Shown in pieces: positions 1-64,000 of a DNA stretch of 64,000 bases (positions are counted from its first letter, which is position 1; every line of letters begins with the position of its first letter). The DNA is taken from contig NZ_NCQY01000002.1 in NCBI RefSeq assembly GCF_002894645.1, positions 274,901-338,900 on the forward strand, in the 5' to 3' direction. Origin of the DNA: Salinibacter altiplanensis (GTDB lineage: Bacteria > Bacteroidota > Rhodothermia > Rhodothermales > Salinibacteraceae). Both the position numbers and the translations under genes were made by a program. The notes under the pieces were generated by a model. It was given only the letters and a program-made list of their open reading frames with translations, ran no database searches and was not told where the DNA came from.

Positions 1-1
1 C

Positions 2-1411
2 GTATGCACGCTGGGACCGGCAACCACGGACCCGGACACCCTTCGCCGCCTGGTGGCGGCAGGGATGGACGTTGCCCGCATGAACTTCTCACACGGCACC
101 CACGAAGAGCATCGGCAGCGCGTGGAGACGGTCCGGGAGGTGGCCGAGGCGGAAGGGACGGGAATAACGGTGTTGCAGGACCTGCAGGGGCCCAAAATTC
201 GGGTCGGGCCGGTACAAAACGAGTCGGCAATGCTGGTGGAGGGCGATGAGGTGGTGGTGTCCACCGACACGCCGCGGGAGAGCACGAGCGATCACATCTT
301 CATCGACTACGACGCCCTTGCCCGAGACGCGCGGGAAGACGAGCGCATCCTAATCGACGACGGCCTGCTTGAACTGCGAGTCCTCGAGACCGGAGCCTCG
401 CAGCTTCGGGCGACGGTTGTGGAGGGCGGCCCGTTGCGATCCCGGAAGGGCGTCAACCTGCCCGACCTGCAGGCTGCCACCCCCCCGATGACGGAGAAAG
501 ACCTGAAAGACCTTGAGCTTGGCCTCGAACTGGAGGTCGACGTCGTGGCCCTGTCGTTCGTGCAGGAGCGCTCCGACGTGGAGGCCCTGGTTCACCGCAT
601 CGAGGAGACCGGGAAGAACACCAGCGTCATTGCCAAGATCGAGAAGCCCCAGGCCGTCCGCAACATCGACGAGATCCTGGAAATCGTGGACGGCATCATG
701 GTGGCGCGCGGCGACCTGGGCATTGAGATGCCGATGGAGGAGGTGCCCGGCACGCAAAAGCGCCTTATCCGCAAGAGCATGGAGGCGGCCAAGCCTGTCA
801 TTACGGCCACCCAGATGCTCGAGAGCATGGTGGAGGATCCGCGCCCGACCCGCGCCGAGGCGAGCGATGTGGCCAACGCGGTGCTCGACGGCAGCGACGC
901 GGTGATGCTCTCCGCGGAGACGGCAGTGGGCGAGCACCCGGTTCGGGTCGTGGAGGCGATGCACCAGATCATTCGCCAGGCCGAGTCCTACTGGCAGGAG
1001 CAGCACCAGGCCCTCACCATGATTCCCGATCACTTTGAGCAGGGAGCGAGCGTGACGGACAGCGTCAGTTTTACGGCGTGTCGTCTTGCTGAGCAGGTGG
1101 GGGCGGAGGCCATCTGTTGCCTGACCAACTCGGGCTCGACCGCCCGATCCATCGCCCGACACCGGCCCAGCATGCCCATTTATGCCTTCACCGACAACAA
1201 GCGGGTGGTTGCCCAGCTTGGAAGCCTCTGGGGCACCGAGGCCTTTTACATTCCCTTTCAGCAAGACACCGATCAGGGCATTGCGCGCGTCCACAGCGTT
1301 CTTCATGAGTACGACCTGGTGAAGCCGGGCGGCAAGGTGGTGTTGACCGTGGGGATGCCGCTGCCGGCCCGCGGGCGCACCAATACCATCCACGTCAATT
1401 CTGTACAGTAG
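2..1411 (+). CDS. pyk: Pyruvate kinase (5' end cut by window)
   Basis: Catalyses phosphoenolpyruvate + ADP to pyruvate + ATP, the last step of glycolysis, in the cytosol. The reading frame is open from base 2. The residues before the first internal Met (VCTLGPATTDPDTL) are the conserved N-terminal strand, so only a few residues lie outside the window. Visible motifs are MNFSHG, the signature IAKIEKP near base 630, the metal/phosphate loop MVARGDLGIEMP near 700, and the ATQMLESM and DAVMLSAETAVG segments near 810-930. About 470 codons is the normal bacterial length, and there is no extra C-terminal PEP-utiliser domain. The next gene starts 108 bases downstream. Identity is secure. Confidence 0.97.
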   Translation, partial: VCTLGPATTDPDTLRRLVAAGMDVARMNFSHGTHEEHRQRVETVREVAEAEGTGITVLQDLQGPKIRVGPVQNESAMLVEGDEVVVSTDTPRESTSDHIFIDYDALARDAREDERILIDDGLLELRVLETGASQLRATVVEGGPLRSRKGVNLPDLQAATPPMTEKDLKDLELGLELEVDVVALSFVQERSDVEALVHRIEETGKNTSVIAKIEKPQAVRNIDEILEIVDGIMVARGDLGIEMPMEEVPGTQKRLIRKSMEAAKPVITATQMLESMVEDPRPTRAEASDVANAVLDGSDAVMLSAETAVGEHPVRVVEAMHQIIRQAESYWQEQHQALTMIPDHFEQGASVTDSVSFTACRLAEQVGAEAICCLTNSGSTARSIARHRPSMPIYAFTDNKRVVAQLGSLWGTEAFYIPFQQDTDQGIARVHSVLHEYDLVKPGGKVVLTVGMPLPARGRTNTIHVNSVQ

Positions 1412-1519
1412 AGAGCGTCCGGTGCGCTGAGCCGTCGCAAGAGGATCTCATAGCGCCCCGCTTCCATTGTAGGATCGGCACAGACTCTTCCTCCTTTCCG
1501 ACGCGACTGACGTGTCGAC

Positions 1520-4384
1520 ATGGGTCGCTTCTCTCTTCCGGGGCGGGCACCAGTCCGTATGGTGTGCGGCCTTGCTCTTCTTCTCGTCGGTACCGGACTG
1601 ATGATGAGCTGCGGGCGAGGCTCATTTGTCGGGCGCCAGTACGACGACCTTACGGCCTACTACAATGCCTTTTACAACGCCAACCAAGCCTTTGAGAACG
1701 GGCTCGAATCGGTGAATGAGTCCGAGGAAGACATTGATCGGGCCCATTACCTCTCCGTATTCCCGGCGCCACAGGGCGACGCCGGCCAGTCGTCTTTCGA
1801 GAACGCAATTCAGAAGAGCGCGGACGTTCTGCGAGAGCATCCCAACTCGGAGTGGGTCGACGACGCGCTGCTCCTGATCGGGCGGGCTCGATATCACCAA
1901 CAGAACTACGTGGGGGCCGCCCAGAAATTTCGGGAGGTGACCGCCCTCGATGCCGAGCGGGAAGGCGAGGCCCGCTTCCGACTCACGCAGACACTGGTGG
2001 CGGCCGACCGGTACTCGGAGGCCGCTGAGGCCCTTCGGGCGGGACTGGACCGGGCGCAAGACCACGGCAGCTGGACGGCCCGAATGCGAGTGGTGCGGGG
2101 GGAGCTCTTCGTACGGCAGGAACGATGGACAGAGGCAGAGCAGGCCCTCGCCCGGGGACTGGAAGGAGACCTGCCTGGCGACACCGGGGCACGGGCGGCG
2201 TTTCTGCTGGGGCAGGTGCGCGAGACGCTCGAACGTCCCGAGAGGGCCCGGGCGGCCTACCGACAGGCACTGGAGTACGATCCTCCGTACCCCTTGGCGT
2301 TCGCCGCGGCGTTGGGAGAAATCGAAATGGAGGGGATGAGTGGCGCTCCCAAACAGGCCCTGAGGCGGCTCAGTGATTTGGAACGGGACGACAACACACG
2401 CGAGATGCGGGCGGACATCGCTCGGGCTCGCGCCCGCCTGATTCGGGTGCAGGGACGACCCGACCGGGCGAAACGGGTGCTGAGAGAGGCTTTGTGGGGA
2501 GATGAGGCGCCACGGGGAGCTGGAAAAGGGCAAATTCATTACGAGCTGGGGACGCTCTACCGAGATACGTACGAGGACTTCACTCGGGCCGCCGCCCATT
2601 TCGACACGGCGGCGACGACCCTCTCCTCCGGGCGGGGCCGGAGCACGGGCGAGGGAGAAGAGGCCCAGGCGCTTCCGCGAGCGCCATCGGACGCGGCTGC
2701 CCAGGCGAATCGGTTTCGCCGACTGGCGGAGCGGTCCCAATCGGTGGCCCGGATGGATTCCCTCCTGCGCCTCGGCCGCATGGGGCCCGCCGAGTTTCAG
2801 TCCGTCGTGGAGGAGGTGCGCCAGCGCCGGTTGGAGGCGCAGGAGGCGCAGGCTCAGCGCACGCGCCAGCAACCGCAGTTCCGGGACGAGAGGCGCACCG
2901 GAGTGCAGGAAGCCCCTGCGCCGTCGTCCGAACAGTCCGCCGTGCAGACGCAAGGGACCGACGCTGGGTTTCTGTTTCACCGCGACCCCGCCCTTGTGCA
3001 GCAGGGACGCCGTCAGTTTGAGCAGACGTGGGGAGATCGCCCCCTCATGGACGACTGGCGTCGCGCGGAGGCCATCCGGGGACAACAGAATGCCCGCCCG
3101 AGTGCTGACCAGACCGAAGAGAACGTGGCTCCGGAATCGTCCGCGGACCCGTCCGTAGCGGCTGGGATCGTGGACGTTTCTGCCGTGCCGCGAGACTCGG
3201 CGAGTCGGGGCGAGATGGAAGACCGACGGGCTGTTGCGCGGTACGAGTTGGCCAACGCGCTTTTCCGGGCTGCGGGCCGTCCGGACTCGGCACAGACCTG
3301 GTTCCGTCGGGTGTTGAGGGAGACGCCAGAGCACTCGGTCGCCCCCCAAGCTCTCTACGGATTGGCCCAGGCGCATCAGGCCCAGGGCGATACGGCCGCC
3401 GGAAATGACGCGTACCGGCGCCTCATTGAAACGCATCCTGAGACGCCCACTGCGAGGCGCGCCCGAGAGCAGCTTGGATTGCGAGTAGCCGATGAGGGCC
3501 CCGAGCGGAGGACAAGCCCGGCGGACTCGGCGTACGGTCGGGCCTACGAGGCGTGGCGCGATGGAGCGTACAAGGTTGCCCTGAAGGCATTCTTGACGGC
3601 GGCCGATGCGCACCGTGAAACCCGTGTGGCGCCCCGCGCCCTGTTGGCCGCCGGAGTGGTGTACTACCGAACTGCCCAGCACGATTCCAGCGGTCACGGG
3701 CGGGTCCGGTTTGAACGCCACGTGGATTCCTTGGCGCGGGTCGCCGATCCCGATCCGTTGCGTGATACCACGGAGGCGTCTCGGAACCCGGCGGCCTCTC
3801 CACGCCAGCCGCCGGGTTCTGGTGCCCCTCCGTCGGCCCTCGACACAGCGGACGCGGACGGCCCCGAGGGGCCCCCGCGTCGACTGACTGACTCGACCGC
3901 CGCGACGCGTCGGCGACTCTCGGGCTCGCCATCGGACAGTGCTGTGACGTCGGCTCCTGCCCCCCCGGATGCGACTGGAGAAGAGACAAGAACGGAGTCG
4001 GTCCAGGCCGCGCTCCAGGCACAGGACGCACCGGTCGGTCCCCTTGCGACCCTCCTGGTCCACCTCACGGACCGCTATCCCGAAACGCCCGAGGGGAAAC
4101 GGGCCCGCGCCCTTCTTGCCCAGCTGCGAGAGCAGCGCGCTGTTCAGAGAGACAGCACGAAGGGGGCGTCCGGGAGGGAGACATCGCCCCCCCGCAGACG
4201 GAGCAACGATGCGCAGACCGTCGTCCCGAAGGTGGACAGCCTGGCGAGGGACAATCGCTCTCGGCCCCGGAATCGGGACGCAGATTCTCTCGCACGTCCG
4301 CGGCGAGGGGCCACCGACACGACCCGATCCGAGCGGGAGGGGACTCCTTCCTTCCAGCGACGCGATCCATCCGTACCGCTGTAG
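1520..4384 (+). CDS. TPR lipoprotein, PorW/SprE-like (type IX secretion / gliding)
   Basis: A 954-residue secreted lipoprotein. A short basic N-terminus and hydrophobic stretch end in a lipobox LMMSC (lipidated Cys31). The segment after it (YYNAFYNANQAFENG) resembles the start of Bacteroidota PorW/SprE proteins, which link the outer-membrane type IX secretion machinery to its periplasmic ring. Tetratricopeptide-like helical repeats fill residues about 90-360 and 560-660. They are separated by long low-complexity Arg/Gln/Ser/Pro-rich linkers, and the tail from about 760 to the end is probably disordered. The ATG at 1520 is chosen because it gives the complete signal peptide. The family call rests on the N-terminal motif and architecture; a generic TPR lipoprotein is the alternative. 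A DUF5103 plug-type protein at 50.7 kb supports it. Confidence 0.6.
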   Translation: MGRFSLPGRAPVRMVCGLALLLVGTGLMMSCGRGSFVGRQYDDLTAYYNAFYNANQAFENGLESVNESEEDIDRAHYLSVFPAPQGDAGQSSFENAIQKSADVLREHPNSEWVDDALLLIGRARYHQQNYVGAAQKFREVTALDAEREGEARFRLTQTLVAADRYSEAAEALRAGLDRAQDHGSWTARMRVVRGELFVRQERWTEAEQALARGLEGDLPGDTGARAAFLLGQVRETLERPERARAAYRQALEYDPPYPLAFAAALGEIEMEGMSGAPKQALRRLSDLERDDNTREMRADIARARARLIRVQGRPDRAKRVLREALWGDEAPRGAGKGQIHYELGTLYRDTYEDFTRAAAHFDTAATTLSSGRGRSTGEGEEAQALPRAPSDAAAQANRFRRLAERSQSVARMDSLLRLGRMGPAEFQSVVEEVRQRRLEAQEAQAQRTRQQPQFRDERRTGVQEAPAPSSEQSAVQTQGTDAGFLFHRDPALVQQGRRQFEQTWGDRPLMDDWRRAEAIRGQQNARPSADQTEENVAPESSADPSVAAGIVDVSAVPRDSASRGEMEDRRAVARYELANALFRAAGRPDSAQTWFRRVLRETPEHSVAPQALYGLAQAHQAQGDTAAGNDAYRRLIETHPETPTARRAREQLGLRVADEGPERRTSPADSAYGRAYEAWRDGAYKVALKAFLTAADAHRETRVAPRALLAAGVVYYRTAQHDSSGHGRVRFERHVDSLARVADPDPLRDTTEASRNPAASPRQPPGSGAPPSALDTADADGPEGPPRRLTDSTAATRRRLSGSPSDSAVTSAPAPPDATGEETRTESVQAALQAQDAPVGPLATLLVHLTDRYPETPEGKRARALLAQLREQRAVQRDSTKGASGRETSPPRRRSNDAQTVVPKVDSLARDNRSRPRNRDADSLARPRRGATDTTRSEREGTPSFQRRDPSVPL

Positions 4385-4506
4385 GGAAGAGATGGAAGTT
4401 CGTCTGAATCCGACGAAGTGTCGCCGATCAGGGAAACCCTGGTAAATATGTGCCTGTAGATACCTCCTGCAAAGAAGAAAGAGTGCCCGGCGCGGCCAGA
4501 CCATCG

Positions 4507-4536
4507 AGGCAAGCAGTACGTCTGCTTGCCTTTTTC
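4507..4536 (+). terminator. Intrinsic terminator before the rpsL operon
   Basis: A perfect 10-bp inverted repeat, AGGCAAGCAG / CTGCTTGCCT (4507-4516 and 4522-4531), with a 5-base loop, runs into a T tract (4531-4535). It lies 123 bases after the TPR lipoprotein and about 250 bases before rpsL. It most likely ends the upstream transcript, though it could also serve as an attenuator in the rpsL leader. Confidence 0.8.
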
Positions 4537-4567
4537 TTAGCGCCGGGCTCACAGGAAAGACTGGTCA

Positions 4568-4591
4568 ACCGATACAGAACATTGTATCGGT
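4568..4591 (+). promoter_or_regulatory. Inverted repeat in rpsL leader/promoter region
   Basis: A perfect 8-bp inverted repeat, ACCGATAC / GTATCGGT (4568-4575 and 4584-4591), is separated by 8 bases. It lies between the terminator at 4507 and the rpsL start at 4786. It could be an operator or a leader stem. The remaining 4385-4785 spacer shows no convincing gene; its short ORFs resemble no protein family I recognise. Confidence 0.4.
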
Positions 4592-4785
4592 GTGCGGGGT
4601 GAGGCTGATGCCCTTGGCAGTGGCAACGGCCGGGAGAAACTGTTTTCATTTCTTCTTTGCTCCCCATTTGGGACCCTGGCCGGAGAGCGACCAGTATTCG
4701 GTGAGTGTATGTGCCAGAAAGCACACGGGTACGTGCAGACAACGACGTCCCTTCGACATCGTCCCGACAAACGACCGACACCGAC

Positions 4786-5160
4786 GTGCCGACGACCCAG
4801 CAGTTGATCCGAAAAGGGCGAAAGTCTGAAGAGGAAACAAGCGATGCCCCTGCGTTGGAGGGAAGTCCGCAGCGCCGTGGGGTGTGCATGAGAGTGTACA
4901 CAACCACCCCGAAGAAGCCGAACTCGGCTCTTCGGAAGGTGACGCGTGTGCGGCTGACCAACGGGAATGAGGTCACCGCGTACATACCGGGGGAGGGGCA
5001 CAACCTTCAGGAGCACTCCATCGTGCTCGTTCGCGGGGGGCGTGTGAAGGACCTTCCGGGTGTGAAGTATCACGTCGTGCGAGGGGCCCTCGATACGGCT
5101 GGCGTAGAGGAGCGTCGGCAGGGCCGCTCGAAGTACGGCACGAAGAAGCCGCGTGACTAG
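4786..5160 (+). CDS. rpsL: 30S ribosomal protein S12 (uS12)
   Basis: Small-subunit protein at the decoding centre. The family N-terminus ([11 protein letters not shown]) begins right after a GTG at 4786, giving 124 residues, the standard S12 length. The longer upstream-open frame is therefore rejected as start. The conserved loops [12 protein letters not shown] and [12 protein letters not shown] are intact, with the lysines at which streptomycin-resistance changes usually occur unaltered. It is the first gene of the translation/transcription block, and rpsG follows after 47 bases. The GTG start has no purine-rich Shine-Dalgarno sequence upstream. Confidence 0.97.
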
Positions 5161-5207
5161 CGCGCCGCTCCACTGAACCCTGTTCTTGACGACAGCCAGT
5201 TTTTCCT

Positions 5208-5681
5208 ATGTCACGAAATGAGGCCCCCGAGCAGCGCACAACCCAGCCGGATCCCGTGTACCGGGATGACATGGTCTCCCGGTTCGTCAACGCGATCATG
5301 CGAGACGGCAAGAAGAGCCTTGCCCGCCGCATCGTGTACGATACGTTTGACGTAATCGAGGAGCGTACGGGAGAAGAGGAAGGGCTGGAAGTGTTTAAGA
5401 AAGCGGTCAATAACGCCGCGCCTCTCGTGGAGGTGCGGAGCCGCCGCGTGGGAGGGGCGACCTATCAGGTGCCCGCTGAGGTGCGTCCCGAGCGGCGCAT
5501 CACGCTGGCCTTTCGCTGGATCATCCAGTATGCCCGGGCCCGGAATGAGAAGAGCATGGTGAATCGTCTCGCGAGCGAGCTGGTTGATGCTGCTCGCGGT
5601 GAAGGCGGTGCTGTGAAGAAGAAAGACGATACGCACCGCATGGCCGAGTCCAACAAGGCCTTTGCTCACTTCCAGTTCTAG
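5208..5681 (+). CDS. rpsG: 30S ribosomal protein S7 (uS7)
   Basis: Primary assembly protein of the 30S head, next to the E site; S7 is the classical translational repressor of str operons. The 157 residues match the family length. Family motifs are RFVNAIMRDGKKSLARRIVY, GGATYQVPAEVRPER and the acid-rich C-terminal region ending in AESNKAFAHFQF. The start ATG follows TTTTTCCT rather than a Shine-Dalgarno sequence. It sits between rpsL and fusA as in most bacterial str operons. Confidence 0.97.
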   Translation: MSRNEAPEQRTTQPDPVYRDDMVSRFVNAIMRDGKKSLARRIVYDTFDVIEERTGEEEGLEVFKKAVNNAAPLVEVRSRRVGGATYQVPAEVRPERRITLAFRWIIQYARARNEKSMVNRLASELVDAARGEGGAVKKKDDTHRMAESNKAFAHFQF

Positions 5682-5754
5682 ACTTTCTGGACGGACGGGG
5701 CCGTCTCCCGGTCTGTGCTGAGCGTTCAAGTACCTCACTTTGAGATTTATACCC

Positions 5755-7875
5755 ATGGCTACGCAGAAAAACGAGAGCTTCCCGCTGGAAAAGACCCGAA
5801 ATATCGGCATCATGGCGCACATCGATGCCGGGAAGACCACCCTTACGGAGCGGGTTCTTTTCTACACCGGTCGCCTGCACCGCATGGGAGAGGTGCACGA
5901 CGGGGCAGCGACCATGGACTTCATGGAGCAGGAGAAGGAGCGGGGGATCACCATTACCTCGGCGGCAACCACCTGCTACTGGGATGACCACCGGGTGAAC
6001 ATCATTGACACGCCGGGCCACGTGGACTTTACGGTGGAGGTGGAACGCTCTCTCCGCGTGCTCGACGGTGCAATCGCCCTGTTCTGCGCCGTTGGGGGTG
6101 TGGAGCCGCAGTCGGAGACGGTTTGGCGCCAGGCCGAAAAGTATGATGTGCCGCGGATCGGGTTCGTGAACAAGATGGACCGGACCGGCGCGGACTTCGA
6201 GAACGTGCTGGAAATGATGGAAGACCGCCTCAGTGCCAACCCGGTGCCGGTGCAGTATCCCATTGGCTCGGGGGACATGTTTCGGGGGATCATCGACCTC
6301 ATCGAAGGCAAGGCCGTCATCTACGACGATGAGTCCCAGGGCATGCAGTGGGATGTCGTCGACATTCCGGATGACCTGAAGTCGGAGGCGGAGCACTGGC
6401 GCATCAATCTTCTGGAGAGCGTCGCGGAGTACGACGACGAGCTGCTCATGAAGTACCTTGATGAAGACCAGGAGGTGGAGCCGGATGAGCTGGACGCGGT
6501 GATCCGAAAGGCCACTCTCAATCGCGACATGACGCCAATGTTCTGCGGGTCTGCCCTCCAGAACACCGGTGTACAGCGTGTGCTCGACGGCGTCACGAAC
6601 TACCTTCCGAGCCCAAACGATGTCCCGGCCATCACGGGGCACCATCCGCAAGACAAGGAGGAGGAGATCACTCGTCGTTCGAAGGAAGATGAGCCCTTCA
6701 GTGCGGTCGCGTTCAAGATTACGACGGACCCGTATGTAGGAAAGCTGACGTTCGTCCGCGTTTACAGCGGCACGCTGGAGTCTGGCTCCCGCGTCTACAG
6801 TCCCACTCGGGACGAGGACGAGCGCATCGGGCGCATGATGTTCATGCATGCCGACAGCCGAGAGGATGTGGACATGATCCGTGCCGGCGACATCGCTGCC
6901 GTGGTGGGCCCGAAAAACCTGAAGACCGGGGACACAATCTGTGACGCGGACGACCCGGTCGTGCTTGAGTCCATGGACTTTCCGGAGCCGGTGATCCGGA
7001 TTGCGGTGGAGCCGAAGACGAAGGCGGACCGGGACAAGCTGACCAACGGTCTTACAAAGCTCGCCGAGGAAGACCCGACGTTCAATGTCCGCACCGACGA
7101 GGAGACCGGGCAGACCATTATTGCGGGGATGGGGGAGTTGCACCTTGAGATCATCATTGATCGGCTCAAGCAAGAGTTCAAGGTGGAGGCCAACGTGGGA
7201 CAGCCCCAGGTGGCATACCGCGAGGCGCTCACTGAGACGATCAATGAGCATTATGTCCTGAAGAAGCAGACCGGGGGCCGCGGGCAGTTCGCGGAGGTCT
7301 ACATGGACGTGGGTCCGATTCCGGAAGAAGAGGAGGAAGAGGCGGGTCTTGTTTTCAAGAATGAAATCAAGGGCGGGGTTATTCCGAAAGAGTTTATTCC
7401 GTCCGTTGAGCGTGGCATCGAGAGCGCCCTGGAAGATGGGCCGCTCGCTGGGTATCCGATCGAAGGGGTTTGGGTGCGTCTTTACGACGGGGATCACCAC
7501 GAGGTCGACTCCGACCAGAACGCGTTCGAGATTGCCGGTCGGCTTGGCTTCCGCGAAGCTGCCCGTCACGCCAACCCGGTCCTTATGGAGCCGGTGATGG
7601 AGGTGGAGGTGATCACCCCCGACGATTACATGGGGGACATCATCGGAGACCTCAATGGCCGCCGCGGTCAGATTGGCCAGATGGGCCAGCGCAACGACGC
7701 GCAGGTGATCAACGCGAAGGTGCCGCTCTCGGAGATGTTCGGGTACTCGACGGACCTCCGCTCGCTGTCTCAGGGGCGGGCCATTTACACAATGCAGTTT
7801 GGAAGCTACGAGCCGGTTCCTGACGAAATTGCCTCCGACATCATGGACGAGCAGACCATGGGTGCGGCGGCCTAG
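5755..7875 (+). CDS. fusA: Elongation factor G
   Basis: GTPase that drives ribosomal translocation and, with RRF, ribosome recycling. The 706-residue protein starts at the ATG at 5755 (MATQKN), which matches the family start better than a TTG 15 bases upstream. G motifs are AHIDAGKTT (residues about 21-29), [17 protein letters not shown] and NKMD. Domain II and the domain IV-V hallmarks ([37 protein letters not shown]) are all present. The protein is strongly acidic, as in salt-in halophiles, with an Asp/Glu-rich stretch around residues 520-530. It lies 73 bases after rpsG and 88 bases before tuf. Confidence 0.97.
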
Positions 7876-7963
7876 TCCGCCCGCGCCGCGGGACGCCGGG
7901 TCCGCGTCTGCATTCTTTTCTGCTACACTCGAATCCACACGCACACACCGACCACACACCACC

Positions 7964-9154
<1,191 letters not shown>

Positions 9155-9237
9155 GATTTATCCGGCGTCGGGGCTTCTGGGCCGTCTCCGGTGGGTTCGA
9201 AACGACCTGCCTGAATCTGTTGCCCCGTGCCGCACTT

Positions 9238-9313
9238 GCGGACGTAGCTCAACTGGGAGAGCAGCGGACTCCAAATCCGCCGGTTGGGGGTTCAAGTCCT
9301 CCCGTCCGTGCCA
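9238..9313 (+). tRNA. trnW: tRNA-Trp (CCA anticodon)
   Basis: A full cloverleaf can be drawn. The acceptor stem is GCGGACG/CGTCCGT with a G-T pair at the first position. The D stem is GCTC/GAGC, and the anticodon stem GCGGA/TCCGC holds anticodon CCA at 9271-9273. The T arm is GGGGG-TTCAAGT-CCTCC. The discriminator is G and the CCA end is encoded (9311-9313). The G73 discriminator fits bacterial tRNA-Trp. It lies between tuf and secE, a very common bacterial arrangement, and is probably processed from the operon transcript. Confidence 0.96.
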
Positions 9314-9424
9314 TACTGCGGGCTACGCCTTTGCCCGTTTGGACTGGCTCCTTTTGTGTTGATGAGCTACCCCGACCAGCGAGTGCTTCCGCAGGCTACG
9401 GTCTGATCATCTGACTCTTTGCCC

Positions 9425-9610
9425 ATGACCTGGATACGTGAGTACCTGAAAAACGTCGTCGCGGAAATGGAGAAGGTGAACTGGCCCGGCCGCGATGAAC
9501 TGATCAGCAGCACACTGATCACAATTGTTGCCACGCTGATTGTCTCCGGCTTCATCTTTCTGGCCGATCAAGTTATCCAGAGGACCCTGGAGGTTCTCTA
9601 TCGGGCGTAG
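9425..9610 (+). CDS. secE: Preprotein translocase subunit SecE
   Basis: Essential clamp of the SecYEG channel in the inner membrane. It is a 61-residue single-span form: an amphipathic helix with the conserved EMEKVNWPGRDELISST segment (about 18-34), then one transmembrane helix. The ATG at 9425 is chosen over a TTG six bases upstream. The nusG gene starts 50 bases later, the nearly universal secE-nusG linkage. Confidence 0.95.
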   Translation: MTWIREYLKNVVAEMEKVNWPGRDELISSTLITIVATLIVSGFIFLADQVIQRTLEVLYRA

Positions 9611-9660
9611 TTTGGCACAGTGGGCCGCGCATCGACTGCTGTAGGCATTTGATATCTGTT

Positions 9661-10218
9661 ATGGCTGAAGATACAGACACAGACACATGGTACGTGCTCC
9701 GCACGTTCTCGAACCATGAGAAGAAGGTGCGTCGGTACCTCGAAAGTGAGATTGATCGACTTGGGCTTGAGGACCAGGTCGAAGAGGTTCTGATTCCCAC
9801 GGAGACGGTGTTCGAAATGAAGGGGGGGGAAAAGAAGACGAAGGAGAAAACGTTTTTTCCCGGGTACATCCTTCTCAACTGCACACTTACGTCCAGCCTC
9901 CAAGATCTCGCGGAGGATCTCCCCTCTGTTATTGGATTCTTGAGGACAGGGACAGGGGACGAGCCTACCCAGCTCCGAGAAGAAGAGATCAAGCGCATTC
10001 TTGGGAAGATGGATCGGGCGGAGGAGATGGGAGAACAGCCCGAGATGCCGTTCAAGGTGGGCGATCCGGTTAAGGTGGTCGACGGTCCCTTCGACAGCTT
10101 TAATGGCATTGTGGAAGACGTCTATCCCGACCAGATGAAGGTGAAGGTGATGGTGTCGATCTTCGGGCGGAAGACCCCTGTTGAGCTTGACTACCTGCAG
10201 GTTGAGCACGAAGAGTAA
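9661..10218 (+). CDS. nusG: Transcription termination/antitermination protein NusG
   Basis: Binds RNA polymerase and couples it to Rho or to the ribosome. It has 185 residues from the ATG at 9661. The NGN domain has WYVLRTFSNHEKKV near the N-terminus and FFPGYILL near residue 63. The C-terminal KOW domain is FKVGDPVKVVDGPFDSFNG. A short Asp/Thr-rich N-terminal extension and an acidic Glu-Glu end fit the halophilic background. A frame open 12 bases upstream (MISV) is less likely as start. The rplK gene follows after 117 bases. Confidence 0.97.
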   Translation: MAEDTDTDTWYVLRTFSNHEKKVRRYLESEIDRLGLEDQVEEVLIPTETVFEMKGGEKKTKEKTFFPGYILLNCTLTSSLQDLAEDLPSVIGFLRTGTGDEPTQLREEEIKRILGKMDRAEEMGEQPEMPFKVGDPVKVVDGPFDSFNGIVEDVYPDQMKVKVMVSIFGRKTPVELDYLQVEHEE

Positions 10219-10335
10219 GAGTTCATCCCTCGCGACGGTGCCACTGGGGCCGTCGCACGTTCTCGTTTTTCCTGAACAAACCGGCGGAAGTTGTCCCGAC
10301 TCGCATCGGGCAACGCCTGCACCGCCCATACGCAC

Positions 10336-10776
10336 ATGGCAGCACCAGTCGAACAAACGATTAAGCTCCAAATCAAGGGTGGACAAGCCAACCCTGCTCC
10401 GCCCATTGGGCCAGCCCTCGGGCAGCACGGCGTAAATATCATGGAGTTTTGCAAGGCATTCAACTCCCGCACGGAAGACCGGATGGGGACGCTCCTTCCG
10501 GTTGAGATTACGATTTACGCCGATCGCTCCTTTGACTTCATCGTCAAGAGCCCTCCGGCGTCCATTCTCCTGAAGCAGAAGGCCGACATTGAGACCGCGG
10601 CGGGCGACCCGCTCCGAGACGATGCCGGGACGGTCACCTGGGACGATTGCCTCGACATTGCCGATCAGAAGCTCCAGGACCTGAATGCACACACTGTGGA
10701 AAAGGGGGCCAGCATGGTGGCCGGTACGGCCCGGTCCATGGGCATCACTGTTGAGGGCAAGCCGGCCCACGAGTAG
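10336..10776 (+). CDS. rplK: 50S ribosomal protein L11 (uL11)
   Basis: Component of the GTPase-associated centre; binds 23S rRNA and is needed for RelA activation. It has 146 residues from the ATG at 10336 (MAAPVEQTIKLQI). The family signatures GGQANPAPPIGPALGQHGVNI and the C-terminal rRNA-binding part ending in GTARSMGITVEG are intact. The upstream-open frame (MSRLASGN) is rejected because it lacks homology. Confidence 0.97.
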   Translation: MAAPVEQTIKLQIKGGQANPAPPIGPALGQHGVNIMEFCKAFNSRTEDRMGTLLPVEITIYADRSFDFIVKSPPASILLKQKADIETAAGDPLRDDAGTVTWDDCLDIADQKLQDLNAHTVEKGASMVAGTARSMGITVEGKPAHE

Positions 10777-10896
10777 TCCCCCTCGTTTTTAGAGGCTCAA
10801 GTTCCCACCCCTGTACTCTCGTCGCATTCGTACTTCACGTGGGAGTCGTCTCGGCACCGATCGAGAAGACGTCTGCACCACACAACCGCACCCGTT

Positions 10897-11610
10897 ATGG
10901 CAAATATTGAAGGCAAGCGATACCAAGACGCCAGTGAGCTCGTGGAGGACCAGAATGAGCCTGTGAGGCTCGAAAAAGCCGCGGAGCTGGCGAAAGGAAC
11001 CGCCACCGCTAACTTTGACGAGTCGATTGATCTTGATCTTCGACTAGGGGTGGACCCGCAGCACGCCGACCAGATGGTCCGCGGGTCTATTACCCTTCCC
11101 AATGGGACTGGCCGTGAAGTCACGGTTCTCGTCCTGGCCAGCGAAGGCAAGCAGGAGGAGGCAGAAGAGGCCGGGGCCGACCATGTGGGACTTGACGAAT
11201 ATATTGAGCGCATTGAGGAGGAAAACTGGCTCGACTTCGATGTGGCAGTTGCCACGCCGGACGTCATGGGGCAGGTGGGGCAGCTCGGCCGCATTCTTGG
11301 CCCGCGCGGTCTCATGCCGAACCCGAAAAGCGGAACCGTCACGATGGATGTGGCCGACGTGGTCGAAGAGATCAAGGCCGGGAAGATTGAGTTCCGTGTC
11401 GATCAGAGCGGAAACCTGCACACACCCATCGGGAAGGCGTCCTTTTCCCCCGATGAGCTGTACGAAAATGCTCAGGCACTTCTCCGCGAGGTCATCCGTC
11501 TCCGGCCGGCCTCAGCGGGCGGGCTCTACTTGCGCTCGATCACGCTGTCGGCCACGATGGGACCGCCGGTGCGCGTGGAGCGGAGCTCTGTACTCAGTGA
11601 AGCCCGGTAG
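10897..11610 (+). CDS. rplA: 50S ribosomal protein L1 (uL1)
   Basis: L1-stalk protein that guides deacylated tRNA out of the E site; in many bacteria it represses its own rplK-rplA transcript. It has 237 residues. Family blocks are [16 protein letters not shown], the signature [19 protein letters not shown] (about residues 128-146) and the end segment [19 protein letters not shown]. It starts 120 bases after rplK. The ATG follows CCCGTT, with no Shine-Dalgarno sequence. Confidence 0.97.
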
Positions 11611-11661
11611 CCCAACTGTCCCTGGCCGTCGTCGCTGCATACCGATCAACCTGCCCATCCC

Positions 11662-12195
11662 ATGTCGAAGAACCGAGCCGAGAAAGCCGAAATTATTGAA
11701 CAGATTGGGGAGAAGCTCAACGAGTTCCCGATCATCTACCTGACCAACTTTGAGGGCCTCACTGTCGCCCAGTCCAACGACCTCCGGGGGCGCTTCCGCG
11801 AGGCAGGCGTCGACTATCAGGTTACGAAGAACACCCTCGCTCGCCTTGCCCTCGATCGTGTTGAGGGCAAAGACGCCCTCGACGAGTTTTTTTCGGGGCC
11901 TACGGCCATTGCCTTTAGCGAGGATCCGGCCAAGCCCGCTCGGGTGCTCCAAGACTTCTTGGAAGAGGAAGAGTTGGATCGCCCGGAGCTGAAGGTTGCC
12001 TGGATTGAGGGCGACCTGTACGACGATCCGGAGGCCCTCGACACCCTTGCGGAGCTCAAGTCGCGCGAGGAACTCATCGGAGAAATTATCGGACGACTGC
12101 AGGCACCGGCGCAAAACCTGGTGGGAGGCCTCCAGGGCCCGGGCCAGCGACTGTCTGGTCTTCTCCAGTCCCTTGCCGAAGAAGAGGAAGAGTAG
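11662..12195 (+). CDS. rplJ: 50S ribosomal protein L10 (uL10)
   Basis: Base of the ribosomal stalk, carrying L7/L12 dimers on its C-terminal helix. It has 177 residues. Family motifs are IIYLTNFEGLTVAQSNDLR, DYQVTKNTLARLAL and the helical tail that binds L12 (QRLSGLLQSLAEEEEE), here ending in five Glu. It starts 51 bases after rplA; rplL follows after 136 bases. Confidence 0.96.
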   Translation: MSKNRAEKAEIIEQIGEKLNEFPIIYLTNFEGLTVAQSNDLRGRFREAGVDYQVTKNTLARLALDRVEGKDALDEFFSGPTAIAFSEDPAKPARVLQDFLEEEELDRPELKVAWIEGDLYDDPEALDTLAELKSREELIGEIIGRLQAPAQNLVGGLQGPGQRLSGLLQSLAEEEEE

Positions 12196-12331
12196 CGGAG
12201 GTGGCATCCCGACCCCGCGACGGGGCTTGGACTGCCGGCCCCCCGACCATCCACATTCACCTTAATTCGCGGCGCAGCGCCGGTTGTGGTCGGTGCCCAG
12301 ACCGCCGCAGGACAAACCCACTACCGAACCT

Positions 12332-12715
12332 ATGGCTGACATCGAGGAACTTGCGGAACAGCTCGTCGGGCTTACCATCCAGGAAGCCAATGAGCTTGCG
12401 AATCATCTTGAGGAGGAGTATGACATTCAACCGGCCTCGGCGGGCGTTGCCGTGGCGGCCGACGGCGGAGGCGGCGCCGACGGAGAAGCCGAGGAGGACG
12501 AGCAAACGGAGTTCGATGTTGTGCTCACCGGCATTGGGGGCAACAAGATTCAGGTTATCAAGGAGGTGCGCTCCATCACGGGCATGGGCCTGAAGGAAGC
12601 CAAGTCGCTCGTGGACGAAGCGCCCAATCCGGTCAGCGAGGGCGTCTCTCGTGAAGAGGCCGACGACCTGAAGGCACAGGTTGAAGATGCCGGGGGCGAG
12701 GTTGAGCTCCAGTAG
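12332..12715 (+). CDS. rplL: 50S ribosomal protein L7/L12 (bL12)
   Basis: Mobile stalk protein that recruits translation GTPases. It has 127 residues from the ATG at 12332 ([15 protein letters not shown]). The dimerisation N-terminus is followed by a flexible hinge unusually rich in Ala, Gly and acidic residues (about 38-58). The C-terminal domain has [33 protein letters not shown] and the final EDAGGEVEL. It is the last ribosomal gene before the 578-base spacer that precedes rpoB. Confidence 0.97.
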
Positions 12716-13293
12716 GCAACCCTTCCACACGGATGTGCCGGGACGGGGCAAAGATTAGCCTCGTCTCACTGGCGAGAAGCCCTCGCCCATGAAGGCCGAT
12801 CCTGAACGATTCGGGGCCTGTCCCGAACGTATCCGGGATTGGCCTTTGGTTTCTCAGGGGAGCCCGTTCTCCAGACCGTTGAGGAGGTGCTTCCGAAACA
12901 ACTATGTACTGACGACCGTTGGCATTATCCTGTTGACCCTGGGTCTAATAGACAAAGCCTCCTTCAACAGGGTCTCCTGCTCAGCAGGAGGCTGTATCTC
13001 ATGCCGGAGGCCGTAATTCCGGCGGTCGCTCTCTCCACCCCTATCCCGGACCGGTGGTTTCTTGCACATGAGCCTGTTGGTTTCAGCGCGGAAGGAAACT
13101 GCGCTTCTCCAACGTCTCGGGAGAGACGCTAGCGAGGCCTTCATCGGCGGTCTGGTGGTTTTGGCCACCTGAGGTTGGACGCGACCTCCCCTCTATACCC
13201 CGAAGCCCCGCGCACAGCATCCACGCCCGTGCCGTCCGGCGTGCCAGGTGTTGTGCGAACGCAGTATACTCACGCGAGCGATTCCTACAGTCT
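12716..13293 (+). promoter_or_regulatory. Structured 578-nt rplL-rpoB spacer with six or more stem-loops
   Basis: No credible gene. The spacer carries a series of perfect short inverted repeats in the sense direction: GGCGAG/CTCGCC (12771-12787), TTCGGG/CCCGAA (12810-12827), CCTGTTGA/TCAACAGG (12929-12936 with 12964-12971), CTCCTGCT/AGCAGGAG (12974-12990), GCCGGA/TCCGGC (13003-13023), CGTCTC/GAGACG (13113-13128) and GGTGG/CCACC (13154-13169). None is followed by a long T tract. The region may be an attenuator, an RNA-processing site or an rpoBC promoter region. Attenuation between rplL and rpoB is known in other bacteria; the mechanism here is inferred. Confidence 0.55.
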
Positions 13294-16200
13294 ATGCCGA
13301 CCTTTTTAAACGGAGACATCACCACGCCCGGTCATATTGCGGAACCGGACCCGCGCGAGAGCTTCGCGGACATTCCGGCGGTGTGTGATTACCCGGACTT
13401 CCTAGACGTTCAGCTGAAGACATTCCACGACTTCGTGCAGGACGACGTGCCGCCTGCCGATCGAGAAAACGTGGGTCTCCAGGCCGTCTTTAATGAGCAC
13501 TTTCCGATCGAAGACAACCGGGACCGGTACACTCTTGAGTTCGTCGAATACGAGCTTGACGCCCCGAAGCACACGGTTGAAGAGTGCATTGCGCAGGGCC
13601 TCACGTACTCGATTCCCCTGAAGGCTACACTCCGGCTGACGAGCAGAGAGGAGGAGGGGGGAGAAGAGGTGATCGAAGCGATCGAGCAAGAGGTCTACCT
13701 TGGGACGCTTCCGTTCATGACCGATCGCGGGACCTTCATCGTGAACGGGGCCGAACGGGTAATCGTCTCCCAGCTCCACCGCAGCCCGGGTGCCTTTTTC
13801 GACAAGGAGATTCACTCCAACGGCACTGAGCTCTTCAGCGCCCGCGTCATCCCGTTCCGTGGCTCGTGGATGGAGTTTTCCACAGATGTCCGTGACGTGC
13901 TCTGGTCGTACGTCGACCGAAAGAAAAAGGTGCCCGTCACCACACTGCTCCGCGCACTGGGCTTCTCCAGTGACGAAGAGATCGTGAGGATGTTTGATCT
14001 CGCCGATGCGGTGGACATTGATGACGGCGAAGAGTTTGAGGAGTATCTCGGCCGTGAGCTTGCGACGAGTGTCACGATCGAGAAGACGATCGAGATCGTC
14101 GACGAGGACACCGGTGAGGTGGTCAACGAAGAGATGGAGCGTGAGGTGCTGCTTCCCGCCGAGCATGAGCTGGAGGAGGACGACTGGGAGGACCTCGACG
14201 AGTACGACGTGAGTCGCCTCTACCTCGTGCGAGAAGACGTAGACGATGAGGCGCTTGACAAAAGCACGCTCGTGGAGACTCTCCAGAAGGATGCCTCCCA
14301 CACGGAAGAGGAGGCCCTTGAGATCATCTACGAGAAGCTCCGGGGGAGCGAGGCCCCCGATCTCGATTCTGCCCGTGAGGCCCTTGAACGGCTCTTCTTC
14401 AATGAGGACCGGTACGACCTGGGCGACGTGGGGCGTCACCGCATGAACGCCCGGTTGGGCGTTGATGTGGATACTGATGAGAAGGTGCTCACGAAGGAGG
14501 ATGTGGTCGGCATCGTCCGCGAGCTCATTCGGCTCCAGAACGGGGAGAGCACGGCCGACGACATTGACCACCTCAGCAACCGCCGCGTGAAGTCTGTCGG
14601 CGAGCAGCTCGGGTCGCAGTTTTCCCTGGGCCTGGCGCGCATGGCGCGCACCATCAAGGAGCGTATGAATCTTCGGGATGCCGACAAGTTTACGCCGAAG
14701 GACCTGGTGAACGCCCGGACCATTGAGAGCGTGATCAACACGTTCTTCGGGACCAACCAGCTCAGCCAGTTCATGGATCAGACCAACGCACTGGCGGAGA
14801 TGACGCACAAGCGCCGGATGTCGGCGCTGGGGCCGGGCGGACTCACCCGAGAGCGGGCCGGGTTTGAGGTCCGGGATGTCCACCACACGCACTACGGGCG
14901 GCTCTGTCCCATCGAGACGCCCGAGGGCCCGAACATTGGCCTGATGCTGTCCCTTTGCGTCCACTCTACGATCAACGACTTCGGTTTCCTCGAAACCCCC
15001 TACCGTGTGGTAGAAGACGGCCAGGTGACCGAGCGGGTCGAATACCTTTCGGCCGAAGAGGAAGACCAGGCCACGGTGGCCCAGGCCAACGCGCCGATCA
15101 ATGACGACGGAGTCTTCGAGCGTGATGAGGTGCGCTGCCGGGACCAGGGGGACTTTCCCATCGTGGAGCCGGAGAAGGTCGACTACATGGACGTGGCCCC
15201 GAACCAAATTATCTCGCCGTCGGCCAGCCTGGTGCCCTTTCTCTCCCACGACGACGCGAACCGGGCGCTCATGGGGGCCAACATGCAGCGCCAGGGCGTG
15301 CCGCTGCTACGGAGCGACTCCCCGATCGTGGGGACCGGCCTCGAGGGCCGTGTTGCGAAGGACTCCCGCTCCTGTGTAGTGGCCGAGGGCGAGGGCGTCG
15401 TCGAGTACGTAGACGCCGAGCGCCTCGTGGTGCGCTACGACAAGGAGCAGGACGAAACTGACCTCGCCTTTGGCGAACCGGTTCAAGAGTACGAGCTGAC
15501 CAAGTTCCGCCGGACGAACCAGGGCACATGCATGAACCAGAAGCCCATCGTCCAGGAGGGCGACCGGGTCGAAGAGGGGGAAGTGCTTACCGACGGCTTC
15601 GCGATGGAAAAGGGGGAGCTGGCCCTCGGCAAGAACGTGCTTTGTGCCTTCATGCCCTGGCACGGATACAACTACGAGGATGCCATCGTCATCAGCGAGC
15701 GCCTGGTGGCCGACGACGTATACACTTCGGTTCACATCGAGGAGTTTGAGCACGAGGTACGCGATACGAAGCGTGGCGAAGAGGAGCTGACCCGCGAAAT
15801 CCCGAACGTCAGCGAAGAGGCGACGAAGGACCTTGACGAGCGAGGGATTGTCCGCGTGGGGGCCGAGATTACCCCGGGGGACATTATCGTCGGCAAAATT
15901 ACGCCGAAGGGCGAGACCGATCCGACGCCGGAAGAGAAGCTCCTCCGTGCCATCTTTGGCGACAAGGCGGGCGACGTGAAGGATGCGTCCCTGAATGCCA
16001 AGCCAGGCATGGAGGGAGGCGTTGTGATCGACACGAGGCTCTTCAGCCGCCGCGAGCTTGATCCGGCCTCCAAGAAGATGGAGGAGAAGCGCCTTGAGAA
16101 CATCGAGAACGACCACGAGCGAAAGCTTGAAGACCTCAACGAGCGCCTCTGGGGGAAATTCTTCGCCCTGGTCGAGGATGAGACGAGTGCCGGGCTCGAA

Positions 16201-17157
16201 GACCGTGAGGGCGACGTGATCCTCACCGAGGGCGCAGGCTTCGACGAGGACGCCTTTGAGGAGGTCGACCCGTCCGACCTGAGCACCCGTGCCCAGTATA
16301 CCGACGATGAGGAGCTGAACGACCAGATCAGTACCCTCCTCCGCAACTACAAGTCGCGCCGTCGCGACATCGAGGGCACGACCAAGCGCCAGAAGCACCA
16401 GGTGGAGATGGGGGACGAACTTCCCTCCGGTGTTGTACAAATGGCGAAGGTCTACGTGGCCCGGAAGAAGAAGATTGAGGTGGGCGACAAGATGGCCGGC
16501 CGCCACGGCAACAAGGGCGTGATCGCGAAGATCGCGCCGGTGGAGGACATGCCGTTCCTCGACGACGGCACGCCCGTGGACCTGGTTCTCAACCCACTTG
16601 GGGTGCCGTCCCGAATGAACCTGGGACAGATTTACGAAACCCTCCTCGGCTGGGCGGGCGACAAGCTTGGGGTGAAATACGCCACCCCAATCTTCGACGG
16701 CGCCTCGCTTGAGGACGTGGGCGACGAGTTGGAGAAGGCCGGCCTCCCCCGTGACGGAAAGGTGCAGCTCTACGACGGACGCACCGGCGAGCCGTTCGAC
16801 GAGAAAACGACGGTGGGCCAGATCTACATGATGAAGCTGGAGCACCTCGTCGAGGACAAGATGCACGCCCGGTCCATCGGTCCGTACAGCCTGATTACGC
16901 AGCAGCCGCTGGGCGGAAAGGCTCAGTTCGGTGGACAGCGCCTTGGGGAGATGGAGGTCTGGGCCCTCTACGCCTACGGGGCCTCCAACACCCTGCAGGA
17001 GATGCTCACCTTCAAGTCCGACGACGTCGAAGGCCGCTCCGAGGCCTACGAGTCGATCGTAAAGGGAGAGAATCTGCCCTCGCCCGGCGTCCCCGAGAGC
17101 TTCAACGTGCTCGTCCGGGAGCTCCAGGGACTTGGCCTCGAGGTAACGCTCGACTAA
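13294..17157 (+). CDS. rpoB: DNA-directed RNA polymerase beta subunit
   Basis: Catalytic beta subunit; with beta-prime it forms the active-site cleft and the rifamycin pocket. It has 1287 residues. The fork and rifampicin region (QLSQFMDQTNALAEMTHKRR, near residue 489) keeps the key Asp, His, Arg and Ser positions. The following LGPGGLTRERAGFEVRDVH and CPIETPEGPNIGL are standard. MPWHGYNYEDAIVISERL, KMAGRHGNKGV and the C-terminal GGKAQFGGQRLGEMEVWALYAYGA complete the enzyme. A very acidic insert-like segment spans about residues 245-375. It starts after the long structured spacer; rpoC follows after 111 bases. Confidence 0.98.
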   Translation: MPTFLNGDITTPGHIAEPDPRESFADIPAVCDYPDFLDVQLKTFHDFVQDDVPPADRENVGLQAVFNEHFPIEDNRDRYTLEFVEYELDAPKHTVEECIAQGLTYSIPLKATLRLTSREEEGGEEVIEAIEQEVYLGTLPFMTDRGTFIVNGAERVIVSQLHRSPGAFFDKEIHSNGTELFSARVIPFRGSWMEFSTDVRDVLWSYVDRKKKVPVTTLLRALGFSSDEEIVRMFDLADAVDIDDGEEFEEYLGRELATSVTIEKTIEIVDEDTGEVVNEEMEREVLLPAEHELEEDDWEDLDEYDVSRLYLVREDVDDEALDKSTLVETLQKDASHTEEEALEIIYEKLRGSEAPDLDSAREALERLFFNEDRYDLGDVGRHRMNARLGVDVDTDEKVLTKEDVVGIVRELIRLQNGESTADDIDHLSNRRVKSVGEQLGSQFSLGLARMARTIKERMNLRDADKFTPKDLVNARTIESVINTFFGTNQLSQFMDQTNALAEMTHKRRMSALGPGGLTRERAGFEVRDVHHTHYGRLCPIETPEGPNIGLMLSLCVHSTINDFGFLETPYRVVEDGQVTERVEYLSAEEEDQATVAQANAPINDDGVFERDEVRCRDQGDFPIVEPEKVDYMDVAPNQIISPSASLVPFLSHDDANRALMGANMQRQGVPLLRSDSPIVGTGLEGRVAKDSRSCVVAEGEGVVEYVDAERLVVRYDKEQDETDLAFGEPVQEYELTKFRRTNQGTCMNQKPIVQEGDRVEEGEVLTDGFAMEKGELALGKNVLCAFMPWHGYNYEDAIVISERLVADDVYTSVHIEEFEHEVRDTKRGEEELTREIPNVSEEATKDLDERGIVRVGAEITPGDIIVGKITPKGETDPTPEEKLLRAIFGDKAGDVKDASLNAKPGMEGGVVIDTRLFSRRELDPASKKMEEKRLENIENDHERKLEDLNERLWGKFFALVEDETSAGLEDREGDVILTEGAGFDEDAFEEVDPSDLSTRAQYTDDEELNDQISTLLRNYKSRRRDIEGTTKRQKHQVEMGDELPSGVVQMAKVYVARKKKIEVGDKMAGRHGNKGVIAKIAPVEDMPFLDDGTPVDLVLNPLGVPSRMNLGQIYETLLGWAGDKLGVKYATPIFDGASLEDVGDELEKAGLPRDGKVQLYDGRTGEPFDEKTTVGQIYMMKLEHLVEDKMHARSIGPYSLITQQPLGGKAQFGGQRLGEMEVWALYAYGASNTLQEMLTFKSDDVEGRSEAYESIVKGENLPSPGVPESFNVLVRELQGLGLEVTLD

Positions 17158-17158
17158 T

Positions 17159-17240
17159 TGCGGAGTGCGAAGTGCGAACCGGCGACTCGGTCTGCGGGCC
17201 GTGTTCGTCACTTCGTTCGCTCCCACCCTCCCACTCCGCA
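17159..17240 (+). repeat. Hairpin-forming repeat in the rpoB-rpoC spacer
   Basis: The spacer starts just after the rpoB stop with TGCGGAGTG (17159-17167) and closes with its exact complement CACTCCGCA (17232-17240). Inside, CGAAGTG plus CGAAC (17168-17179) pairs with GTTCG plus CACTTCG (17203-17215), with one bulged T at 17208. The result is a long nested stem 29 bases before the rpoC ATG. Repeated GTGCGAA/GTGCGGA units suggest a dispersed repeat element, but I see only this copy in the window. Confidence 0.5.
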
Positions 17241-17268
17241 CGATCCATTCCAGATTTACAAACCGCAC

Positions 17269-20200
17269 ATGCCGTACGGTAATTCCAAGGAGATCGAAAC
17301 TGACTTTGACAGCATTACCATCAGCCTGGCCTCTCCGGAAGACATTCTGGAACGGTCCTACGGCGAGGTGATGAAGCCCGAGACGATCAACTACCGATCC
17401 TTCAAGCCCGAGATGGGGGGGCTTTTCTGTGAGAAAATCTTCGGGCCGGTCAAGGACTACGAATGCCACTGTGGAAAGTACAAGCGCATTCGGTACAAGG
17501 GCATCATTTGTGACCGGTGTGGCGTGGAGGTGACCCGGAAAGCCGTCCGCCGAGAGCGCATGGGCCATATCTCCCTGAGCGTCCCGGTGGTCCACATCTG
17601 GTACTTCAAGACCCTGCCCAACAAGATTGGGCACCTGCTTGGCCTGAAGTCGAAGGACCTGGAGAAGGTCATCTACTACGAGAACTACATTGTTATTCAG
17701 CCGGGCACGGCCAAGCGGCTCGGGGTTGAAGAGAACCAGCTTCTGACAGAGGAGGAGTACTACGAGATCCTCTACCAGATCCGGGACGACAACAACCGCC
17801 TCCAGGACGACAACCAGGAGAAGTTTATTGCCAAGATCGGTGGGGAAGCGGTCGAGACAATGCTCGAACGTCTTGAGCTTGACAAGCTCGCCCAAGAGCT
17901 CCGCTATCAGGTGCGGACCGAAACGAGCCAGCAGCGCAAATCGAAGGCGCTGAAGCGGCTCGACGTGGTGGAAGCCTTCCGTCACGCCAATGAGGACGGC
18001 ATCAACAAGCCGGAGTGGATGGTGATGCGCGTGATTCCGGTGATTCCTCCGGAGCTGCGTCCGCTCGTTCCCCTGGACGGTGGGCGATTTGCCACCAGCG
18101 ACCTGAACGACCTCTACCGCCGGGTCATTATCCGCAACAACCGCCTCAAGCGCCTCATCGACATTAAGGCGCCGGAGGTTATTCTGCGGAACGAAAAGCG
18201 GATGCTGCAGGAGGCGGTCGACTCGCTCTTCGACAACAGCCGCAAGTCCAACTCGGTACGCGGTTCGTCGAACCGGCCCCTCAAGAGCCTTTCGGACATG
18301 CTGAAGGGCAAGCAGGGGCGCTTTCGCCAAAACCTACTCGGGAAGCGCGTCGACTACTCGGGCCGCTCGGTGATCGTCTCTGGGCCGCACCTGGAGCTGC
18401 ACCAGTGCGGACTGCCGAAGGAGATGGCCGTCGAGCTCTTTAAGCCGTTCGTGATTCGCCGCCTCATCGAGCGTGGCATCGTCAAGACGGTCAAGAGCGC
18501 AAAGAAGTACGTCGACAAGAAGACCGAGGACGTTTGGGACATTCTGGAGAAGGTGATTCAGGGACGGCCGGTCTTACTCAACCGTGCCCCCACGCTTCAC
18601 CGGCTCGGCATTCAGGCCTTCCAGCCCGTTCTCACCGAGAACAAGGCGATCGAGATTCACCCACTTGTCTGTCCGGCGTACAACGCCGACTTTGACGGTG
18701 ACCAGATGGCCGTCCACGTCCCCCTCTCGCACGAGGCGTGCCTCGAGAGCATGGTTCTGATGCTGTCGAGCCACAACGTCCGGAGTCCGGCGGACGGCGG
18801 CCCGCTCGCCGTGCCGAGCCAAGACATGATCCTGGGCCTCTACTACATCACGAAGGCAAAGTCGAACCAGAAGGGGGAGGGCATGCGCTTTGCCAACGTC
18901 CAGGAGGTGCGGCAGGCCTTCGATCAGGATCAGGTGGCGCTTCACGCCAAGATTCAGCTCCGCGACCCCGAAGGGTCCGCCGAGATGATCGACACGACAG
19001 TGGGCCGTGTCGTCTTCAACGAAACGCTGCCCGATGAGCTCGACTTCGTCAACGAGGTCCTGAGCACAAAGAACGTGCGGCCGGTGATCGCCCGCGTGCT
19101 GAAGCAGACCGGCTTTGAGGAGACGGCGGACTTCCTCGACGCGATCAAGGACATGGGCTTCCGTCGCTCCACGACCTCGGGCATGACCTTTTCCCTCTCG
19201 GACATCATCGTTCCGGACGAGAAGGAGGAGCTCATCAAGGAGGCCAACGAGACGGTGGAGGAAGCGGAGCAGAACTACTCGATGGGCTTCATCACCGACA
19301 ACGAGCGCTACAATCAGGTCATCGACGTCTGGACGAAGACGAACAACCAGGTTTCGGAGGTTCTCTTCGATGCCTTGAAGGAACACAAGGAGGGCTTCAA
19401 CCCGATCTTCACGATGGCCGACTCCGGAGCCCGAGGCTCGCAGGAGCAGATCCGTCAGCTCGGCGGCATGCGTGGCCTGATGGCCAAGCCCCAGAAGAAC
19501 ATCGGGGAAGGAGGCGGTGGGGGCGAGATTCTCGAGAACCCGATCCTCTCCAACTTCAAGGAGGGCCTGACGGTGCAGGAGTACTTCATCAGTACCCACG
19601 GGTCGCGGAAGGGCCTGGCCGACACGGCGCTGAAGACCGCCGATGCCGGGTACCTTACGCGGCGCCTTGTCGATGTGTCGCAGAGCGTGACGGTCACCGA
19701 GCACGATTGCGGCACCCTGCGCGGCATCAACGTTGGGGCACTGAAGGACAACGAAGAGGTCGTCGCGCCGCTCTCCGATCGGATTACGGGCCGGGTGTCG
19801 GTCCGGGACGTGTACGACCCCCACACCGACGAGCTCGTCGTGGAGGCGAACGAGCTCATTACCGAAGAAATTGCGGACGACATTGCGCAGACCTCCATCG
19901 AAGAGATCGAGATCCGGTCGGTGCTCACCTGTGAAGCCGAGCGGGGCGTCTGTACGCTGTGCTACGGCCAGAACCTCGCCACCGGCCGCATGGTCGAGGT
20001 TGGCGAGTCGGTTGGCGTGGTGGCCGCCCAGTCGATTGGAGAGCCGGGTACGCAGCTCACGCTCCGTACCTTTCACACCGGTGGTACCGCGACACGCGAG
20101 GTTGGGGAGTCGACCATCCAGGCGAAGTTCTCCGGCACGCTCGAGTTCGAAAACCTCCGTACGGCCACGTACGAGGACACCGACGGGCCGAAGGAGGTTG

Positions 20201-21615
20201 TTCTTTCCCGGCAGGGCGAGGTCCGGGTCATGGACCCGGATGGCGATCGGCGCGAGCTGACCAGTTACGTCGTGCCGTACGGCGCCGAGCTCCTGGTCGA
20301 GGAAGGCATGGACGTTGAGGACGGAGACGTGCTGGCGAGCTGGGATCCCTACAACAGCCTCATCCTCACGGAGGCCAACGGCACGGTGCGGTTTGAGGAC
20401 ATCATCGAGGACACCACCTACCGCGAAGAGACCGACGAGCAGACCGGACACAAGGAGAAGGTCATCGTCGAAAGCCGCGAGCGGACCCTCACGCCCGCAG
20501 TCATCGTGGAGACCGAGGATGGAGAGCAGCGGGAGTACAACATGCCCGTTGACGCTCGCATCCAGATCGACGAGGGAGAGGAGGTACAGGCGGGTCAGAC
20601 CCTCGCGAAGATGCCGCGCCAGGCAGCCCAAACCAGTGACATCACCGGTGGTCTGCCGCGTGTGGAGGAGGTCTTCGAAGCCCGCACGCCGGACGAGCCG
20701 GCCGTGGTCAGTGAGATTGACGGCATCATTAGCTTCGGCGATCAGAAGCGAGGCTCGCAGGAGGTCATTGTCACCAGCCGGGACGGAGACATGGAGAAGA
20801 GCTACATGGTCTCCCTTTCCAAGCACATGTTGGTCCACGAGGGCGACTACGTGGAGGCGGGCGACCGGCTCTGTGATGGTCAGATTGCTCCACACGACAT
20901 CCTGTCGATCAAGGGGCCCCGTGCCGTGCAGGAGCACCTCCTCAACGAGGTGCAAGAGGTCTATCGCCTGCAGGGGGTTGACATCGACGACAAGCACTTC
21001 GAGGTCGTGATCCGGCAGATGATGAAGCGAGTGAAGATCACCGAGCCGGGCGACACCAACTTCCTGGAGGAAGACCAGGTGGATCGTCAGAAGATGGCGA
21101 GCATCAACGATGACCTCTACGACAAGTTTGTCGTCAAGGACCCGAGCGACGCGGACCTTGAGATCGGGGAGGTCATCGGCCGCCGGCGTCTGCGCGAGCT
21201 CAACTCAGAGCTGAAGCGCGAGGACAAGCCTGAGATTGAGGTCCGTGAGGCCCGTCCCGCGGTCGGGGAGCCGGTCCTCTTGGGCATCACGAAGGCGTCC
21301 CTCGCCACCGACTCAATGATCTCTGCGGCTTCGTTCCAGGAGACGACGAAGGTGCTCACAAACTCCTCCATTCGCTCCCGGACAGATCCCCTGGAGGGAC
21401 TGAAGGAAAACGTTGTTGCGGGCCACTCCATCCCCGCAGGCACGGGCCAGCACGAGTACCGTGACCTGGTCGTGGGGTCGAAGTCCGAACTCGAAGAGCT
21501 GCAGGCAGCGATCGGCGGCGACGGAGAGAGTCCCGGCGGCGACGGAGCTGCGGGCGACGGCGCGCCGAGTGAGGAGGACGTCGAGCAGATTGAGGCGTCC
21601 GGCTCTGAAAGCTAA
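17269..21615 (+). CDS. rpoC: DNA-directed RNA polymerase beta-prime subunit
   Basis: Catalytic subunit carrying the magnesium-binding active site. It has 1448 residues from the ATG at 17269 ([14 protein letters not shown]); the open frame back to 17158 runs through the hairpin spacer and is rejected. The first zinc site has Cys pairs CHCG and CDRC (about residues 66-84). The active-site loop is [12 protein letters not shown] (about 472-483). The second zinc site has one Cys near 814 and a cluster near 888-898 ([11 protein letters not shown]). Bridge helix and trigger loop segments are conserved. The C-terminus carries an unusual Gly/Asp/Ser-rich tail of about 35 residues. A strong terminator lies 28 bases downstream. 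Confidence 0.98.
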
Positions 21616-21642
21616 CCCACGCCGACATAGCTGAACTCCTTT

Positions 21643-21682
21643 CCGCCCCGGCGGCGCTTCCAGGCGTGCCGGGGCGGTTTTG
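21643..21682 (+). terminator. Intrinsic terminator after rpoC
   Basis: A perfect 10-bp GC-rich stem, CCGCCCCGGC / GCCGGGGCGG (21643-21652 and 21668-21677), is followed immediately by TTTTGTTGTT. The loop contains a further GCGC/GCGT pairing. It ends the long rpsL-to-rpoC block. Confidence 0.9.
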
Positions 21683-21725
21683 TTGTTGGGGGGCATCGTC
21701 GTCAAACAGAGCCCGGGTCGTTCGC

Positions 21726-22314
21726 ATGCTTGGCCTTTCCCTTCTCGTGACAGAAGGCCTGACGACCCTGGGGACGTTGGTGGCACTCGCGGCCCTCGTT
21801 GGGCTTGGAGAAAGACTTCGGGCGTGGGGCATGGCAGCGCCGACCACACGTCGCATCGTTCACATGGGGGCGTCTGTTCGTGGTCGGCATCCCTGTTCTG
21901 TTTGGGCGACTCCTGCCGGCCTATGCGCTCGCTGCTGTCGTCACGGGGGTGTGAGTGCAACCGCCTGCTCGTAGCACTGGTGGGAGGGATGCACGCAGCT
22001 CGTTCGCAGAGCCGGGGCACGGCGGTGCTTCAACCGTCCGTGCTGCTGGCTTCGGGGACGACGTGGTCGATTTCACCGGATCGGGTGTTTGTGTTTTAGG
22101 GGCGTACCTGCTGGGCATGGTTGCCGACAGCCCCACCGGGGCCTATGTGCAGTTCCACTACCAAACCGACACGAGTGACTGGAGGGATACGCCCTCGACC
22201 CGAGGGATCTCTTCCGTACGGGGCTGGGCGTGCGTGACAAACAATGCCGTCAATGTCGTGGGCACGACGGTGGGCGGCGGGGCTGCCCTCACGGGCTTCC
22301 TCCTGTTGGCGTAG
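21726..22314 (+). pseudogene. Decayed dolichol-kinase-like / DUF92 membrane protein
   Basis: Remains of one gene spread over three frames. Frame 3 from the ATG at 21726 reads a transmembrane segment and TTRRIVHMG, the start of the dolichol/phytol-kinase-like domain. Near 21877 the match moves to another frame (FVVGIPVLFGRLLPAYALA), and after a TGA it moves again (GGMHAARSQSRGTAVL, ending at 22099). The last part, from about 22100 to 22314 (GMVADSPTGAYVQF, VRGWACVTNNAVNVVG), matches the C-terminus of DUF92 (TMEM19-like) proteins. The middle of the DUF92 domain appears deleted. I infer a former fused DUF92 protein with at least two frameshifts and an internal deletion. Confidence 0.6.
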
Positions 22315-22470
22315 TCGTTCTGCGGTCAAGAAACGTTCCGAGGTTGGCCCCCCACTTCCGACCCTACCCGGTTCCCCGGGGTTGTAGAGGAAAGAGATGA
22401 GCCTTTACTTTAGGGGTGGCAAAAGCAGTGCAGTCCCCGTTGTCTCCTCCGCGTCAAATAGAGAGTGCCT

Positions 22471-23823
22471 ATGCCCTGGTACAAGAAGCTTCACTGGCAA
22501 ATTATCATCGGGCTTGTGCTGGGCCTCATCTACGGGGTCATCGCCGCGTCTGCCGGATGGGGACAGTTCACCAGCAACTGGGTCGCGCCGTTTGGAACCA
22601 TCTTCCTGAACCTCCTCCAGCTCATTGCGGTGCCGCTCATCCTGTCGTCGCTGATTGTAGGGGTGGCCTCGCTCGGCGACCTTGAACAGCTGTCGCGGAT
22701 TGGCGGAAAGACGTTGGGGATCTACGTGTTGACCACGACCCTTGCGCTCGTGATTGGCCTGGTCCTGGTCAACACCCTGCAGCCCGGCCGGACGGTGCCG
22801 CAGGAAATGCGCACGCAGCTGGAGCAGACCTATCAGGGGGACATTGAGGAGAGCATGGAGGTCGCCGAGCAGGCAGAAGGACGCGGCCCTTTGCAGCCGC
22901 TCGTCGACATGGTCCCGTCCAACTTCTTCGAGTCGGCCTCGGACAACGGAAATATGCTCCAGGTCGTCTTTGTGGCCATCTTTCTGGGGGGGGTGCTGCT
23001 TCTGCTTCCCGGCAAGAAGGCAGAGCCGTTGTTGACGGTTTTCGACAGCTTGTTTGAGGCAATTATTAAGGCGGTGGAGGTCATCATGCTCACGGCACCA
23101 GTGGGCGTGTTTGGGCTCCTCGCCGATGCGATCACCTCCATCGCCGCCGGCAGTCCCACGGACCTTGCCAGTCTCCTCGGCGCCCTGGGGTTTTATTGTG
23201 TGACGGTCGTGATCGGGCTCGCCATTATGGTGTTCGTGGTCTATCCCATTTTCATGAGGCTCTTTACCTCCATCTCGGTTCCGGACTACTTCCGGGCCAT
23301 CGCCCCGGCGCAACTGGTTGCCTTCTCCACCTCGTCGAGCGGGGCCACACTGCCGGTCACGATGGAGGTCTCGGAGAAAAATCTTGGGGTCTCAGAGCAG
23401 GTGTCGTCCTTCGTGTTGCCCCTCGGCGCCACGGTCAACATGGACGGAACGGCCCTCTACCAAGCCGTCTCGGCGGTCTTTATCGCGCAGGTGCTCGGCA
23501 TCAGCCTGGCCTTTACCCAACAGCTCAACATCGTTTTAATCGCGGTGCTGGCCTCCATCGGAACCGCGGCGGTGCCGAGTGCGGGCATTGTGATGCTCGT
23601 CGTCATTCTGGAATCGATTGGGGTGCCAAGTGCCGGCCTCGCACTCATTCTTGGTGTGGACCGTCCGCTCGACATGCTGCGAACGACGAACAACGTGACG
23701 GGCGACACGATGGTCGCATCCGTCGTGGCGGCCACGGAGAACCAACTCAACTTCCCCACAGACGGCGTCAGTGTTGCGACGACCGACGTACAGGGCAGCG
23801 TCCGCGAAGAGCCGGCCCGGTAG
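22471..23823 (+). CDS. Dicarboxylate/amino acid:cation symporter (DAACS family)
   Basis: Inner-membrane secondary transporter that imports glutamate, aspartate or C4-dicarboxylates with Na+ or H+. It has 450 residues from the ATG at 22471; a GTG two codons earlier is possible. Eight hydrophobic segments plus two re-entrant loops are expected. The serine-rich loop AFSTSSSGATLPVTM (about residues 288-302), the ion/substrate motif NMDGTALYQ (about 322-330) and VDRPLDMLRTTNNVTGD (about 393-409) are all present. An acidic periplasmic loop spans about residues 105-145. Substrate cannot be fixed from sequence. It appears monocistronic, 156 bases after the decayed DUF92 gene. Confidence 0.92.
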   Translation: MPWYKKLHWQIIIGLVLGLIYGVIAASAGWGQFTSNWVAPFGTIFLNLLQLIAVPLILSSLIVGVASLGDLEQLSRIGGKTLGIYVLTTTLALVIGLVLVNTLQPGRTVPQEMRTQLEQTYQGDIEESMEVAEQAEGRGPLQPLVDMVPSNFFESASDNGNMLQVVFVAIFLGGVLLLLPGKKAEPLLTVFDSLFEAIIKAVEVIMLTAPVGVFGLLADAITSIAAGSPTDLASLLGALGFYCVTVVIGLAIMVFVVYPIFMRLFTSISVPDYFRAIAPAQLVAFSTSSSGATLPVTMEVSEKNLGVSEQVSSFVLPLGATVNMDGTALYQAVSAVFIAQVLGISLAFTQQLNIVLIAVLASIGTAAVPSAGIVMLVVILESIGVPSAGLALILGVDRPLDMLRTTNNVTGDTMVASVVAATENQLNFPTDGVSVATTDVQGSVREEPAR

Positions 23824-23934
23824 GGACGAAACAATCGGGTCACGTTCGGGGCCTCGGGGCGAGCATCTGGGAAACGGCCGTTGTCCGTTCCGTTTTAGCC
23901 GTGCGAACAGTCTTGGTCACCACCCCTCCTGTAC

Positions 23935-25323
23935 ATGAGCATTCTTCCCGACCGCGTCCAGCCATTGAACGAGCAGGAAGTGCAGGAGGAGGGGCGCTAC
24001 GTCCTGTACTGGATGGAACAGTCGCAGCGGGCCCAGCACAACCCGGCGTTGGAGCGCGCCCTTCACCATGCCCGAGAGACAGGACTTCCTCTGCTGGTTG
24101 TGGTTGGCATCACGGATGCCCACTCGGAGGCGACCCTCCGACATCATACCTTTATGCTGGAGGGCCTTCGTGAGACGCAACAGCGCCTCGCCGAGCGGGG
24201 ACTGAAGATGGTGGCGCGCCACGGGGCGCCGGACGACGTGGCGCTGCAGTACGCCGGAGAAGCCGCGGTCCTCGTTACCGACCGTGGGTACCTTCGGCAC
24301 CAGAAGCAATGGCGCGCCCGTGTGGCGGAGGAGGCGCCCTGCCGGGTGGAGCAGGTGGAAGGGGATGTGGTCGTGCCGGTAGAGACGGTTACCGACAAGG
24401 CCGAGTACGCCGCACGAACCATCCGGCCGAAGATCCATGAGCACCTGGAGCGGTGCCTGCAGCTGCCAGATCCTGTGTCCGTGGAGATCCCCTCGCTCGA
24501 CCTGGAGGTCGAATCCGGCCTCTCTCTTGACGACATTGAAGGCCTTACCGACCCGCTGGAGCTCGACCAGAGCGTCGCACCGGTTTCTGACCTGTATCCG
24601 GGGGGCGCCTCCGAGGCCGAAGCGATTCTCGATGACTTTCTCGCGGAGCATCTCGACGGGTACGACGAGAATCGCAATCAGATTCACTCCCACGCGGTCT
24701 CTCACATGAGCAAGTATCTTCACTACGGGCAAATTTCGCCCGTGTGGCTGGCCCAGCAGGTGCGCCGGGCCGAGGGGCCGACGTCGGACGTTGAGTCCTA
24801 CATCGAAGAGCTCGTGGTTCGGCGCGAGCTGACGATGAACCATGTCCACTTTCGTCCCGATACCTACGACTCGTATACGTGTCTGCCGGAGTGGGCCCGT
24901 GAAAGCCTGGCCGAGCACGCCGATGATGAGCGCGAGCACGTCTACAGCCTGGATGAGCTAGAGGAAGGCACCACGCACGACCCCTACTGGAACGCAGCGA
25001 TGAAGGAGATGCGGGAGACGGGCTACATGCACAACTACATGCGCATGTACTGGGGAAAGAAAATTCTGGAGTGGTCCCCGAATCCGAAAACGGCCTACGA
25101 CCGCACGCTCCACCTCAACAACACGTACTTTCTCGACGGGCGCGACCCGAATTCCTTTGCCAACGTGGCGTGGGTGTTTGGGCTTCACGACCGTGGCTGG
25201 AAGGAACGGCCCGTGTACGGAAAGGTGCGGTACATGAGCCAGGGGGGGCTGAATCGGAAGGCGGATCCGGACGCGTACGTCGAAAAGGTAGACCGCTTGG
25301 CCACGGTCGCGCACTCTGCGTAG
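23935..25323 (+). CDS. phr: Class II CPD photolyase
   Basis: Uses blue light and FAD to split cyclobutane pyrimidine dimers in DNA, apt for a sun-exposed halophile. It has 462 residues, the usual class II length. The N-terminal photolyase fold runs to about residue 165. The FAD-binding C-terminal half contains KYLHYGQISP, YMHNYMRMYWGKKILEW and FANVAWVFGLHDRGWKER, all class II hallmarks, and ends near KVRYMSQGGLNRK. Start ATG at 23935, 111 bases after the symporter. A small membrane protein gene follows 17 bases later and may be co-transcribed. Confidence 0.95.
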   Translation: MSILPDRVQPLNEQEVQEEGRYVLYWMEQSQRAQHNPALERALHHARETGLPLLVVVGITDAHSEATLRHHTFMLEGLRETQQRLAERGLKMVARHGAPDDVALQYAGEAAVLVTDRGYLRHQKQWRARVAEEAPCRVEQVEGDVVVPVETVTDKAEYAARTIRPKIHEHLERCLQLPDPVSVEIPSLDLEVESGLSLDDIEGLTDPLELDQSVAPVSDLYPGGASEAEAILDDFLAEHLDGYDENRNQIHSHAVSHMSKYLHYGQISPVWLAQQVRRAEGPTSDVESYIEELVVRRELTMNHVHFRPDTYDSYTCLPEWARESLAEHADDEREHVYSLDELEEGTTHDPYWNAAMKEMRETGYMHNYMRMYWGKKILEWSPNPKTAYDRTLHLNNTYFLDGRDPNSFANVAWVFGLHDRGWKERPVYGKVRYMSQGGLNRKADPDAYVEKVDRLATVAHSA

Positions 25324-25340
25324 CCATTGGAGCAACCGAC

Positions 25341-25562
25341 ATGACCAACGACACGAAGGAAACCCTCTTTCCCATCACGTACGCCAGCGCGGTGTTCTTC
25401 TACGCGTGGGCGATCATTTCTCTTTGGGTGGGGCCCGACCGCGGCTTGACGGGCGATTGGTACCTGGTCCTCGGGGTGATCCCTGCCTTCCTGGGCGTGA
25501 CCAGTACAGTCATGGCTCTTGCGCTTCACCTGGAGCTTCAGGATGGAGACTCGGCAAACTGA
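25341..25562 (+). CDS. Small two-span membrane protein, unknown function
   Basis: A 73-residue protein starting MTNDTKETLFPIT at the ATG at 25341, 17 bases after the photolyase stop. Two hydrophobic helices (about residues 12-30 and 42-64) flank a short loop containing Gly-Pro-Asp. I recognise no family. Tight spacing suggests co-transcription with phr. The longer frame open upstream overlaps the photolyase and is not the real start. Confidence 0.6.
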   Translation: MTNDTKETLFPITYASAVFFYAWAIISLWVGPDRGLTGDWYLVLGVIPAFLGVTSTVMALALHLELQDGDSAN

Positions 25563-25579
25563 AACGCCCCGTTCCGCTT

Positions 25580-26068
25580 CTATGCCTGGGTCCGTGCCGA
25601 CGATGTCTCAAACTGGATCCAGGCTGGATTGAGGCCGCCAATGATAGCCCCGTAGACGAGGTGGAGCACGAGAGTGGCGGCGACGTACTTGGCCGTTGAG
25701 CCGAGGTGCAGCGGATTGCTCGGGGCGAGGTCGTGGCCCGCGCCACCGACCCCGAAGACGCCCCATCCGATGAGTGGCGAGTAGACGAGCATCATGAAGA
25801 GCCACAAGCCCGCGGCCAGAGAAAGGCCTCGCCGAACGTTGGTGGCAGATCCGTACAGGCCCACCAGGACGAAGGACCAGGTGGCTCCGTAGCCGAAGTG
25901 GGTGAGAAGAGGGAGGGGCCCTACGTTCAGGCCGAGTTGCTCCAAAAAGGCGGCGGAGGGCGGAAGATTGAAGGGAGCAACGCCCGTGCCGTGAATGCCG
26001 AGCATCATGAGCAGGAACATGACGAGGCTTCCAAGCACGCCGATAAGAATGGACTTGAGCCACTTCAT
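25580..26068 (-). CDS. Four-span membrane protein, unknown function
   Basis: A 162-residue protein from the ATG at 26068 (MKWLKSILIGVLGSLVMFLL). It has about four hydrophobic segments: residues 5-25, 50-72, 80-102 and 125-150. Conserved-looking Gly/His positions occur in HFGYGATW and HLVYGAIIGG. This pattern resembles DUF6789-like membrane proteins, a weak family guess. It converges with the small phr-linked gene, whose stop is 17 bases away. The longer upstream frame lacks a membrane-protein-like start. Confidence 0.6.
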   Translation of the reverse strand: MKWLKSILIGVLGSLVMFLLMMLGIHGTGVAPFNLPPSAAFLEQLGLNVGPLPLLTHFGYGATWSFVLVGLYGSATNVRRGLSLAAGLWLFMMLVYSPLIGWGVFGVGGAGHDLAPSNPLHLGSTAKYVAATLVLHLVYGAIIGGLNPAWIQFETSSARTQA

Positions 26069-26187
26069 GGGATGGAGAATGGACTGTAAGCGAGAGCGCG
26101 AAAACCTGTGCGGAGGATGACTCTGCACACTCTTGGGTAGGAAGCACCGCGCTCCGTTACGCACCCGTGAAGTTCGCCATCGGCCCC

Positions 26188-26421
26188 CTACTGGAGCGAA
26201 AGTCCGAGTGCAGACGGGGAGAAATGCAGCACGTATCCGCAGTATTTACAGACGACATTGATCCGGGGCTCCGTCGAGGAATCATTTTCATCTGTGGGGA
26301 GAAGCGTAATTTCCTCCTGCACGGTCATGTTGGCGGCCCCACAGACGGGACATTGCGGCGGCTGTGCACGCGCCTTGAGGTGATTGGCCACGGCACGCTG
26401 CTGGTCTAACGTCAGAGGCAT
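26188..26421 (-). CDS. Small zinc-ribbon protein
   Basis: A 77-residue protein from the ATG at 26421. Two cysteine pairs, CPVCGA (about residues 24-29) and CKYCGY (about 59-64), would bind one zinc ion as a ribbon. They are separated by a short acidic strand region. The N-terminus MPLTLDQQRAVANHLKA is helical. Function is unknown; nucleic-acid or protein binding is the usual role of such ribbons. The very long open frame that continues upstream on this strand is a shadow of the M20 peptidase gene and is discounted. Confidence 0.65.
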   Translation of the reverse strand: MPLTLDQQRAVANHLKARAQPPQCPVCGAANMTVQEEITLLPTDENDSSTEPRINVVCKYCGYVLHFSPSALGLSLQ

Positions 26422-26661
26422 ACTGAGAGAAACGGGAAAGGCTGGGGAAAGATGACAGGCTTTCAGAAGACCGCCCGTGGGCGACGGACGGATGGCGAGT
26501 GGGTTTGCAGGCTCTTCGCCGGGCTTCTGCCAATCGGGCAGGATGTTCTGCCTGGCACTTCTTTTGGAGGGAAATACCATTGCGTGCGCCGGGACGTTGC
26601 CCGACCGCCGAAGATGTTTGAATATTTTCGCCCCGTTTGTTTCTACAAGCCCCTTCCTAGC

Positions 26662-27168
26662 ATGGTTGCCCAGCAGCACTACCAGCGTTTGAAGCACCTC
26701 TACACGGCCGCCTCGGCGGAGCAGGCCACCGGGCCTGTGGACATCTCCTACGGATACGCCGAAGTGGTGGGCGTGATCGAAGAGGGAGCGGACCGCCCCG
26801 TGGTGACCCGCGTGCCCCACCAGCACCTCCTGGCCGATGTCGCGTCCCTCGCGGCGGGCTCGGTGGAGAAGGAGGGGCAGCTTGCACTGGAGCAGTTCAA
26901 CCTGAGTGTCAACCAGCCCGACTATCGAGGTTCGGTTCGGGCCAGCGCAGAAGTGGTTCTGGCGGAGCCGCCTCGCTACCACGTCCGAGCGACCCTGTTT
27001 GGGGAGGACGGAAAAGAGCTTGCCGAGGCGCTGACGTTCTTTGGGCCAAGTGGAGAGGACCTGCCGCCCGATCCCGCCCCGGAAGACGAGGCCGAGGGCC
27101 CAGCACCGCCCCCGGCGCCCTTCATGCCCGTCCACGCCACCCGGTTCGGATCGCTGTGCCTGAACTAG
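26662..27168 (+). CDS. Probable hotdog-fold thioesterase-like protein (PaaI-type)
   Basis: A 168-residue protein from the ATG at 26662 (MVAQQHYQRLKHLYTAA). The order of elements follows PaaI/YiiD-type hotdog proteins: an N-terminal helix with HYQRLKHLY, a strand with YGYAEVVGVI, a long central helix, then the paired strands QFNLSVNQPDYRGSVRASA and YHVRATLFGEDGKELAEAL. The usual HGG or Asp/Asn catalytic signature is not obvious, so activity is uncertain. A Pro/Glu/Ala-rich tail of about 30 residues follows. It is divergent from the zinc-ribbon gene across a 240-base spacer. Confidence 0.5.
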   Translation: MVAQQHYQRLKHLYTAASAEQATGPVDISYGYAEVVGVIEEGADRPVVTRVPHQHLLADVASLAAGSVEKEGQLALEQFNLSVNQPDYRGSVRASAEVVLAEPPRYHVRATLFGEDGKELAEALTFFGPSGEDLPPDPAPEDEAEGPAPPPAPFMPVHATRFGSLCLN

Positions 27169-27309
27169 TGATGGACATACGGAGGAAGAGGAAGACGAAC
27201 GGACGATCGTGCTGCGGAGGCACGGAGAGATGCTCCTGCTCGGAACCTTCATCGGGATGGAGCGTGGCGGACGCCGGACTCCCAGCTCGGTCGTCCCAAT
27301 GTGTCCTCC

Positions 27310-28818
27310 ATGCTTCCCGATTGGCTTTCCGGACGGCGTCTCTTGATCGGCACCGGACTGGTGCTGGGCGGTGTACTTGCCATTGTGGCGGTTCGGACCG
27401 GGCAGGTAGAGTCGCGCCAAGTGCAGACGGAGCCGGTGGAGCCGACGGTTTCGCCAGGGGCTCCGCGGCGGCTTGCTGAGGCCCTGACGATTCGCACGAT
27501 TACCGAGCGGGATCCTGCTGAACTCGACTCGGCGGCGTTCCGACAGTTCTATGAGTACGCGGCGCGGTCTTTTCCGGCCGTCCATTCGGCCCTCGACACG
27601 ACCCACGTCAACGGGCTGAGCCGCCTCTACACCTGGAGGGGGCGCGTCCCCTCCCTTGCGCCCATCGTGCTCATGGCCCACGTCGACGTGGTGCCGATCG
27701 AAGATTCTTCGGCCTGGACGCACCTGCCGTTCGAGGGACGAATTTCGGACGGACACGTGTGGGGACGCGGCGCCCTCGACGACAAGGCAAGTGCCCTTGG
27801 GATTCTGGAGGCCATGGAGGCCTTGCTGAACCGGGACGTGACGCCGCGGCGAACGGTGCATGTGGCGCTGGGACACGACGAAGAGGTGGGGGGGCGGCGG
27901 GGCGGACGTGCCCTGGCCGAACGGATCACTGCCAAGGGCGTCTCGCCGGCGCTGGTGGTCGACGAAGGAGGAGCGATCGCGCGGGGGGCCCTTCCGGGCC
28001 TGACGGACCCGCTCGCCGCCGTGGGAGTGGCGGGAAAAGGATTTTTGAGTCTGTCCCTCACGGCCGATGGGCCTGGGGGACACTCGTCTGTGCCGCCGTT
28101 TCGAACCAGCATTGAGGTTCTCAATGAGGCGATGACTCGGCTGCGCGCCAACCCGTTGCCGTCCCGCCTCACGGGCGTGGCGGACGCTATGTTCGAGTAC
28201 CTCGCGCCGGAACTGACGCTTCCGATGCGCACGCTCCTGGCAAACCGGTGGCTCACGGCCCCGGTCCTCCGGGCCGTGCTGAACCGCCGCCCGGCGACCC
28301 GGGCCACGATCCGGACGACGACCGTCCCGACACGGCTCGATGCCGGCGTGAAGGACAACGTGATCCCGACGCAGGCCCGCGCCGTCGTCAATTTTCGGAT
28401 CCTGCCGGGCCAGTCGGTCGATGAGGTCATCGCGCACGTCCGAGCGGTCCTCGACGGACTGTCCGTTCAGGCCGAGCCGATCCGGTCGACCTCCCCCCCG
28501 TCGGTCTCCAAGATCGAGACGCCGGCGTTCCGGATGATGCAGCGCACCATCGGGCAGGTCACGGCCGACTCGGTCGTGGTGGCCCCGTACCTCCTGCCCG
28601 GGCGCACGGACAGCGGCTACTACGCCGACCACAGCGACGCCGTGTACCGGTTCGTGCCGTACCAGCTCGGCCCCGATGACCGGAGCCGCATCCACGGGCC
28701 CAACGAACGCATCGCGGTCGACGATTACCGGACTGTCGTCCAGTTTTATACCCAGCTCCTCCGCAACGCCGATCGTCTTCCGACGGCATCGGGGGCCGAG
28801 GCTGGGCCGAACGGCTGA
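27310..28818 (+). CDS. M20 family metallopeptidase (PM20D1/CPS1-like), membrane-anchored
   Basis: A two-zinc amidohydrolase/carboxypeptidase. The N-terminus has one hydrophobic helix (about residues 10-30), so the enzyme is probably anchored and periplasmic. Zinc and catalytic motifs are LMAHVDVVP, WGRGALDDK, GHDEEVGG with the general-base Glu, VVDEGG and the late RIHGPNERI. The dimerisation insertion GPGGHSS lies between them. The closest type is the CPS1/PM20D1 branch, which handles N-acyl amino acids or dipeptides; the exact substrate is unknown. The ATG at 27310 is used; a GTG at 27301 is equally possible. The DD-carboxypeptidase gene starts 46 bases later. Confidence 0.88.
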   Translation: MLPDWLSGRRLLIGTGLVLGGVLAIVAVRTGQVESRQVQTEPVEPTVSPGAPRRLAEALTIRTITERDPAELDSAAFRQFYEYAARSFPAVHSALDTTHVNGLSRLYTWRGRVPSLAPIVLMAHVDVVPIEDSSAWTHLPFEGRISDGHVWGRGALDDKASALGILEAMEALLNRDVTPRRTVHVALGHDEEVGGRRGGRALAERITAKGVSPALVVDEGGAIARGALPGLTDPLAAVGVAGKGFLSLSLTADGPGGHSSVPPFRTSIEVLNEAMTRLRANPLPSRLTGVADAMFEYLAPELTLPMRTLLANRWLTAPVLRAVLNRRPATRATIRTTTVPTRLDAGVKDNVIPTQARAVVNFRILPGQSVDEVIAHVRAVLDGLSVQAEPIRSTSPPSVSKIETPAFRMMQRTIGQVTADSVVVAPYLLPGRTDSGYYADHSDAVYRFVPYQLGPDDRSRIHGPNERIAVDDYRTVVQFYTQLLRNADRLPTASGAEAGPNG

Positions 28819-28864
28819 CGGCACTCTCACGGCTTGTGTCACCCACCGTACCAACACCACGTCC

Positions 28865-30415
28865 ATGTCACGATCCGTTTCTCGAAGTGGGGGAGGACTG
28901 GGGCTCGTTCTCGCACTGTTGATGCTCGTGGTGGGAGGAGCGGCGACGGTTCAGGCCCAGTCGTCGCCCGCGACCGAGACGCCCCAGGAATACATCCAGT
29001 CTGTCGTCACCGACACGATCGACGCTGCCCCGTACACGGGGGCGCTCTGGGGCATTGAGGTGATCAATTTGGAAACGGATGAGCGGCTGTTTCAGCACAA
29101 CCCGGAGCATCTGTTCACGCCTGCGTCCAACGCCAAGCTCTTGACCGCGGCCGCGGCCCTCCGCCGGCTGGGCCCCTCGTACCGCTACGAAACGAGGCTG
29201 TACGTGGACGGGCCGGTGCAGAATGGCGTCCTGCGCGGCAACCTAATTGTGCGGGGGAGTGGGGACCCCACCGTGGGGGGATACGAGCAACGAGACGATC
29301 CCACGTCGGCTTTTCGGGACTGGGCGGATTCGCTGAAGGCAGCCGGCATCACGCACATCGAGGGCGATATTCTCGGGGACGACGACCCGTTCAGCGACGT
29401 GCCGCTCGGGAACGGGTGGAGCTGGAACGACGTGCCCTCCTCGTACGCCGCGGAGATCAACGGACTTGTCTTCAACGGCAACTCGATTGACCTGGAGGTG
29501 CGGGGCCGCCAGGTGGGGGCGCCCGGTCGTGTCACCTGGTCGCCTTTCGAGACCGATTTCGTTCGGGTCCGCAATCAAAGCCGAACCGTGCCGCGCGACA
29601 CCACGTCCGACGAGGAGTACGACCGCCCCTTTTCGGAAAATGCCTTCACGGTTCACTCCCGGATCCACCCGAACGAGGTCCAGGAGGAGCCCCTTACCAT
29701 CACCGAGCCGACGAAGTATTTCACCCACACGCTCCGGTCCGTGCTGCTCCGAGAGGGCATCTCGGTAGCGGGACGAGGGCGAGACGTGGACGAGACGCCC
29801 CTCAAGCCGCGCTACGAGGCCGACTCGGTACGGCGGGTTGGGACGTACCGGTCGCCCCCGCTGCGGGATATTGTGCAGACGATGAACCACGAGAGCCAAA
29901 ACCTTTACGCCGAGCAGCTGCTCCGCACGCTCGCCGTGGTGGGGCCGCCGGACACCACGGCCGACGATCTCACGGAGGGCTCGGCGGCGCTTGGCGCCCT
30001 GGCCGTCCGCACGGAGCTGTCGGAGGTGGGGATCGACACCAGTCGGGTGCGGGTCGTGGACGGCTCGGGCCTCTCGCGCAAGAACTACGTCCGCCCCCGT
30101 GCCATGAGCCGCCTGCTGACGCACATGTGGGGCGAGGCGCCGCCCGACCGCAGTACGGCGTTTTACGACTCGTTGCCGATGGGGGGACGCGAGGGGACCC
30201 TCGAGTACCGGTTCCGGGGGGGCGCTGCGGCCGGCGAGGCGCGGGCCAAGACGGGCACGCTCACCGGGGCCAGTGCCCTTAGTGGGTACGTGAACACGCC
30301 CCGCGGCACACCGCTCGCCTTTGTGGTGTTTTGCAATCACCACCTGGCCGATACGGACGAGGTGCGGGCCGCGCAGGACGCGATCGTGAACGCGCTGGCC
30401 GAACTGTCCCTATGA
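28865..30415 (+). CDS. dacB: D-alanyl-D-alanine carboxypeptidase/endopeptidase (PBP4 type)
   Basis: Periplasmic class C penicillin-binding protein (peptidase S13) that trims peptidoglycan stem peptides and cleaves cross-links. It has 516 residues from the ATG at 28865, with a signal peptide ending near VQAQSS. Active-site motifs are SNAK in FTPASNAKLL (about Ser88, Lys91), the SGLSRKNY block holding the second motif (about 401) and AKTGTLTG (about 462). The long insertion between the first and second motifs is typical of PBP4. It lies directly downstream of the M20 peptidase. Confidence 0.93.
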   Translation: MSRSVSRSGGGLGLVLALLMLVVGGAATVQAQSSPATETPQEYIQSVVTDTIDAAPYTGALWGIEVINLETDERLFQHNPEHLFTPASNAKLLTAAAALRRLGPSYRYETRLYVDGPVQNGVLRGNLIVRGSGDPTVGGYEQRDDPTSAFRDWADSLKAAGITHIEGDILGDDDPFSDVPLGNGWSWNDVPSSYAAEINGLVFNGNSIDLEVRGRQVGAPGRVTWSPFETDFVRVRNQSRTVPRDTTSDEEYDRPFSENAFTVHSRIHPNEVQEEPLTITEPTKYFTHTLRSVLLREGISVAGRGRDVDETPLKPRYEADSVRRVGTYRSPPLRDIVQTMNHESQNLYAEQLLRTLAVVGPPDTTADDLTEGSAALGALAVRTELSEVGIDTSRVRVVDGSGLSRKNYVRPRAMSRLLTHMWGEAPPDRSTAFYDSLPMGGREGTLEYRFRGGAAAGEARAKTGTLTGASALSGYVNTPRGTPLAFVVFCNHHLADTDEVRAAQDAIVNALAELSL

Positions 30416-30463
30416 GCCACCCCCCGGCCGTCTCTTCCGGACTGCCGACCGCGAGGCGCCACA

Positions 30464-31009
30464 CTACCCGAAGAGCAGCTGCACCATGTACACCGACGCG
30501 AGAAAGCCGACGAAGTCGGCGAAGAGGCCGGCCGGCACGGCGTGTCGGGTGTCGCGGATGTTGACGGCGCCAAAGTAGACCGCAATGACGTAGAAGGTGG
30601 TCTCCGTGGAGCCGAACATGGTTGCGGCCATTTTCACCACGAGGGAATCCTCGCCGTACTGGTTAATCATGTCGGCCACGAGGCCCGCGGAGCCGGAGCC
30701 CGTGAGGGGGCGCACGAGGCCCATGGGAAGGACCTCGGCGGGCACCCCGATGACGCCCAGCACCGGATCGAGCACGTTCACGAGGTAGTCCATGGCGCCG
30801 GAGGCCCGGAACATCCCGATGGCGAAGAGAATGGCGATCAGGTAGGGAATGATGGTGACGGCCACGTCGAAGCCCTCCTTCGCGCCTTCCACGAAGACCT
30901 CGTAGACCCGCACGCCCTTGAGGAGGCCGTAGAGCGGAAAGCCGACGAGGAGGGCCGGCAGCACGAAGGCCGAGAGCGCGCTAACGACGGAGCGAATGGT
31001 TTCAAGCAT
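30464..31009 (-). CDS. spmB: SpmB-like membrane protein (nucleoside recognition/gate domain)
   Basis: A 181-residue integral membrane protein. It carries the gate-domain features of spore maturation protein B: IPYLIAILFAIGMFRASGAM, VRPLTGSGSAG and GSTETTFYVIAVYFGAV. Four to five transmembrane segments are expected. In Bacillus, SpmA and SpmB act late in spore core dehydration. Here it pairs with the SpmA-like gene just upstream (57-base gap), so the pair must do something else, probably transport across the inner membrane. Substrate unknown. Confidence 0.9.
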   Translation of the reverse strand: MLETIRSVVSALSAFVLPALLVGFPLYGLLKGVRVYEVFVEGAKEGFDVAVTIIPYLIAILFAIGMFRASGAMDYLVNVLDPVLGVIGVPAEVLPMGLVRPLTGSGSAGLVADMINQYGEDSLVVKMAATMFGSTETTFYVIAVYFGAVNIRDTRHAVPAGLFADFVGFLASVYMVQLLFG

Positions 31010-31066
31010 GGCGGTAGAAGGGGGCGGTATGGGGCGGTATACAGGGGCAGAAGGGCGAGTCGAGAA

Positions 31067-32071
31067 TTACTCGTCCGGGTCCTCAGCGTCGGCGGTGCGG
31101 TGTGGGGCCGTGGCCCGGAAGTAGGGCAGCCGGTGGAGGGCCAGGGTGCCGAGGATGCCGGCGATGGTTGAGCAGAGGGTTGCCAGCGTGATGGAGAAGA
31201 AGAGCTGGTTGATCTGCAGGCCCATGATGGCGACCAGGAGCGAGGGGGGGACGAGCTGTACGCTCGACGTGTTGAGCGCCAGGAGCATCACCATGTCGTC
31301 GCTCGCCTTCTCGTCCGACGGGTTCAACTCCTGAAGGTCCTCCATGGCCTTGATGCCGAGGGGGGTGGCGGCGTTGCCCAGGCCGAACACATTTGCCAAG
31401 AGGTTGAGGCTGATGTTGGCGAGGGCCGGGTGGTCGTCTGGAACGTTGGGAAAGAGGGGGCTCAGAATCGGCTGTACGAGGCCGGTCAGGGATTCGATGA
31501 GGCCCGCCTCCTCGCCGATTTTCACGAGCCCCAGCATGAGCCCGAGGACGCCGATGAGGCTGAGGGCAAGCGAGGCGGCCGTTTCGGCAAAGTTGAGGGC
31601 CGCCTGTGCGATGTCGTTCAGCTTGCGGAAGCGCACCGGCTCAAACTGAAGGGCCGTTTCGATCCGGCCCGCGCCGACGGACGCCTGAGACGTGTTCTGG
31701 AGGGTGCCGCGGAGGGCTGGATTGTCATCCGTCGCGTGAAACGACTGAACGGTGGCGAGCGGCTCGGGAAGAGCGGCGTCCGGGTCGAATTCCACCTTTT
31801 GGCCCTCCTGGGTCTGCACGAGGGTGCCGGCGTAGACCGGGTCCGGAACCGGGTCGACATCGTACAAGTCTTGGTAGGTCGACGAGTCGATTCGGATCTC
31901 GACCGGCTGTCGGCGCGCGTCTGGCGTGTACCCGTCGGGAAACTCGAGGGTGACGGGGAGGGGGGCGTCGTTCCGAAACCGATTCTCGGCCAGCTCCTGG
32001 GTGTCTATGGTCAGGGCGAACAGCAGGCTCCCGATAATGAGCCCACTCCAGATGTAGTTGAGCATGGGCAT
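31067..32071 (-). CDS. spmA: SpmA-like membrane protein with periplasmic insertion
   Basis: A 334-residue membrane protein. The first hydrophobic helix (LNYIWSGLIIGSLLFAL) is followed by an insertion of about 120 hydrophilic, acidic residues before the SpmA/gate core (IGVLGLMLGLVKIGEEAGL, LANVFGLGNAATPLGIKAM, LALNTSSVQLVPPSLLVA). Bacillus SpmA lacks such an insertion. ATGs at 32071 and 32065 are both possible. It precedes spmB on the same strand and is divergent from the aspartokinase gene. No sporulation gene is seen nearby. Confidence 0.88.
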   Translation of the reverse strand: MPMLNYIWSGLIIGSLLFALTIDTQELAENRFRNDAPLPVTLEFPDGYTPDARRQPVEIRIDSSTYQDLYDVDPVPDPVYAGTLVQTQEGQKVEFDPDAALPEPLATVQSFHATDDNPALRGTLQNTSQASVGAGRIETALQFEPVRFRKLNDIAQAALNFAETAASLALSLIGVLGLMLGLVKIGEEAGLIESLTGLVQPILSPLFPNVPDDHPALANISLNLLANVFGLGNAATPLGIKAMEDLQELNPSDEKASDDMVMLLALNTSSVQLVPPSLLVAIMGLQINQLFFSITLATLCSTIAGILGTLALHRLPYFRATAPHRTADAEDPDE

Positions 32072-32249
32072 TGGGCGTCGTCGAGCACAGGCGCGAATCG
32101 CTCCTCATCATACGGACTGCCGGTCGGAAGAGAAATCGCGGAGACGTAGTTCGTCGGGGGAGAGCGCCGTGGGCGACGGGAGGAACACTGCCCGAAAATC
32201 GGTGGTTGCAGAGCGCGACGCTTCGTTGTGTGGAGCCCACTGCAAACTC

Positions 32250-33230
32250 GTGTCTGTCCCCTCCTCCCCGCGGTCCAGTTCCCTGAAGTCGCCCCTCGTG
32301 GTGTTCAAATTTGGGGGGACCTCGGTGGGGACGCCGGACCGATTCCGGACTGTCGTGCGACTGATCCGGGAGGCGGCCGCCGAGGGGCGCGTCGTCGCCA
32401 TCGTGTCGGCCCTTTCGGGCGTGTCGCGCCAACTGGCGAGTGCCCTGGAGGCGGCGTCGTCACGGACCGACGGGCCGACGGTCGCAGAGGATCTGGCGGA
32501 CACACTCCGGGCCCGTCACGCCGAGCAGGCCAGGGCGGTGCTGAGTACAGACTGCCAGTCCGCGTACGAGGCGATCCTCGACGAGCGGTTGGCAGCCCTC
32601 CGACGCACCTTCGGGCGCATCGGGCCGGAGAAGGAAGCCCCGGCGGCTCGGGACGCGGTCCTGGCCGTCGGCGAGCAGCTCTCGGTGCCCCTGGTGACCC
32701 TGGCCCTGCGCGACGCCGGACTGTGTGCCCCGCGGTGCGACGCGACAGAGCTCGTCGTCACCGACGATACGTTCGGCGCGGCCCATGTGCAGCGGACGCC
32801 CACGACCGAGCGGGTGCGCTCCTGGTACCGGGCGCTGGCCCCCACGGCCGTGCCCGTCGTCGCGGGGTTTATCGGGGCCACAGAGGCCGGCGCCACGACG
32901 ACGCTCGGCTTTGAGGGCAGCGACTACTCGGCTGCCCTCTTTGCACAGATTCTCCGGGCGCAGGGGCTTACCCGGTTCACCGACGTGGACGGAATCTACA
33001 CCGAGGATCCGGACGCCCACGAAGACGCCGAGCGGATCGACCACTTGTCCATGGAAGAAGCGGTCGATCGCAGTGCGTCGGGGGGGCTAGGCATGCACCC
33101 CAAAACGCTGCGCCCACTTGCCGACGCCGGCATTCCGATGCAGGTGCGGTCCATCGTCGCGCCGGACCGTCCGGGAACCCCGATCGTGCCGGCCGATGGC
33201 ACCGCCGACGCGCTCTGGCCGGCGCCGTGA
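32250..33230 (+). CDS. Aspartokinase lacking ACT regulatory domains
   Basis: Phosphorylates L-aspartate, the first step to lysine, threonine, methionine and related products. The amino-acid-kinase domain is complete: VVFKFGGTSVGT near the start, VVAIVSALSGVSRQL, VPVVAGFIGA, FEGSDYSAALFAQ, FTDVDGIYTEDP and GLGMHPKTLRPL. The 326-residue protein ends straight after the kinase domain (DALWPAP), so the C-terminal ACT domains that normally sense lysine or threonine are missing. The GTG at 32250 is the likely start; the frame is open further upstream without homology. A DapB-like reductase gene follows after 78 bases. Confidence 0.88.
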   Translation: MSVPSSPRSSSLKSPLVVFKFGGTSVGTPDRFRTVVRLIREAAAEGRVVAIVSALSGVSRQLASALEAASSRTDGPTVAEDLADTLRARHAEQARAVLSTDCQSAYEAILDERLAALRRTFGRIGPEKEAPAARDAVLAVGEQLSVPLVTLALRDAGLCAPRCDATELVVTDDTFGAAHVQRTPTTERVRSWYRALAPTAVPVVAGFIGATEAGATTTLGFEGSDYSAALFAQILRAQGLTRFTDVDGIYTEDPDAHEDAERIDHLSMEEAVDRSASGGLGMHPKTLRPLADAGIPMQVRSIVAPDRPGTPIVPADGTADALWPAP

Positions 33231-33308
33231 GGAGCCAACGTCCCGCCCCGGCTGTGGCGTCGGCGCCGGCGTACAGTTCGTTTCTCCCGCCCAACCCCGT
33301 TTCGTTTC

Positions 33309-34337
33309 GTGTCCTCTGATTCCCTTCGTGTCCTACAGTACGGCCTCGGGCCCATCGGGCAGGAGGTTGCCCGGACTGTTCTCAAGAAAGAGCCGTTCAC
33401 CCTGGTTGGAGCCGTGGACATCGATCCGGACAAGGTGGGACGGGAGGTCACCGAGCTGATCGATGGAGATCTCTCGCCCACCGGCGTTCACGTGTCGGAC
33501 GACGCCGAAGCAGCGTTGGCCAATGGTTCGCCCGACGTTGTGCTTCACACGACCACCTCCTTCCTGGAGGGCGTGACGGAGCAACTGATGCAGTGCGCCC
33601 GGGCCGGGGCCCACGTCGTGTCCTCCACCGAAGAACTCTCCTTTCCGTATCACCAGTCGTCCGACGTGGCCGATCAGCTCGATCACGTTGCCCGAGAGCA
33701 CGGAGTTTCGCTCGTTGGCACGGGAGTGAATCCCGGGTACGCCATGGACACGGTGCCCCTCATGGCGACGGCGGGGTGTACCGACGTCTGGGCCGTGCGG
33801 GCGGAGCGGGTCGTTGACGCGGGCAAGCGGCGCGCGCCACTGCAGGCGAAGGTGGGGGCCGGATTGTCGCCCCGGGCGTTCGAGACGAAAAAGGCCGGGG
33901 GAACCTTCGGGCACATCGGTCTTCGCGAGTCCCTGCGGATGGTGGCGGACGGGCTCGGATGGTCGCTGGATGGTGTTGAAGAGATGCTTGAGCCGGTCCA
34001 TGCCGACGCGCCGGTTGACACAGGGGTTCGGCAGGTGGCGGCCGGCGAGGTGGCAGGCATTCACCATACCGCCGTGGGGCAGGTCGGTGGCGAGTCGCGG
34101 CTGACCCTTGACCTCAAGATGTTCGTCGGGGCCGATCCGTCCTACGACGCCGTGACGGTGGACGGAGAGCCGCCCATCGACCTACAGTTCCGTGGGGGCA
34201 TCTTTGGAGACACCGCCACCGTAGGCATGCTGGCAAACACGGCCCCGCTGGTCGCCGATGCTGCGCCCGGGCTGCACACCATGACCGACCTGCCCGTCCC
34301 TCGCGCGTTTGCGACGAGCCCCGCGGCGAGTGCCTGA
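33309..34337 (+). CDS. DapB-fold NAD(P)-dependent oxidoreductase (diaminopentanoate dehydrogenase-like)
   Basis: A 342-residue soluble oxidoreductase. A Rossmann nucleotide-binding start (VLQYGLGPIGQEVARTVL) is followed by VGAVDIDPDKVG and PDVVLHTTTSFLEG. The central segment SLVGTGVNPGYAMDTVPL is characteristic of the dihydrodipicolinate-reductase family branch that includes 2,4-diaminopentanoate dehydrogenase. The start is GTG at 33309, in a short spacer after aspartokinase. The pairing suggests an aspartate-family or diamino-acid role, which is inference. Classical DapB is only about 270 residues, so lysine-pathway identity is not claimed. Confidence 0.72.
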   Translation: MSSDSLRVLQYGLGPIGQEVARTVLKKEPFTLVGAVDIDPDKVGREVTELIDGDLSPTGVHVSDDAEAALANGSPDVVLHTTTSFLEGVTEQLMQCARAGAHVVSSTEELSFPYHQSSDVADQLDHVAREHGVSLVGTGVNPGYAMDTVPLMATAGCTDVWAVRAERVVDAGKRRAPLQAKVGAGLSPRAFETKKAGGTFGHIGLRESLRMVADGLGWSLDGVEEMLEPVHADAPVDTGVRQVAAGEVAGIHHTAVGQVGGESRLTLDLKMFVGADPSYDAVTVDGEPPIDLQFRGGIFGDTATVGMLANTAPLVADAAPGLHTMTDLPVPRAFATSPAASA

Positions 34338-34380
34338 GAAGGGAAAGGGACGCCTACGAGTTTTTAATGTTAGACACGCG

Positions 34381-35088
34381 ATGGGTCTCGTGACCATTCT
34401 GTATCGCGATGAGTGCCTCCTCGTCGTCAATAAGCCGCCCGGACTGCTCTCCCAGCCCGACCACTCCGGGGCCCCGGACGTTGTGTCACGGGGCAAAGAG
34501 ATGCTGTCCGATGGGACGGGGGAGGCGCCGTTTCTTGGGCTGGTGCACCGGCTCGACCGGCCCGCGTCGGGCGTCATGGCACTGGCGCGATCGTCGGAGG
34601 CGGCCCGGCACCTGTCCCGTCAGTTTCGGGAGCGGGTGGTCGAAAAGCGGTACGTCGTGGTCGTGGAGGGCACGCTCAACGGAATCGGATCGTGGGTGGA
34701 CTACATCGCAAAGTCCGATCGACGGGCCCGCCTCGTCGACGCCGACCATCCTGAGGGCAAGCGGGCCGAGCTCGACTGGCAGGTGCTCGAGTCGAACAGT
34801 GCCCGAACGCTCCTGCAGGTGACGCTCCAGACGGGGCGCTCGCATCAGATTCGCCTTCAGGCCGCGAGCCGGGGACACCCGGTGGTGGGGGACGACCGGT
34901 ACGGCGCATCGGCGTCCCTCACGGACCGTGCCATCGCGCTCCACCACGTTCTCCTGCGGGCCGACCACCCCGCTCGCCCGCGTCGCAAGACCATCCGGGC
35001 GCCGCTCCCAGCGTGCTGGTCGGATGTGCTTACCGACGCGATGGACGCGGCCATCCACCGGATGCTCGACCGCGAGCAGCCGTCCTAA
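34381..35088 (+). CDS. RluA-family RNA pseudouridine synthase
   Basis: Isomerises uridine to pseudouridine in rRNA or tRNA. It has 235 residues from the ATG at 34381 (MGLVTILYRDECLLVVNKP). The catalytic motif HRLDRPASGVM (about residues 57-67) contains the essential Asp. KRYVVVVEG, TGRSHQIRLQ and GHPVVGDDRYGA complete the catalytic domain. There is no N-terminal S4 domain, as in RluA/TruC-type enzymes. The target base cannot be assigned. It lies between the reductase and the heme gene hemF. Confidence 0.9.
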   Translation: MGLVTILYRDECLLVVNKPPGLLSQPDHSGAPDVVSRGKEMLSDGTGEAPFLGLVHRLDRPASGVMALARSSEAARHLSRQFRERVVEKRYVVVVEGTLNGIGSWVDYIAKSDRRARLVDADHPEGKRAELDWQVLESNSARTLLQVTLQTGRSHQIRLQAASRGHPVVGDDRYGASASLTDRAIALHHVLLRADHPARPRRKTIRAPLPACWSDVLTDAMDAAIHRMLDREQPS

Positions 35089-35184
35089 AATCCACGGGAA
35101 GATGGGGGCAGGAAAGGTATCGGGGCCCCGGCGAGTCACGTTCAGGCGCTCTCAAATCTCTCGAACGAACTGCAGTCTGCGACC

Positions 35185-36168
35185 ATGGGCGATGATTTTG
35201 ACCGTCTCGAAACCCTTCGTGAGGACCCGCGCGATGACCTTCCAATGGCGCACCGCATGAAGCGGTTCGTGGAGGCCCTGCAGCTTCGGATTACGCGGGC
35301 GCTCGACGACCTCGACCCGGGGACCTCATTCGAGGTGGATCGTTGGTCGCGGGAGGAAGGGGGAGGCGGCATCACGGCGGTGATTGAGGGGGGCGATGTG
35401 TTTGAAAAGGGAGGCGTAAATACCTCTGCGGTCCACGGCGCGCTGCCGGACCGGATGGCCCAAGAGTTCGGCGTCGAGGAGGCGCCGTTCTACGCGACGG
35501 GCCTCTCTCTGGTGGTGCATCCCCGCTCCCCGTACGTCCCTACCGTCCACGCCAATTTCCGCTATTTCGCCCTGGGCGACGACCTCATGGACCCGGTGGA
35601 CCAGTGGTTTGGCGGCGGGGCCGACCTTACCCCGTACTACCCTCGACTCGACGACACTCAGCACTTTCATCGGGTCTGGAAGGACGTGTGCGACCGTCAC
35701 GAGGTGGCCGACTACGCCGCCTTTAAGGACAAATGCGACGACTATTTTTACCTGGATCACCGAGACGAGGCGCGCGGTGTGGGCGGCATCTTCTACGACT
35801 ACCTTCGCGAGGACCCGGAGGGGCTGTTTTTCTTCACGCGGGAGGCCGGCCGGGCCTTTCTCGAGTCGTACCTCCCAATCGTGAAGCGCCGCCGGAACGA
35901 GTCCTACGGGACGCGGGAGAAAGCGCATCAGCGCATCCGTCGGGGGCGGTATGTGGAGTTTAACCTGGTGTACGATCGAGGCACCAAATTTGGGCTGGAG
36001 TCCGACGGCCGCACGGAGAGCATTCTCATGAGCATGCCGCCACAGGTGCAGTGGCCGTACGACCACACGCCGGAGCCAGGCACGCCGGAGGCGGACGCGC
36101 AGTGGTACTTTGCGGCCCGGGATTGGCTGTCTGTGACGGAGGCCGAGGCCCCAGACAGCACCACGTGA
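35185..36168 (+). CDS. hemF: Oxygen-dependent coproporphyrinogen III oxidase
   Basis: Converts coproporphyrinogen III to protoporphyrinogen IX using O2, a late cytosolic heme step. It has 327 residues. Family blocks are GGGGITAVIEGGDVFEKGG, VHPRSPYVPTVHANFRYF, WFGGGADLTPYY (about residues 146-157), GVGGIFYDYL and RRGRYVEFNLVYDRGTKFGL. The start is ATG at 35185, 96 bases after the pseudouridine synthase. It opens a heme cluster with hemH and hemL. Confidence 0.96.
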   Translation: MGDDFDRLETLREDPRDDLPMAHRMKRFVEALQLRITRALDDLDPGTSFEVDRWSREEGGGGITAVIEGGDVFEKGGVNTSAVHGALPDRMAQEFGVEEAPFYATGLSLVVHPRSPYVPTVHANFRYFALGDDLMDPVDQWFGGGADLTPYYPRLDDTQHFHRVWKDVCDRHEVADYAAFKDKCDDYFYLDHRDEARGVGGIFYDYLREDPEGLFFFTREAGRAFLESYLPIVKRRRNESYGTREKAHQRIRRGRYVEFNLVYDRGTKFGLESDGRTESILMSMPPQVQWPYDHTPEPGTPEADAQWYFAARDWLSVTEAEAPDSTT

Positions 36169-36297
36169 AGGCCCTGCTGAGAAGGCGTTTTAGGGCGAAT
36201 TTCAACGCGGTTTAGGAACGGCACGGAAGGGCTAGCGCTCAATCTACCGCTGGTGTCACGCGTTCAAATTCGGCTTCTGAGTGTACGCTCGGTCCGT

Positions 36298-37641
36298 ATG
36301 ACTCCCCTCGACATTCTTCATGCCCACGAGCCCGGTCAGTGGACGCGTCCCGAGGATTGTGTTTCTCAGACCCCTCTTCCGATTGAGGAGGGAGATCGAG
36401 TTGGCGTAGTGTTGTTCAACCTGGGTGGGCCATCGGCCCTGGACGAGGTTGAGCCGTTTCTGTACCGCCTGCTGATGGACCCACTGCTTCTCGACGTACC
36501 GGTCGGGGGACGGATGCGTCAGTGGCTGTCGGCATCGATGGCCTACGTCCGAGCCGGGTCTTTGCGCAAACGCTACGAGCTCATCGGTGGCGACTCCCCC
36601 GTGCCCCGGCTGGCCCAGGAGCAGGCCGCAGTGCTTCAGCGTCACCTCCACGCCCGCTACGGGGGGGCGACCGGCGTGGACTTTCGCACGTACCCGGCGA
36701 TGCGCTACGGACGCCCGTTTCCGGAGACGGTTGCGGCCGACATGGAGGAGGATGAGATTGACAAGGTCATCCTGGTGCCGTCGTATCCGCAGTACTCGGC
36801 TGCCACGACAGGGTCGGCCCTCGCATACTGGAAGGCCTTGGAGGCGGAGGAAGAGCGTCCGCCCTGGCCGACGACCGTCGTGCCCGAGTACGCTGCCAAT
36901 CCGAAGTTTGTACAGGCGCTCTCGGAGCGAATCGACGAAGCCCTGCAACGCTTCCCGCGGCATGAGCGGGACGACGTTGCACTCGTTTTTAGCGCGCATA
37001 ATGCGGTCTTCAGTGCCCAGAGGCGGCCCGAGCCCCCCTACTGCTGCCACGTGCACTCGACCGTGGAGCAGGTGATGCGGCACCGGGAACAGCACCGTCC
37101 CTTCCGGACGGCCTTCCAAAGCGTAATTGGGCCGAGTCACTGGCCCACTCCCTCTCCCTCGGATGCCATCACTGCGCTCGCGGATCGGGGGCATCGCGCG
37201 GTCCTGGTCGTCCCGATTACCTTCGTCACCGATCACGTCAACGTCCGCTACGACCTTGATGTGCGGGTGCGCGAGATGGCGGAGGCAGGCGGAATTGATC
37301 ATTTCGAGGTGACGGCCGGGCTGAATACCCATCCACTGTTGATCGAGGCCCTTGGGGAGGCCACTGTGTCTCAGCTGGACCTGCCCGTCGATGTCAACCA
37401 GCTCCGCCACGAGGGCGACGGACACTCCGGGGCCTATCCGCTCCGGCCCCTCCAGCAGCTTCCCCGGCATAAAGTGACCCACGACGCGGCCTGTCCGTCC
37501 TGTGGACGGCAGGGGGGCGCGCGCCGATGGACGGGTCCGGACCGTTCGACCCAGCCGGAGCCGTCCACCGATCGACCCGCGTCGCCCCCCGACGACCGCT
37601 CGAGCCCCGCCGCGGAATCGCGGCCGAAGGAAGACTCGTAG
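36298..37641 (+). CDS. hemH: Ferrochelatase-family protein with altered active site and CxxC tail
   Basis: Ferrochelatase family; members insert Fe2+ into protoporphyrin IX or coproporphyrin III. It has 447 residues from the ATG at 36298; a GTG at 36253 is the alternative. The core runs to about residue 365, with VGVVLFNLGGPSALDEVEPFL, FRTYPAMRYGRPF and the catalytic-His strand VFSAHNAVFS. The usual SAHxxP proline is absent. Where the family has a conserved Glu after Asp-His (Glu264 in Bacillus subtilis HemH), this protein reads TDHVNVRYDLD, with Asn. A Pro/Ser/Arg-rich tail of about 80 residues contains CPSC. Position between hemF and hemL supports a heme role; normal activity is not assured. 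Confidence 0.85.
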   Translation: MTPLDILHAHEPGQWTRPEDCVSQTPLPIEEGDRVGVVLFNLGGPSALDEVEPFLYRLLMDPLLLDVPVGGRMRQWLSASMAYVRAGSLRKRYELIGGDSPVPRLAQEQAAVLQRHLHARYGGATGVDFRTYPAMRYGRPFPETVAADMEEDEIDKVILVPSYPQYSAATTGSALAYWKALEAEEERPPWPTTVVPEYAANPKFVQALSERIDEALQRFPRHERDDVALVFSAHNAVFSAQRRPEPPYCCHVHSTVEQVMRHREQHRPFRTAFQSVIGPSHWPTPSPSDAITALADRGHRAVLVVPITFVTDHVNVRYDLDVRVREMAEAGGIDHFEVTAGLNTHPLLIEALGEATVSQLDLPVDVNQLRHEGDGHSGAYPLRPLQQLPRHKVTHDAACPSCGRQGGARRWTGPDRSTQPEPSTDRPASPPDDRSSPAAESRPKEDS

Positions 37642-37695
37642 GGAGTGTCTTCGGGGCGGTCCCGCATGCTTTCTGCATTTACCTCATCGCCGACG

Positions 37696-38268
37696 ATGAG
37701 TCTTTCTCTGTCCGATCAGCTATTGCGTACCCTGGCGGCCGTTCCCGTCTCCAGTCCCGTCCTGGACCTGGGATGCGGGGCGGGAGACCACACCGGAGCC
37801 CTGCTGCGCCTCGGGTTTCCCGTCCACGCCTGCGACCCCCGGCCGGAAGCGGTTGAGGATACGCAGGCCGTCGTCCGCGATCTGGTCGACGAGGAGACCG
37901 CGGAGACGTGTGTCCAGCAACTCTCCCTACAGGGGCTCGACGAACTGGAGGCGACCTTTGACTGGGTCATTGCCGACCGGACGGAGGCCCTGGTCGATTC
38001 GCCGGCCGACCTTGCAACTCTCCTCAACAAGAGCCAGAGCCTGCTGGCGCCCGGTGGGTGGGTGTACCTCACCGTTCCGGCGACCACGGACGCCCCTGGC
38101 AAGGCGCCCCACGACGACACTGTAACTCGTTTCGCACCGGCGGACCTCGACACCGATGCTTTGAATATAGCACTGGTGGAGTCCCAGTCGCCCTCGCGCG
38201 TCGAAGAGAACGGAGAGGCTCGGGTCCATGCCCTTTACCGACATGTGAAACGGCCGACGCCCGAATGA
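37696..38268 (+). CDS. Class I SAM-dependent methyltransferase
   Basis: A 190-residue protein whose SAM-binding motif I is VLDLGCGAGDHTGALL (about residues 20-35). An acidic motif II region (VHACDPRPEAVED) and a post-motif strand (FDWVIADRTEAL, then LLAPGGWVYLTVP) follow. It resembles small methyltransferases that act on metabolites or tellurite/thiol compounds; the substrate is unknown. The ATG at 37696 is used; 37666 would add ten residues. Its position inside the heme cluster, between hemH and hemL, makes a tetrapyrrole-linked role worth testing. Confidence 0.75.
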   Translation: MSLSLSDQLLRTLAAVPVSSPVLDLGCGAGDHTGALLRLGFPVHACDPRPEAVEDTQAVVRDLVDEETAETCVQQLSLQGLDELEATFDWVIADRTEALVDSPADLATLLNKSQSLLAPGGWVYLTVPATTDAPGKAPHDDTVTRFAPADLDTDALNIALVESQSPSRVEENGEARVHALYRHVKRPTPE

Positions 38269-38349
38269 CGGCCCCCGAGACGCCGTGCCTTGAGCCCGCA
38301 AAGGCTTCCCCCTGCTCGTCACTGCCTGACCGATCGCGCCACTGATCCC

Positions 38350-39666
38350 ATGGAAGTTGCCCCCTCCGATGTTGACCTGCGGAACAGCCGGCGGTTTTAC
38401 GAGCGTGCCCAGCACTCCATCCCGGGCGGCGTAAACTCTCCCGCCCGTGCCTTTGACAGCGTAGGGGGGACCCCGCTTTTCATCGAACAAGCCAAGGGCG
38501 CGTACCTGGAGGATGCCGACGCGAATGAGTATCTCGACTACGTCGGCTCCTGGGGCCCGATGATCTTTGGGCATGCCCACCCGGACGTGGTCGAGGCCGT
38601 GAAAGACCAGGCCGAAGCGTCTACCTCCTTCGGCGCCCCTACAGAGATCGAGATCGACGTGGCCGACCTGGTGTGCGACCTCGTTCCGTCCGTGGAGAAG
38701 GTGCGGATGGTGAACTCGGGCACCGAGGCGACCATGAGCGCTGCCCGGCTGGCCCGAGGGTACACGGACCGCGACAAGATCATCAAGTTTGAGGGCAACT
38801 ACCACGGCCACGGCGACTTCTTCCTCATCTCCGCCGGGAGCGGGGCCATGACCCTCGGAAAGCCCGACTCGCCCGGCGTGACCGACGGCAACGCAAAAGA
38901 CACGCTCCTGGCCCAGTACAACGATCTGGACCACGTCCAGCGGCTCGTGGACGCCAATCAGGGAGAGGTTGCCTGCATCATCGTGGAGCCGATTGCTGGC
39001 AACATGGGCTGCATTCCGCCGGAGCCCGGCTTCCTGGAGGGGCTGCGGAAGCTGTGTGATGCCCACGACATCGTGCTCGTCTTTGACGAGGTGATGACGG
39101 GCTTTCGGGTGGCGCCGGGCGGGGCCCAGGAGCGCTTCGGCGTGATTCCGGACCTGACCTGCCTGGGCAAAATTATCGGCGGGGGGCTGCCGGTGGGGGC
39201 GTACGGTGGGAAGGAGGAGATCATGGACTACGTTGCGCCCACGGGGCCGGTCTACCAGGCCGGCACCCTCAGCGGCAACCCGCTCGCGATGCGGGCAGGG
39301 CACGCCATCCTCTCCAAGATTGCCGCGGAGAAGGACCGCATCTATGACCAGCTGGAGAACTACGCGGAGGCGCTGCAGGAGGGCACGGAGCACAACCTCG
39401 ACGCGCTGGGGGTGGACTATACGACGCACCAGGTGGGGGCGATGGGCAGCCTCTTTTTCACGGACACGGAGGTCGTGGACCAGGACACGGCCCAGACTGC
39501 GGACACGGAGGCCTACGCCGCCTACTTCCACGCCATGCTGGAGGAGGGCATCTACCTCCCCCCGTCTCAGTTTGAAGCAATGTTCTACGGCACCTGCCAC
39601 GGCGAAGAGGAGCTCGAGACGACCCTGCAGACCCAGCGTCGTGCCCTGAAGCGAGTCCACTCGTAG
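38350..39666 (+). CDS. hemL: Glutamate-1-semialdehyde 2,1-aminomutase
   Basis: PLP enzyme making 5-aminolevulinate in the C5 pathway of tetrapyrrole synthesis. It has 438 residues from the ATG at 38350. Visible motifs are PGGVNSPARAF, MVNSGTEATMSAARLARG, FEGNYHGHGDFFL, VFDEVMTGFRVAPGGAQ and LGKIIGGGLPVGAYGG, whose Lys (about residue 274) forms the Schiff base with PLP. The end FYGTCHGEEELETTL is unremarkable. It is the third heme gene in the cluster; an MFS transporter gene follows after 36 bases. Confidence 0.96.
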   Translation: MEVAPSDVDLRNSRRFYERAQHSIPGGVNSPARAFDSVGGTPLFIEQAKGAYLEDADANEYLDYVGSWGPMIFGHAHPDVVEAVKDQAEASTSFGAPTEIEIDVADLVCDLVPSVEKVRMVNSGTEATMSAARLARGYTDRDKIIKFEGNYHGHGDFFLISAGSGAMTLGKPDSPGVTDGNAKDTLLAQYNDLDHVQRLVDANQGEVACIIVEPIAGNMGCIPPEPGFLEGLRKLCDAHDIVLVFDEVMTGFRVAPGGAQERFGVIPDLTCLGKIIGGGLPVGAYGGKEEIMDYVAPTGPVYQAGTLSGNPLAMRAGHAILSKIAAEKDRIYDQLENYAEALQEGTEHNLDALGVDYTTHQVGAMGSLFFTDTEVVDQDTAQTADTEAYAAYFHAMLEEGIYLPPSQFEAMFYGTCHGEEELETTLQTQRRALKRVHS

Positions 39667-39702
39667 CAGGCGGCCCGTTCCCTTTGTGCTTTCGAATCGA
39701 AC

Positions 39703-40974
39703 ATGGACGACCGTACACCTTCTAGGGGGCAGCTTTTCGGGGTCGACCGGCGCGTGCTCGCGCTGGCCCTCGCGCGGATGGCAGACGCCGTCGGCAACTC
39801 GTTCCTCATCATTGTGCTCCCGCTTTACGTAGCCAGCGAGGCGGTGGGGGGGTGCATCTTTGGCCTGCCTGCCTCGATGGTTACGGGGGTTGTTCTGGCG
39901 CTATTTGGCATCGCAAGCAGCACCGCACAGCCCCTGGCGGGGCGCCTGTCTGATCGGGTGGGACGCCGGAAGGTGTTCGTCATCGGGGGGCTCGTGGTCC
40001 TCGGAGGGATTAACCTGTCGTTCGCGGCGGCGACGGTCTACTGGCACCTCTTCGCACTTCGGGTGATCCAGGGCCTCGCAGCGGCCTTCACCATCACGGC
40101 GAGCTTGGCCATCGTCAATGAACTGAGCGATCCGGGCAGCCGAGGGGGCAACATGGGCGTGTACAACTCTTTCCGCCTGATCGGTTTCGGGGCCGGGCCT
40201 CTTCTGGCGAGTGTGCTGCTCGAGATGGGGCCGTTTGTACTGCCGGGCGGAACGGAGGTGACGGGGTTTGAGGCGACGTTCGGGGTTGCCGCGGCCACCG
40301 CGTTTTTGGGCACGGGGCTCGTAGCGGCACTCGTGCAGGACCCGGAGGGCACGGCCCCCACAGAACGCCGGCTGGCTCTTCGCGTCTGGGATCGGTCGGG
40401 AACGGGATGGCGGCTCGATACCATATTCGCGCTGGGGATCGCAACGCTCATCATGGCAAGCTGCATGGCGCTGCTGTCTGCCATCGAGCCGGAGGTAAAT
40501 GCCCGCTTGGGACAGGGCCCGTTCCTCTTCGCGGTCGAGTTCGTGGCGCTCATCGCAGCCCTCGCAGCCCTGCAGCCGGTGGTGGGCCGGGCCAGCGATC
40601 GGGTGGGCCGCAAGCGCTTCATCGTAATCGGGCTGATGGGACTCGTCCCGACTACCCTCCTACAAGGAATGGTCGGCCTGCCCTGGCAGATGGTCGTGGT
40701 GCGAATGCTGCAGGGCGGGGCTGGGGCACTGGTGTTTGCCCCGGCGCTGGCCCTGGCGGGGGACCACACCGAACAGGGACAGTCGGGCGCACAGCTGGCC
40801 GTTCTGACCGTGGCATTTGGGCTCGGGATCTCCTCCGGCCAACTGATGGCCGGGTTCTTTGTCTCGTTTGGATTCGTCGTGCCGTTTGGGATTGGCAGCC
40901 TGCTCGCGGCGGGCGCTGCCGCACTGGTGGGCACACAGGTCGACGAGGCCGACCGGACCCCGTCCGCGGCGTAG
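39703..40974 (+). CDS. Major facilitator superfamily transporter (drug-efflux-like)
   Basis: A 423-residue inner-membrane protein with about 12 hydrophobic segments in two halves. The loop 2-3 signature appears as GRLSDRVGRRK (about residues 83-93) and is repeated in the second half as GRASDRVGRKR. ADAVGNSFLIIVLPLY at the start and LRVIQGLAAAF are typical of the DHA1 drug:H+ antiporter type. The substrate is unknown. The short gap after hemL suggests read-through from the heme cluster; metabolite export is possible but unproved. Confidence 0.88.
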   Translation: MDDRTPSRGQLFGVDRRVLALALARMADAVGNSFLIIVLPLYVASEAVGGCIFGLPASMVTGVVLALFGIASSTAQPLAGRLSDRVGRRKVFVIGGLVVLGGINLSFAAATVYWHLFALRVIQGLAAAFTITASLAIVNELSDPGSRGGNMGVYNSFRLIGFGAGPLLASVLLEMGPFVLPGGTEVTGFEATFGVAAATAFLGTGLVAALVQDPEGTAPTERRLALRVWDRSGTGWRLDTIFALGIATLIMASCMALLSAIEPEVNARLGQGPFLFAVEFVALIAALAALQPVVGRASDRVGRKRFIVIGLMGLVPTTLLQGMVGLPWQMVVVRMLQGGAGALVFAPALALAGDHTEQGQSGAQLAVLTVAFGLGISSGQLMAGFFVSFGFVVPFGIGSLLAAGAAALVGTQVDEADRTPSAA

Positions 40975-41018
40975 GCAGGCGGGCGTTCCGGCCCGGGCAC
41001 GTCCCGACAAATCGTCCC

Positions 41019-41048
41019 AACAAAGAAGCCCGCCCCGAGCGGGGGGGC
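41019..41048 (-). terminator. Probable terminator for the 41.1 kb minus-strand gene
   Basis: Read on the minus strand, GCCC-C-CCC pairs with GGG-C-GGGC (one C-C mismatch, loop GCTCG) across 41028-41048. A T-rich run, TTCTTTGTT, follows (complement of 41019-41027). It lies 42 bases beyond the stop of the minus-strand gene at 41090. The stem is imperfect, so confidence is moderate. Confidence 0.5.
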
Positions 41049-41089
41049 ACGCTCGAAGCGGGGACAGCCGGGCACGGTTCGGGGAGCAA

Positions 41090-41362
41090 TCACTCGCCCT
41101 TCCGTTCCAGAAGAAGGTCTTTTAGCTTCTCAAACTCGTCCCGTTGGAACGAGAGACTGTACTTTCCAGGGGCTTTGTCCTCGCCCACCTCGGTGAGGGG
41201 CTCTATGCCCGACGACCGAACCACCTCGATGAAGTCCTCCGACTCCATCTCGAAGGCCCCGGCGAAGTCTTCGGCCGTAGCGGCGTAGATGCCACCGTAC
41301 GATTTGATCTCGCCGGTCGAAAAATCTTCGGCGTCCTGCGGCTTGAAGCTAACTCCACGCAT
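41090..41362 (-). CDS. Hypothetical acidic protein, 90 residues
   Basis: Starts MRGVSFKPQDAEDFSTGEI at the ATG at 41362. It is acidic, with a regular helix/strand pattern (GGIYAATAEDFAGAFEM, then a C-terminal helix FEKLKDLLLERKGE), and has no signal peptide or membrane segment. I recognise no family. Its own likely terminator, the AT-rich upstream region and coding-like amino-acid composition support a real gene. It converges with the MFS gene. Confidence 0.55.
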   Translation of the reverse strand: MRGVSFKPQDAEDFSTGEIKSYGGIYAATAEDFAGAFEMESEDFIEVVRSSGIEPLTEVGEDKAPGKYSLSFQRDEFEKLKDLLLERKGE

Positions 41363-41757
41363 GAGGGCTGACGGGGTTGGTGGTCGGCACGGCTAGCCTT
41401 TTGTTTTCAGAGTAAATTGATTGTCCGGTGAAACGTTTCTCTTCTTGATGGGGGCGAGCGGCTCTGCGGAAGAACTTGTCAAGGCCAGTTCGCCGTCATC
41501 GGTGGAGTTCACATTTTAAGACCCTGTTTCAATTTTTGTCTTGGGACTCCGAGCGGCAGTAAGGGTCTGCAAATCCCCCCTGGCCCTGGCCGCCCCCGTT
41601 TCCGGGAACGAAGAAACTGGGGGCCAGGAACCTGTTTTGGCTGTGGATCGGTTGGCAAAGACATGCATTCCTCGTTTCGGATCCTTCCTTCCGCCCAAGG
41701 CTGGAGCCACGACCGACAGGAGAGTCCAACCGTCTCGTTCCTCAACCCTTTTCGCAG
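41363..41757. other. 395-nt intergenic region with a long imperfect hairpin
   Basis: Divergent spacer between two hypothetical genes. The part near 41395-41440 is AT-rich (CTTTTGTTTTCAGAGTAAAT) and may hold promoters. At 41585-41628 an imperfect long hairpin pairs CCTGGCC with GGCCAGG, continues through C/G runs and closes with GTTTC/GAAAC (41598-41602 and 41613-41617). It is 130 bases upstream of the next start and could be a leader element. No gene seen. Confidence 0.35.
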
Positions 41758-42144
41758 ATGCTTCCCGACGAGTCTCTCGACGACCTAACAGCGGCCGTGC
41801 AGGCGTGCGATGACGCACGGTCGGCACTCGTAGACGCCCTGAACGACGCCGCCCCCGCGGATGACGCACGGGCCGATTCGGCGGCGCTGGAGCCCGTGGG
41901 ACGAGCGCTTGCCGACTGGCGGACCGCTCAGGAGCGGTTCATGTCTACGGTTGAGGCGGCGGGCGCCGCTGACCCCGCCACCACCGCACTGCTCCTCCAA
42001 ACGAACCACGGCGTGGATGCCTCGAACGCGCGCTGCGGAATTCCTGGGACGGATGTGGAGGGGGCGGACCAGCCGTTTCCCCTGGATCTGACGGGGGCGG
42101 AGGGCATGCTCCTCACACAGGCGGCGACGGAGCACCTCGAGTAG
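41758..42144 (+). CDS. Hypothetical acidic protein, 128 residues
   Basis: Starts MLPDESLDDLTAAVQACDDA at the ATG at 41758. The first 75 residues are Ala/Asp-rich and helical, possibly a coiled coil. The rest includes a short Gly/Asp-rich stretch around GIPGTDVEGADQPFPL. It has no signal peptide or membrane helix. I recognise no family. The Ala/Asp composition matches the halophilic coding style, supporting a real gene. Its stop is 8 bases from the end of the convergent pyrF gene. Confidence 0.55.
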   Translation: MLPDESLDDLTAAVQACDDARSALVDALNDAAPADDARADSAALEPVGRALADWRTAQERFMSTVEAAGAADPATTALLLQTNHGVDASNARCGIPGTDVEGADQPFPLDLTGAEGMLLTQAATEHLE

Positions 42145-42151
42145 TGGGCGC

Positions 42152-42973
42152 CTATCCGTTGAGGGCGTCCCGGAGCGTCCGTGCCGCCTCTGCGGCGGCG
42201 GCGGCGTAGTCGGGGCCCTCGGAGGCGTAGAGGATGCTGCGGCTGGAGTTGACCAGCACAGGCCCCTCCTCGGTGGCCGCGGCCTCCATCACGGCGGACG
42301 GGCGGCCGCCCTGTGCTCCGACGCCCGGAATCAAAAATGGGAGGGATGGACACAGCGACCGGAGGTCGTGCAGGGCCGCCGGGGCCGTTGCGCCGACCAC
42401 GAGGCCGGCCTCTCCGGCGGCGCCTGTGCCCCAGTCCTTCACCCGCTGTGCCACGTGCCGATAGAGGGGAAGACCGTTGCACGTGCAGGCCTCCTGCAGG
42501 TCTTCGGCCCCGTCGTTCGAGGTGCGAGCGAGCACGAACGTGCAGGTGTTCTCGTGCTCGAGGAAAGGCGTTGCACTGTCCCGGCCCAGGTAGGGGGAGA
42601 CTGTGCAGGCGTCGAGCCCGAGCTCTTCGTAGATCGACGCAGCGTAGAAGCGGGCCGAATGACCGATGTCACCGCGCTTGGCGTCCCCCAGCACCAAACA
42701 GTCGTCGGGGATTGTCGCCACGACCTGGTCCAGGACAGTCAGGCCCGCCGGCCCAAGGGCTTCGAAGAAGGCAAAGTTGGGCTTGAAGGCACACGCGTAC
42801 GGGGCGGTCGCCTCCACAATGGTTGTGCAGAAGGCGCGCACGGCGTCCGTACGGAGTCGGCCGTCCTGGAGAGCCGGCGGAAACCGCGCGGGGTCGGGGT
42901 CGAGTCCCACGCAGACCGCCGTGTCCTTCTGGGACTGGAGACGGCGAAGGCGGGTGGAGAAGGAAGTCGACAT
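42152..42973 (-). CDS. pyrF: Orotidine 5'-phosphate decarboxylase
   Basis: Final step of de novo UMP synthesis: OMP to UMP plus CO2. It has 273 residues from the ATG at 42973 (MSTSFSTRLRRLQ); the upstream-open frame has no homology. CVGLDPDPARFP, FKPNFAFFEALGPAG, the catalytic LVLGDAKRGDIGHSA (Lys/Asp tetrad), VSPYLGRDSATPFL and LIPGVGAQGG identify the longer subfamily 2 enzymes. It converges with the preceding hypothetical gene and is divergent from the acyl-CoA dehydrogenase. Confidence 0.94.
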   Translation of the reverse strand: MSTSFSTRLRRLQSQKDTAVCVGLDPDPARFPPALQDGRLRTDAVRAFCTTIVEATAPYACAFKPNFAFFEALGPAGLTVLDQVVATIPDDCLVLGDAKRGDIGHSARFYAASIYEELGLDACTVSPYLGRDSATPFLEHENTCTFVLARTSNDGAEDLQEACTCNGLPLYRHVAQRVKDWGTGAAGEAGLVVGATAPAALHDLRSLCPSLPFLIPGVGAQGGRPSAVMEAAATEEGPVLVNSSRSILYASEGPDYAAAAAEAARTLRDALNG

Positions 42974-43296
42974 GATCGGACAAAACTGATCGGAAGAGAG
43001 CGCCGTTCCAACGTAGCGGTTCGGCCGAGCGCACGCAACTCCCCGTACGCACACTTCACTTGCGGGGCGACCCGTGCAGTCGGAACGGTCCTGAGGAGTT
43101 CGGTCGGGAAAAGAGCCGCGAAAGGAACTGAATGCAAGCAAACTGTTATTAAGGTTGGCTTTTGGTGGAAGCCCTTTCAAAAAACCCGCAGGAAGCCCGA
43201 GTCTTGGGGAAAGATCATCTCCAACTTCTGTTGGATGTATGACTTCTTGAACGCCGGTCCCCCTCACGTCCCGTACACAAACCACTCCGACCCGCC
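42974..43296. promoter_or_regulatory. Divergent pyrF / acyl-CoA dehydrogenase spacer
   Basis: No gene is visible in this 323-base divergent spacer. The part facing the acyl-CoA dehydrogenase contains TAAGGTTG (43150-43157), one base off the Bacteroidota -7 consensus TAnnTTTG. A small GGCTT/AAGCC stem (43157-43173) and A/T-rich tracts to about 43190 follow. A matching -33 element is not clear. Promoter assignment is tentative. Confidence 0.3.
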
Positions 43297-45408
43297 ATGG
43301 CAGACCAAGGACTCAGCGACATCAAAGGGGTCTCCGATGAGGATCAGAAAATGATCCAGAACATCGAGACGATGATGGGCCCTGAGCCGGAAGACATGGG
43401 GTTCATTAAGAATGCCTTCTGGGGACGCCTCCGCGACGACCTGCTGTTTCCTTACCCGGAAGAAGGGGACGACGAGCGAGAGCGGTGTGACGCCCTTCTC
43501 GAAGAGCTCGAAGAATATCTGGAGAACGAGCACCCGCGGGTGGAAATTGACCGGGAGCAGTACATCCCCGAGTGGGTGGTCGACCGGCTGTTCGACATGG
43601 GCGTGATGGGAATGATCATTCCGGAAGAGTATGGGGGCCTTGGGCTCGGGGTTACGAGCTACAACCGGGCACTGGAGATGATCGGACGCTACTGCGCGTC
43701 CACGGCCGTGATGGTGTCGGCGCACCAGTCGATCGGCTGCAAGGCAATCGTGATGTTCGGCACAGAAGAGCAAAAGGAGAAGTATCTCCCGCTCGTCGCC
43801 CGGGAGGAGCTGAGTGCCTTCTGCCTATCGGAGCCGAATGTGGGGTCCGACGCCGCGGCGCAAGAGTCCTTTTCCGTGAAAACCGAAGACGGCGAGTACA
43901 TCCTGAATGGAGAGAAGAAGTGGTCCACCTCGGGGGCCATGAGCGGGGTGTGCACCGTCATGTGCAAGAACATGGTGCCCAATCCCGAGACCGGCGAACT
44001 GGAACAGCAAGGGGTAAATGCGCTCATCGTAACGCCGGACATGGACGGGGTCGAGGTTTTTGAAAAGAACCGCGCGAAGACCGGCATCCGTGGGACGTGG
44101 CAGGCCCGATTCCGATTCAACGACGTGCGCGTGTCGGAGGAGAATGTCCTTCACGAAGAGGGCTCGGGCCTGAAGGTGGCCCTCTCGTGCCTCAACTACG
44201 GGCGGTGCACGCTTAGTGCAGGCGTCACCGGCGCCGCCAAGGCGGCTCGGGATCAGGGAATCAAGTGGGCCCAGACGCGCCATCAGTTCGAGCGGCCCCT
44301 GGCGGATTTTGAGCTTGTGAAGCAGAAGATTGCTCGCATGTCGGCGGTCACCTACGCGATGGACGCCATGCTCTACATGATGACTGGGCTTCTGGACCGG
44401 GGAGAGACCGACATCATGGTGGAGACGGCCATCACCAAGGTGTTCTGTTCCGAGCTCGGCTGGGAGGTGATTGACGAAGCGATGCAGGTTATGGGGGGAG
44501 AGGGCTACATGACCGAGCACGAACTGGAGCGGGCCTGGCGCGACAACCGCATCCACAGCATTGTGGAAGGCTCCAACGAGGTCATGCAGTCTTTCATCTT
44601 CGCCTACGGCGGCAAGCAGCTCGCCGAGAAGATGGTGTCGATCCAAGAGGCCCTGCTGTGGGACTCGGACGAGTCGATCGGGGACAACCTTTCGCGCATT
44701 CTGACGGCCGCGACCACCCCGACAGTGCTGAAGAAGGCCCTGCCCATGGGGGCACAGCTGTTCCTCGGGCTGAAGCCGCGGGCCCCAGAGCTTCAGGGAG
44801 TGCATCCGGCCCTCCAGGACCAGGCCGACATGCTCGCGCGCCTCATTCAGAAGCACTCTCATTACTTCAAGCTCGTGAGCAAGTGGGAGCGCGAGGACGT
44901 GGTGAAGCATCAGGCCCAGCAGGCCCGCGTGGCGGACAATGCCATTTACATCTTTGCGCTCGCGTCGTCGCTGTCGAAGATGGACGACCAGCTGCGCTCC
45001 GGCGAGTTCGGGCCGGAGTTTGAGCGGGACCGCGCCGCGTTTGAGTACCTCTTTGAATGGTTCAGCCGCAAGATCCACCGCAACTTCGGCGAGATGCGTG
45101 ACAATGCGGACGACAGCATGCGAGAAGCCGCGGAGGCCGCCCGTGCCCACAACGACACCCTGCCCAACGAAGACTTTTACATCCACGAGGGCAGTCCGCT
45201 GGGGCGTGACGCCGGCAAAGAGCGCCCGGAGGAGCACATCGCGCAGTTCGAGGGAGAAGGCGAAGACCCCCGTGCTGTAAACCGCGAGCCGGGGGACACG
45301 TACGATCTCGACCTTGACAAAATGGTCGATGACATGACCAAGCCTGTGGATCGAGGGGACGGTGCGCCCGAAGAGTCGACCCCTGCACCCAATCCGGACG
45401 ATAACTGA
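43297..45408 (+). CDS. Acyl-CoA dehydrogenase, long (VLCAD/ACAD9-like) form
   Basis: FAD-dependent first step of fatty-acid beta-oxidation. It has 703 residues, longer than the about 380 of simple acyl-CoA dehydrogenases. A charged N-terminal helical region of about 90 residues precedes the core. Core motifs are GVMGMIIPEEYGGLGLGV, FCLSEPNVGSDAAAQ, LNGEKKWSTSG and QVMGGEGYMTEHELERAWRD. IVEGSNEVMQSFI (about residues 427-439) holds the Glu expected as catalytic base. A helical C-terminal domain of about 200 residues and an acidic, Pro-rich tail follow, as in VLCAD/ACAD9. Chain-length preference is not readable. Confidence 0.92.
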   Translation: MADQGLSDIKGVSDEDQKMIQNIETMMGPEPEDMGFIKNAFWGRLRDDLLFPYPEEGDDERERCDALLEELEEYLENEHPRVEIDREQYIPEWVVDRLFDMGVMGMIIPEEYGGLGLGVTSYNRALEMIGRYCASTAVMVSAHQSIGCKAIVMFGTEEQKEKYLPLVAREELSAFCLSEPNVGSDAAAQESFSVKTEDGEYILNGEKKWSTSGAMSGVCTVMCKNMVPNPETGELEQQGVNALIVTPDMDGVEVFEKNRAKTGIRGTWQARFRFNDVRVSEENVLHEEGSGLKVALSCLNYGRCTLSAGVTGAAKAARDQGIKWAQTRHQFERPLADFELVKQKIARMSAVTYAMDAMLYMMTGLLDRGETDIMVETAITKVFCSELGWEVIDEAMQVMGGEGYMTEHELERAWRDNRIHSIVEGSNEVMQSFIFAYGGKQLAEKMVSIQEALLWDSDESIGDNLSRILTAATTPTVLKKALPMGAQLFLGLKPRAPELQGVHPALQDQADMLARLIQKHSHYFKLVSKWEREDVVKHQAQQARVADNAIYIFALASSLSKMDDQLRSGEFGPEFERDRAAFEYLFEWFSRKIHRNFGEMRDNADDSMREAAEAARAHNDTLPNEDFYIHEGSPLGRDAGKERPEEHIAQFEGEGEDPRAVNREPGDTYDLDLDKMVDDMTKPVDRGDGAPEESTPAPNPDDN

Positions 45409-46097
45409 GCGGCTCGCGTCGCTGCGTCCCCGCACGGGCGATATTCCGCTGTGCAGTGGCGGGGGATTGCGTTTCCCCTCGCGGGAAAGGATCGCTTAGG
45501 TACAGATACAAAGGGGCCGGCGCAGATGCACGAGTGCGTGCGGCCGCACATTCGGTTTCCGGCACGCCAGCTCGGGCGACGACGGATGCTCTCTCCGAGG
45601 CACCTGTTGGCGCCGGGGACCCCCTTTTCCGGTGCTCAGAGCGGCCCACCTTGGCATTTTGAGGCTGCGCCGGGAACGTAGAGATTGGCGCTTCGCAGGT
45701 GTCCAGTGAGATCCTTTTGCCTCCCTTTCAAGGCCGGAAATTGTGCGACACAGCGGGTGCACTTGGAATTATGTGTCCCACAGGCGTACGCCCGTTCGAT
45801 TCGCCCTTTGTCTGCGCGGGGAGATGCCCCCGTCAGCATGTTAGATTGGGGGCGTGCAGGCCCACTCGCGACCGGCCCGACGGATCTGGTCGGAGGTCGT
45901 TTTGCCGGGAGGGGCGGCCGTTGTCGTGTTGAGTGTACAGACGCCGGTGCGCCAGTGTGCGAGAAGAGTGTGCGGGAAGGGAGTCCGTGGGCACGCTGGG
46001 TTGGCAGGAGGTAGGGACGAATCGTGCCGGTGCCTTGTGCATTGGTAGTGGGCGACCATACGTCTTCTCTCGACAGCCCGTCTCGGATCTTCGCCGC
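45409..46097. other. 689-nt region without a convincing gene; inverted repeats present
   Basis: ORFs here look random: Arg/Pro-rich composition and no recognisable domain. Two structures stand out. TGTGCGACACA / TGTGTCCCACA (45742-45752 and 45772-45782) is an 11-bp inverted repeat with one mismatch. GCCCCC / GGGGGC (45826-45831 and 45848-45853) is a perfect 6-bp repeat with a 16-base loop. The region could be a long leader of the following gene, an unrecognised RNA, or decayed DNA. Confidence 0.4.
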
Positions 46098-46826
46098 ATG
46101 CGCTCGCTCTACCTTGTTTATCTCGATCGTCATCACCTCGGGGACGAGCTCTTCCTCAAATCATTGGCCCAATACTTTTCGAGTGCGGGCACGGAGGCAC
46201 CGACCAGTGTGTTGGTTCATGGGAGCGGCGAAAAGGTGGAACGCACCCTGGAGGCGCAGGGCTACTTTCCCGAACGCACCGACGGGGTGCTCGACGTGGA
46301 GACGGAGGACCAGCGACGACTCGTAGAACGCGCCGTTCGGGAAGTGAACCAGGATATCGTCGCGGCACTGACCGACGAAGTCGTCTCTACGGTCGGCATT
46401 CAGGGCGTAGATCGTGGGCTGTTTCAGATGGACGACGATGCACGACTCCGGGCGACCAACGTGGGATGGCTGTCGGCGCTCCTCAAGCAGCACGTCGTTC
46501 CGGTTGTCTCCGCGCTCGTTAAGGCCCCGGGCACAGGAACTGTGCGTGAGGTGGGAACGGAGGAGGCTGTGCAGGCGCTGGCAGAGGCGCTGGACGACGC
46601 GTTCGAGCCGAGAATCTGTGTGTTAACGACCGCCGATGTTGCGGGCGTGCCCGACGAGACCGGCGGGGTGCAGTCGGCGATCAAGGGCGCGGCCCTGGAA
46701 GAGCACTCGGTCCCGGAGCCGGCGGCCGTGCGTCGGATGGCGGAGACGGACGTGCCCGTTCTGGTTACCAATGCGCAGGGGCTGCTCAACGGCCCTTCCC
46801 CAACGGGAACGCGCGTTCATGCGTAG
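46098..46826 (+). CDS. Acetylglutamate kinase-like protein lacking catalytic lysines
   Basis: A 242-residue amino-acid-kinase-fold protein from the ATG at 46098. It aligns by motif order with ArgB: LVHGSGEKVERTLEAQGY (for VHGGG), TDGVLDVETEDQRRLVERAV, VNQDIVAALTDEVVSTVGIQG, VVPVVSALV, ICVLTTADVAGVPDE and NGPSPTGTRV. The N-terminal phosphate-binding Lys motif (KxGG) is replaced by LVYLDRHHLG. The late Lys/Gly segment (GMxxKV) of ArgB is missing. The protein is therefore probably not a normal acetylglutamate kinase; it may be a regulatory or repurposed relative. No other arginine gene is adjacent. Confidence 0.62.
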   Translation: MRSLYLVYLDRHHLGDELFLKSLAQYFSSAGTEAPTSVLVHGSGEKVERTLEAQGYFPERTDGVLDVETEDQRRLVERAVREVNQDIVAALTDEVVSTVGIQGVDRGLFQMDDDARLRATNVGWLSALLKQHVVPVVSALVKAPGTGTVREVGTEEAVQALAEALDDAFEPRICVLTTADVAGVPDETGGVQSAIKGAALEEHSVPEPAAVRRMAETDVPVLVTNAQGLLNGPSPTGTRVHA

Positions 46827-46994
46827 TCGTCTCCCTCGGCCTTGGCCCCACTGCTTGAACCTTTTGACAAATCAGGCGCGGATGGAATTGGGAACGCACT
46901 CCCGCCAAGATCCGGCTTGACAGCGGCTGAGGGGGCCATTATGTTCTTGCTGCATAATCGAGTCATTCACGCTCAAATTTGCTGAGGTTATCGC

Positions 46995-47186
46995 ATGAGT
47001 ACATTTGAAGAACGGTACAGTCAGTTGTCCGAAACCCTTGAGGGCGCTGAAGAGGACCTGATGAAGTTCTACGAAAAGGGCAACAAAGCCGCCGGTACAC
47101 GTGCCCGGAAGAGCCTCATGAAGCTCAAGAAGCTGTCCCACGAGGTCCGGCAAGAAATCCAGGAAATCAAAAACGACGAGCTTTAG
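46995..47186 (+). CDS. Histone H1-like nucleoid protein (Bacteroidota type)
   Basis: A 63-residue, highly charged helical protein. The segment FYEKGNKAAGTRARKSLMKLKKLSHEVRQEIQ (residues about 25-56) matches the short H1-like proteins common in Bacteroidota. These are thought to bind or organise DNA. A perfect intrinsic terminator lies about 100 bases downstream, so this is probably a single-gene transcript. Upstream of the ATG is AT-rich sequence ending ATTTGCTGAGGTTATCGC. Confidence 0.8.
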   Translation: MSTFEERYSQLSETLEGAEEDLMKFYEKGNKAAGTRARKSLMKLKKLSHEVRQEIQEIKNDEL

Positions 47187-47289
47187 TGTTGGGCCGACCA
47201 ATCCGCCTTCCCTAGGGGCAGGACATACTTGACTGGCCCACACGGGTAGAGTAAATTGGTCGCCGATTCGACGTTCAACGTCGCGGAGG

Positions 47290-47321
47290 AAGCCCTTGCT
47301 TTTCGTCGGCAAGGGCTTTTT
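47290..47321 (+). terminator. Intrinsic terminator after the histone H1-like gene
   Basis: A perfect 10-bp stem, AAGCCCTTGC / GCAAGGGCTT (47290-47299 and 47309-47318), has a 9-base loop. The T run extends from the stem end to 47321. It lies about 100 bases past the H1-like stop and 88 bases before the DUF3078 gene start. Confidence 0.9.
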
Positions 47322-47408
47322 GCGTTCCGGAGTGTCTTTCATATCCTTCTGGTCGGATCCGGCCTGCCGGGCCGGTTTCATCTCCTGTCACCAGTCCCCA
47401 CTGTTGCG

Positions 47409-48350
47409 ATGCCTGTCCGAACTGTTGTCGGTGCCCTTGCGGTGGCCTGCCTCGTCATGGCAGGGGCCTCCGTTCATGCTCAACCGAAACACTCCCCCAT
47501 CCCAAATCCCCAGAAACGCCCGATCTCCGACACCGCCGATGCGGAATGGGACTCGGAGCTGACCGGGAAGATTTCTGTGTCGCAGGCCGCGTACCGAAAC
47601 TGGCAAGAGGGCGGCGTAAACTCGTTGTCGTTTACGACCTCGTTGGACGGTGCCACCGAACAAGAAGGCGACCGATGGGCGCAAGCCTACAGCGCTCAGT
47701 TTGCCCTCGGCTACATCAACCAGGAAGACCAGGAGGTTCGAAAGTCGGAGGATCGGATTCGTTTGCAGGCCAACCTGCAGTATCAGGGAGAGGGCTTCTT
47801 TGACAAGTTCAGCCCCACCTTGGCCGGAGACCTCCGAACGCAGTTTGCGACCGGGTTTGACTACTCCGACAATCCGTATCCGGACGATGATCCCTTGGCG
47901 GGAGAAGAGCCCCCTGTCCAGACCTCGTCGTTCTTCGCGCCTGGTATTCTCACGCAATCCCTGGGCCTTACGTACACGCCGGTCGATCCACTTGCGCTTC
48001 GGCTCGGGATTGCCTCGAAGCAGACCGTCGTGGCCGAACCGGACTTTCGGGTCCTGTACGGAGTTGACCCGGACGATCCAGCGCGTATAGAGGCGGGGGG
48101 GCAGTTCGCCGCGCGCTACGACCAGCAGCTTTCTGAGAGCATCCGCTATCGGTCCCAGCTCGACGTGTTCTTTGCCGTGAACCAGCTCGAAAATCCTCCG
48201 GACGCAGTCTGGGAAAACGTCATCAATCTCGAGGTGAATGATTGGCTGAGTACAGACCTGGAGTTCGTTGCGCTCTTCGACGAAGACACCTCCGGCGCGA
48301 TTCAGGCCAAGGAGGTGATCTCGGTCGGGGTGTCCTTCACGCTCCTGTAG
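47409..48350 (+). CDS. DUF3078-type outer-membrane beta-barrel protein
   Basis: A 313-residue exported protein. The signal peptide is MPVRTVVGALAVACLVMAGASVHAQ. The mature part begins with the DUF3078-like segment SQAAYRNWQEGGVNSLSF and continues as alternating amphipathic strands to a terminal VGVSFTLL, typical of outer-membrane barrels. Such proteins are common and poorly understood in Bacteroidota. The ATG at 47409 is chosen because it gives a clean signal peptide. Family confidence is moderate; outer-membrane location is likely. Confidence 0.72.
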   Translation: MPVRTVVGALAVACLVMAGASVHAQPKHSPIPNPQKRPISDTADAEWDSELTGKISVSQAAYRNWQEGGVNSLSFTTSLDGATEQEGDRWAQAYSAQFALGYINQEDQEVRKSEDRIRLQANLQYQGEGFFDKFSPTLAGDLRTQFATGFDYSDNPYPDDDPLAGEEPPVQTSSFFAPGILTQSLGLTYTPVDPLALRLGIASKQTVVAEPDFRVLYGVDPDDPARIEAGGQFAARYDQQLSESIRYRSQLDVFFAVNQLENPPDAVWENVINLEVNDWLSTDLEFVALFDEDTSGAIQAKEVISVGVSFTLL

Positions 48351-48390
48351 GCGTCCCAGCGCGGTCGTGCCCCCTGACGTAGATGCCCCA

Positions 48391-50730
48391 ATGCGCCGTG
48401 TCGCCGCTGCATACCTTGCGCTGGGCCTGTTGTTGGCCCCGGTTCCCCTCCTGAACGTGCTCCAGGCCGAGTCCGCCGCGGTGGTGGCCCTGGCGGCCTA
48501 CTTCATTAGCGGGGCGGCGGCGGTCCGAGCGTTCGGGGCGAGGTCGGCCTCGGTGGGGCGTGTGCTGGCGCGCCAGGAGGCCGCCCTTCTGGTTCCGCTC
48601 GGGGTGTTGCTACTCGCGCAGTTCTGGGCCCCAAATTGCACCCTTGGGCAGGGACTCCTCTTCTACGCGCTGTTTCCGGGCGTCACGGTCGTCTTCGCGG
48701 TGGCGCTGGCGTACCTGCTGCGAGGAGTGCCGTCGTTGGTGCATCCGGGGTGGGTCCTGGGCGGCCTCGGGCTTCTCCTCGTGGGGGGCGGTCCGCTGTA
48801 TGACCTCGGCCTGCATCCCCAGTTTTACACCTACAATCACGTTTTCGGGGGCGTCCTGGGGCCGATCTACGACGAGCAACTCGCCGTGCGCCCCGGACTT
48901 TTCGCCTTTCGGGGCCTGACGTTGCTTTGGGCCTTGCTTGCGCTGTTGGTTGGGCATCGGCTGCGGGGGCGCGGGCCCCGGTGGGCCGTCCCGGCGTGTG
49001 CCCTTCTGCTCGGGATGGGGTATGTGTTTTCCGTGCCGCTCGGCATCAACACGACGGCGGCCTCCATCCAAGAACGGTTGGGCGGCCACACGAGGACGGC
49101 TCACTTCGACCTCTACTACGACTCGACACAGGTTGATGCCCCTGCCGCCGCGGATCTGGCGGCCGCCCACGAGGCGCACTACGATTGGGTGCGGCGCCGA
49201 CTGGAGCGCGGGCCGGATGCGAAGGGCGCCCGGATTCAGAGCTACCTCTATCCAAATCCAGATGTGAAGGGGCGTCTCACTGGGGCGCGCACGACGAGCG
49301 TCAGCCCGGTGTGGCTCGACACGCCGCAGGTGCACCTGCTCCGAGACCGGGTGTCGCAGAGCCTCGGCCACGAACTGGCGCATGTCGTGAGCCGTCCCTA
49401 CGGGCTGCCGGGGCTCCGGGCCTCCTGGGCGCCGGGCCTTGTGGAAGGATGGGCGGTGGCCCTGGAACCGCCGTCTCCAGGGCCGTCCCCGGATGACCTC
49501 GTCCGCACCGCGGCCCAGTCCGATACGACGACCACGCTCGCCGCCGAGGCGCAGGCGGTGGCGCAGCGGCTGTCGCCCTGGGGCTTCTGGTCGGGGCGGG
49601 GGGCCGTCTCGTACGCCACGATGGGATCGTTCGTCCAGTACCTACTCGATCAGTACGGGCCGGCTCGGCTCAAGCGTGTCTACGCCTGGGGAAATTTCGA
49701 CACCGTCTACGGACGCCCGCTGGACACACTCGCGGCGGAGTGGGAGGCGCATCTCCGTCGAGCGCCGGTCGTGGCGCGGGACGCCCACGGCGTGGTTGCC
49801 CGGCGGTTCGCGCGTCCGTCGCTGTTCGAGACCGAGTGTCCCCACTACGTCCCGCCGGCGCGGCAGCACTATCAGACGGCACAGCGGGCCGGGCGCCGCC
49901 GCGACACCACCAGGAGGGAGCGGCTCCTGAAAGAAGCCCTTGGCGCCCGGCCGGGCTACGCGGCGGCCCACGAGGCGCTGGCCCGGCATCGGCTCGCCCA
50001 GGGACGGGCCAGTGCCGTCTGGCGTCAGGTCGATACGCTGTCGACGACGGCCCAGACGGCCGCTCTCCAGGTCGCGCAGGCCGACGCGGCCGTGCTGCGG
50101 GGGGCGCCGGATACGGCGCGAGCGCTCTATGCCAGGGCCCGGGCCCAAGTTCCGAGCCACGCATATGACCTCCGGGCCCGCCTCACGCTCCGTGACGCGA
50201 CCGCGGACCGTCCCGCGGTCGTTCGCGTGCTTACGAGCGGAGATTCGGCGGCGGCGCAGGCCCGGCGTTTGGCAAAACGGATTCCTCAAGACCCGCGGAT
50301 ACGGGCCTGGCAGGCCGTGCGGTGGATGGACGCGCGGCAGTACCGCCGCGCACTGACGCTGTGGGAGCGGCTTGAGGTGCCGGTGCCTGCCACCCGGCCA
50401 CGAGGGTGGCGCCGGGAATGGGAACTGCAACACGCAGCGTGGGGGGCCACGTCGGCCTTGCGCGGGAATGCGGGAAACGCGGCGCGGCGATGGGCTGCGC
50501 AGGCCGCACGCAAGGCCCGAGTGCTCGGGGACAGCGAGCGCACGTTGCTCTTCGAGTGGTGGAAGCGGCGGGCGATGGACATGGACGCAGGGCCTCGCGC
50601 GGGCCGGCTCGGTCGTCCGTCTCCGAATCACGCGTCCCGGCCACTGGTTCAGGCACACGGTCGCTCTCTAGACCCCTCTCGGCGGAGGGACGACCCCACG
50701 TCGATTCCCCACGGCCCATGTGACTCGTAG
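48391..50730 (+). CDS. Membrane protein with zincin (HExxH) domain and TPR-like tail
   Basis: About 780 residues. The N-terminal 230 residues form six or more transmembrane helices. A periplasmic-type domain follows with SLGHELAHVVS (HExxH, about residues 325-335) and a downstream Glu in LVEGWAVALE, the pattern of peptidase MA-like/gluzincin metallopeptidases. The last 280 residues are Ala/Arg-rich helical pairs resembling TPR repeats. Substrate unknown; processing of envelope proteins is a guess. The start may also be GTG at 48367. Its stop is one base before the ATG of the next gene, implying translational coupling with the T9SS plug lipoprotein. Confidence 0.7.
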   Translation: MRRVAAAYLALGLLLAPVPLLNVLQAESAAVVALAAYFISGAAAVRAFGARSASVGRVLARQEAALLVPLGVLLLAQFWAPNCTLGQGLLFYALFPGVTVVFAVALAYLLRGVPSLVHPGWVLGGLGLLLVGGGPLYDLGLHPQFYTYNHVFGGVLGPIYDEQLAVRPGLFAFRGLTLLWALLALLVGHRLRGRGPRWAVPACALLLGMGYVFSVPLGINTTAASIQERLGGHTRTAHFDLYYDSTQVDAPAAADLAAAHEAHYDWVRRRLERGPDAKGARIQSYLYPNPDVKGRLTGARTTSVSPVWLDTPQVHLLRDRVSQSLGHELAHVVSRPYGLPGLRASWAPGLVEGWAVALEPPSPGPSPDDLVRTAAQSDTTTTLAAEAQAVAQRLSPWGFWSGRGAVSYATMGSFVQYLLDQYGPARLKRVYAWGNFDTVYGRPLDTLAAEWEAHLRRAPVVARDAHGVVARRFARPSLFETECPHYVPPARQHYQTAQRAGRRRDTTRRERLLKEALGARPGYAAAHEALARHRLAQGRASAVWRQVDTLSTTAQTAALQVAQADAAVLRGAPDTARALYARARAQVPSHAYDLRARLTLRDATADRPAVVRVLTSGDSAAAQARRLAKRIPQDPRIRAWQAVRWMDARQYRRALTLWERLEVPVPATRPRGWRREWELQHAAWGATSALRGNAGNAARRWAAQAARKARVLGDSERTLLFEWWKRRAMDMDAGPRAGRLGRPSPNHASRPLVQAHGRSLDPSRRRDDPTSIPHGPCDS

Positions 50731-50731
50731 C

Positions 50732-52036
50732 ATGCGCGTTGTTTCTCGTCTGGTGCTCGGACTGGGCCTGTGTGTCGGGGCGCTCGGGCTGGTGCTCGGG
50801 TGCAAGTCGACGGAGGAGACCGAACAGGCTGAGGCCTCCTCCTCGACTCCGGGCGCGGTCCAGCCGGGATTGACTCCGCCGTCCTCCTCGATCCGCACCA
50901 TTCAACTGTACCAGGGAGGCGACGAGCAGAGCCTGCCCGTGACGTCGATGGGGAGAGGGGACGGCCTGACCCTGGAGTTCGATCTCTTGGCGGAGGAGGG
51001 GCGTCCCCTCTCAATCTATTTTCAGCACGCCGACCGGACGTGGCGCCGCGACCTCTCGCCGGGCCAATTTCTAGAATCGTTTCAGGACGACCGCCTCGTG
51101 GACTACCGTCCGTCCCGCGGAACAGACATATCGTACGTGCACTACCGGTACCGCTTTCCCAACGATGACATTCGGTTCCGCGTCAGCGGAAACTACGTTC
51201 TGCGGGTGACCGAGCGGGGGCGCCGAGACTCGGTGCTCTTCGAACAGCCATTTTTCGTGACGGAGGAGGAGGGGGGGCTCCAGTTGGGGGCCGAGGGCCT
51301 TCCGGTGCCAGGGCAGCAGCAGCCCTCCCTTCGTCCTCGCGCCCGCTTCGCCCCGCCGTCCGCGATTCGGGGGAATCCTTTCGGACACGCCGTGTGCTTC
51401 GTTCGAAACGGGCGCTTTGCGGACACCCGATGCAAGGACCGTCCGCTGCTGGTGCGCCAGCCGGAGCTGGAGTTTGAGTTGGGGCGGGAGCGCGCCTACG
51501 ATCCGGCCACGGCCGAGTACGGCCTTGACCTCAGTACCCTCCGGCCCACCGCGCAGGTTGCACGGGTGAAGCGCACCTCACGGCCCATTCAGGTTGTCCT
51601 GGACCCCGATCATGCTCGCTTTGCGGAGGCACTGCGAGGACCCAGCCTGAACGGGCAGACGGTCGTTCGGAATGCCCTCTCGGCCCAGGCGGATCCGAGC
51701 ATCACCGCCGAGTATGTGGAGACGACCTTTGCCTTCGTTCCCCCTGACGAGACGCCCTACGGCAGCCCGCCGGTGGTGGCCGGCAGCTTCAGCGGAATGG
51801 ACCCGGCCCAGGGTACCCCGATGGACTGGAACGCAGAGCAGGGACGGTATGAAGGGCGCGTCCTTCTCAAGCAGGGCCGCCACCAATACTTCTATGCAAC
51901 GTCGGGCCCGGGCCTTACGAAGGAGGTACGCCGAACGCAACTGCGCCGCACCAGTACCTATACGGCGTTTGTGTACTATCGGGACCCGCAGTACAACACC
52001 GACCGCCTGCTCCGGGTGGGTGGGTTTCGGCCCTGA
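50732..52036 (+). CDS. DUF5103 lipoprotein (type IX secretion system plug protein)
   Basis: A 434-residue lipoprotein from the ATG at 50732, with lipobox VLGC (Cys24); a GTG at 50720 is possible. After a Ser/Glu-rich linker, family motifs appear in order: SIRTIQLYQGGDEQSLPV, LTLEFDLL, ISYVHYRYRFPNDDIRFRVS, GNYVLRVTE and a strand-rich C-terminal half ending YTAFVYYRDPQYNTDRLL. In the Bacteroidota type IX system the plug protein occludes the SprA pore when no substrate carrier is bound. Together with the PorW-like protein at 1.5 kb this supports a T9SS in this organism. It converges with cspA. Confidence 0.85.
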   Translation: MRVVSRLVLGLGLCVGALGLVLGCKSTEETEQAEASSSTPGAVQPGLTPPSSSIRTIQLYQGGDEQSLPVTSMGRGDGLTLEFDLLAEEGRPLSIYFQHADRTWRRDLSPGQFLESFQDDRLVDYRPSRGTDISYVHYRYRFPNDDIRFRVSGNYVLRVTERGRRDSVLFEQPFFVTEEEGGLQLGAEGLPVPGQQQPSLRPRARFAPPSAIRGNPFGHAVCFVRNGRFADTRCKDRPLLVRQPELEFELGRERAYDPATAEYGLDLSTLRPTAQVARVKRTSRPIQVVLDPDHARFAEALRGPSLNGQTVVRNALSAQADPSITAEYVETTFAFVPPDETPYGSPPVVAGSFSGMDPAQGTPMDWNAEQGRYEGRVLLKQGRHQYFYATSGPGLTKEVRRTQLRRTSTYTAFVYYRDPQYNTDRLLRVGGFRP

Positions 52037-52040
52037 CCCT

Positions 52041-52074
52041 GCACAAGAAACGCCCCATCCCGGGGGATGGGGCG
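52041..52074 (-). terminator. Intrinsic terminator of cspA
   Basis: CGCCCCATCC (52051-52060) and GGATGGGGCG (52065-52074) form a perfect 10-bp stem with a 4-base loop. On the minus strand the stem is followed by TTTCTTGT (complement of 52041-52050). It lies 31 bases past the cspA stop. It also sits 4 bases past the convergent plug-protein stop, but the plus strand lacks a T run. Confidence 0.85.
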
Positions 52075-52104
52075 CACGTCCCAGAATAAAAGCAGGGCCG
52101 ACCC

Positions 52105-52320
52105 CTATCCGATAACGACCACGTCCTGGGCGTTAGGGCCCTTGTCCGTGTGGCCGACCGTGAACTCGACCCGATCATCTTCGTCGAGACTCTTGAAGCC
52201 CTCCGTATCAATTTCGCTGTAGTGAACGAACAGATCTTCGTCTCGGTCTTCAGCGACGATAAACCCGTAGCCCTTGTCGTTGCTGAACCACTTGACGGTT
52301 CCCGTTTCGCGCTCTGCCAT
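52105..52320 (-). CDS. cspA: Cold-shock-domain protein
   Basis: Single-strand nucleic-acid chaperone. It has 71 residues with RNP1 (KGYGFI) and RNP2 (DLFVHY) motifs in TGTVKWFSNDKGYGFIVAED and EDLFVHYSEID. Acidic residues are more frequent than in mesophilic homologues. Strong terminator directly downstream. The spacer to the next, divergent gene is 238 bases and AT-rich around 52435-52475, suitable for promoters or a cold-shock leader. Confidence 0.95.
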   Translation of the reverse strand: MAERETGTVKWFSNDKGYGFIVAEDRDEDLFVHYSEIDTEGFKSLDEDDRVEFTVGHTDKGPNAQDVVVIG

Positions 52321-52558
52321 GGTGCTGCTGAAAGGTCAGTCGAAAGAACGTATGCTGTGCGGCAGGGCACCCGCCGTCCGTTGTGCACGCCACGATGGGG
52401 GGCACCAGACGTGGAGGCACTGCCGCATGCGATCCATTATATAATCTTCAAAACCCGAAGTCAATTTTTCCAGCAATGGCACAAGAGGCGGGCGGATCTC
52501 TGGGGGAGCGCCCCAGTCCAAGAATTCTCGTGTCGTTGAATGATCCATCTGCGTCCGC

Positions 52559-53617
52559 ATGCCCCTTTCGCTAGCGAGCCTCGTTGACGACGCCCCAACC
52601 CTGCGCACTCACCGTGCGGTCCGCTCCCCGATTGAGACGGCCTGTGCGCAGCACCCAGACGTCGCGACCTTCCACGAGCTGGGGCCGAGTGAGGACGGGA
52701 CGGCCCTTTACGGGGCGGTGATGGGGACCGGCCCAATCACGGTGAGCCTCATTGCCGGCAACCACGCGGACGAGCCCGTTGGCCCGGAGACCCTCCGGTC
52801 CTTGCTCGTCAACGGACTGGCACAGCGAAACGAAATGGAGCCGCTGCTCCGGCGCTTCCAGTTTGTGGTCGTGCCACACACAAACCCGGATGGGGAGGCG
52901 CGCAACCGGGCGTGGATGGAGGCGTGGCCGGACCTGGAGGCGTACCTGCGAGAGGCCGTTCGGGAACCACCCGGGCGTGACATGGAGTACGGCTTTCCCG
53001 ATATGCGCCCCGAGAACACCCACGTCTCGGCCTTTCTTCGCGAGCACGGGCCGCTTGATCTTCACGCCAGCCTACATGGTATGTCGGCCGGGGAGGGCGT
53101 GATGCTGCTTATCAACCGGCCGTGGACCTTCCGCACACAGGCGCTCCGGGACGACTTTGCGGCCGCGGCCGCGGCGGAGGGGCTGCCTCTGCACGACCAC
53201 AACCGGAAGGGGAAGAAGGGATTCTTCTGGATCGAGCCGGGCTTCCAGACCACCCCGCGTGGGGACGCGATGCGGACGTACTTTCGGGCCCAGGGCGATT
53301 CTGCAATGGCCGATCGGTTTCACGACAGCTCGATGGAGTTTGTCGCGTCGCTGGGCGGAGACCCGCTCTCCCTCGTGACAGAGGTTCCCCTGTTTCTGAT
53401 CAGTGGGGAGGGGGGCGATGGGCACCGGCCGACCCGGTACCTGGAGCTCCGGAAGCGCCTGCCGGACGTGAAGGCGCGGCTCGATCGGGGAGAGGACGTC
53501 GACGAGGTGCTCGCCCCGTTCGACATTCACCCCGTCCCGCTCGATACGGCGATGCACCTCCAGTTTCGGGCCCTGGAGTTGGGACTCCGGGCCGTCGCGC
53601 CGAAGTCCGCTTCGTGA
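52559..53617 (+). CDS. M14-family zinc carboxypeptidase
   Basis: A 352-residue protein. Zinc ligands appear as NHADEPVG (His and Glu, about residues 69-72) and a later His in DLHASLHG. The substrate-binding NPDGEARNR lies between them, and a catalytic Glu is likely in VTEVPLFL (about 275). No signal peptide is visible, so it is probably cytoplasmic. The pattern fits M14 carboxypeptidases or peptidoglycan-tetrapeptide/succinylglutamate-type relatives; substrate unknown. A saccharopine-dehydrogenase-like gene starts 31 bases later. Confidence 0.85.
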   Translation: MPLSLASLVDDAPTLRTHRAVRSPIETACAQHPDVATFHELGPSEDGTALYGAVMGTGPITVSLIAGNHADEPVGPETLRSLLVNGLAQRNEMEPLLRRFQFVVVPHTNPDGEARNRAWMEAWPDLEAYLREAVREPPGRDMEYGFPDMRPENTHVSAFLREHGPLDLHASLHGMSAGEGVMLLINRPWTFRTQALRDDFAAAAAAEGLPLHDHNRKGKKGFFWIEPGFQTTPRGDAMRTYFRAQGDSAMADRFHDSSMEFVASLGGDPLSLVTEVPLFLISGEGGDGHRPTRYLELRKRLPDVKARLDRGEDVDEVLAPFDIHPVPLDTAMHLQFRALELGLRAVAPKSAS

Positions 53618-53648
53618 CTTCCCTTCTCAAACCAGACCAGAACCGCGA

Positions 53649-54713
53649 ATGTCTGCACTCATCTACGGGGCCTACGGGTACACGGGACGACTCATCGCCC
53701 GGGCGGCGGTCGACCGAGGGCTCGAGCCCGTGCTGGCGGGCCGCGACGCCGATCGACTGGGAGAGCTGGGGGCAGCCCTGGACCTTCCGACCCGAACCGC
53801 ATCCCTCTCGGAGCCGGAGCGGCTGCGGGCAGCCCTGAACGGTGTCTCCGTGGTGCTCCACTGTGCGGGGCCGTTTGTCCACACGGCCCCGCCGATGATT
53901 GCCGCTTGCCTGAAGGAGGAGACGCACTACCTGGATCTGACGGGGGAGGTGGACGTGTTTCGGAGGCTCGCTGATCGCGACGCGGAGGCCGAGGCCGCGG
54001 GCTGCATGCTGCTTCCCGGAATTGGGTTCGACGTGGTGCCGAGCGACTGCCTGTCACGATTCGTGGCGGGGCAGACCCCCCACGCCGATGCCCTCGAGGT
54101 GGCGCTGTACGCCGACGGGACGGTCTCGCGAGGGACGCTCAAGACGCTGATCGAGCAGATGGGGCGGGGCGGGGTGGTACGCCGGAACGGACGGCTCCAC
54201 GACGTACCGCCCGGATGGACCAGCCGAAACGTCGACTTTGGGGATCGCCGCCGTGGGGTCACCTCCATTCCCGAGGGCAGTGTCGTAACGAGCGGGGCGT
54301 CGACCGATGTGCCCAACGTGACCGCCTACATCGCCGTGCCGCTCCTCGTGCAGTCGCTGCTCCGGGCCAGCCGACACGTGCAAGGGGTTCTGGCGTGGCC
54401 GCCCTTGAAGCAGCTTTTGAAGCGACTCGTGGAGCAGCGCCGCCCGGGGCCGACCGCCGAGGAGCGCCGACAGGGCCGCACCGTGGTCTGGGCGTCGGCA
54501 CGAGGGCCGGGGGGGAACACCACGACTGCCCGGCTCCACGGGCCGGAAGCCTATGCTTTTACGGCGCGGGCCGCGGCGGAAGCCCTCCAGCGCGTCCTCG
54601 ATGGAACGGCCCCTTCTGGGTACCAGACGCCGTCCACTGCCTTCGGGGCGGACTTCGCGCTTGCCGTGGACGGAACCTCGCGACAGATCGTCGAAGAGCC
54701 GTCGGGCTCATGA
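53649..54713 (+). CDS. Saccharopine dehydrogenase-like NAD(P)-binding protein
   Basis: A 354-residue protein with an N-terminal Rossmann fold (MSALIYGAYGYTGRLIARAA) and VVLHCAGPFVHTAPPMIAAC. YLDLTGEVDVFRRL and GIGFDVVPSDCL follow, all typical of the saccharopine-dehydrogenase-like / trans-acting enoyl reductase family. The reaction is unknown; members reduce lipids or act as oxidoreductase partners. Tight spacing with the M14 gene suggests an operon. Confidence 0.85.
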   Translation: MSALIYGAYGYTGRLIARAAVDRGLEPVLAGRDADRLGELGAALDLPTRTASLSEPERLRAALNGVSVVLHCAGPFVHTAPPMIAACLKEETHYLDLTGEVDVFRRLADRDAEAEAAGCMLLPGIGFDVVPSDCLSRFVAGQTPHADALEVALYADGTVSRGTLKTLIEQMGRGGVVRRNGRLHDVPPGWTSRNVDFGDRRRGVTSIPEGSVVTSGASTDVPNVTAYIAVPLLVQSLLRASRHVQGVLAWPPLKQLLKRLVEQRRPGPTAEERRQGRTVVWASARGPGGNTTTARLHGPEAYAFTARAAAEALQRVLDGTAPSGYQTPSTAFGADFALAVDGTSRQIVEEPSGS

Positions 54714-54768
54714 GTGGGTTCCCTGTAGCCCCCCCCGCACACGTTTCCTCACCCGCACGTTGTCCTTT

Positions 54769-55059
54769 GTGTCTGCCTCGCCATCCGCTTCTGAACCGAG
54801 CCTGAATTGGACGGCCATCGCGGCGCTCTACGCCGGACTCCTCTTCGGAATTGGCGTGATGCTCCTGGCTGAGCAGTACCGCAACGCCACGTGGCTGGGG
54901 CTTCTCGGATGTGCCGGCGGCTGTACGGCGTACGGCCGTGTGCTGACCCAGCAGGGCCGAGAGACGATCGCGAAGCGGTGGAAATGGGGCAGTGGCCTCC
55001 TCTACGCCACCTTTTTCCTCTGGGCCGGAACGGCCTTTCTGCGCGCCCTTCTGGGGTGA
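54769..55059 (+). CDS. Small membrane protein, unknown
   Basis: About 96 residues from a GTG at 54769; a TTG at 54760 is possible. Three hydrophobic segments (residues about 13-30, 36-48, 72-92) surround a basic loop (ETIAKRWKWG). No recognised family. It follows the saccharopine-dehydrogenase-like gene by 55 bases and is probably co-transcribed. The start codon is uncertain because no ATG lies nearby. Confidence 0.5.
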   Translation: MSASPSASEPSLNWTAIAALYAGLLFGIGVMLLAEQYRNATWLGLLGCAGGCTAYGRVLTQQGRETIAKRWKWGSGLLYATFFLWAGTAFLRALLG

Positions 55060-55076
55060 GTCACGACCAGTGCCCC

Positions 55077-55165
55077 ACAACTCTGTGGAAAAAACCAGAT
55101 CGTTGAGGTGGGCGAACTCTTGGGGAAGCCAAAACAACTTTGTGGAATGAGGCGTTTGCAAACGC
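55077..55165 (+). promoter_or_regulatory. Repeats and palindrome upstream of SOD
   Basis: A 14-base direct repeat with one mismatch, ACAACTCTGTGGAA (55077-55090) and ACAACTTTGTGGAA (55134-55147), is spaced 57 bases start to start. A perfect 14-base palindrome, GCGTTTGCAAACGC (55152-55165), follows. The palindrome ends 53 bases before the sodA ATG. It looks like an operator for a dimeric regulator; the regulator is not known. Confidence 0.45.
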
Positions 55166-55218
55166 AGGAAAGCAGCAACAAACCTTAGTGCATTCTCCAA
55201 CCAACCCCCCGACGGCTT

Positions 55219-55836
55219 ATGGCTTTTGAGCTTCCCGAACTGCCGTACGATTACGACGCCCTGGAGCCGCACATTGACGAGCAAACGATGCGGATCCACC
55301 ACGACAAGCACCATGCCGGGTACACTCGAAAACTGAATAACGCTCTGGACGGACACGACGACCTCCAGGAGCACTCGATCGAAGAGCTTCTTGCTGGTCT
55401 CGACTCGCTCCCGGCGGACGTTCAGACGTCGGTGCGCCAGAACGGGGGCGGATTTTACAACCACCGCCTCTTCTGGAACACCATGTCCCCGGACGGCGGG
55501 GGCACGCCGGACGGCGACCTTGCCGACGCCATCCACGACGCTTGTGGGTCCTACGAGGACTTCAAGGAGGCCTTTGCCGACGCTGCAACCGGGCAGTTTG
55601 GCAGCGGCTGGGGATGGCTCGTGGCGCAGCCCAACGGCGACCTCACGATTACCAGCACGCCCAACCAGAACAATCCGCTGTTGGACGGACATACGCCCAT
55701 CCTTGGAATTGACGTGTGGGAGCACTCTTACTACCTGAACTACCAGAACGAGCGTGGCACCTACGTCGACGAGTGGTGGAACGTCGTCGACTGGAACGCC
55801 GTCGGTGACAACTACGACGAGGTTGTGACGGCGTAG
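55219..55836 (+). CDS. sodA: Superoxide dismutase (Fe/Mn family)
   Basis: Detoxifies superoxide. It has 205 residues. Metal ligands are His27 in MRIHHDKHH, a His in [11 protein letters not shown] (about 82), and Asp and His in [13 protein letters not shown] (about 166 and 170). [11 protein letters not shown] is the family core. Motifs do not decide clearly between Fe and Mn. A bidirectional terminator follows within 60 bases. Confidence 0.96.
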
Positions 55837-55881
55837 TAGCGTTTCCACACGGGTCCTGAAGGGTCCGACCTGCGTTTTCTG

Positions 55882-55916
55882 AAGGGGTGGCCGTTTGTCC
55901 GGCCGCCCCTTTTGTC
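55882..55916. terminator. Terminator between sodA and the PfpI gene
   Basis: AAGGGGTGGCCG (55882-55893) pairs with CGGCCGCCCCTT (55900-55911) over 12 positions with one G-T pair and a 6-base loop. TTGTCG extends the T run on the plus strand. It lies 46 bases after the sodA stop and 35 bases beyond the convergent gene's stop. It mainly serves sodA; on the other strand the tail is short. Confidence 0.8.
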
Positions 55917-55945
55917 GTTGGGGGATTGTTGCCCGAGCGGCGCGT

Positions 55946-56476
55946 CTACGCGTTCCGGAGGGCCCGAATGAGGGTCCGGCAGAAGGCTGGAATGTCCTTC
56001 ACGACGCGGCCCCACACGAGGTGATCTTCCTGAAACGCGGCCTCGTCGACCCACTCCGCGCCCGCGTTCACGAGGTCGTCCTTGATGCCTGTGCTGCCGG
56101 TGGCCCGGCGGCCCTCCACGATGCCCGCAGAGATGCCGACGAGGCCGGCGTGACAAATCTGCGCGACGATTTTCTCCTGTGCATCCAGGGTGCGCACGAG
56201 GTCGGTCACGTCCTCGTCGCGGCGGAGCTTGTCGGGGGCCCAGCCGCCCGGGACGACGACGCCGTCGAGGCGGTCGGGGGCCAGCGTACCGACGGCTGTG
56301 TCCGTCGTGGCCGTGAGCCCGTGTTTGCCGGTGAACGTGACGTCGGCCTCGCGGCCGGCGACCACGACCTCGGCGCCTTCTTCGCGGAGGCGCGTGGTAG
56401 GGACCCAAAACTCGAGGTCTTCAAACGAGCGGTCAACGAGAACGGCGACGCGGTGGGCGCTCAGAGACATGGGCAT
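55946..56476 (-). CDS. DJ-1/PfpI family protein
   Basis: A 176-residue protein of the PfpI/YhbO type. The nucleophile elbow is QICHAGLVGISAGIVEGRRATG (Cys about 110, His following) and the Glu position is FEDLEFWVP near residue 20. GLTATTDTAVGTLAPD and DGVVVPGGWAPDKLR are standard. Family members act as general-stress or carbonyl-repair enzymes (deglycase/holdase). Being opposite to SOD fits an oxidative-stress locus. ATGs at 56476 and 56470 are both possible. Confidence 0.92.
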   Translation of the reverse strand: MPMSLSAHRVAVLVDRSFEDLEFWVPTTRLREEGAEVVVAGREADVTFTGKHGLTATTDTAVGTLAPDRLDGVVVPGGWAPDKLRRDEDVTDLVRTLDAQEKIVAQICHAGLVGISAGIVEGRRATGSTGIKDDLVNAGAEWVDEAAFQEDHLVWGRVVKDIPAFCRTLIRALRNA

Positions 56477-56555
56477 CGGGGAAGATTGGTCAAGGATAAT
56501 CCGTTATTGAAAGAAATGCGTCGAAAAGAAAGGGTCAACAACTGTTCAGCGGATT

Positions 56556-56753
56556 TCAGTGGGATGCCGTCCGGTCGTACACGTCGTCAATGAACTCCTT
56601 GAACCAGTCGGGACGTACGACGAGGACGTAAGCCGCCAGGAAGGGGACGATGGGGACCACGAATAAGAGCAGGTCGACGGCGACGAGGCCGGCGGCGATA
56701 CACCAGATCTGGCGGTCGGAAATGATCGGGAGAGTGGGCAATGACGGGAGCAT
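56556..56753 (-). CDS. Small membrane protein, unknown
   Basis: A 65-residue protein from the ATG at 56753 (MLPSLPTLPIISDRQ). One or two hydrophobic helices (about residues 16-45) are followed by a charged end, RPDWFKEFIDDVYDR. No family recognised. It is 79 bases upstream of the PfpI gene on the same strand, so the two may share a transcript. Confidence 0.5.
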   Translation of the reverse strand: MLPSLPTLPIISDRQIWCIAAGLVAVDLLLFVVPIVPFLAAYVLVVRPDWFKEFIDDVYDRTASH

Positions 56754-56900
56754 GGGAAAATGTAGACGACAATGGATCGGGGAGGTTGCGTACACTGGTC
56801 GCCTCGTGGGTCATGCTTAGCAAACATTCAGCCCCTGTGGAAATTCGCACCGTGGTATCAACCTGACCAGACTGATCGTGCCCACTGTCAACGTGTGTCT

Positions 56901-57702
56901 ATGCCATCTCAAGTCCCCTCTTCCTGGAGCAACTGGTTTTCCCGAAACCTCATCGAGGAGACAATTGCCCCCCTTCGAGTAGAGCGTCCCGTGCTCCTGT
57001 CGTTCCTCGTATTCCTCATTGGGGCGGGACTTGTGATTCCGTTGTCGCTGGAGTACTGGCTAAACGAGCCCGAATTTCTCCTCAATGTTCTCGCCGAGGC
57101 ACACGGCGTGCTGCTGGACCTGCTGCTGTTTGGCTGCCTTCTGCTGTGGTTCGACCAGAAGGCCGAACGAAGACGCCGGATTGAGAAGTACACGAACGCC
57201 ATCAACGACCTCCTTGGCTGGGAGCACGAGATGGCAACGTACCGGATTGTAGGAAACATCCGGCGACTGAACCAGGAAAAGACTCCTCCAGAGACGCTAA
57301 AGGATGCCTACCTGCAGAGCGGACTTGAGGGATGCCGATCTTTCGGAAACGTCGGTGCATAGGGCCGACCTGGCCGACGCCGATCTCCAAAGTGTGAACC
57401 TGTCGGATGCGTACTTGGGGACCGCGGACTTTACGGGGGCACACCTCCGAAAGGCTGATCTCTCCGAGGCGCACTTCGGGGTGTTCGCGGGCGTGGTGTC
57501 GTCGGAGGAGACGCAAGAGACGAGGCTCGTGGGGGCGGATCTCCGCGGGGCGGATCTCAGAGGCATCCGGAACGCCACCGCCCAGACCTTCGCCGACGTG
57601 AAGACCCTCTTTGGGGCTCGGCTCGATCCCGACTTGGAGGCAGACATTGAGGTAGAGTATCCTGAGCTGTTGGAACCACAGGTCGAAGGGCGCCGCGGAT
57701 GA
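56901..57702 (+). pseudogene. Pentapeptide-repeat membrane protein with frameshift
   Basis: The first part, from the ATG at 56901, encodes a soluble start, two transmembrane helices (about residues 32-50 and 62-85) and a helix leading to LKDAYLQS. It then runs out of frame to a stop at 57360. The next frame (57319-57702) continues without a break in motif: ADLRD, ADLSE, ADLAD, ADLQS, VNLSD and so on, the ADLxx pentapeptide repeat helix. The shift is explained by loss of one GC from GCGC at about 57318-57321. Repaired, the product would be about 267 residues. Sequencing error or a real recent frameshift cannot be separated here. Confidence 0.7.
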
Positions 57703-58478
57703 GCAAGGTCGCCAGGGGCTACTCGGTGCGCAGGACCGTGGTAGGATTGACGCGAGCGGCACGGGGAGGGCCTGCACGCCCACTGTGAAGAAGGCCACAA
57801 GGAGTGCCCCTGCACTGGCTCAGAGAAATACACCGGAACCGAGGTCAAGGTGATGGGCAATCGTGTCGAGCCACCGTGTCGAGCTCACATACGCCGTGGG
57901 CACCGATGGCCCGGCTCACCAGTCGCAGGACGTCCTTGGTGGTCCGCCCACCATCGGTTCCGCCGCGGTGCCGACGGTCTTCCGAACGCTTCTACGAGCA
58001 GCGCCCGAAAGGATGGGCAGGTAGAAGAGAAATCTACTCGCAAGGCTTCGAGTGGAACGGATACGGCTCCCAACTGCGACTCGTCGGCCCCGGTCTTTTG
58101 AAAAGGTGCAAAGAAGAGGGTCCCCTTACCGAGGAAGAGCGTCAGTCTTCCCATATGTGGTTGGGGAGCTTTCCCTGACGAATCCCAAAATGGCAAGCTT
58201 ACGTCCAAGAAAACATGACGATCAGATGAGCATCCTGGTACGTTCGGCAGGGGGCTTGCTCATCAAAAGATTGAGCCAGGCAGGGGCCATGTTGTCAGTG
58301 GAGGCAGTTTGCTTCTGAATGCTCCTTAAGGAGAGCCTCCGCACCACAGACGCGGCAATTTGTTTCTCCGTTGGTTCCATAACGAAAAATTCAAATTTAC
58401 TGATTGGGACTCTCGGCCACACAGGGGTATACTTATGGGTGCGCTGTAGACTCTATTCTATCCAAGCAAATGTAAGCT
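57703..58478. other. 776-nt region without a confident gene
   Basis: Probably decayed or non-coding DNA. Frames contain fragments such as VGTDGPAHQSQDVLGGP near 57890-57950, soon interrupted by stops. On the minus strand a 52-residue ORF from the ATG at 58380 to 58222 (MEPTEKQIAASVVRRLSL) has plausible composition but no family. GC content falls near 58380-58480, which probably contains the promoter of the lipoprotein gene. Confidence 0.4.
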
Positions 58479-58949
58479 ATGACGTATCGTATCAAAGCAG
58501 CTATTGCTTTCTTGTTTGCCGCTGTCCTTGCAGCTGGATGCACTTCGCGAATTGGGGACTTTACGACGGTGTCCACGAAAAACGTGAACATGGATGATGA
58601 GTACCAGAGAGTCGGTTCCACGGAGGGGTCAGATGGGACCTTTCTCGTTGGGCAGCCCGACATGAAGACGGCAGTTGACAACGCACTCGAAAATGCGGAT
58701 GCCAGTGCGAAGTACTTGACGAACGCCCGTATCTACGGCACCAGCTACCCGTTCTACTCGAAGGTTACCGTAGAAGGAGATGCCTGGGCGCCCGTTAGTG
58801 GTGCTGATGCCGGAGGTGAAATCTACCGTCTGAAGACGACGAAGAACGGCAAGTTTCTCGTGAGTGAAGACGGCTCTGAGAAAATAAAGGTCTTCGGAGC
58901 CGGTGATGCTTCTCCCGCGCTTCAGCCGAATGGCGAGAGAAGCCGCTGA
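58479..58949 (+). CDS. Small lipoprotein, unknown function
   Basis: A 156-residue lipoprotein. Signal MTYRIKAAIAFLFAAVLAAGC has its lipidation Cys at 21. The mature start, TSRIGDFTTVSTKNV, resembles a group of small proteobacterial lipoproteins that begin with SRxGDFTxxSTxN and have a second conserved VEGDAW-like strand, also present here (TVEGDAWAPV). It is less GC-rich than neighbours and sits in a disturbed region, so horizontal acquisition is possible. A strong terminator lies 271 bases downstream. Confidence 0.65.
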   Translation: MTYRIKAAIAFLFAAVLAAGCTSRIGDFTTVSTKNVNMDDEYQRVGSTEGSDGTFLVGQPDMKTAVDNALENADASAKYLTNARIYGTSYPFYSKVTVEGDAWAPVSGADAGGEIYRLKTTKNGKFLVSEDGSEKIKVFGAGDASPALQPNGERSR

Positions 58950-59219
58950 GGCCTCCGTGCACGTGTTGGAATCTGATGTGGTAGATGGTATTGAGCCCGA
59001 GACACAGTGGGTGACGTGTACGAACAGGGACCGCCCGAGTCCTGTAGCGGGGACTGAGCAAGAGCGAAGTCACGCCCCTGGTGAGCCACTGGGCGAGTGC
59101 AAAGCCCGTTCTATACGAGATCCGCAAAATCGTAGGCCATAGACAACTCCCCAACAGATTCTCAACGATTCATCCAGTTCTAGGTCCGTGATAGGGCCAA
59201 ATCCCAACCTCAACTCTGA

Positions 59220-59252
59220 GCCCGCCCTATCTATCAGGGCGGGCTTTTTTGT
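59220..59252 (+). terminator. Intrinsic terminator
   Basis: AGCCCGCCCT (59220-59229) and AGGGCGGGCT (59237-59246) form a perfect 10-bp stem with a 7-base loop, followed by six T (59246-59251). It faces the plus strand and is the first terminator after the lipoprotein. The 270 bases between (58950-59219) hold no recognised gene and may be a 3' UTR or an unrecognised RNA. Confidence 0.9.
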
Positions 59253-59524
59253 GTCTTCTCTGAAACGTCTGGGGCGTCAACGTTATGCATTGCTGAGGGA
59301 TGAACGTGCGGGAAACCGTCGGGCATCGTCAAAGAGATACGGGCAGATCCCTTACGCTTTTCCCAGTTGGATTTCTCGACGAAAGCGGACGGTCGCGAGG
59401 GCTCATGCTGTAATGGGAGAGGGGCTCCGGGGCGCAGTTGTTCTTGGCGGTGCTGCCGCGAGGGAAACCCATGCTGGGGGCGGCGGCCTGCTTCGGTCGC
59501 TTGGCGCCAGAGCAGCAACGCAGC

Positions 59525-60314
59525 CTAAACCGCATGTTGTCGAGCGACTGGACCCCGAGGCGAAGACCGTCGGTCGCCTCCGGCCGAGCCCGGTTCTCAA
59601 ACAGGGTGACCGCTGCGGTGTGGAGGGTGGCGGGCGTCGTGTTGTCGCCGAGCCGCACGTACGTGTGCTGCGTGTAAACTGCTCCCAGGCGTCCGGGTCG
59701 GAGGCGGCGGCGGACTCCTCCGTGGCGAACAGGTACCCGTCCGCCGTCACGTGCGAGGGCCCGTCGGGGGCAGCGAGGACCCCGACGACGGTGTATGAGG
59801 TTTCTCCCTCGTGCTGAAAGGATTTGCCCACGGGGTTCGAGAAGCCAAACAGCTGCCGCGCCGTCTCCGAAGACACGACCGTCGTGCGGGGGCGCGACCG
59901 CGCGTTGCTCTTCGTGCCGGCCTGGAACCGAAAGCCGTCGAAGACCTGTCAGAACGCATCGCTGGTCTCTATGGTCTGGACGGTCAGGCTCTCGTTCTCG
60001 TCCACGATGAAGCTCTCCTCGTCCGGGTCGAGGGAAGCGACCGCGTCGAGGCCCGAAACCGACTCCCGAAGGGCCGTCGGGAGCGGCTGCGGGACCGTGG
60101 CGTGATGATACCCCTCGCTTTGGACCTGCGCGGTGACCCGGTGGATCTTTTCGCTGTCCGAATGAAAGCGGTCCGTCCGCCATTGCTGGCGCACAAACAG
60201 CAGCACGAGCAGCGCTACGGCGAGGCCAACGGCCAGCCCGATTCCGTTGATGGCAGTGGTGCCCCGGTGCTTCCACAGGGTGCGAACGGCGGTCTTGAGG
60301 TAGCTCTGGATCAT
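59525..60314 (-). pseudogene. Truncated FtsX/MacB-like permease pseudogene
   Basis: Paralogue of the intact permease just upstream on the same strand (60369-62801). The start (ATG 60314, MIQSYLKTAVRTLWKHRG) and WRTDRFHSDSEKIHRVT match it closely. At 59949-59951 a TGA replaces the Trp of the FWQVFDGF motif; the same frame then continues (QVFDGFRFQAG, SSETARQLFGF). Near 59688 the frame shifts by one (YTQHTYVRLGD). Similarity ends near 59525 (LGVQSLDNMRF), so about two thirds of the gene, including the FtsX domains, are missing. Sequence 59253-59524 beyond it shows no gene. Confidence 0.8.
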
Positions 60315-60368
60315 GGGCTTCTGCTGATTGAGAAATGCTAAACAGAAGGTTCGGCAACCCCTCTGTGA

Positions 60369-62801
60369 TCACTCGTCCCGCAGCGTGGTCGCCGGGTCAA
60401 GGCGGGCGGCCCGAACGGTTTGCATCCCAATCGTGACAAGGCACACCCCGACCACAGCACCGACGCAGAGGACAACGATTCCCCCTTCCACGTCCACGGC
60501 ATCCGGCATCCACTGCAGCCACCCGTGATTCACGACCCACGCAATGGGCGTGGTGACGAGAGCCGTGCCAACTAGAAGCACGGCAAACGGCCACGACAGG
60601 TGCACCACGACATCGGTGACACTGGCCCCGAGGGCTTTCCGCACCCCGATTTCTTTTGTGCGGGTCTGCACCTGGTAGGTGGCTAGGCTCAATAGCCCAA
60701 GTGCAGCGATGAGAATCGTGAGGAGGCCGACGCCGCCGGTCAGGTACGCCACATCCTGGAGGGGCCCGTACCGCATCCGCACGATGTCGTCGTAGTAGCG
60801 AAACTCGAACGGATGTAGTGTGTCGAAGCGCTCCGTCCAGGCGTCCTTCAAATCGCCACGAAGGACTGCCAGATCGTCGCTCCCCGCCCGAACGAGAGCG
60901 TACTTATAGTGTCGCGCGTTGGCATAGAGCATCATGGGACCTTCTGGATCGGCGAGGCCCCCTCCATACACCTCTCCCGTCCCCGTATACTCAAAGTTGT
61001 CGACGACCCCCACGACAGTTCGCCCCACCCCTGACGTCTCCGACCTGTCTTCCGTAATTTCGGCCCCGAGCGCCGCGCTCGGGCTGTCGAATCCAAGCTT
61101 CTCCACAGCCGCCTGGTTGAGAAGAACACCATCCCCTTGTACGTAGGCACGATCCCAGTTCGATACTGACGCCCGAAGGGTCAGCCCCATGTGAGCAACG
61201 AAGCTCGTGTCCACCGCAAATGAGACCGTTTTGATCGGGGTCTCCACGAGACTGGACCGAAGGTATCGAGTGTCATAGCTGCTGGGACCCAGCATCAGGT
61301 TGTTGATCGCCGCCACGTCCTGTACACTTGGCAGATCATCGACTGCGTCTCGAAACGTGTCGTAGGGCACGTCTTGGAGGGCGACGCTCGCCACCCGATC
61401 CGTGCGAAGTTGATGGTCGGCCGTGGCCATGTGCCATGTCTGACGCAGCATCGTCGTAGCCGTGACCACGAGGAACAGCGTGACGGCCACTTGGACTGCG
61501 ATGAGAGCGCTACGGAGGCGCTGCGAGCCTCCCCCCCTCGACGAATCCCCTTGGGCTCGGAGCGTCTGTGCCGGACGATACGACGACAGAACGAACGCCG
61601 GATAGGCGCCCGCCAGAAGGCCCACGACCACGCCCGTAAGCGCAATGAGCCCTATGACCGCCGGATCCAACAGCAGGTTCAAATCCAGCGGTGGAATCTC
61701 CAAGAGGTCCAAGAGATAGAGATTGTTAAAGAGCGGCACAAACCCCCCGAGCAGCATCGTCGCCACAACTGAGGCCGAGAGGGCCGTCACGATGGCTTCG
61801 CCCAAAAACTGACCGACGAGTTGCGACTGCTGAGCCCCGAGGGTCTTCCGCACCCCCACCTCCCGCGCCCGCCGTAGTGATTGAGCCACCGACAAGCTTA
61901 CGTAGTTGAATCCCGCAGCAATCAGAAGAACGGCCGCCAGCCCTCCGATAAACCAGAAGGTCCATCCGGAAAGAGTAAGTCGGCCGGCGATTTCATTCCA
62001 GAGGCGCGGCCCAAAGCGAAGGGTCGCGAGGGATTGCACAGAAAGCTGATAGTCCGATGCGTCCTCCGGCTGGGCACCGCGCTCAAAAAGAATTCCTGCC
62101 GTAGCCTCCAAGTCGGACGCAGACGTTCCCTCCGCGAGCCGCACGTACGTCCACTGGGAGTAGACATCCCCCCAGGCATCTGCGTCTCCCCCAGCAGACG
62201 AAGCGTCAGTGAGCGATAGGAACACATCCCCCCCCACATGTGTCGGCCCGTCGGGCGGGGCGAGCACCCCCGTGACGGTATACTCCGTCTCCCCTTCGTG
62301 CAAAAATGTCCTCCCCACCGGGTTGTCGGTCCCAAAGAGGCGGCGGGCCATTTCTAGGGTCACCACAGCGGTGTGCGGCTGTGCCAGAAGCCTCTCCCTA
62401 CTCCCCGCCCGGAGTTGGAACCCGTCGAAGACCTGCCAGAAAGAGGCGTCCACCTTCATCGCCTCCACCCCGAGGCTCGTGTCCCCCCGCACGACGAACG
62501 TGTCGCCGTATTGATCGACGGCCGTAGCGGCGTCAATTCCGGGAGCCGACTCGCGAAGGGCAGTCGGCAGCGGAGTAGGAGCGGTCGCGAAGTGCGCCCC
62601 ATCGTTCATCCGGAGGGTCGTGACGCGGTGGATGCGATCCGATGCCGAATGAAAACGATCAATCCGCCACTGCTCTCGAACAAACAGCAACACGAGCAGG
62701 ACCACAGCAAGACTTACAGCCAACCCAAAAATGTTGATGGCCGTGGTACCGCCATTTCGGCGGAGGTTCCGAACGGCAACGGTCAGAAAGTTGCGAAGCA
62801 T
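60369..62801 (-). CDS. ABC transporter permease, MacB/FtsX type
   Basis: An 810-residue inner-membrane protein. One N-terminal transmembrane helix (LAVSLAVVLLVLLFVREQW) is followed by a periplasmic MacB-PCD-like domain to about residue 290. An FtsX domain (SVAQSLRRAREVGVRKTLGAQ), a second periplasmic domain and a C-terminal FtsX domain (YQVQTRTKEIGVRKALGAS) come next. Duplicated coupling helices of the form EVGVRKTLGA mark contact with the ATPase. Such permeases do mechanotransmission or efflux of periplasmic molecules, not ordinary import. The ATPase gene lies 123 bases upstream on the same strand. Confidence 0.9.
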   Translation of the reverse strand: MLRNFLTVAVRNLRRNGGTTAINIFGLAVSLAVVLLVLLFVREQWRIDRFHSASDRIHRVTTLRMNDGAHFATAPTPLPTALRESAPGIDAATAVDQYGDTFVVRGDTSLGVEAMKVDASFWQVFDGFQLRAGSRERLLAQPHTAVVTLEMARRLFGTDNPVGRTFLHEGETEYTVTGVLAPPDGPTHVGGDVFLSLTDASSAGGDADAWGDVYSQWTYVRLAEGTSASDLEATAGILFERGAQPEDASDYQLSVQSLATLRFGPRLWNEIAGRLTLSGWTFWFIGGLAAVLLIAAGFNYVSLSVAQSLRRAREVGVRKTLGAQQSQLVGQFLGEAIVTALSASVVATMLLGGFVPLFNNLYLLDLLEIPPLDLNLLLDPAVIGLIALTGVVVGLLAGAYPAFVLSSYRPAQTLRAQGDSSRGGGSQRLRSALIAVQVAVTLFLVVTATTMLRQTWHMATADHQLRTDRVASVALQDVPYDTFRDAVDDLPSVQDVAAINNLMLGPSSYDTRYLRSSLVETPIKTVSFAVDTSFVAHMGLTLRASVSNWDRAYVQGDGVLLNQAAVEKLGFDSPSAALGAEITEDRSETSGVGRTVVGVVDNFEYTGTGEVYGGGLADPEGPMMLYANARHYKYALVRAGSDDLAVLRGDLKDAWTERFDTLHPFEFRYYDDIVRMRYGPLQDVAYLTGGVGLLTILIAALGLLSLATYQVQTRTKEIGVRKALGASVTDVVVHLSWPFAVLLVGTALVTTPIAWVVNHGWLQWMPDAVDVEGGIVVLCVGAVVGVCLVTIGMQTVRAARLDPATTLRDE

Positions 62802-62924
62802 AATCGCCTGGTTGCATGTGAGTTGAAGGGTGGGTCCATAAACCCCCGCGGCTGGATTGGTGCTGACGTTGGACGACTCGGGTCGCAGCGGCCCTCTCTA
62901 CAAGGACCGACCAGCATGGAGCCT

Positions 62925-63629
62925 CTACGCCCCAGGGTGCGCGGCGTACTCCTGCTCAATGAAGTTCTCGGAGACGACTTTGCCGTCGAACAGGTGGATG
63001 GTGCGGGCCGAGTACTCGGCGTCGGCGGGGGAGTGGGTCACCATCACAATGGTGGTGCCTGCCTCGTTGAGGTCCGAGAGCAGCTCCATCACCTGCGCGC
63101 CGTTGGTCGAGTCGAGGTTTCCGGTCGGCTCGTCGGCCAGGATGAGCTTCGGGTTGGCCACGACGGCCCGGGCCACGGCCACGCGCTGCTGCTGGCCGCC
63201 GGAGAGCTGTTGGGGAAAGTGGTCGCGGCGGTGGGCGATCTGGACGCGGTCGAGGGCCGCCTCCACGCGCTCATCGCGCTCCGCCGAGGGGATATCGAGG
63301 TAGAGGGGGGGCAGCTCCACGTTCTCGTAGACCGTGAGCTCGTCAATCAGGTTAAAGCTCTGGAAGACGAACCCGATGTTGCCCTTCCGCAGCTTGGCGC
63401 GCTGGCGCTCAGAGTGATCGCCCACTTCCTGCCCGTCGAATGCGTAGCGGCCCTCGGACGGGGTGTCGAGCAGGCCCAGAACATTCAGTAGGGTGGACTT
63501 CCCGCAGCCGGACGGGCCCATGACGGAGACGAACTCGCCGGCGTCGATCTCGACGTGGACGCCGTTGAGGGCCAAGGTCTCGACCTCGTCGGTGCGGTAG
63601 ACTTTCTTGAGGTTTTCGGTCTGAATCAT
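62925..63629 (-). CDS. ABC transporter ATP-binding protein (MacB/LolD type)
   Basis: A 234-residue nucleotide-binding subunit with Walker A GPSGCGKST (about residues 39-47), Q-loop FQSFNLI, signature LSGGQQQRVAVARA, Walker B LILADEPTGNLD and the switch His in VTHSPADAEY. It belongs to the LolD/MacB/FtsE-like group that pairs with FtsX-type permeases, and its partner gene follows directly. A short extension after the family end (FIEQEYAAHPGA) is present. Confidence 0.94.
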   Translation of the reverse strand: MIQTENLKKVYRTDEVETLALNGVHVEIDAGEFVSVMGPSGCGKSTLLNVLGLLDTPSEGRYAFDGQEVGDHSERQRAKLRKGNIGFVFQSFNLIDELTVYENVELPPLYLDIPSAERDERVEAALDRVQIAHRRDHFPQQLSGGQQQRVAVARAVVANPKLILADEPTGNLDSTNGAQVMELLSDLNEAGTTIVMVTHSPADAEYSARTIHLFDGKVVSENFIEQEYAAHPGA

Positions 63630-63707
63630 GGTGTGTTGGGGTTGGAGTGCTGGAGCGTTCGGGGGCTGGGGGAACTGAGTGATGAGATGCTGGGGGCCAA
63701 GGTTGAC

Positions 63708-64000
63708 CTATTCCCTTTCAGGTGATGACGAACCGATGTCGACGTGGCGATCGGGGAGGGACCATTCGGGAGTGAATCCCCCGTCTGTCTCAAAGGGCAA
63801 AGTAGGCTCTTTCGCCTCCCCGGAGGAGTTTGGAATCGTACTCCGGACGTGCTTCAAGAGGCTGAGAATCATTCGCTGACAAACCTCGCTGTCCTCCTGA
63901 ATTTCCTCAACCCGTTCACGGTACCCAACGTCCTGATCAAGGACGACATACGACAAACTCTTGACTTCGGCGGCAGAACTCTGCTCGTAATCCAGGAAGC
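63708..64000 (-). CDS. Four-helix-bundle protein (23S rRNA intervening-sequence type), 5' end outside
   Basis: The frame is open to the window edge; the first visible residues are FLDYEQSSAAEVKSLSYVV. The pattern SSAAEVKSLSYVVLDQDVGY, then a helix (EEIQEDSEVCQRMILSLLKHV), is the C-terminal half of the small four-helix-bundle family often called S23 or IVS protein. Family members usually stop soon after this helix; here about 40 more residues, Pro/Glu-rich, follow. Function unknown; many copies are chromosomal and unlinked to rRNA, as here. Confidence 0.75.
   Translation of the reverse strand, partial: FLDYEQSSAAEVKSLSYVVLDQDVGYRERVEEIQEDSEVCQRMILSLLKHVRSTIPNSSGEAKEPTLPFETDGGFTPEWSLPDRHVDIGSSSPERE

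Follow-up and report, generated by a model that had tools for sequence, protein, structure and literature searches.

Introduction

In human ferrochelatase (FECH), activity is abolished in E343K and in the H263 variants studied, E343K co-purifies with protoporphyrin, E343D is impaired in a step after chelation, and residues 302–314 form a metal-sensitive loop, according to extracts of PMC9133952. In Salinibacter ruber, two ferrochelatases were described in 2021, one with a C-terminal cluster motif and one without; both carry the His and, because it is present, were "assumed to be functional" (extracts of PMC8529089). The cluster motif was defined there as CX(1,11)CX(1,11)C, with only the three-Cys motif counted, and of 14 ferrochelatase sequences without the His, 11 were duplicates found alongside a functional one. 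The extracts of PMC8529089 hold no mention that we could find of the Glu of the second S. ruber ferrochelatase.

Here we describe a ferrochelatase homologue encoded in the hem locus of the salt-loving bacterium Salinibacter altiplanensis, within a stretch of 64,000 nucleotides that we call the window. An earlier note on this DNA had pointed to the apparent loss of the catalytic Glu, and we followed this lead through the genus and across the order.

The hem-locus gene encodes a ferrochelatase homologue

The gene and the features used below are as follows.

34309..35088, plus strand: RluA-like pseudouridine synthase upstream, named by sequence reading and used as position marker
35185..36168, plus strand: hemF, coproporphyrinogen oxidase (PF01218)
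36298..37641, plus strand: ferrochelatase homologue without the catalytic Glu, in the hem locus, 447 aa (PF00762 and TIGR00109)
36991..37008, plus strand: SAHNAV, residues 232-237
36997-36999, plus strand: codon of the catalytic His234
37042..37047, plus strand: Cys249-Cys250, the internal CC
37228..37260, plus strand: TDHVNVRYDLD, residues 311-321, the motif that bears the Glu in canonical copies
37240..37242, plus strand: Asn315 codon AAC, at the human Glu343 site
37492..37503, plus strand: CPSC, residues 399-402, the tail CxxC
37645..38268, plus strand: methyltransferase-like ORF downstream of the window hemH (PF13489 and related models); its true start is maybe further downstream
38350..39666, plus strand: hemL-like class III aminotransferase (PF00202); the longest ORF begins at 38290, and the hemL name comes from the earlier note and from position

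As had been noted, hemF and hemL flank the gene, with the methyltransferase-like ORF in between, before hemL. An alternative GTG start at 36253 also opens the frame; the start at 36298 is favoured because Met1 is invariant in 13 aligned rows. The protein scored 285.5 bits against PF00762 (cut-off 27) and 222.3 bits against TIGR00109 (cut-off 124.6). Its structure model reached a pLDDT of 82.4 and a pTM of 0.85, and matched human FECH with Z 39.5 (1hrk) and Z 40.1 (the E343K chain with protoporphyrin), which is a tie, and the Bacillus and Listeria enzymes with Z 32–34. Among the SirB, CbiK and CbiX chelatases the best match was SirB with Z 19.4. Thus, the window protein is a ferrochelatase by sequence and fold, which says nothing on its function. 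An identity as SirB, CbiK or CbiX, with 19.4 at best against 33–40, is unsupported. According to the model, the disordered tail is also shorter than the ~80 residues described from the sequence, since only residues ~416–446 have a pLDDT below 50.

The catalytic Glu is replaced by Asn in a whole clade

The replacement of the catalytic Glu was borne out by alignment. In a pairwise alignment with human FECH (chain 4klc, which carries E343D and F110A), Asn315 of the window protein pairs with residue 343 with no gap nearby, and the last active-site helix of the human enzyme aligns gap-free. A Glu restored by a small gap was looked for in the alignments and was absent. Asn occupies the 343 site in all seven members of the window protein's clade, and Glu occupies it in 32/32 hand-picked canonical rows used for mapping human residues (one of these rows is blank at N-terminal columns). 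Being fixed in 7/7 members, Asn315 is therefore neither a sequencing error nor a one-genome chance. The same Asn is found in genus member G066 (L041), which we take to be S. ruber DSM 13855. The His motif SAHxxP is also altered, the window protein reading SAHNAV with the catalytic His retained; this residue, His234, corresponds to human H263 and is present in 6/7 of the Asn clade.

Next to these two sites (human numbering), N75, R115, R164, Y165 and H341 are retained in all seven clade members; Y123, S130, H263, Y276, Q302, S303, W310 and F337 in six; and Y191 in five. The window protein itself retains H341, R164, Y165 and Y191. Lys304 is found in none of the seven and Pro266 in one. Site 197 is Ala or Gly in 7/7 and site 347 is Asp in 5/7; in most of the clade the acidic residues of sites 347 and 351 have changed, with Arg at the Glu351 site of the window protein. 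Among 122 columns that are near-invariant in 28 hand-picked canonical rows, the window protein retains 91 and alters 31, including the Lys304 and Pro266 sites, and all seven clade members retain 70. Because of these 31 changes, porphyrin affinity may be altered. Four columns with a single residue in 28/28 canonical rows were switched to one other residue in 7/7 clade members, namely V89L, T106A, S174A and E315N.

The CxxC tail is shared with canonical copies

The earlier note had pointed to the CPSC of the tail and listed a metal-regulated variant among its readings. The motif is present, and it is nothing out of the ordinary: a tail CxxC and an internal CC are found in canonical copies of the order as well. 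Among 109 rows, both elements occur in 78, neither in 25 and a part in 6; L049 was left out of this count, and L064, whose tail is apparently out of frame, was scored as partial. Because of the relatedness of the rows, and because both elements are missing from entire subfamilies, these co-occurrences do not represent independent events. All four Cys are present in the window protein, and the co-occurrence across the order hints that the internal CC and the tail CxxC might make up a shared four-Cys site. The three-Cys [2Fe-2S] motif CX(1,11)CX(1,11)C is absent from the window tail, which has two Cys only. Since canonical copies share the CxxC, a metal-regulated device peculiar to the window protein is unsupported, and we rejected the idea that the CxxC tail is a device found in it alone.

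A second, canonical copy is present and the hem-locus copy sits at the ancestral place

The earlier note had proposed looking for a second hemH in the genome. Such a gene was found on another contig (C19), a canonical PF00762 member with the motifs SAHGTP and TDHIETSYEL; the 16 kb around it gave no match to the hem-locus genes of the window. The genome is 99.75% complete and has HemE, HemF, HemY and ALAD while HemQ (PF06778) is absent, which fits the protoporphyrin route. A CpfC identity of the window protein is unsupported, as the genome is without HemQ and has hemF. Two PF00762 matches are present in 13/13 genomes of the genus; in G070 the hem-locus copy is a fragment that lies at the end of a contig.

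The history of g1 was read from a 49-row tree built after masking the His and Glu columns. Here g1, g2 and g4 contribute two groups: their canonical copies cluster in one clade of 8 rows (support 100/100) and their hem-locus copies in a separate clade of 13 rows (95/90), within which the fork order is unresolved. All Asn rows of this tree fall on a single branch of the hem-locus clade (6 rows, 100/100). In a 110-row tree the Asn branch has 7 rows with support of 100; this tree unites nearly all changed copies, shows long branches and was set aside for the g1 history. L033, the same gene as L001, was left out of the comparison, the fragment L050 out of the tree and counts, and L151 and L157, for being partial or having in-frame stops, out of alignment A2. 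L157 (L157:8-951) comes from a Bacteroidetes MAG (Ww261) and is a relative with stops in the frame tried; it may be a true pseudogene, or the frame may be wrong. The Glu is present in the related g1 rows L034, L035 and L045. The simplest account would be that the Asn arose once, with the second copy already present.

The changed copies occupy the place held by single canonical copies in other genera, in the order RluA-like gene, hemF, hemH, methyltransferase-like gene and hemL, of which hemF, the methyltransferase-like gene and hemL are each often present; the markers are incomplete at some loci, and many of the flanks compared spanned only 2 kb. The window copy is at the ancestral place, RluA-hemF-hemH-MT-hemL. 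The methyltransferase-like partner gene of hemH seems eroded too in f14 and f6, where its DLGCGxG is lost (DLSPDQRS, LFGECDEP; L168:2636-3163, L172:3358-3810).

The window gene is under purifying selection

We estimated w by NG86 for seven pairs of the Asn clade; dS exceeds 1 in three of them, and the estimates are rough there. The hem-locus copy showed w of 0.159–0.240 and the canonical copy of the same genomes 0.018–0.069. Among the neighbours w was 0.053–0.100 for hemF, 0.028–0.082 for hemL, 0.104–0.352 for the methyltransferase and 0.172–0.422 for RluA (four pairs available). In a simple neutral simulation without indels, run to 0.1, 0.3 and 0.6 substitutions per site, 8.7%, 0.35% and 0/2000 copies, respectively, were free of stops. 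A purely neutral relic is disfavoured by w far below 1 together with this last result. The window gene is maintained by purifying selection, with weaker constraint than on the working enzyme, and there is room for slow decay.

Hem-locus copies tend to erode where the enzyme is spare

To describe the order-wide pattern we used 81 of 114 genomes, those with a readable hem-locus copy, assigned their classes by hand and called a copy intact when His and Glu were both present; the genomes are related, so the counts are not independent. Where the hem-locus copy is the sole ferrochelatase and HemE is present, 28/29 copies are intact. The one changed copy, in G055, has lost the His and no second copy was found in this genome, which is 83% complete; its congener G054 has one. 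Where a second ferrochelatase is present, 7 copies are intact and 23 changed, and where HemE is missing or matched only by a weak, divergent URO-D hit, 1 is intact and 21 are changed (some calls of missing HemE are maybe assembly gaps, as G059 is 62% complete and G050, which has HemQ, 81%). Taken together, 8/52 dispensable copies are intact. Among the copies left intact despite redundancy are those of three genus members that are more distant and have a second copy, as well as one from f4 and two from f12. At least six separate losses of His or Glu are seen in the 49-row tree (the Asn clade, L043, L037, L047/L048, L087 and L102). Thus, the active site of the hem-locus copy tends to erode where the enzyme becomes spare, yet the protein often persists.

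The second copies are of several types: the g1/g2/g4 copy, a SAHSLP-type accompanied by HemQ (f3, f4, f12), which we read as CpfC-like, and a HEQSETL-type, also with HemQ (G030, G078-G080, G091). The HEQSETL-type (L080, L082, L085, L088, L103) always occurs together with HemQ in these five genomes, a pairing that looks uncommon. Two single cases fit the erosion pattern: in G030 (L087) the Glu has become Gly, with a second ferrochelatase and HemQ present, and in G032 (L102) the His has become Gln and HemE was not found.

Changed copies persist in genomes that appear to lack heme synthesis

We selected 23 genomes for the lack of a proper HemE, three of which have a weak URO-D match. ALAD was found in 0/23 of them and in 4/4 comparison genomes. 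COX1 is present in all 23, and a CtaA match in 22, 21 of these above the cut-off. From their gene content, these genomes look like respiring heme auxotrophs. A near full-length, changed HemH-like ORF is present in 18 of the 23 and a piece of one in G045; none was found in G023, G024, G043 and G044. Longer matches to a 20-row profile cross a stop in some genomes (e.g. G001, G003, G016, G087, G089, G099), whereas the core matches are stop-free, and the stops presumably lie near the ends. In 14/20 loci (L159-L167, L172-L175, L178), the HemH-like gene has in its vicinity an ABC transporter ATPase or permease resembling the one at L164.

Selection on changed copies was also estimated in other groups. 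For g40, w was 0.041–0.077 in three pairs with dS of 1.5–1.8, which is near saturation, and for g48 it was 0.092 in one pair with dS of 0.63; wider pairs gave 0.24–0.31. In f13, 22 residues that differ from the canonical majority are invariant in 13/13 copies (L104-L107 and L159-L167), all from genomes without HemE; the newly fixed residues include Pro42, Pro136, Val274, Asp308, Glu312, Gln313 and Asp315 (window numbering). Three g38 copies, L081, L083 and L086, share f13-type residues at the sites compared, with 26 hand-picked canonical rows as reference, and have w of 0.052–0.062. As their genomes make heme, with HemE, HemQ and a second ferrochelatase, the apparent rebuilding of the pocket region is not tied to auxotrophy. 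The f13/g38 pattern looks unlike decay and suggests that the scaffold has a job other than heme making.

Discussion

The window protein would be the original hem-locus ferrochelatase of its lineage. A second, canonical HemH in the ancestor of g1, g2 and g4 would have made the hem-locus copy spare, and this spare copy would then have lost its catalytic Glu in the clade of the window protein. That the Glu was lost, yet the protein is preserved by selection, suggests the holding of porphyrin or heme and not its synthesis. We therefore propose a pseudo-ferrochelatase that would bind protoporphyrin IX or heme in a largely intact pocket, would neither complete nor release the product of iron insertion, and would be kept because such holding is useful, for example in porphyrin buffering or in handing heme over to a partner. 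We regard this reading, the holding of porphyrin or heme without turnover, as the likeliest of those considered and as evenly poised between right and wrong. The retained catalytic His speaks against it, as do the 31 altered near-invariant columns and the eight dispensable copies that are still intact, and the weaker selection also fits slow loss. A CobN-type chelatase (PF02514) was found in 0/27 genomes searched (the window genome and 26 others, apparent heme auxotrophs included), which neither supports nor refutes this reading. The earlier note had suggested a changed mechanism or substrate: the Glu loss and the altered His motif are real and clade-fixed, and they are best read as a changed role; a special metal-regulated CxxC tail is unsupported. 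Another metal or substrate may be involved.

The same residues could also belong to a chelatase that still works, slowly or with another metal or under another condition, with His234 abstracting the proton and Asn315 standing in for the Glu in the network of hydrogen bonds. Both His234 and H341 are in place, as are most pocket residues, and the gene is under purifying selection. Moreover, some activity may remain with Asn because human E343D still chelates and acts slowly at a later step (extracts of PMC9133952). In the open-access literature searched we found no report of an active Asn orthologue. As Asn is uncharged, as most of the clade has further changes at Lys304, Pro266 and the acidic sites 347 and 351, and as a canonical copy is present in the same genome, we consider continued chelation unlikely. 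Slow decay of a relic without a job of its own, kept open by its operon position, would explain why w exceeds that of the canonical copy 3- to 5-fold or more and why His or Glu was lost in different ways in separate lines of the genus; the position inside hemF-hemL suits it as well. Such a relic would hardly be expected to keep w far below 1 and a core that, in the resident copies, has neither stop nor frameshift, nor to show one radical change, E315N, identical in 7/7; and the changed copies of g40 and g48, which are without adjacent hemF/hemL, still have w of 0.04–0.09. We thus hold decay to be quite unlikely. A regulatory partnership with the canonical HemH, e.g. as a mixed dimer, would suit the coexistence of both copies in 13/13 genus genomes (the resident copy of G070 being a contig-end fragment) and the typical state of ferrochelatases as monomers or homodimers (extracts of PMC8529089). 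The present data give no sign of pairing, and hem-locus copies also occur in genomes without another PF00762 match, so that we find this very improbable.

The pseudo-ferrochelatase reading can be widened to the order. Tentatively, and with more doubt than belief, we suggest that the hem-locus HemH scaffold of the Rhodothermales has a second job without iron insertion, for instance heme carriage or the removal of iron from heme, which would have outlived catalysis, redundancy and the loss of heme synthesis; f13 would then be a new family made from ferrochelatase. If the window protein is a pseudoenzyme that truly holds porphyrin or heme, nature would have made in it an analogue of human FECH changed at E343. 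The order would then be a repeated natural experiment in which a spare active site tends to erode while the protein often stays, even in apparent respiring heme auxotrophs, and the bacterial carriage of free porphyrin and heme would become testable in a culturable genus. The family models name the window protein a ferrochelatase, and it passes the published His-only filter. According to the extracts of PMC8529089, the two S. ruber copies and inactive duplicates elsewhere are already in print; the Glu loss and the order-wide retention appear to be new, as no report of a Glu-less ferrochelatase in Rhodothermales or of order-wide retention was found in the open-access literature searched.

The window protein resembles HemH/FECH (PF00762, TIGR00109) in family, fold, catalytic His, most pocket residues and place in the hem cluster, and differs from them by Asn at the Glu343 site, altered Pro266 and Lys304 sites and Arg at the Glu351 site. 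The motif-less second S. ruber ferrochelatase (PMC8529089) is probably its orthologue, given the same Asn in genus member G066. Human FECH E343K, E343D and E343Q (PDB 2hre, 4kla, 4klr) are changed at the same residue, and E343K holds protoporphyrin; these variants are laboratory-made and none has Asn, whereas the window protein is a natural paralogue. The pseudoferrochelatase of Caenorhabditis elegans is likewise a ferrochelatase homologue predicted to be inactive. It is without the His (extracts of PMC9133952), which the window protein retains, and C. elegans is without heme synthesis, whereas the window genome has it.
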